Shown in pieces: positions 1 through 8,390 of a DNA stretch of 8,390 bases. Made by a program: the position numbers and the translations under genes. How positions within the stretch are numbered: position 1 is the stretch's first letter; every line of letters starts with the position of its first letter. Source of the DNA: Chloroflexota bacterium (GTDB lineage: Bacteria > Chloroflexota > Anaerolineae > Anaerolineales > Villigracilaceae); NCBI GenBank assembly GCA_021823555.1, contig JAKANW010000093.1, positions 1 through 8,390 on the forward strand. The letters run 5' to 3'. The notes beneath the pieces are model-generated. The model searched no databases. It was not told the origin of the DNA and worked only from the letters and a program-made list of their open reading frames with translations.

Positions 1-1
1 G

Positions 2-154
2 GTGGAGGGACTTACCAATCAGGCCATCGGCGAAGTGCTCGGATTGAGCGCCGGGACGGTAAAAGGGTATGCCCAAACCGTTATGCACAAGCTGAATACC
101 ACGGACCGTACACAAGCTGCGGTCAAGGCAATCCGTTTGGGACTTGTCAAGTAA
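2..154 (+). CDS. LuxR/NarL-type transcriptional regulator, C-terminal HTH domain (partial, 5' end outside window)
   Basis: Reading from base 2 gives 50 codons ending in TAA at 152-154. The peptide is a textbook GerE/LuxR helix-turn-helix: a GLTNQAIGEVLGLS segment (helix 2 and turn), AGTVKGYAQTVMHKL (recognition helix) and then DRTQAAVKAIRLGLVK, the usual basic tail ending in Gly-Leu. In this family the domain binds DNA at target promoters and usually sits behind a receiver or sensor domain. That part lies left of the window, so the signal it responds to cannot be told. The gene ends 22 bp before a strong intrinsic terminator and is convergent with the sugar transporter gene, so the two are probably not co-regulated by position alone. 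The HTH family call is secure; the subfamily is unknown. Confidence 0.85.
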   Translation: MEGLTNQAIGEVLGLSAGTVKGYAQTVMHKLNTTDRTQAAVKAIRLGLVK

Positions 155-175
155 ATATAGTTTCCAGCAGTGTGA

Positions 176-203
176 GGCCATCGCGATGATGGCCGTTATT
201 TTT
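176..203 (+). terminator. Intrinsic terminator of the LuxR-type gene
   Basis: A perfect 7-bp stem (GGCCATC at 176-182 with GATGGCC at 188-194, 5-nt loop) is followed by GTTATTTTT at 195-203. The T-run is only on the + strand side, so it serves the regulator gene. It overlaps the stop codon of the convergent transporter gene at 196-198. Confidence 0.7.
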
Positions 204-1650
204 CCCGGCCCAGGCGCGCCTTTTTCCGTTCCAGCAGCTTCCTGATGCGCGCGTGCCGCTCGCGAGTCAGCGGGTAGAACCAGGCCACCGCGACAGCGCT
301 GAACAGGAGCACCGCGCCGAAGGGGCCAATCAATATGCGCATGGCGGTCAGGGTTACAGCTGGTTGATGGAACAGGGTCGCTCCCTCCGGCGGAGTCTGA
401 TAGCCGAACCAGCCCAGCACCTGCAAGGCGATAAAGATGGCCAGCGCCCCGGTCAATTTGCGGGTGAAGTTCTTGATGCCATAATAAATGCCCTCCTGGC
501 GATGATGAGTGCGCAGTTCGGCCCACTCGATCACATCCGGGAACATGGCTTCCGGCAAAATGTGCGCTGACGAGACGCTCAACCCGGCCAGCGCGGCCAT
601 TCCCAGCACCAACCAAAACTGCGCGGGCTGGACGCTGAAGATGCCCAACTGCACGACCGCCCAAAAGACCATACCGATGATGTAGGCGCTGCGTTTGCTC
701 ATCCGGTCGGAGATAAAAATCCAAAGAGGCATCGCCAGCATGGCCGTGATCAATAGCAAGGCAAAGACAGCGGATTCAAGCGGGAGATCCACGCCTAACA
801 GATTGACCGACTCCAGCATATTTCCCTGGGCGATCCAGTACAGCAGATAGAAAGGCAGCACCAGCGCGACGAGGTCAAAGGTGATCCAATTGAGCACAAA
901 AATCGCGGTGGCAAAACGGAAGGGGGCATTGCTCCAGGCAGTACGCACGGTTTCGAGGAAAGGCGCCTCCTGTTCGCCTTCCGGCTGGGAAACGCGGCGT
1001 TCGCGCACAACAGCAAAGATCAACAGGAAAGGCAACATGGCTGATCCGCCAAAGATGGCGGCGACGATCAGATATCCCTGCTGCTGGGTCAGACCAGCGG
1101 CGAGCGCCGAGTCGATGATGGCCGGGGCAGCCACGGCAGTCACCAGCGAGACCAGCAGGTTGAAGAACATGCGGAAACTCGTCAGCGCAGTGCGTTCGTC
1201 GTAATCGGGAGTCAGTTCCGGGGTCAGGGCAGTGAACGGAACTTCCACCAGCGTTTCGAGCGTATCACTGATCATAAAGGCCAGGGTCACGGTGGCCGCT
1301 AACGCGATCTGGTTCTGCCAGGGCGGCGCCCACCAGAGCAGGAGGAAACTCAGTCCATAAGGGATGGCAAAGATCAACAGGAAGGGACGGCGGCGTCCCC
1401 AGCGCGAACGCATACGATCGGTCAACACGCCGACGATGGGATCGTTAATGGCGTCCCAGATAATACCAACCAGCGCGGCGACGGAAGCCAGCCGCGGCTC
1501 CAGCCCAACCACATCGGTCAGGAAGATGGCGTAAAAGATCTGGCGCAGTGTGCCGTAGCCGGCCGTGCCCCAATCGCCGGTCCCATAGACCAGTTTCGTC
1601 CAGAACGAAAGATACTTTTTTCTGGGGATGGATTGTTCCAGGGCGGTAAT
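196..1650 (-). CDS. GPH-family (MelB-like) sugar:cation symporter, MFS_2
   Basis: Predicted inner-membrane carrier of the glycoside-pentoside-hexuronide family, which moves a sugar or glycoside with H+ or Na+. A DAINDPIVGVLTDR segment followed by RWGRRRPF (about residues 66-92) is the hallmark loop between helices 2 and 3, and about twelve hydrophobic segments follow. The only conventional in-frame start, GTG at 1512, would remove helix 1. The frame stays open upstream and encodes the expected family N-terminus (KLVYGTGDWGTAGYG, then LRQIFYAIFLTD). No ATG, GTG or TTG occurs between the upstream in-frame stop and 1512. A strong AAAGGAG sits 6 bp before an ATT at 1650-1648, so I place the start there (484 aa, normal for the family). 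A CTG at 1641-1639 is less well spaced. The gene lies 123 bp downstream of amn on the same strand and may share its transcript. The substrate is not predictable. Confidence 0.85.
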   Translation of the reverse strand: MTALEQSIPRKKYLSFWTKLVYGTGDWGTAGYGTLRQIFYAIFLTDVVGLEPRLASVAALVGIIWDAINDPIVGVLTDRMRSRWGRRRPFLLIFAIPYGLSFLLLWWAPPWQNQIALAATVTLAFMISDTLETLVEVPFTALTPELTPDYDERTALTSFRMFFNLLVSLVTAVAAPAIIDSALAAGLTQQQGYLIVAAIFGGSAMLPFLLIFAVVRERRVSQPEGEQEAPFLETVRTAWSNAPFRFATAIFVLNWITFDLVALVLPFYLLYWIAQGNMLESVNLLGVDLPLESAVFALLLITAMLAMPLWIFISDRMSKRSAYIIGMVFWAVVQLGIFSVQPAQFWLVLGMAALAGLSVSSAHILPEAMFPDVIEWAELRTHHRQEGIYYGIKNFTRKLTGALAIFIALQVLGWFGYQTPPEGATLFHQPAVTLTAMRILIGPFGAVLLFSAVAVAWFYPLTRERHARIRKLLERKKARLGREK

Positions 1651-1663
1651 AGGAGGCTCCTTT
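1648..1663 (-). promoter_or_regulatory. Shine-Dalgarno that decides the ATT start of the symporter
   Basis: On the minus strand AAAGGAG (1663-1657) is followed by CCTCCT and then ATT (1650-1648), a 6-nt spacing. The surrounding AGGAGGCTCCT (1651-1661) is self-complementary, so the SD could pair with the six bases just before the start and partly hide itself. That regulatory idea is inference. Confidence 0.55.
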
Positions 1664-1773
1664 GGAATTAATGTCTCACCTTATCAATCTAACACAGAGG
1701 CAGGCAGAGGGTAACGAAAGGGCCGGCAAGTGAAAGCAACGGATCATCCCCTACCCCACGAAACCGCATCAAT

Positions 1774-2544
1774 CTAGAACCGCAGGTGCTTGACCGTCTG
1801 CCCGTTGTTGATCAACTCTTTGAGCGAATCGATGCCAATGCGCAGGTGCATATCCAAATACTCACGGGTCACCTTTTTATCGCTGGCGGCGGTTTTGATG
1901 CCGCTGGGAACCATCGGCTGGTCGGAGACCAATAACAGAGCACCGGATGGGATCTGGTTGTAAAAGCCCGTGATAAAGATCGTGGCTGTTTCCATGTCAA
2001 TGGCCATGGCGCGGATGCGGCGCAGGTAGGCCTTGAACGGTTCGTCATGCTCCCAGACGCGGCGGTTGGTTGTGTAAACGGTGCCGGTCCAATAGTCCCG
2101 GTCATAGTTGCGGATCGTCGTCGAGACCGCCTTTTGCAGATTGAAGGCGGGCAGGGCCGGGACTTCGGGCGGAAAATAATCGTTCGAGGCGCCCTCGCCG
2201 CGGATGGCGGCAATCGGCAGGATCAAGTCGCCCAGTTTATTCTTTTTCTTGAGTCCGCCGCACTTGCCCAGGAACAGACAGGCCTTCGGCTTGATCGCGC
2301 CCAGCAAATCCATGACGGTGGCGGCATTGGCGCTGCCCATCCCAAAGTTGATCAGGGTGATGCCTTCCGCCGTGACGTTGGGCATGGGTTTCCCGTGACC
2401 GCGTATGGGGACGTTGAACCACTCCGAGAACATGTGCAGGTAGTCTTCAAAGTTGACCAGCAAGATGTATTTGCCGAAATCTTCCAGGGCGGTATCGGTA
2501 TAACGCGGCAGCCAATCGGCGACAATTTCTTCCTTGGTTTTCAT
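1774..2544 (-). CDS. amn: AMP nucleosidase
   Basis: Predicted cytosolic enzyme hydrolysing AMP to adenine and ribose 5-phosphate, a purine-salvage and adenylate-balancing step. The 256-aa protein matches the short, Bacteroidota-type AMP nucleosidase of the nucleoside phosphorylase fold. Visible signatures are INFGMGSANAATVMDLL (about residues 65-81), FLGKCGGLKKKNKLGDLILP (91-110), TNRRVWEHDE (159-168), the purine-binding AIDMETATIF (181-190) and VSDQPM (206-211). It ends in the typical ELINNGQTVKHLRF. The start is set at the ATG at 2544, preceded by GGAGG four bases upstream and giving the usual family beginning MKTKEEIV. An in-frame ATG at 2649 would add 35 non-conserved residues overlapping the upstream small gene and is rejected. 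It lies 82 bp after that small membrane protein gene and 123 bp before the symporter gene. No terminator is seen between amn and the symporter. Confidence 0.9.
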   Translation of the reverse strand: MKTKEEIVADWLPRYTDTALEDFGKYILLVNFEDYLHMFSEWFNVPIRGHGKPMPNVTAEGITLINFGMGSANAATVMDLLGAIKPKACLFLGKCGGLKKKNKLGDLILPIAAIRGEGASNDYFPPEVPALPAFNLQKAVSTTIRNYDRDYWTGTVYTTNRRVWEHDEPFKAYLRRIRAMAIDMETATIFITGFYNQIPSGALLLVSDQPMVPSGIKTAASDKKVTREYLDMHLRIGIDSLKELINNGQTVKHLRF

Positions 2545-2626
2545 GGCGCCTCCAGATTCAGTTTTCATCGCAAAGGAACTATTCACATCGGCGCTGAAGC
2601 CGTTACTACGCGTAAAGGGATTTTCG

Positions 2627-2815
2627 TTAAACCGAATAGTCACAGCCAATCATACTTGAAATATGAACGGCGTCCCCATCTGTGATCCTGGTGGTCACGT
2701 TCCCAGACCGATTCAAGAGCGTGACCAGAGCAGCGGATTCCTGCCGATAAGTCCAAAAACCAACCAGGGAAAACAAACCCAAAAGCGCGGCCAATACCAA
2801 TAAAATTCTGCGCAT
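2627..2815 (-). CDS. Small single-span membrane protein, 62 aa, unknown function
   Basis: I do not recognise this family. The protein starts MRRILLVLAALLGLFSLVGF, giving one strongly hydrophobic segment at residues 4-22 preceded by two arginines. That fits a signal anchor or uncleaved signal peptide with about 40 polar residues outside (ending DGDAVHISSMIGCDYSV). There is no lipobox; the only cysteine is near the C-terminus. Translation signals are good: GAGGAG sits 8 bp before the ATG at 2815. A sigma70-like promoter lies 42-70 bp upstream of the ATG. It is the first gene of the leftward cluster leading into amn, so it may be co-transcribed with amn. The combination of promoter, ribosome site and membrane segment makes it a credible real gene despite its size. 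An overlapping frame with a TTG start at 2831 lacks these signals. Confidence 0.6.
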   Translation of the reverse strand: MRRILLVLAALLGLFSLVGFWTYRQESAALVTLLNRSGNVTTRITDGDAVHISSMIGCDYSV

Positions 2816-2856
2816 TTTGCTTTCTCCTCAAAGGCCGACTATTTTATGTTGAGAAC

Positions 2857-2885
2857 ATTATAGCAAAATGCAAATTCTGATACAA
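2857..2885 (-). promoter_or_regulatory. Sigma70-like promoter of the small membrane protein / amn cluster
   Basis: On the minus strand, TTGTAT (2885-2880, -35) and a perfect TATAAT (2862-2857, -10) are separated by exactly 17 bp. The expected transcript start is near 2850, leaving a leader of about 35 nt before the ATG at 2815, with GAGGAG inside it. Confidence 0.6.
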
Positions 2886-2962
2886 CAAGTTTTCCACATG
2901 GCCCCAGGAACAAAACAGATTTCCGCATCGTCTTGTCTCCAACTTTACAAATGGAGAAAAGA

Positions 2963-3406
2963 ATGAACATCCTTAGTCGTGTCACATTATTCATACTGGC
3001 CTTAGTGTTGTTCACCGCATGCAGTCCCAAGGCTGCGCCGACCCAGTATGTGTTCACGGGAGACAACCCTTATGCGCCCCAGCCCGGTGATGCAGATATG
3101 CAGCGCGGTAACATTACCGTTGACTCGTCCTCGCTGAACCTGACCCAGTCCCTGCCGCCGCAAGCCATGTTGAACTTCGCCTATTTCCAGCCGACGCCCT
3201 GTTTTCAACTCCGTGTGGAAGTGAACGGATCCGACTCGCAGAACCGCATTAACGTCACTGGCTATGCTGTGGCCGAGAAGGACAAAGCCTGTACGCTGAT
3301 GGCGCTCGCCACTCCCTTGCAGGCCAGCCTCAATCTTGGCGATTTCCCCAGTGGACATTACAGCGTCTGGTTGAATGGATCGAAAGTGGGTGAGTTCGAC
3401 TCGTAG
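2963..3406 (+). CDS. Small secreted lipoprotein, unknown function
   Basis: A 147-aa protein with a type II (lipoprotein) signal peptide: basic start MNILSR, hydrophobic core TLFILALVLF, and a lipobox ending LFTAC, so C20 would be the lipidated residue. The -3 position is Phe rather than the usual Leu. The mature part starts SPKAAPTQY, a proline/alanine linker, and continues into a polar domain rich in Asn and Ser. It has two further cysteines (in TPCFQL and DKACTL) that could form a disulfide, and a final beta-rich stretch HYSVWLNGSKVGEFDS. I do not recognise the domain. The start is at 2963 because GGAG lies 6 bp upstream; an in-frame ATG at 2933 would put ten extra residues before the signal peptide. 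The gene is divergent from the amn cluster and ends before a long hairpin, so it is probably monocistronic. Confidence 0.8.
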   Translation: MNILSRVTLFILALVLFTACSPKAAPTQYVFTGDNPYAPQPGDADMQRGNITVDSSSLNLTQSLPPQAMLNFAYFQPTPCFQLRVEVNGSDSQNRINVTGYAVAEKDKACTLMALATPLQASLNLGDFPSGHYSVWLNGSKVGEFDS

Positions 3407-3425
3407 CCATCGAGAAGCAAAAGAG

Positions 3426-3457
3426 AACGAGCCAAAGACAAGTCCTTTGGCTCGTTT
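3426..3457 (+). terminator. Long hairpin after the lipoprotein gene (terminator)
   Basis: A perfect 12-bp stem, AACGAGCCAAAG (3426-3437) with CTTTGGCTCGTT (3445-3456), has a 7-nt loop. The 3' T-run on the + strand is short. It lies 20 bp after the lipoprotein stop and 28 bp before the promoter of the next gene, so termination insulating the two units is the likely role. Confidence 0.6.
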
Positions 3458-3484
3458 GATTCATATTGTCCTCCCATATTCCCG

Positions 3485-3512
3485 TTGACTCTTATTGGAT
3501 TTGGCCTATACT
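3485..3512 (+). promoter_or_regulatory. Sigma70-like promoter of the UPF0173 gene
   Basis: TTGACT (3485-3490) and TATACT (3507-3512) are each one base from consensus, with a 16-bp spacer. The predicted start near 3519 gives a 20-nt leader holding AAAGGAGG (3527-3534), five bases before the ATG. Confidence 0.7.
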
Positions 3513-3539
3513 TATTTTCAAACTTCAAAGGAGGCTCAC

Positions 3540-4226
3540 ATGTCAACAAAATTTACCTGGTATGGACATGCCGCGCTCGGACTCGAAACCGGCGGATACA
3601 AACTCGTCATTGATCCCTTCTTCACGGGGAACCCCGCCGCATCTCTCTCCCCCGAAGCTGTTGAGGCCGACTTCATCCTCGTCAGCCACGGACACAGCGA
3701 CCACGTCGGCGACAGCGTCGCCATCGCCAAACGCACCGGCGCAACCGTCATCAGCAATTTCGAGATCGCGTCCTGGTTCGAGAATCAGGGCGTGGAGAAG
3801 ACCCACGGACAGCACCTGGGCGGCGGGCACAAGCATCCATTCGGCTACTTGAAATTGACGCTGGCCCTGCATGGCTCGGCCCTGCCCGACGGCTCGAACG
3901 GCGGCAATCCCTGCGGCTTCCTGCTGACCACCAACGACGGCAAGAAACTCTATTTCGCCCAGGATACCGGCCTGTTCGGCGACATGAAACTGATCGGCGA
4001 GGAGGACCTGGACCTGGCGGTCATCCCCATTGGCGACAACTACACCATGGGCCCAGATGATGCGCTGCGCGCCGTCAAAATGCTGGGGCCGAAGATCGTC
4101 ATCCCCATCCACTACAACACCTGGGACTTGCTCGCGCAGGACGCCAACGCCTGGGCAGCGCGCGTTCAGAAGGAAACGAAGACAAAGGTGGTTGTATTGA
4201 AGCCCGGAGAGAGTTACTCTGTTTGA
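3540..4226 (+). CDS. UPF0173-family metal-dependent hydrolase (metallo-beta-lactamase fold, UlaG-like)
   Basis: A cytosolic 228-aa protein, the normal length for UPF0173. It begins KFTWYGHAALGLETGGYKLV, with the characteristic W-x-GHA start (H10), then DPFFTGNPAA. The metal-binding HxHxDH motif is present as SHGHSDHVGD (H50, H52, D54, H55). Further candidate ligands are the Asp in FAQDTGLFGDM and the His in IPIHYNTWD, as in other members, so the catalytic set looks complete. Family relatives are predicted hydrolases related to L-ascorbate-6-phosphate lactonase; the true substrate of UPF0173 proteins is not established. The start at 3540 is fixed by AAAGGAGG five bases upstream. The gene has its own promoter and lies alone between a hairpin and the convergent SUMF1 gene, with 58 bp and no clear terminator between them. 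Confidence 0.92.
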   Translation: MSTKFTWYGHAALGLETGGYKLVIDPFFTGNPAASLSPEAVEADFILVSHGHSDHVGDSVAIAKRTGATVISNFEIASWFENQGVEKTHGQHLGGGHKHPFGYLKLTLALHGSALPDGSNGGNPCGFLLTTNDGKKLYFAQDTGLFGDMKLIGEEDLDLAVIPIGDNYTMGPDDALRAVKMLGPKIVIPIHYNTWDLLAQDANAWAARVQKETKTKVVVLKPGESYSV

Positions 4227-4284
4227 TGAGAGTAATGTGCCCAAAATCATTCCACCATTGGCTTTACATCACCCCGCCTCTACC

Positions 4285-5250
4285 CTATTCTTCGCCATCC
4301 GAGGCTGAGCGTGCGCATCTAAATCCGATCCTTGGATCTGATATTGCGTGTGCCGAGCTACGCGCCGAACAGCGGCTCATATTTTGCACCCAGTCTGCAT
4401 TCCCCGCGGGATCGTGCCACGCACTGCTGCGCACACAATGATTCCACGGCGGCTCCAGGTTGACGGGATTCCGCGCAGGCATCCGGGAATAGTCGCCCCA
4501 GTTGTACCAGTCGAATACCCACTCAGAAGCATTGCCAACCAGGTCCATCACGCCATAAGGACTGGCTCCATCGGGGTATGACCCAACGGGCTGCAGACCC
4601 AATTCCCCAACATCGGGAGTGACCTGTAACAACTCCCAGGCATAGGCCCATGCCGTTGGCGATCCCGCCTGCGAGGGCGGCAAACGTGAGATCGTACTAA
4701 AACCAACATTGGCGCGTTGTGTGTCCCATTGGTTTCCCCAGGGGTAGAGATTCCCGTCAGCGCCGCGGCAGGCCTTCTCCCATTCGGCTTCGGTGGGGAG
4801 GCGCTTTCCTGCCCAGGCGCAGTAATCATTGGCATCCTTCCAACTGATCCCGACCACAGGAAAATCTGCCTGGCCAATTGGATAATTACCGCCATTCCAA
4901 TACGAGGGCGCTCCACGGCCTGTTGCCGCCAAAAAGCGACTGTATTGGGCGTTCGCCACTTCATAACGATCGATCTCGAAGGCGTCAAGATGCACCAATT
5001 GCCGGGGGCCTTCATTGGAATTCCCCATATCGCTTCCTCGGAGAAACTCTCCCGCGAGGACGAGCACGAGGCTTCCATCCAATACATCGGCCAACCCCGG
5101 GTCATTGAGCGCGGCCAGCCTGCGCAAAAGTTGCGCTTGCTCATCAAGAGGGCTTTGTTTCGGCTGTGTCCCCTTTACGACAAGGATCCCCGTAAAGACA
5201 AGGAGAATGGCAATGCAAATCCAGAAGCTTTTGGATTTCCATGTTTTCAT
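4285..5250 (-). CDS. Membrane-anchored SUMF1/FGE-like domain protein (lacks the formylglycine-generating Cys pair)
   Basis: A 321-aa protein. Residues 9-27 (FWICIAILLVFTGILVVKG) form one N-terminal membrane anchor, followed by a linker and a SUMF1 domain (about 60-316) predicted to face outward. Domain signatures in order: VLAGEFLRGSD (64-74), DAFEIDRYEVANAQY (89-103), PVVGISWKDANDYCAWAGKR (131-150), LPTEAEWEKACRG (151-163), LYPWGNQWD (168-176), PYGVMDLVGNASEWVFDWY (231-249) and IGFRCARS (308-315). True formylglycine-generating enzymes carry a Cys pair around the GGSWLCHxSYC region. Here the matching stretch is VRSSAWHDPAGNADW, without those cysteines, so sulfatase activation is unlikely. Other SUMF1-domain proteins act in sulfoxide synthesis, pilus or effector modification, or binding; the role here is unknown. 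The start is supported by AGGAGG five bases upstream. A TACAAT at 5282-5277 could be its -10, but no good -35 is visible. Confidence 0.88.
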   Translation of the reverse strand: MKTWKSKSFWICIAILLVFTGILVVKGTQPKQSPLDEQAQLLRRLAALNDPGLADVLDGSLVLVLAGEFLRGSDMGNSNEGPRQLVHLDAFEIDRYEVANAQYSRFLAATGRGAPSYWNGGNYPIGQADFPVVGISWKDANDYCAWAGKRLPTEAEWEKACRGADGNLYPWGNQWDTQRANVGFSTISRLPPSQAGSPTAWAYAWELLQVTPDVGELGLQPVGSYPDGASPYGVMDLVGNASEWVFDWYNWGDYSRMPARNPVNLEPPWNHCVRSSAWHDPAGNADWVQNMSRCSARSSAHAISDPRIGFRCARSASDGEE

Positions 5251-5406
5251 CAGCGCCTCCTGCTTGGCGTAATTTCATTGTACAACACACGAGCCGCCCC
5301 CGCGCCTGATGACTTATGGTTGTTGCGTCAAAATCAATTCCTGATCTTCCCCACCACCGCGGACAAGTTCCTCATAACCTCACCTCATCATTCCGCCCCT
5401 ACCCAT

Positions 5407-5463
5407 CCTCCCCCAAATTTCGTACGGTGGAATTTGGGGAGATGTCCCACGGACAGCGGGAGT
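5407..5463. repeat. Palindromic intergenic repeat A1
   Basis: A 9-bp stem, CCCCAAATT (5411-5419) with AATTTGGGG (5431-5439), is followed by a GATGTCCCACGGAC segment (itself GTCC...GGAC) and GCGGGAG. The same order of parts occurs in A2 at 6013-6101, so this is one repeat family found on both sides of the B units. The function is unknown. Confidence 0.6.
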
Positions 5464-5588
5464 CAAAATTCAAACCCCTCTCCCGCCTCCCCCAACCCTA
5501 AAGGGTGCTTCGCAAGGGGGAGAAGCCAAAGCCATCCTGAAACAAAACATTGACTTGGAAAATCGTCAAACCCACCAACCGACCAGCC

Positions 5589-5608
5589 CCCTTCCCATTT
5601 GGGAAGGG
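5589..5608. repeat. Perfect hairpin inside unit B1
   Basis: Arms CCCTTCCCA and TGGGAAGGG (9 bp) with a 2-nt loop. It sits 18 bp before the junction with the DUF488 fragment. There is no T-run, so it is not a normal intrinsic terminator. Confidence 0.6.
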
Positions 5609-5626
5609 CGGGGGGATAGGTCCCTC

Positions 5627-5716
5627 GAAGCCGATCACAATTTCTGCCACCGCCACACATTGACCGAGCATCTGCAAAAGAACAAATCATTCAAGAGAGC
5701 CGTTATTCACCTGTAA
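5627..5716 (+). pseudogene. DUF488 gene 3'-end fragment, copy 1
   Basis: Bases 5627-5716 encode, in frame and with a TAA stop, the last 29 residues of a DUF488 protein (EADHNFCHRHTL ... FKRAVIHL). This matches residues 273-301 of the intact gene at 7175-8080. There is no indel and no premature stop. Of the nine base differences from the intact gene, six codons change silently and only two residues differ (F/L and I/V). Upstream, the frame runs into hairpin sequence rather than the rest of DUF488. A TTG at 5555 could start a 53-codon chimeric frame, but no ribosome site supports it. The fragment is most likely the remnant of a second DUF488 gene cut by recombination, though the coding-style divergence is unusual for a dead fragment. 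Confidence 0.75.
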
Positions 5717-5719
5717 AGA

Positions 5720-5985
5720 CCCCTCTCCCGTCTCCCCCAAGGGGGAGAGGCTAAAACCATCCTGCAATGAAGCCTTGCTTTGGAAAACCGTCCCGCCCAT
5801 CAACCGACCAGCCCCCTTCCCCTTGGGGAAGCGCCGCGCTGACTGCCCGAAGGGCGTGTCGAAGCGGGCGGGGGGATAGGTCCCTCGAAGCCGACCATAA
5901 TTTTTGCCACCGCCACACATTGACCGAGCACTTGCAAAAGAACAAAGCATTCAAGAGAGCCGTTATTCACCTGTCATAAATCCCA
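5720..5985 (+). repeat. Tandem composite repeat unit B2
   Basis: Same architecture as B1, starting 245 bp later: a first hairpin (CTCCCCC, AA, GGGGGAG around 5732-5748), a gapless spacer alignable to B1 with about 14 mismatches in 61 positions, a second hairpin (TTCCCC/GGGGAA) enlarged by an extra GC-rich block at about 5831-5866, the GGGGGGATAGGTCCCTC junction, and a DUF488 3' end from 5887. Confidence 0.7.
5887..5979 (+). pseudogene. DUF488 gene 3'-end fragment, copy 2
   Basis: Encodes EADHNFCHRHTL ... FKRAVIHL followed by one extra Ser codon and TAA, because TGTAA in copy 1 is TGTCATAA here. It joins the hairpin sequence at the same base as copy 1. It differs from copy 1 at six bases, five of them silent (the other is S to A), and from the intact gene at seven. 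An ATG at 5767 opens a 70-codon chimeric frame through the hairpin into this tail. Its upstream part is low-complexity repeat sequence with no homologue in copy 1, so I treat it as a fragment rather than a gene. Confidence 0.75.
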
Positions 5986-6012
5986 AAGAGGGGAAAATGC
6001 CCATCGCCGAGT

Positions 6013-6101
6013 CTCCCCCAAATCCGACGATTCAACTGCTAAATTTACATTCCAAATTTTCATTGTCGTATTTGGGGGAGGTGTCCGAGGGACGGAGGGG
6101 G
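6013..6101. repeat. Palindromic intergenic repeat A2
   Basis: An 11-bp stem, CTCCCCCAAAT (6013-6023) with ATTTGGGGGAG (6070-6080), has a 46-nt A/T-rich loop and is followed by GTGTCCGAGGGACGGAGGGG. It has the same parts as A1, with a longer loop. Together A1 and A2 bracket the two B units. Confidence 0.6.
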
Positions 6102-6174
6102 GTTCTCTCCCCTCCCATCTTCCCTCCCCCGTTTGGATTGACAAATTGAAATGTAGCCCAGAACAAATGTCCGC

Positions 6175-6180
6175 TATAAT
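6175..6180 (+). promoter_or_regulatory. TATAAT -10 element of the first MNT gene (leaderless start)
   Basis: A perfect TATAAT ends 7 bases before the A of the ATG at 6187. Transcription would begin at or within a base or two of the start codon, leaving no room for a ribosome site, and none is present. No -35 at normal spacing is evident; TTGACA at 6138 is 31 bp away. Confidence 0.55.
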
Positions 6181-6186
6181 TCAAGT

Positions 6187-6477
6187 ATGGAAATCGAAAA
6201 ACTCCTCCAGTCTCGAAAAGACCAGATACTAACCATTGCGCGTAAAAACGGGGCTTATGATGTGCGCGTGTTCGGATCGGTAGCTCGCGGCGAAGTACGT
6301 CCCGACAGTGATATTGATTTCCTTGTAAAACTTGAATCGGGGCGGAGTCTGCTTGACCTGGCGCGTTTACTCCGTGAGTTACAGACGTTGCTCGGTCTGC
6401 CTGTGGATGTAGTCACCGAAGCAGGGCTGCGTCCGCGAATCCGCCCGCAGGTGCTGAAGGGTGCGCGTCCACTATGA
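6187..6477 (+). CDS. MNT-type minimal nucleotidyltransferase (MntA-like antitoxin), HepT partner lost
   Basis: A 96-aa protein of the DNA polymerase beta nucleotidyltransferase superfamily. The GSx10DxD active-site motif is complete: G30-S31 in VFGSVARGEVRP, then D42 and D44 in DSDIDFLV. A third acidic residue is D74 in LPVDVV. In studied MntA-HepT pairs this enzyme uses ATP to AMPylate the HepT ribonuclease toxin on a tyrosine and so silences it. The stop codon overlaps the ATG of a HepT-like frame (ATGA at 6474-6477), the normal arrangement, but that partner is reduced to 13 codons. The protein is therefore an orphan unless it acts on the second HepT downstream. It is probably translated from a leaderless mRNA. 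The catalytic residues suggest it is still active. Confidence 0.85.
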   Translation: MEIEKLLQSRKDQILTIARKNGAYDVRVFGSVARGEVRPDSDIDFLVKLESGRSLLDLARLLRELQTLLGLPVDVVTEAGLRPRIRPQVLKGARPL

Positions 6478-6515
6478 GGAGTGAACGCGAACTTGCTCAT
6501 TTCATCGTGCTATAA
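6474..6515 (+). pseudogene. HepT (DUF86) remnant, first 11-13 codons only
   Basis: The frame starts with ATG at 6474, overlapping the MNT stop as in intact MNT-HepT operons. It reads MRSERELAHFI, which resembles the usual HepT beginning, and then hits TAA at 6513. The rest of the toxin, including its RNase motif, is missing. The second MNT unit begins ten bases later, and its TGCTATAAT promoter overlaps the end of the stump. A deletion or recombination that fused two tandem MNT-HepT units is the simplest reading. With so few residues the family call is inference from context. Confidence 0.5.
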
Positions 6516-6516
6516 T
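6508..6516 (+). promoter_or_regulatory. Extended -10 promoter of the MNT-HepT-DUF488 operon (leaderless start)
   Basis: TGCTATAAT (6508-6516) is a perfect extended -10 (TGn plus TATAAT). It ends 8 bases before the A of the ATG at 6525, so the transcript should start essentially at the start codon. No good -35 is visible, which is typical of extended -10 promoters. Confidence 0.6.
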
Positions 6517-6524
6517 TTTTACAG

Positions 6525-6839
6525 ATGAACGTCATGCAAAAAAAGAAATTTCGCATTCCGCGCAAACGAATCAGCGAGTTTTGCCGCCGTTGGGGAGTGG
6601 TGGAATTCTCGTTGTTCGGCTCGGCATTGCGCGCGGACTTTCGACCTGACAGCGACGTAGATGTGCTGGTGACCTTCTCAAAAGAAGCGGAAATCAGCCT
6701 GTTCGACTTGGTGCAAATGAAACTGGATTTGGAAAAAATCTTCCATCGCCCTGTGGACATCATCGAGAAGGACGCACTGGAGAATCCCTTCCGCAAGCAG
6801 GAAATTCTCAGAACCGCGCAGGTGATTTATGCCGCCTGA
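6525..6839 (+). CDS. MNT-type nucleotidyltransferase (MntA-like antitoxin), first gene of MNT-HepT-DUF488 operon
   Basis: A 104-aa minimal nucleotidyltransferase. The GSx10DxD motif is intact: G32-S33 in LFGSALRADFRP, then D44 and D46 in DSDVDVLV. The third carboxylate is D78 in RPVDII. The N-terminus is strongly basic (MQKKKFRIPRKR). By analogy with MntA-HepT modules it should AMPylate, and thereby neutralise, the HepT encoded next. The coding region overlaps the HepT start by 11 bp, so the two are translationally coupled. It is clearly diverged from the MNT upstream at 6187, so the two are not a recent duplication. A second ATG at 6534 is possible; 6525 is preferred because it sits where the transcript is expected to begin. 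Confidence 0.87.
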   Translation: MNVMQKKKFRIPRKRISEFCRRWGVVEFSLFGSALRADFRPDSDVDVLVTFSKEAEISLFDLVQMKLDLEKIFHRPVDIIEKDALENPFRKQEILRTAQVIYAA

Positions 6840-7170
6840 CGAGAGGGATATGTCTTATCTATGGGATATGCAGAAATACGCACTGGAAATCACGGAAATC
6901 ATCAAGGGCGTTCCGCACGCAAAGTTTATCGAGAACAAAACAATTCGCTATGCAATTGAGCGATTGCTTTTGATCGTCGGTGAAGCGGCAAACCACGTTT
7001 CCAAAGGATTTCAGGACCAACACCCAGAAATCGAATGGGCGCAGATCATCGGCTTGCGGAATATTCTGGCGCATGAGTACGGCGAAGTGAAAATGGACAA
7101 GATTTATCTCGCTGCCACAAAAGCCGTCCCTGCGCTGTTGGAAAATTTGAAGCCGCTGATTACAGAGTAA
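6829..7170 (+). CDS. HepT-like ribonuclease toxin (DUF86), partner of the MNT
   Basis: A 113-aa, mostly helical protein of the HepT/DUF86 (HEPN) family. The RNase signature Rx4HxY is intact at residues 77-84 (R77, H82, Y84 in RNILAHEY). An upstream conserved segment RYAIERLLLIVGEAANHVS (40-58) is typical of the family. In known members the toxin cuts RNA, reported for tRNA, and the tyrosine of this motif is the site that MntA AMPylates; both parts of that control are present here. The ATG at 6829 lies inside the end of the MNT gene (11-bp overlap), with AGGTGA just upstream. The next gene, DUF488, starts 4 bp after the stop, so the toxin sits in the middle of a three-gene operon. Confidence 0.9.
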   Translation: MPPDERDMSYLWDMQKYALEITEIIKGVPHAKFIENKTIRYAIERLLLIVGEAANHVSKGFQDQHPEIEWAQIIGLRNILAHEYGEVKMDKIYLAATKAVPALLENLKPLITE

Positions 7171-7174
7171 CACC

Positions 7175-8080
7175 ATGTACTACCGCAGAAAAATCCTCCT
7201 TGCCTTGATCGAAGTTTTTGGCGACAGTCTCCCAAACACGGACTGTGAAAAGCTTCTATTTAACTTCTGCCAGCAGACAGGCAAGAATCACTACGACTTT
7301 TTCCCCTACAAGTACGGACCGTTCAGTTTCCTCTCGTATTACGACAAGCGGAGAATGATTGATTTAGGTCTTCTCAAAAAAGCGGACGATTTCCAACTCG
7401 ACACAAAACATTCCTACTTAAACGAACTCACCCCAGCGGACAAAACCGCCCTGCTGAAATTCAAATCGCAAATCGGCGATTTACGCGGGGACAAACTCGT
7501 CAAGAAAATCTACCGTGATTTTCCCCAATACGCCTCGCGGAGCAAAATCGCGGGCAGACATTTCACCGCAGACGAAATCAATCAACTTCAATTCGCATGG
7601 AACACAGACACCAAGCCTGGCGTATTCTCCATCGGCTACGAAGGCTTGACCATTGACTCGTTCCTGAACAAACTTATCGCCAACAACATCACCGTCGTCG
7701 TGGACGTTCGCAACAACCCGCAATCTATGAAGTATGGATTTTCCAAGAAGAGTTTCAAACAATATATCGAAAGCGCAGGGCTTGTCCTGAGCCGCGCCGA
7801 AGGGATGAAATATATTCACATCCCCGAACTCGGAATTCCATCCTCCATGCGCAAGGGACTTGGCGAAAGCGTTTCGCACAAAAGCTTATTCAAAGCGTAT
7901 GAAAGCAAACTTTTACCAAACCACGAAACTGAAATCAAGCAACTAATTGACCTGACCAACCAAAACGAGCGCATTGCGCTGGTTTGTTTTGAAGCTGACC
8001 ATAATCTTTGCCATCGCCACACATTGACCGAGCATTTGCAAAAGAACAAATCATTCAAGAGAGCCGTTGTTCACTTGTAA
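7175..8080 (+). CDS. DUF488 protein with N-terminal winged-helix-like extension, third gene of the MNT-HepT operon
   Basis: A 301-aa protein. Residues 150-301 are DUF488: VFSIGYEGLTIDSFL (150-164), the core VVVDVRNNPQS (174-184), YIHIPELGIP (213-222) and the terminal CFEADHNLCHR (271-281) with its Cys-His-Arg signature. Residues 1-75 (KILLALIEVF, KLLFNFCQQT, then YDFFPYKYGPFSF and DKRRMIDLGLL) look like a winged-helix domain reminiscent of Panacea/SocA-type antitoxin domains; that resemblance is my inference. DUF488 function is not established; the conserved Cys and His suggest an enzyme or a metal or nucleic-acid site. It starts 4 bp after the HepT stop with no strong ribosome site, implying coupled translation. 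Its last 29 codons are duplicated twice upstream (5627, 5887). No intrinsic terminator follows. Confidence 0.85.
   Translation: MYYRRKILLALIEVFGDSLPNTDCEKLLFNFCQQTGKNHYDFFPYKYGPFSFLSYYDKRRMIDLGLLKKADDFQLDTKHSYLNELTPADKTALLKFKSQIGDLRGDKLVKKIYRDFPQYASRSKIAGRHFTADEINQLQFAWNTDTKPGVFSIGYEGLTIDSFLNKLIANNITVVVDVRNNPQSMKYGFSKKSFKQYIESAGLVLSRAEGMKYIHIPELGIPSSMRKGLGESVSHKSLFKAYESKLLPNHETEIKQLIDLTNQNERIALVCFEADHNLCHRHTLTEHLQKNKSFKRAVVHL
7991..8080 (+). repeat. Repeated DUF488 tail, copy 3 (inside the intact gene)
   Basis: The 90-bp 3' end of the DUF488 gene (residues 273-301 plus stop) is the third, and only complete-gene, copy of the sequence at 5627-5716 and 5887-5979. All are in the same orientation. 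Confidence 0.75.
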
Positions 8081-8104
8081 ATCCACAGTTTGAATAACCA
8101 TCAC

Positions 8105-8300
8105 TCAACCAACTCTCTTGTCCTTTGTGGAAAACTCCCGCAACAACTTTTGTACTTCATCAACTCCATTCAATAATGGATGTTCTAATCTCAATTGTTC
8201 TAGTTCCTCGATTTCGTCGTTCATATTTGCCAAGGGTCTGGTTACTTTCAATCCATGTTTATATGCTTCTAACGCATCATCAATATTTTTCGGCTCATGA
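8105..8300 (-). pseudogene. 3' remnant of an unidentified gene, cut at its 5' side by the insertion sequence
   Basis: The minus strand is open from about 8314 to a TGA at 8107-8105 and encodes THEPKNIDDALEAYKHGLK, VTRPLANMNDEIEELEQL, RLEHPLLNGV and DEVQKLLREFSTKDKRVG. It is highly charged and probably helical. There is no ATG, GTG or ribosome site at its beginning; the first candidates lie well inside. Reading back past about 8300 it enters sequence that appears to belong to the insertion element and then hits a stop. I take it as the C-terminal end (about 65 residues) of a gene whose 5' part was separated by that insertion. The family is not recognised. The right boundary is approximate. Confidence 0.5.
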
Positions 8301-8390
8301 GTAGTTTCAAGGAGCTACCCAAAAACTGGTAAGATGAAGACATGTTGAATATCCAAATCAAAAATCTCCTTGACGACAAGAAATGTTACG
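8300..8390 (+). mobile_element. Left end of a probable IS1595-type insertion sequence (runs off window)
   Basis: The stretch 8300-8341 (GTAGTTTCAAGGAGCTAC and following) lies between the broken minus-strand gene and the start of a transposase-like frame at 8342. It contains GTAG...CTAC complementarity and is a candidate terminal inverted repeat. The other end and the target duplication are outside the window, so the exact boundary is a guess. Confidence 0.4.
8342..8390 (+). CDS. Transposase N-terminus, IS1595-like (partial, 3' end outside window)
   Basis: Sixteen codons are visible: MLNIQIKNLLDDKKCY. This resembles the start of IS1595-type transposases, which read L-LLDD-KCY followed by a VRxLRWPDGVxCPHC zinc-binding segment; that part would lie just right of the window. 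Such enzymes carry a zinc ribbon and a DDE-type catalytic domain and move the element by cut-and-paste. A TAAGAT ends 7 bases before the A of the ATG (8330-8335), so the gene may be expressed from a leaderless transcript like the MNT genes. The call rests on a short match to remembered sequences. Confidence 0.45.
   Translation, partial: MLNIQIKNLLDDKKCY

Follow-up and report, generated by a model that had tools for sequence, protein, structure and literature searches.

Organization of the DUF488 locus

The window (the whole analysed stretch of 8,390 nucleotides) contains a repeat-rich region followed by a run of genes, and all features described here lie on the forward strand. The first copy of an intergenic repeat termed type A occupies positions 5474-5626 and consists of two hairpins ∼60 nt apart, with a right end of GGGGGGATAGGTC and CCTC immediately after it. 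The second copy (5719-5886) has the same right end and carries an extra 35-nt insertion at 5831-5865. Each copy is followed by an orphan DUF488 3′ end, or tail: tail 1 (5627-5716) comprises codons 273-301 and a stop, and tail 2 (5887-5979) has an HLS-stop ending. The 3′ flank of tail 2 (5974-6106) includes a second repeat, type B (TCTCCCCCAAATCC...GGGGGAGGTGTCC...GGAGGGGGGTTCT), and shares homology with the sequence that follows the intact DUF488 gene at a related locus, L004. Like palindromic intergenic (REP) elements, the window repeats are G+C-rich, dispersed, hairpin-forming and intergenic, and they fit the REP/REPIN description of a dispersed intergenic hairpin repeat; they differ from REP sequences in being larger two-hairpin units, the likeness being one of form and dispersal alone. 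When the unit at 5474-5716 was used as a query, 50 matches were obtained in 10 of 12 genomes, a count that includes matches to the tail only.

Downstream, a leader at 6129-6180, which is 72-76% like the DUF488 leaders of L001, L006, L008 and L010, precedes the first of two MNT-type nucleotidyltransferase genes (6187-6477; PF01909, PADLOC PDC-S09). The second (6525-6839; PF01909) encodes a candidate MntA-like antitoxin, and the next gene (6829-7170; PF01934) a candidate HepT-like RNase toxin. The Pfam matches of the MNT and HepT-like proteins are clear; scores against the curated models were 47.6 and 43.2 for MntA and 37.1 for HepT, with a cut-off of 60 in both cases.

An intact DUF488 gene (7175-8080) begins 4 nt past the HepT stop. 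Its product of 301 aa matches PF04343 (E 1.1e-22), PF22751 and, over residues 1-301, the PDC-M19A profile PDLC04505 (E 1.5e-97); judged by these profiles, it is probably a phage-defence candidate of the PADLOC class PDC-M19, in which DUF488 (M19A) is paired with M19B. Given that dN/dS is 0.06-0.11 in comparisons with six relatives, the intact gene is constrained. PDC-M19B lies directly downstream of DUF488 in L001, L002 and L006-L011 (gene 2 of L001 matches the PDC-M19B profile at 2.9e-111). The window has the M19A match of the candidate pair; unlike the pair, it gave no DNA match to PDC-M19B up to its end 310 nt past the DUF488 gene, and a HepT-like gene ends 4 nt before its DUF488 start. A literature search for PDC-M19 found no paper, and no solved structure was matched by sequence at E 0.01. 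Among phage records, DUF488 matches occurred in 7, all Gordonia, at 32% over half of the protein.

The intact gene also contains an in-frame insert of ∼24 bp (7779-7804; LVLSRAEG) that belongs to a family of dispersed palindromic repeats. The 21 matches, in 14 genomes, to gene positions 598-650 were considered as DUF488 relics and rejected, since they represent this insert. According to PMC1950309, Rickettsia palindromic elements are likewise palindromic repeats inserted in frame within a gene; they come from a different phylum, and the likeness is by description and concerns the insert only, not the tails.

Comparison of the three DUF488 tails

The same tail (EADHN...HL) is encoded at 5627-5716, 5887-5979 and 7991-8080, the last being the 3′ end of the open 301-codon gene at 7175-8080; both orphans are upstream of this gene. 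The original prediction had described three in-frame copies free of indels, and recomputation reproduced this together with its silent and replacing counts; copy 2, with its HLS-stop ending, is 93 nt long. Copies 1 and 2 differ at 6 of 87 positions, 5 of them silent, which would be improbable under neutrality (binomial P 0.005-0.011 at 25-30% silent). Copies 1 and 3 differ by six silent codons and two replacements (F>L and I>V). The remaining pair, copies 2 and 3, was absent from the earlier account and shows seven differences (four silent, three replacing).

It had also been claimed that the tail is less diverged than the adjacent spacer (6/87 versus ∼14/61). A recount for copies 1 and 2 bore this out, giving 6/87 for the tail and 15/60 for the spacer between the hairpins (Fisher P 0.003); for a 97-nt block of the repeat the value was 18/97 (P 0.027). 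Copies 1 and 2 share the join GGGGGGATAGGTCCCTC/GAAGCC, of which L003 has a version with one change, and the same repeat-tail join was found in G010 without the type-A hairpin. Tail 2 also closes a mechanical 70-codon open reading frame that starts at 5767. Simple tandem duplication of the repeat-tail unit is insufficient as an explanation, given that tails 1 and 2 differ in their endings (HL and HLS) and right flanks. The HLS ending of tail 2 is shared with the intact DUF488 gene of L004.

DUF488 fragments and joins in related genomes

The relatives of the window are Anaerolineales-type Chloroflexota. Among 18 DUF488 fragments in those examined, the 3′ end was kept in 16 and only the 5′ end in 2, with no internal-only fragment; the count omits intact genes, L021 (cut by a contig end), L105 (a divergent homologue) and the duplicates L064, L065 and L069. 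A detection bias favoring a conserved 3′ end was rejected, as conservation at this end is no higher than elsewhere in the gene. These relics lie between genes of toxin-antitoxin or defence type (MNT, HEPN, AbiEii, BrnT, D12 methylase, DUF559 and Bro-N). A junction match in G147 was discarded as a further copy, being a chance match without a tail. No match to 5474-5979 was found in plasmids, and two exact patterns (join and tail) gave none in viral contigs.

On the gene side the breakpoints differ, falling at about codons 223, 273, 275, 278, 283, 287 and 288. On the repeat side, 9 of 12 joins (4 of 6 independent classes) fall at a repeat right end, compared with 192 of 17,409 noncoding positions (1.1%), where the right-end patterns had been drawn up after the joins had been seen and the repeats of L079 and L108 are type-A-like by eye only. 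Right ends of type A, or like type A, are found at three different DUF488 breakpoints, and type B at a fourth. Proximity to any repeat, with the right end not required, showed no enrichment (6/12 joins versus 258/720; P 0.23). A test confined to hairpins (2/12 joins versus 507/3,138) is uninformative, its filter having discarded two-letter arms such as CCCTTCCC. The specific process proposed originally is thus supported in part, as regards the repeat end, which is a recurrent breakpoint, and not as regards a fixed position in the gene.

Three of the 12 intact genes (L006, L007 and L010) have a type-A-like right end, recognized by eye, within the 130 nt that precede the start, and related sequence was read by eye upstream of the intact gene of L008. 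One left join was found with four right flanks, of which two clearly match the flanks of intact genes and one does so over ∼30 bases. The right flank of tail 2 is identical to that of L004 at 155 of 188 aligned bases over 5974-6175, and that of the G010 tail to L005 at 154 of 196; the flank of the L003 tail matches L009 at 35 of 46, mainly in the first 34 nt, reaching into the PDC-M19B start. These shared right flanks point to recombination through the tail. Another form of deletion, in which the first codons are fused to about codon 223, occurs four times in two genomes, and the window's own DUF488 gene has ATCCTCC at both ends matching this form. No microhomology was demonstrated at the window's own join.

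Tests for decay and coding constraint in orphan tails

Substitutions between orphan tails and their nearest intact genes numbered 69 silent and 36 replacing, compared with 95 and 35 between intact genes and their nearest intact relatives (Fisher P 0.25); L077:4568-4508 (frameshift) and L078, L079 and L108 (short or broken) were omitted from these counts. The orphans are as silent-biased as intact genes, and substitutions alone therefore leave room for coding constraint. With the same four tails left out, 12 of 12 translated tails are open in frame. The stop has been lost from the L003 tail; inspection by eye revealed an internal stop and a lost end stop in L078 and a frameshift in L077:4568-4508. 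The CHR motif is broken in 2 of 12 orphan tails versus 1 of 120 proteins. Threonine at tail codon 13 is present in 10 of 12 orphans, in 1 of 12 intact genes and in 6 of the 120 full-length proteins listed, including that of the window. Private changes amounted to 2 silent and 9 replacing in the 12 orphans and 6 and 19 in 12 intact genes (P 1.0). This comparison was dropped as evidence of decay: it lacks power, because intact genes show an equal ratio by the same rule (a smaller control had given 1 and 2).

Origin of the orphan tails

The orphan tails are best explained, with a probability of about 0.6, as relics of deleted DUF488 (PDC-M19A) copies in a repeat-rich defence/toxin-antitoxin island, a reading drawn from sequence comparison. 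Given that a type-A-like repeat lies just upstream of some intact genes, a deletion of ∼0.9 kb from the repeat edge across the leader and codons 1-272 would yield the repeat-tail join. Hairpin-stimulated slippage may have caused it. Homologous recombination with intact DUF488 genes would then spread the join and convert the tail. Descent from working genes and exchange with them would account both for the mostly silent differences and for the greater similarity of tails than of repeats; the silent bias would be inherited, and the tails need have no function at present. Among the interpretations offered originally, divergence within working DUF488 genes or maintenance in step by conversion thus emerges as the best, with flanks held in common with intact genes and tail endings that differ. 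As in pseudogene relics of defence islands and toxin-antitoxin clusters, truncated gene copies lie between toxin-antitoxin and defence-type genes; unlike typical relics of this kind, the majority here are 3′ ends of a single gene, and the majority lie against a hairpin repeat at its right end.

The dispersal of the repeats, and their presence at four DUF488 breakpoints (three at a type-A or type-A-like right end, one at type B), would also be expected if the type-A and type-B repeats were mobile units whose movement causes one-ended adjacent deletions, the fixed end then marking the action of a transposase supplied in trans. This is unlikely, as type-A-like ends are already found upstream of some intact genes and a new insertion is therefore unnecessary. 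Much more doubtful is a role of the DUF488 3′ end as an attachment site or 3′-end cassette, at which integration would leave gene-restoring, and hence coding-like, tail copies. Tails do recur at toxin-antitoxin and defence gene boundaries in several genomes, and their differences are mostly silent, but the crossover is not constant (about codons 223-288 on the gene side), some tails are broken, and the window's orphans lie upstream of the intact gene. Moreover, no integrase was present among 28 proteins typed against Pfam (8 + 10 + 10, a subset of the open reading frames), and the sole mobile gene encountered encoded a DDE transposase and lay within a relic in L020. This part of the original prediction is accordingly not supported.

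Maintenance of the orphan tails by selection, whether as coding DNA or within an RNA or protein element, likewise appears very improbable. It could draw on the mostly silent differences between copies 1 and 2 (5 of 6), the match in silent bias between orphans as a group and intact genes, the 12 of 12 open translated tails and the 70-codon frame ending in tail 2; against it, other copies have a lost stop, an internal stop, a frameshift or a broken CHR motif, and breakpoints and upstream sequence vary. The coding constraint originally suggested fits the silent bias, but the broken copies (L003, L078, L077:4568-4508 and two CHR motifs) speak against it. The outcomes that had been named as contrary to these ideas, junctions at random positions and stops or frameshifts at neutral rates, were seen in part: the gene side varies, the repeat side is fixed, and some copies are broken.

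On the relic reading, the locus is one example of gene fragments that look selected because their differences are mostly silent, yet for which descent from working genes and exchange with them suffice as an explanation. A wider and tentative proposal, considerably less probable than the relic reading itself, is that the DUF488 gene and its relics provide the homology on which an integrase-free cassette array is anchored. Toxin-antitoxin modules would sit between a DUF488-type leader and the DUF488 start, and tandem module-DUF488 units would arise, trade modules and lose their DUF488 bodies, with recombination taking place through the starts and tails that are kept. If this were true, common gene ends in defence islands would be a mark of integrase-free module swapping, traceable in many genomes.

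The three DUF488 tails and the intact gene

Re-reading of the sequence bore out the original prediction that the window encodes three in-frame copies of a DUF488 3' end, at 5627-5716, 5887-5979 and 7991-8080, except in the ending of copy 2, which reads HLS-stop. As predicted, 6 differences over 87 positions, 5 of them silent, separate copies 1 and 2, and copies 1 and 3 differ by six silent codons and two replacements; between copies 2 and 3 there are four silent and three replacing changes. In the spacer between the hairpins, the two repeat units have different bases at 15 of 60 positions. An identical right end of the type-A repeat, a two-hairpin intergenic repeat, directly precedes both orphan tails (3'-end fragments without the rest of the gene), neither of which is damaged. 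The third tail forms the 3' end of an open DUF488 gene of 301 codons (7175-8080).

This gene matches PF04343, PF22751 and the PADLOC phage-defence candidate PDC-M19A, and with dN/dS values of 0.06-0.11 against six relatives it is under purifying constraint. It follows two MNT-type genes and a HepT-like gene, starting 4 nt past the latter. In relatives' loci L001, L002 and L006-L011, DNA matches and flanks place a second gene directly 3' of DUF488, and the L001 copy matches the usual partner, PDC-M19B; no DNA match to M19B was found in the 310 nt remaining in the window. By eye, this flank (8081-8390) resembles that of a short tail relic in locus L079 (genome G141) and may contain the terminal part of a gene on the minus strand.

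Searching with the protein yielded 21 loci, 13 from Chloroflexota and 8 from Bacteroidota, the latter at 36-39% identity. The commonest homologue length was 293 aa (78 of 120 among the matches listed). At 7779-7804 the window gene carries an in-frame insert of ∼24 bp (LVLSRAEG), a dispersed palindromic repeat matched at least 21 times across 14 of the 152 family genomes; similar or different inserts occur in other homologues (EAPPFLGG in proteins P0006 and P0021; HLHRTAFGAVQV in L003).

Fragments in other genomes

Counting intact genes, matches to the 90-nt tail were present in nine of the 12 genomes of relatives, in 12 of the 152 genomes from the family and in 17 of the 400 from the order; in 7 of these 17 the match covered 20-26 nt only. 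When the whole gene was blasted against 27 loci, 18 fragments were obtained in 9 loci, in an inventory that omits intact genes, duplicates (three loci), the contig-truncated L021 and the divergent homologue L105. Sixteen retain the 3' end, reaching at least gene position 893 of 909 (L077, four; L020 and L063, three each; the window, two; L003, L078, L079 and L108, one each), and two retain the 5' end only (L003:8274-8332 and L005:9361-9471, the latter immediately upstream of a BrnT gene). Four of the sixteen also retain the first codons, fused to approximately codon 223 (two each in L020 and L077), and one fused L020 relic (L020:2284-3735) is split by an insertion that has inverted ends CTAGTCACCTGACAGTT and carries a DDE transposase. 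The 3' end is not better conserved than the rest of the gene. PDC-M19B also leaves orphan 3'-region fragments (L005:15140-15241 and L010:16380-16439); in L005, DUF488 and this fragment have genes between them that include those for a D12 methylase and an HNH-domain protein.

The repeat-tail join

The proposal that a specific process fuses a fixed gene end to a hairpin was partly supported, on the repeat side, where the right end recurs, but not on the gene side, where breakpoints fall at approximately codons 223, 273, 275, 278, 283, 287 and 288. Of the 12 fragments left when the four fused ones are set aside, 9 have their join between -3 and +8 nt from the right end of a repeat of type A or type B (another hairpin repeat), as compared with 192 of 17,409 noncoding positions of the same loci; these right-end patterns were drawn up after the joins had been seen, and the repeats at L079 and L108, with 1 and 3 matches respectively, were judged type-A-like by eye only. 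By independent class, the count is 4 of 6. Nearness to repeated sequence, irrespective of right ends, was not enriched (6/12 versus 258/720, P 0.23) because repeats abound in these islands. By eye, 3 of 12 intact genes (L006, L007 and L010) have a type-A-like right end no more than 130 nt upstream of their start, and a sequence related to this end lies upstream of the L008 gene. A deletion from such an upstream repeat edge into DUF488 would yield the observed join directly.

The left join ATAGGTCCCTCGAAGCC occurs twice in the window, in the relative's genome G010 and, with one change, in L003. The right flanks differ: that of tail 1 is a type-A repeat; that of tail 2 resembles the flank, type-B repeat included, of the intact gene in L004 (155/188); that of the L003 tail is the start of M19B, like L009 (35/46, the matching part being the first 34 nt); and that of the G010 tail resembles the flank of the intact L005 gene (154/196). 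In G010, the sequence left of the join lacks the hairpin itself. These sequences would be best accommodated if the join arose once and exchange through the tail followed.

Silent changes and the status of the orphan tails

The silent bias had been ascribed to divergence within working DUF488 genes, to gene conversion, or to a role as 3'-end cassettes or attachment sites. All pairs among the tails of 12 intact genes, which are not independent, gave 803 silent and 336 replacing changes. Compared with the nearest intact gene, the 12 orphan tails showed 69 silent and 36 replacing changes and the 12 intact genes, as control, 95 and 35 (P 0.25). The orphans thus have the general character of gene sequence, as is expected of young relics, of relics converted by working genes and, equally, of constraint. 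Damage argues against the last: the L003 tail has lost its stop, the L078 tail is interrupted by a stop and lacks the one at its end (by eye), L077:4568-4508 carries a frameshift (by eye), and a broken CHR motif occurs in 2 of 12 orphans versus 1 of 120 proteins among the matches listed. Coding constraint on the orphan tails is therefore unlikely, even with a silent bias equal to that of intact genes. Private changes (2 silent and 9 replacing in orphans) were dropped as a sign of decay, because the corresponding numbers for intact genes are 6 and 19.

Threonine occupies tail codon 13 in 10 of 12 orphans, 1 of 12 intact genes and 6 of 120 full-length proteins among the matches listed, including the window's own, so the orphans probably derive from that branch of the family. 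A functional 3'-end cassette, also proposed, was not supported. The best reading of the tails is as relics of the gene with their breakpoint at a repeat end, kept similar through derivation from working genes and recombination with them.

Whole or fragmentary, DUF488 starts a few bases past the preceding gene's stop in the window, L004, L005, L003:8274 and L020; the preceding gene is HepT-like in the window, a HepT-like match in L004 and a gene adjoining BrnT in L005. The leader of the window's first MNT gene is 72-76% like the DUF488 leader in L001, L006, L008 and L010, but only 59% (L003) and 49% (L004) like the leaders of related MNT genes; similar leaders also precede other genes. Together, the shared leaders and the closely spaced starts suggest, but do not show, that these islands contain tandem TA-DUF488 units rearranged by recombination.
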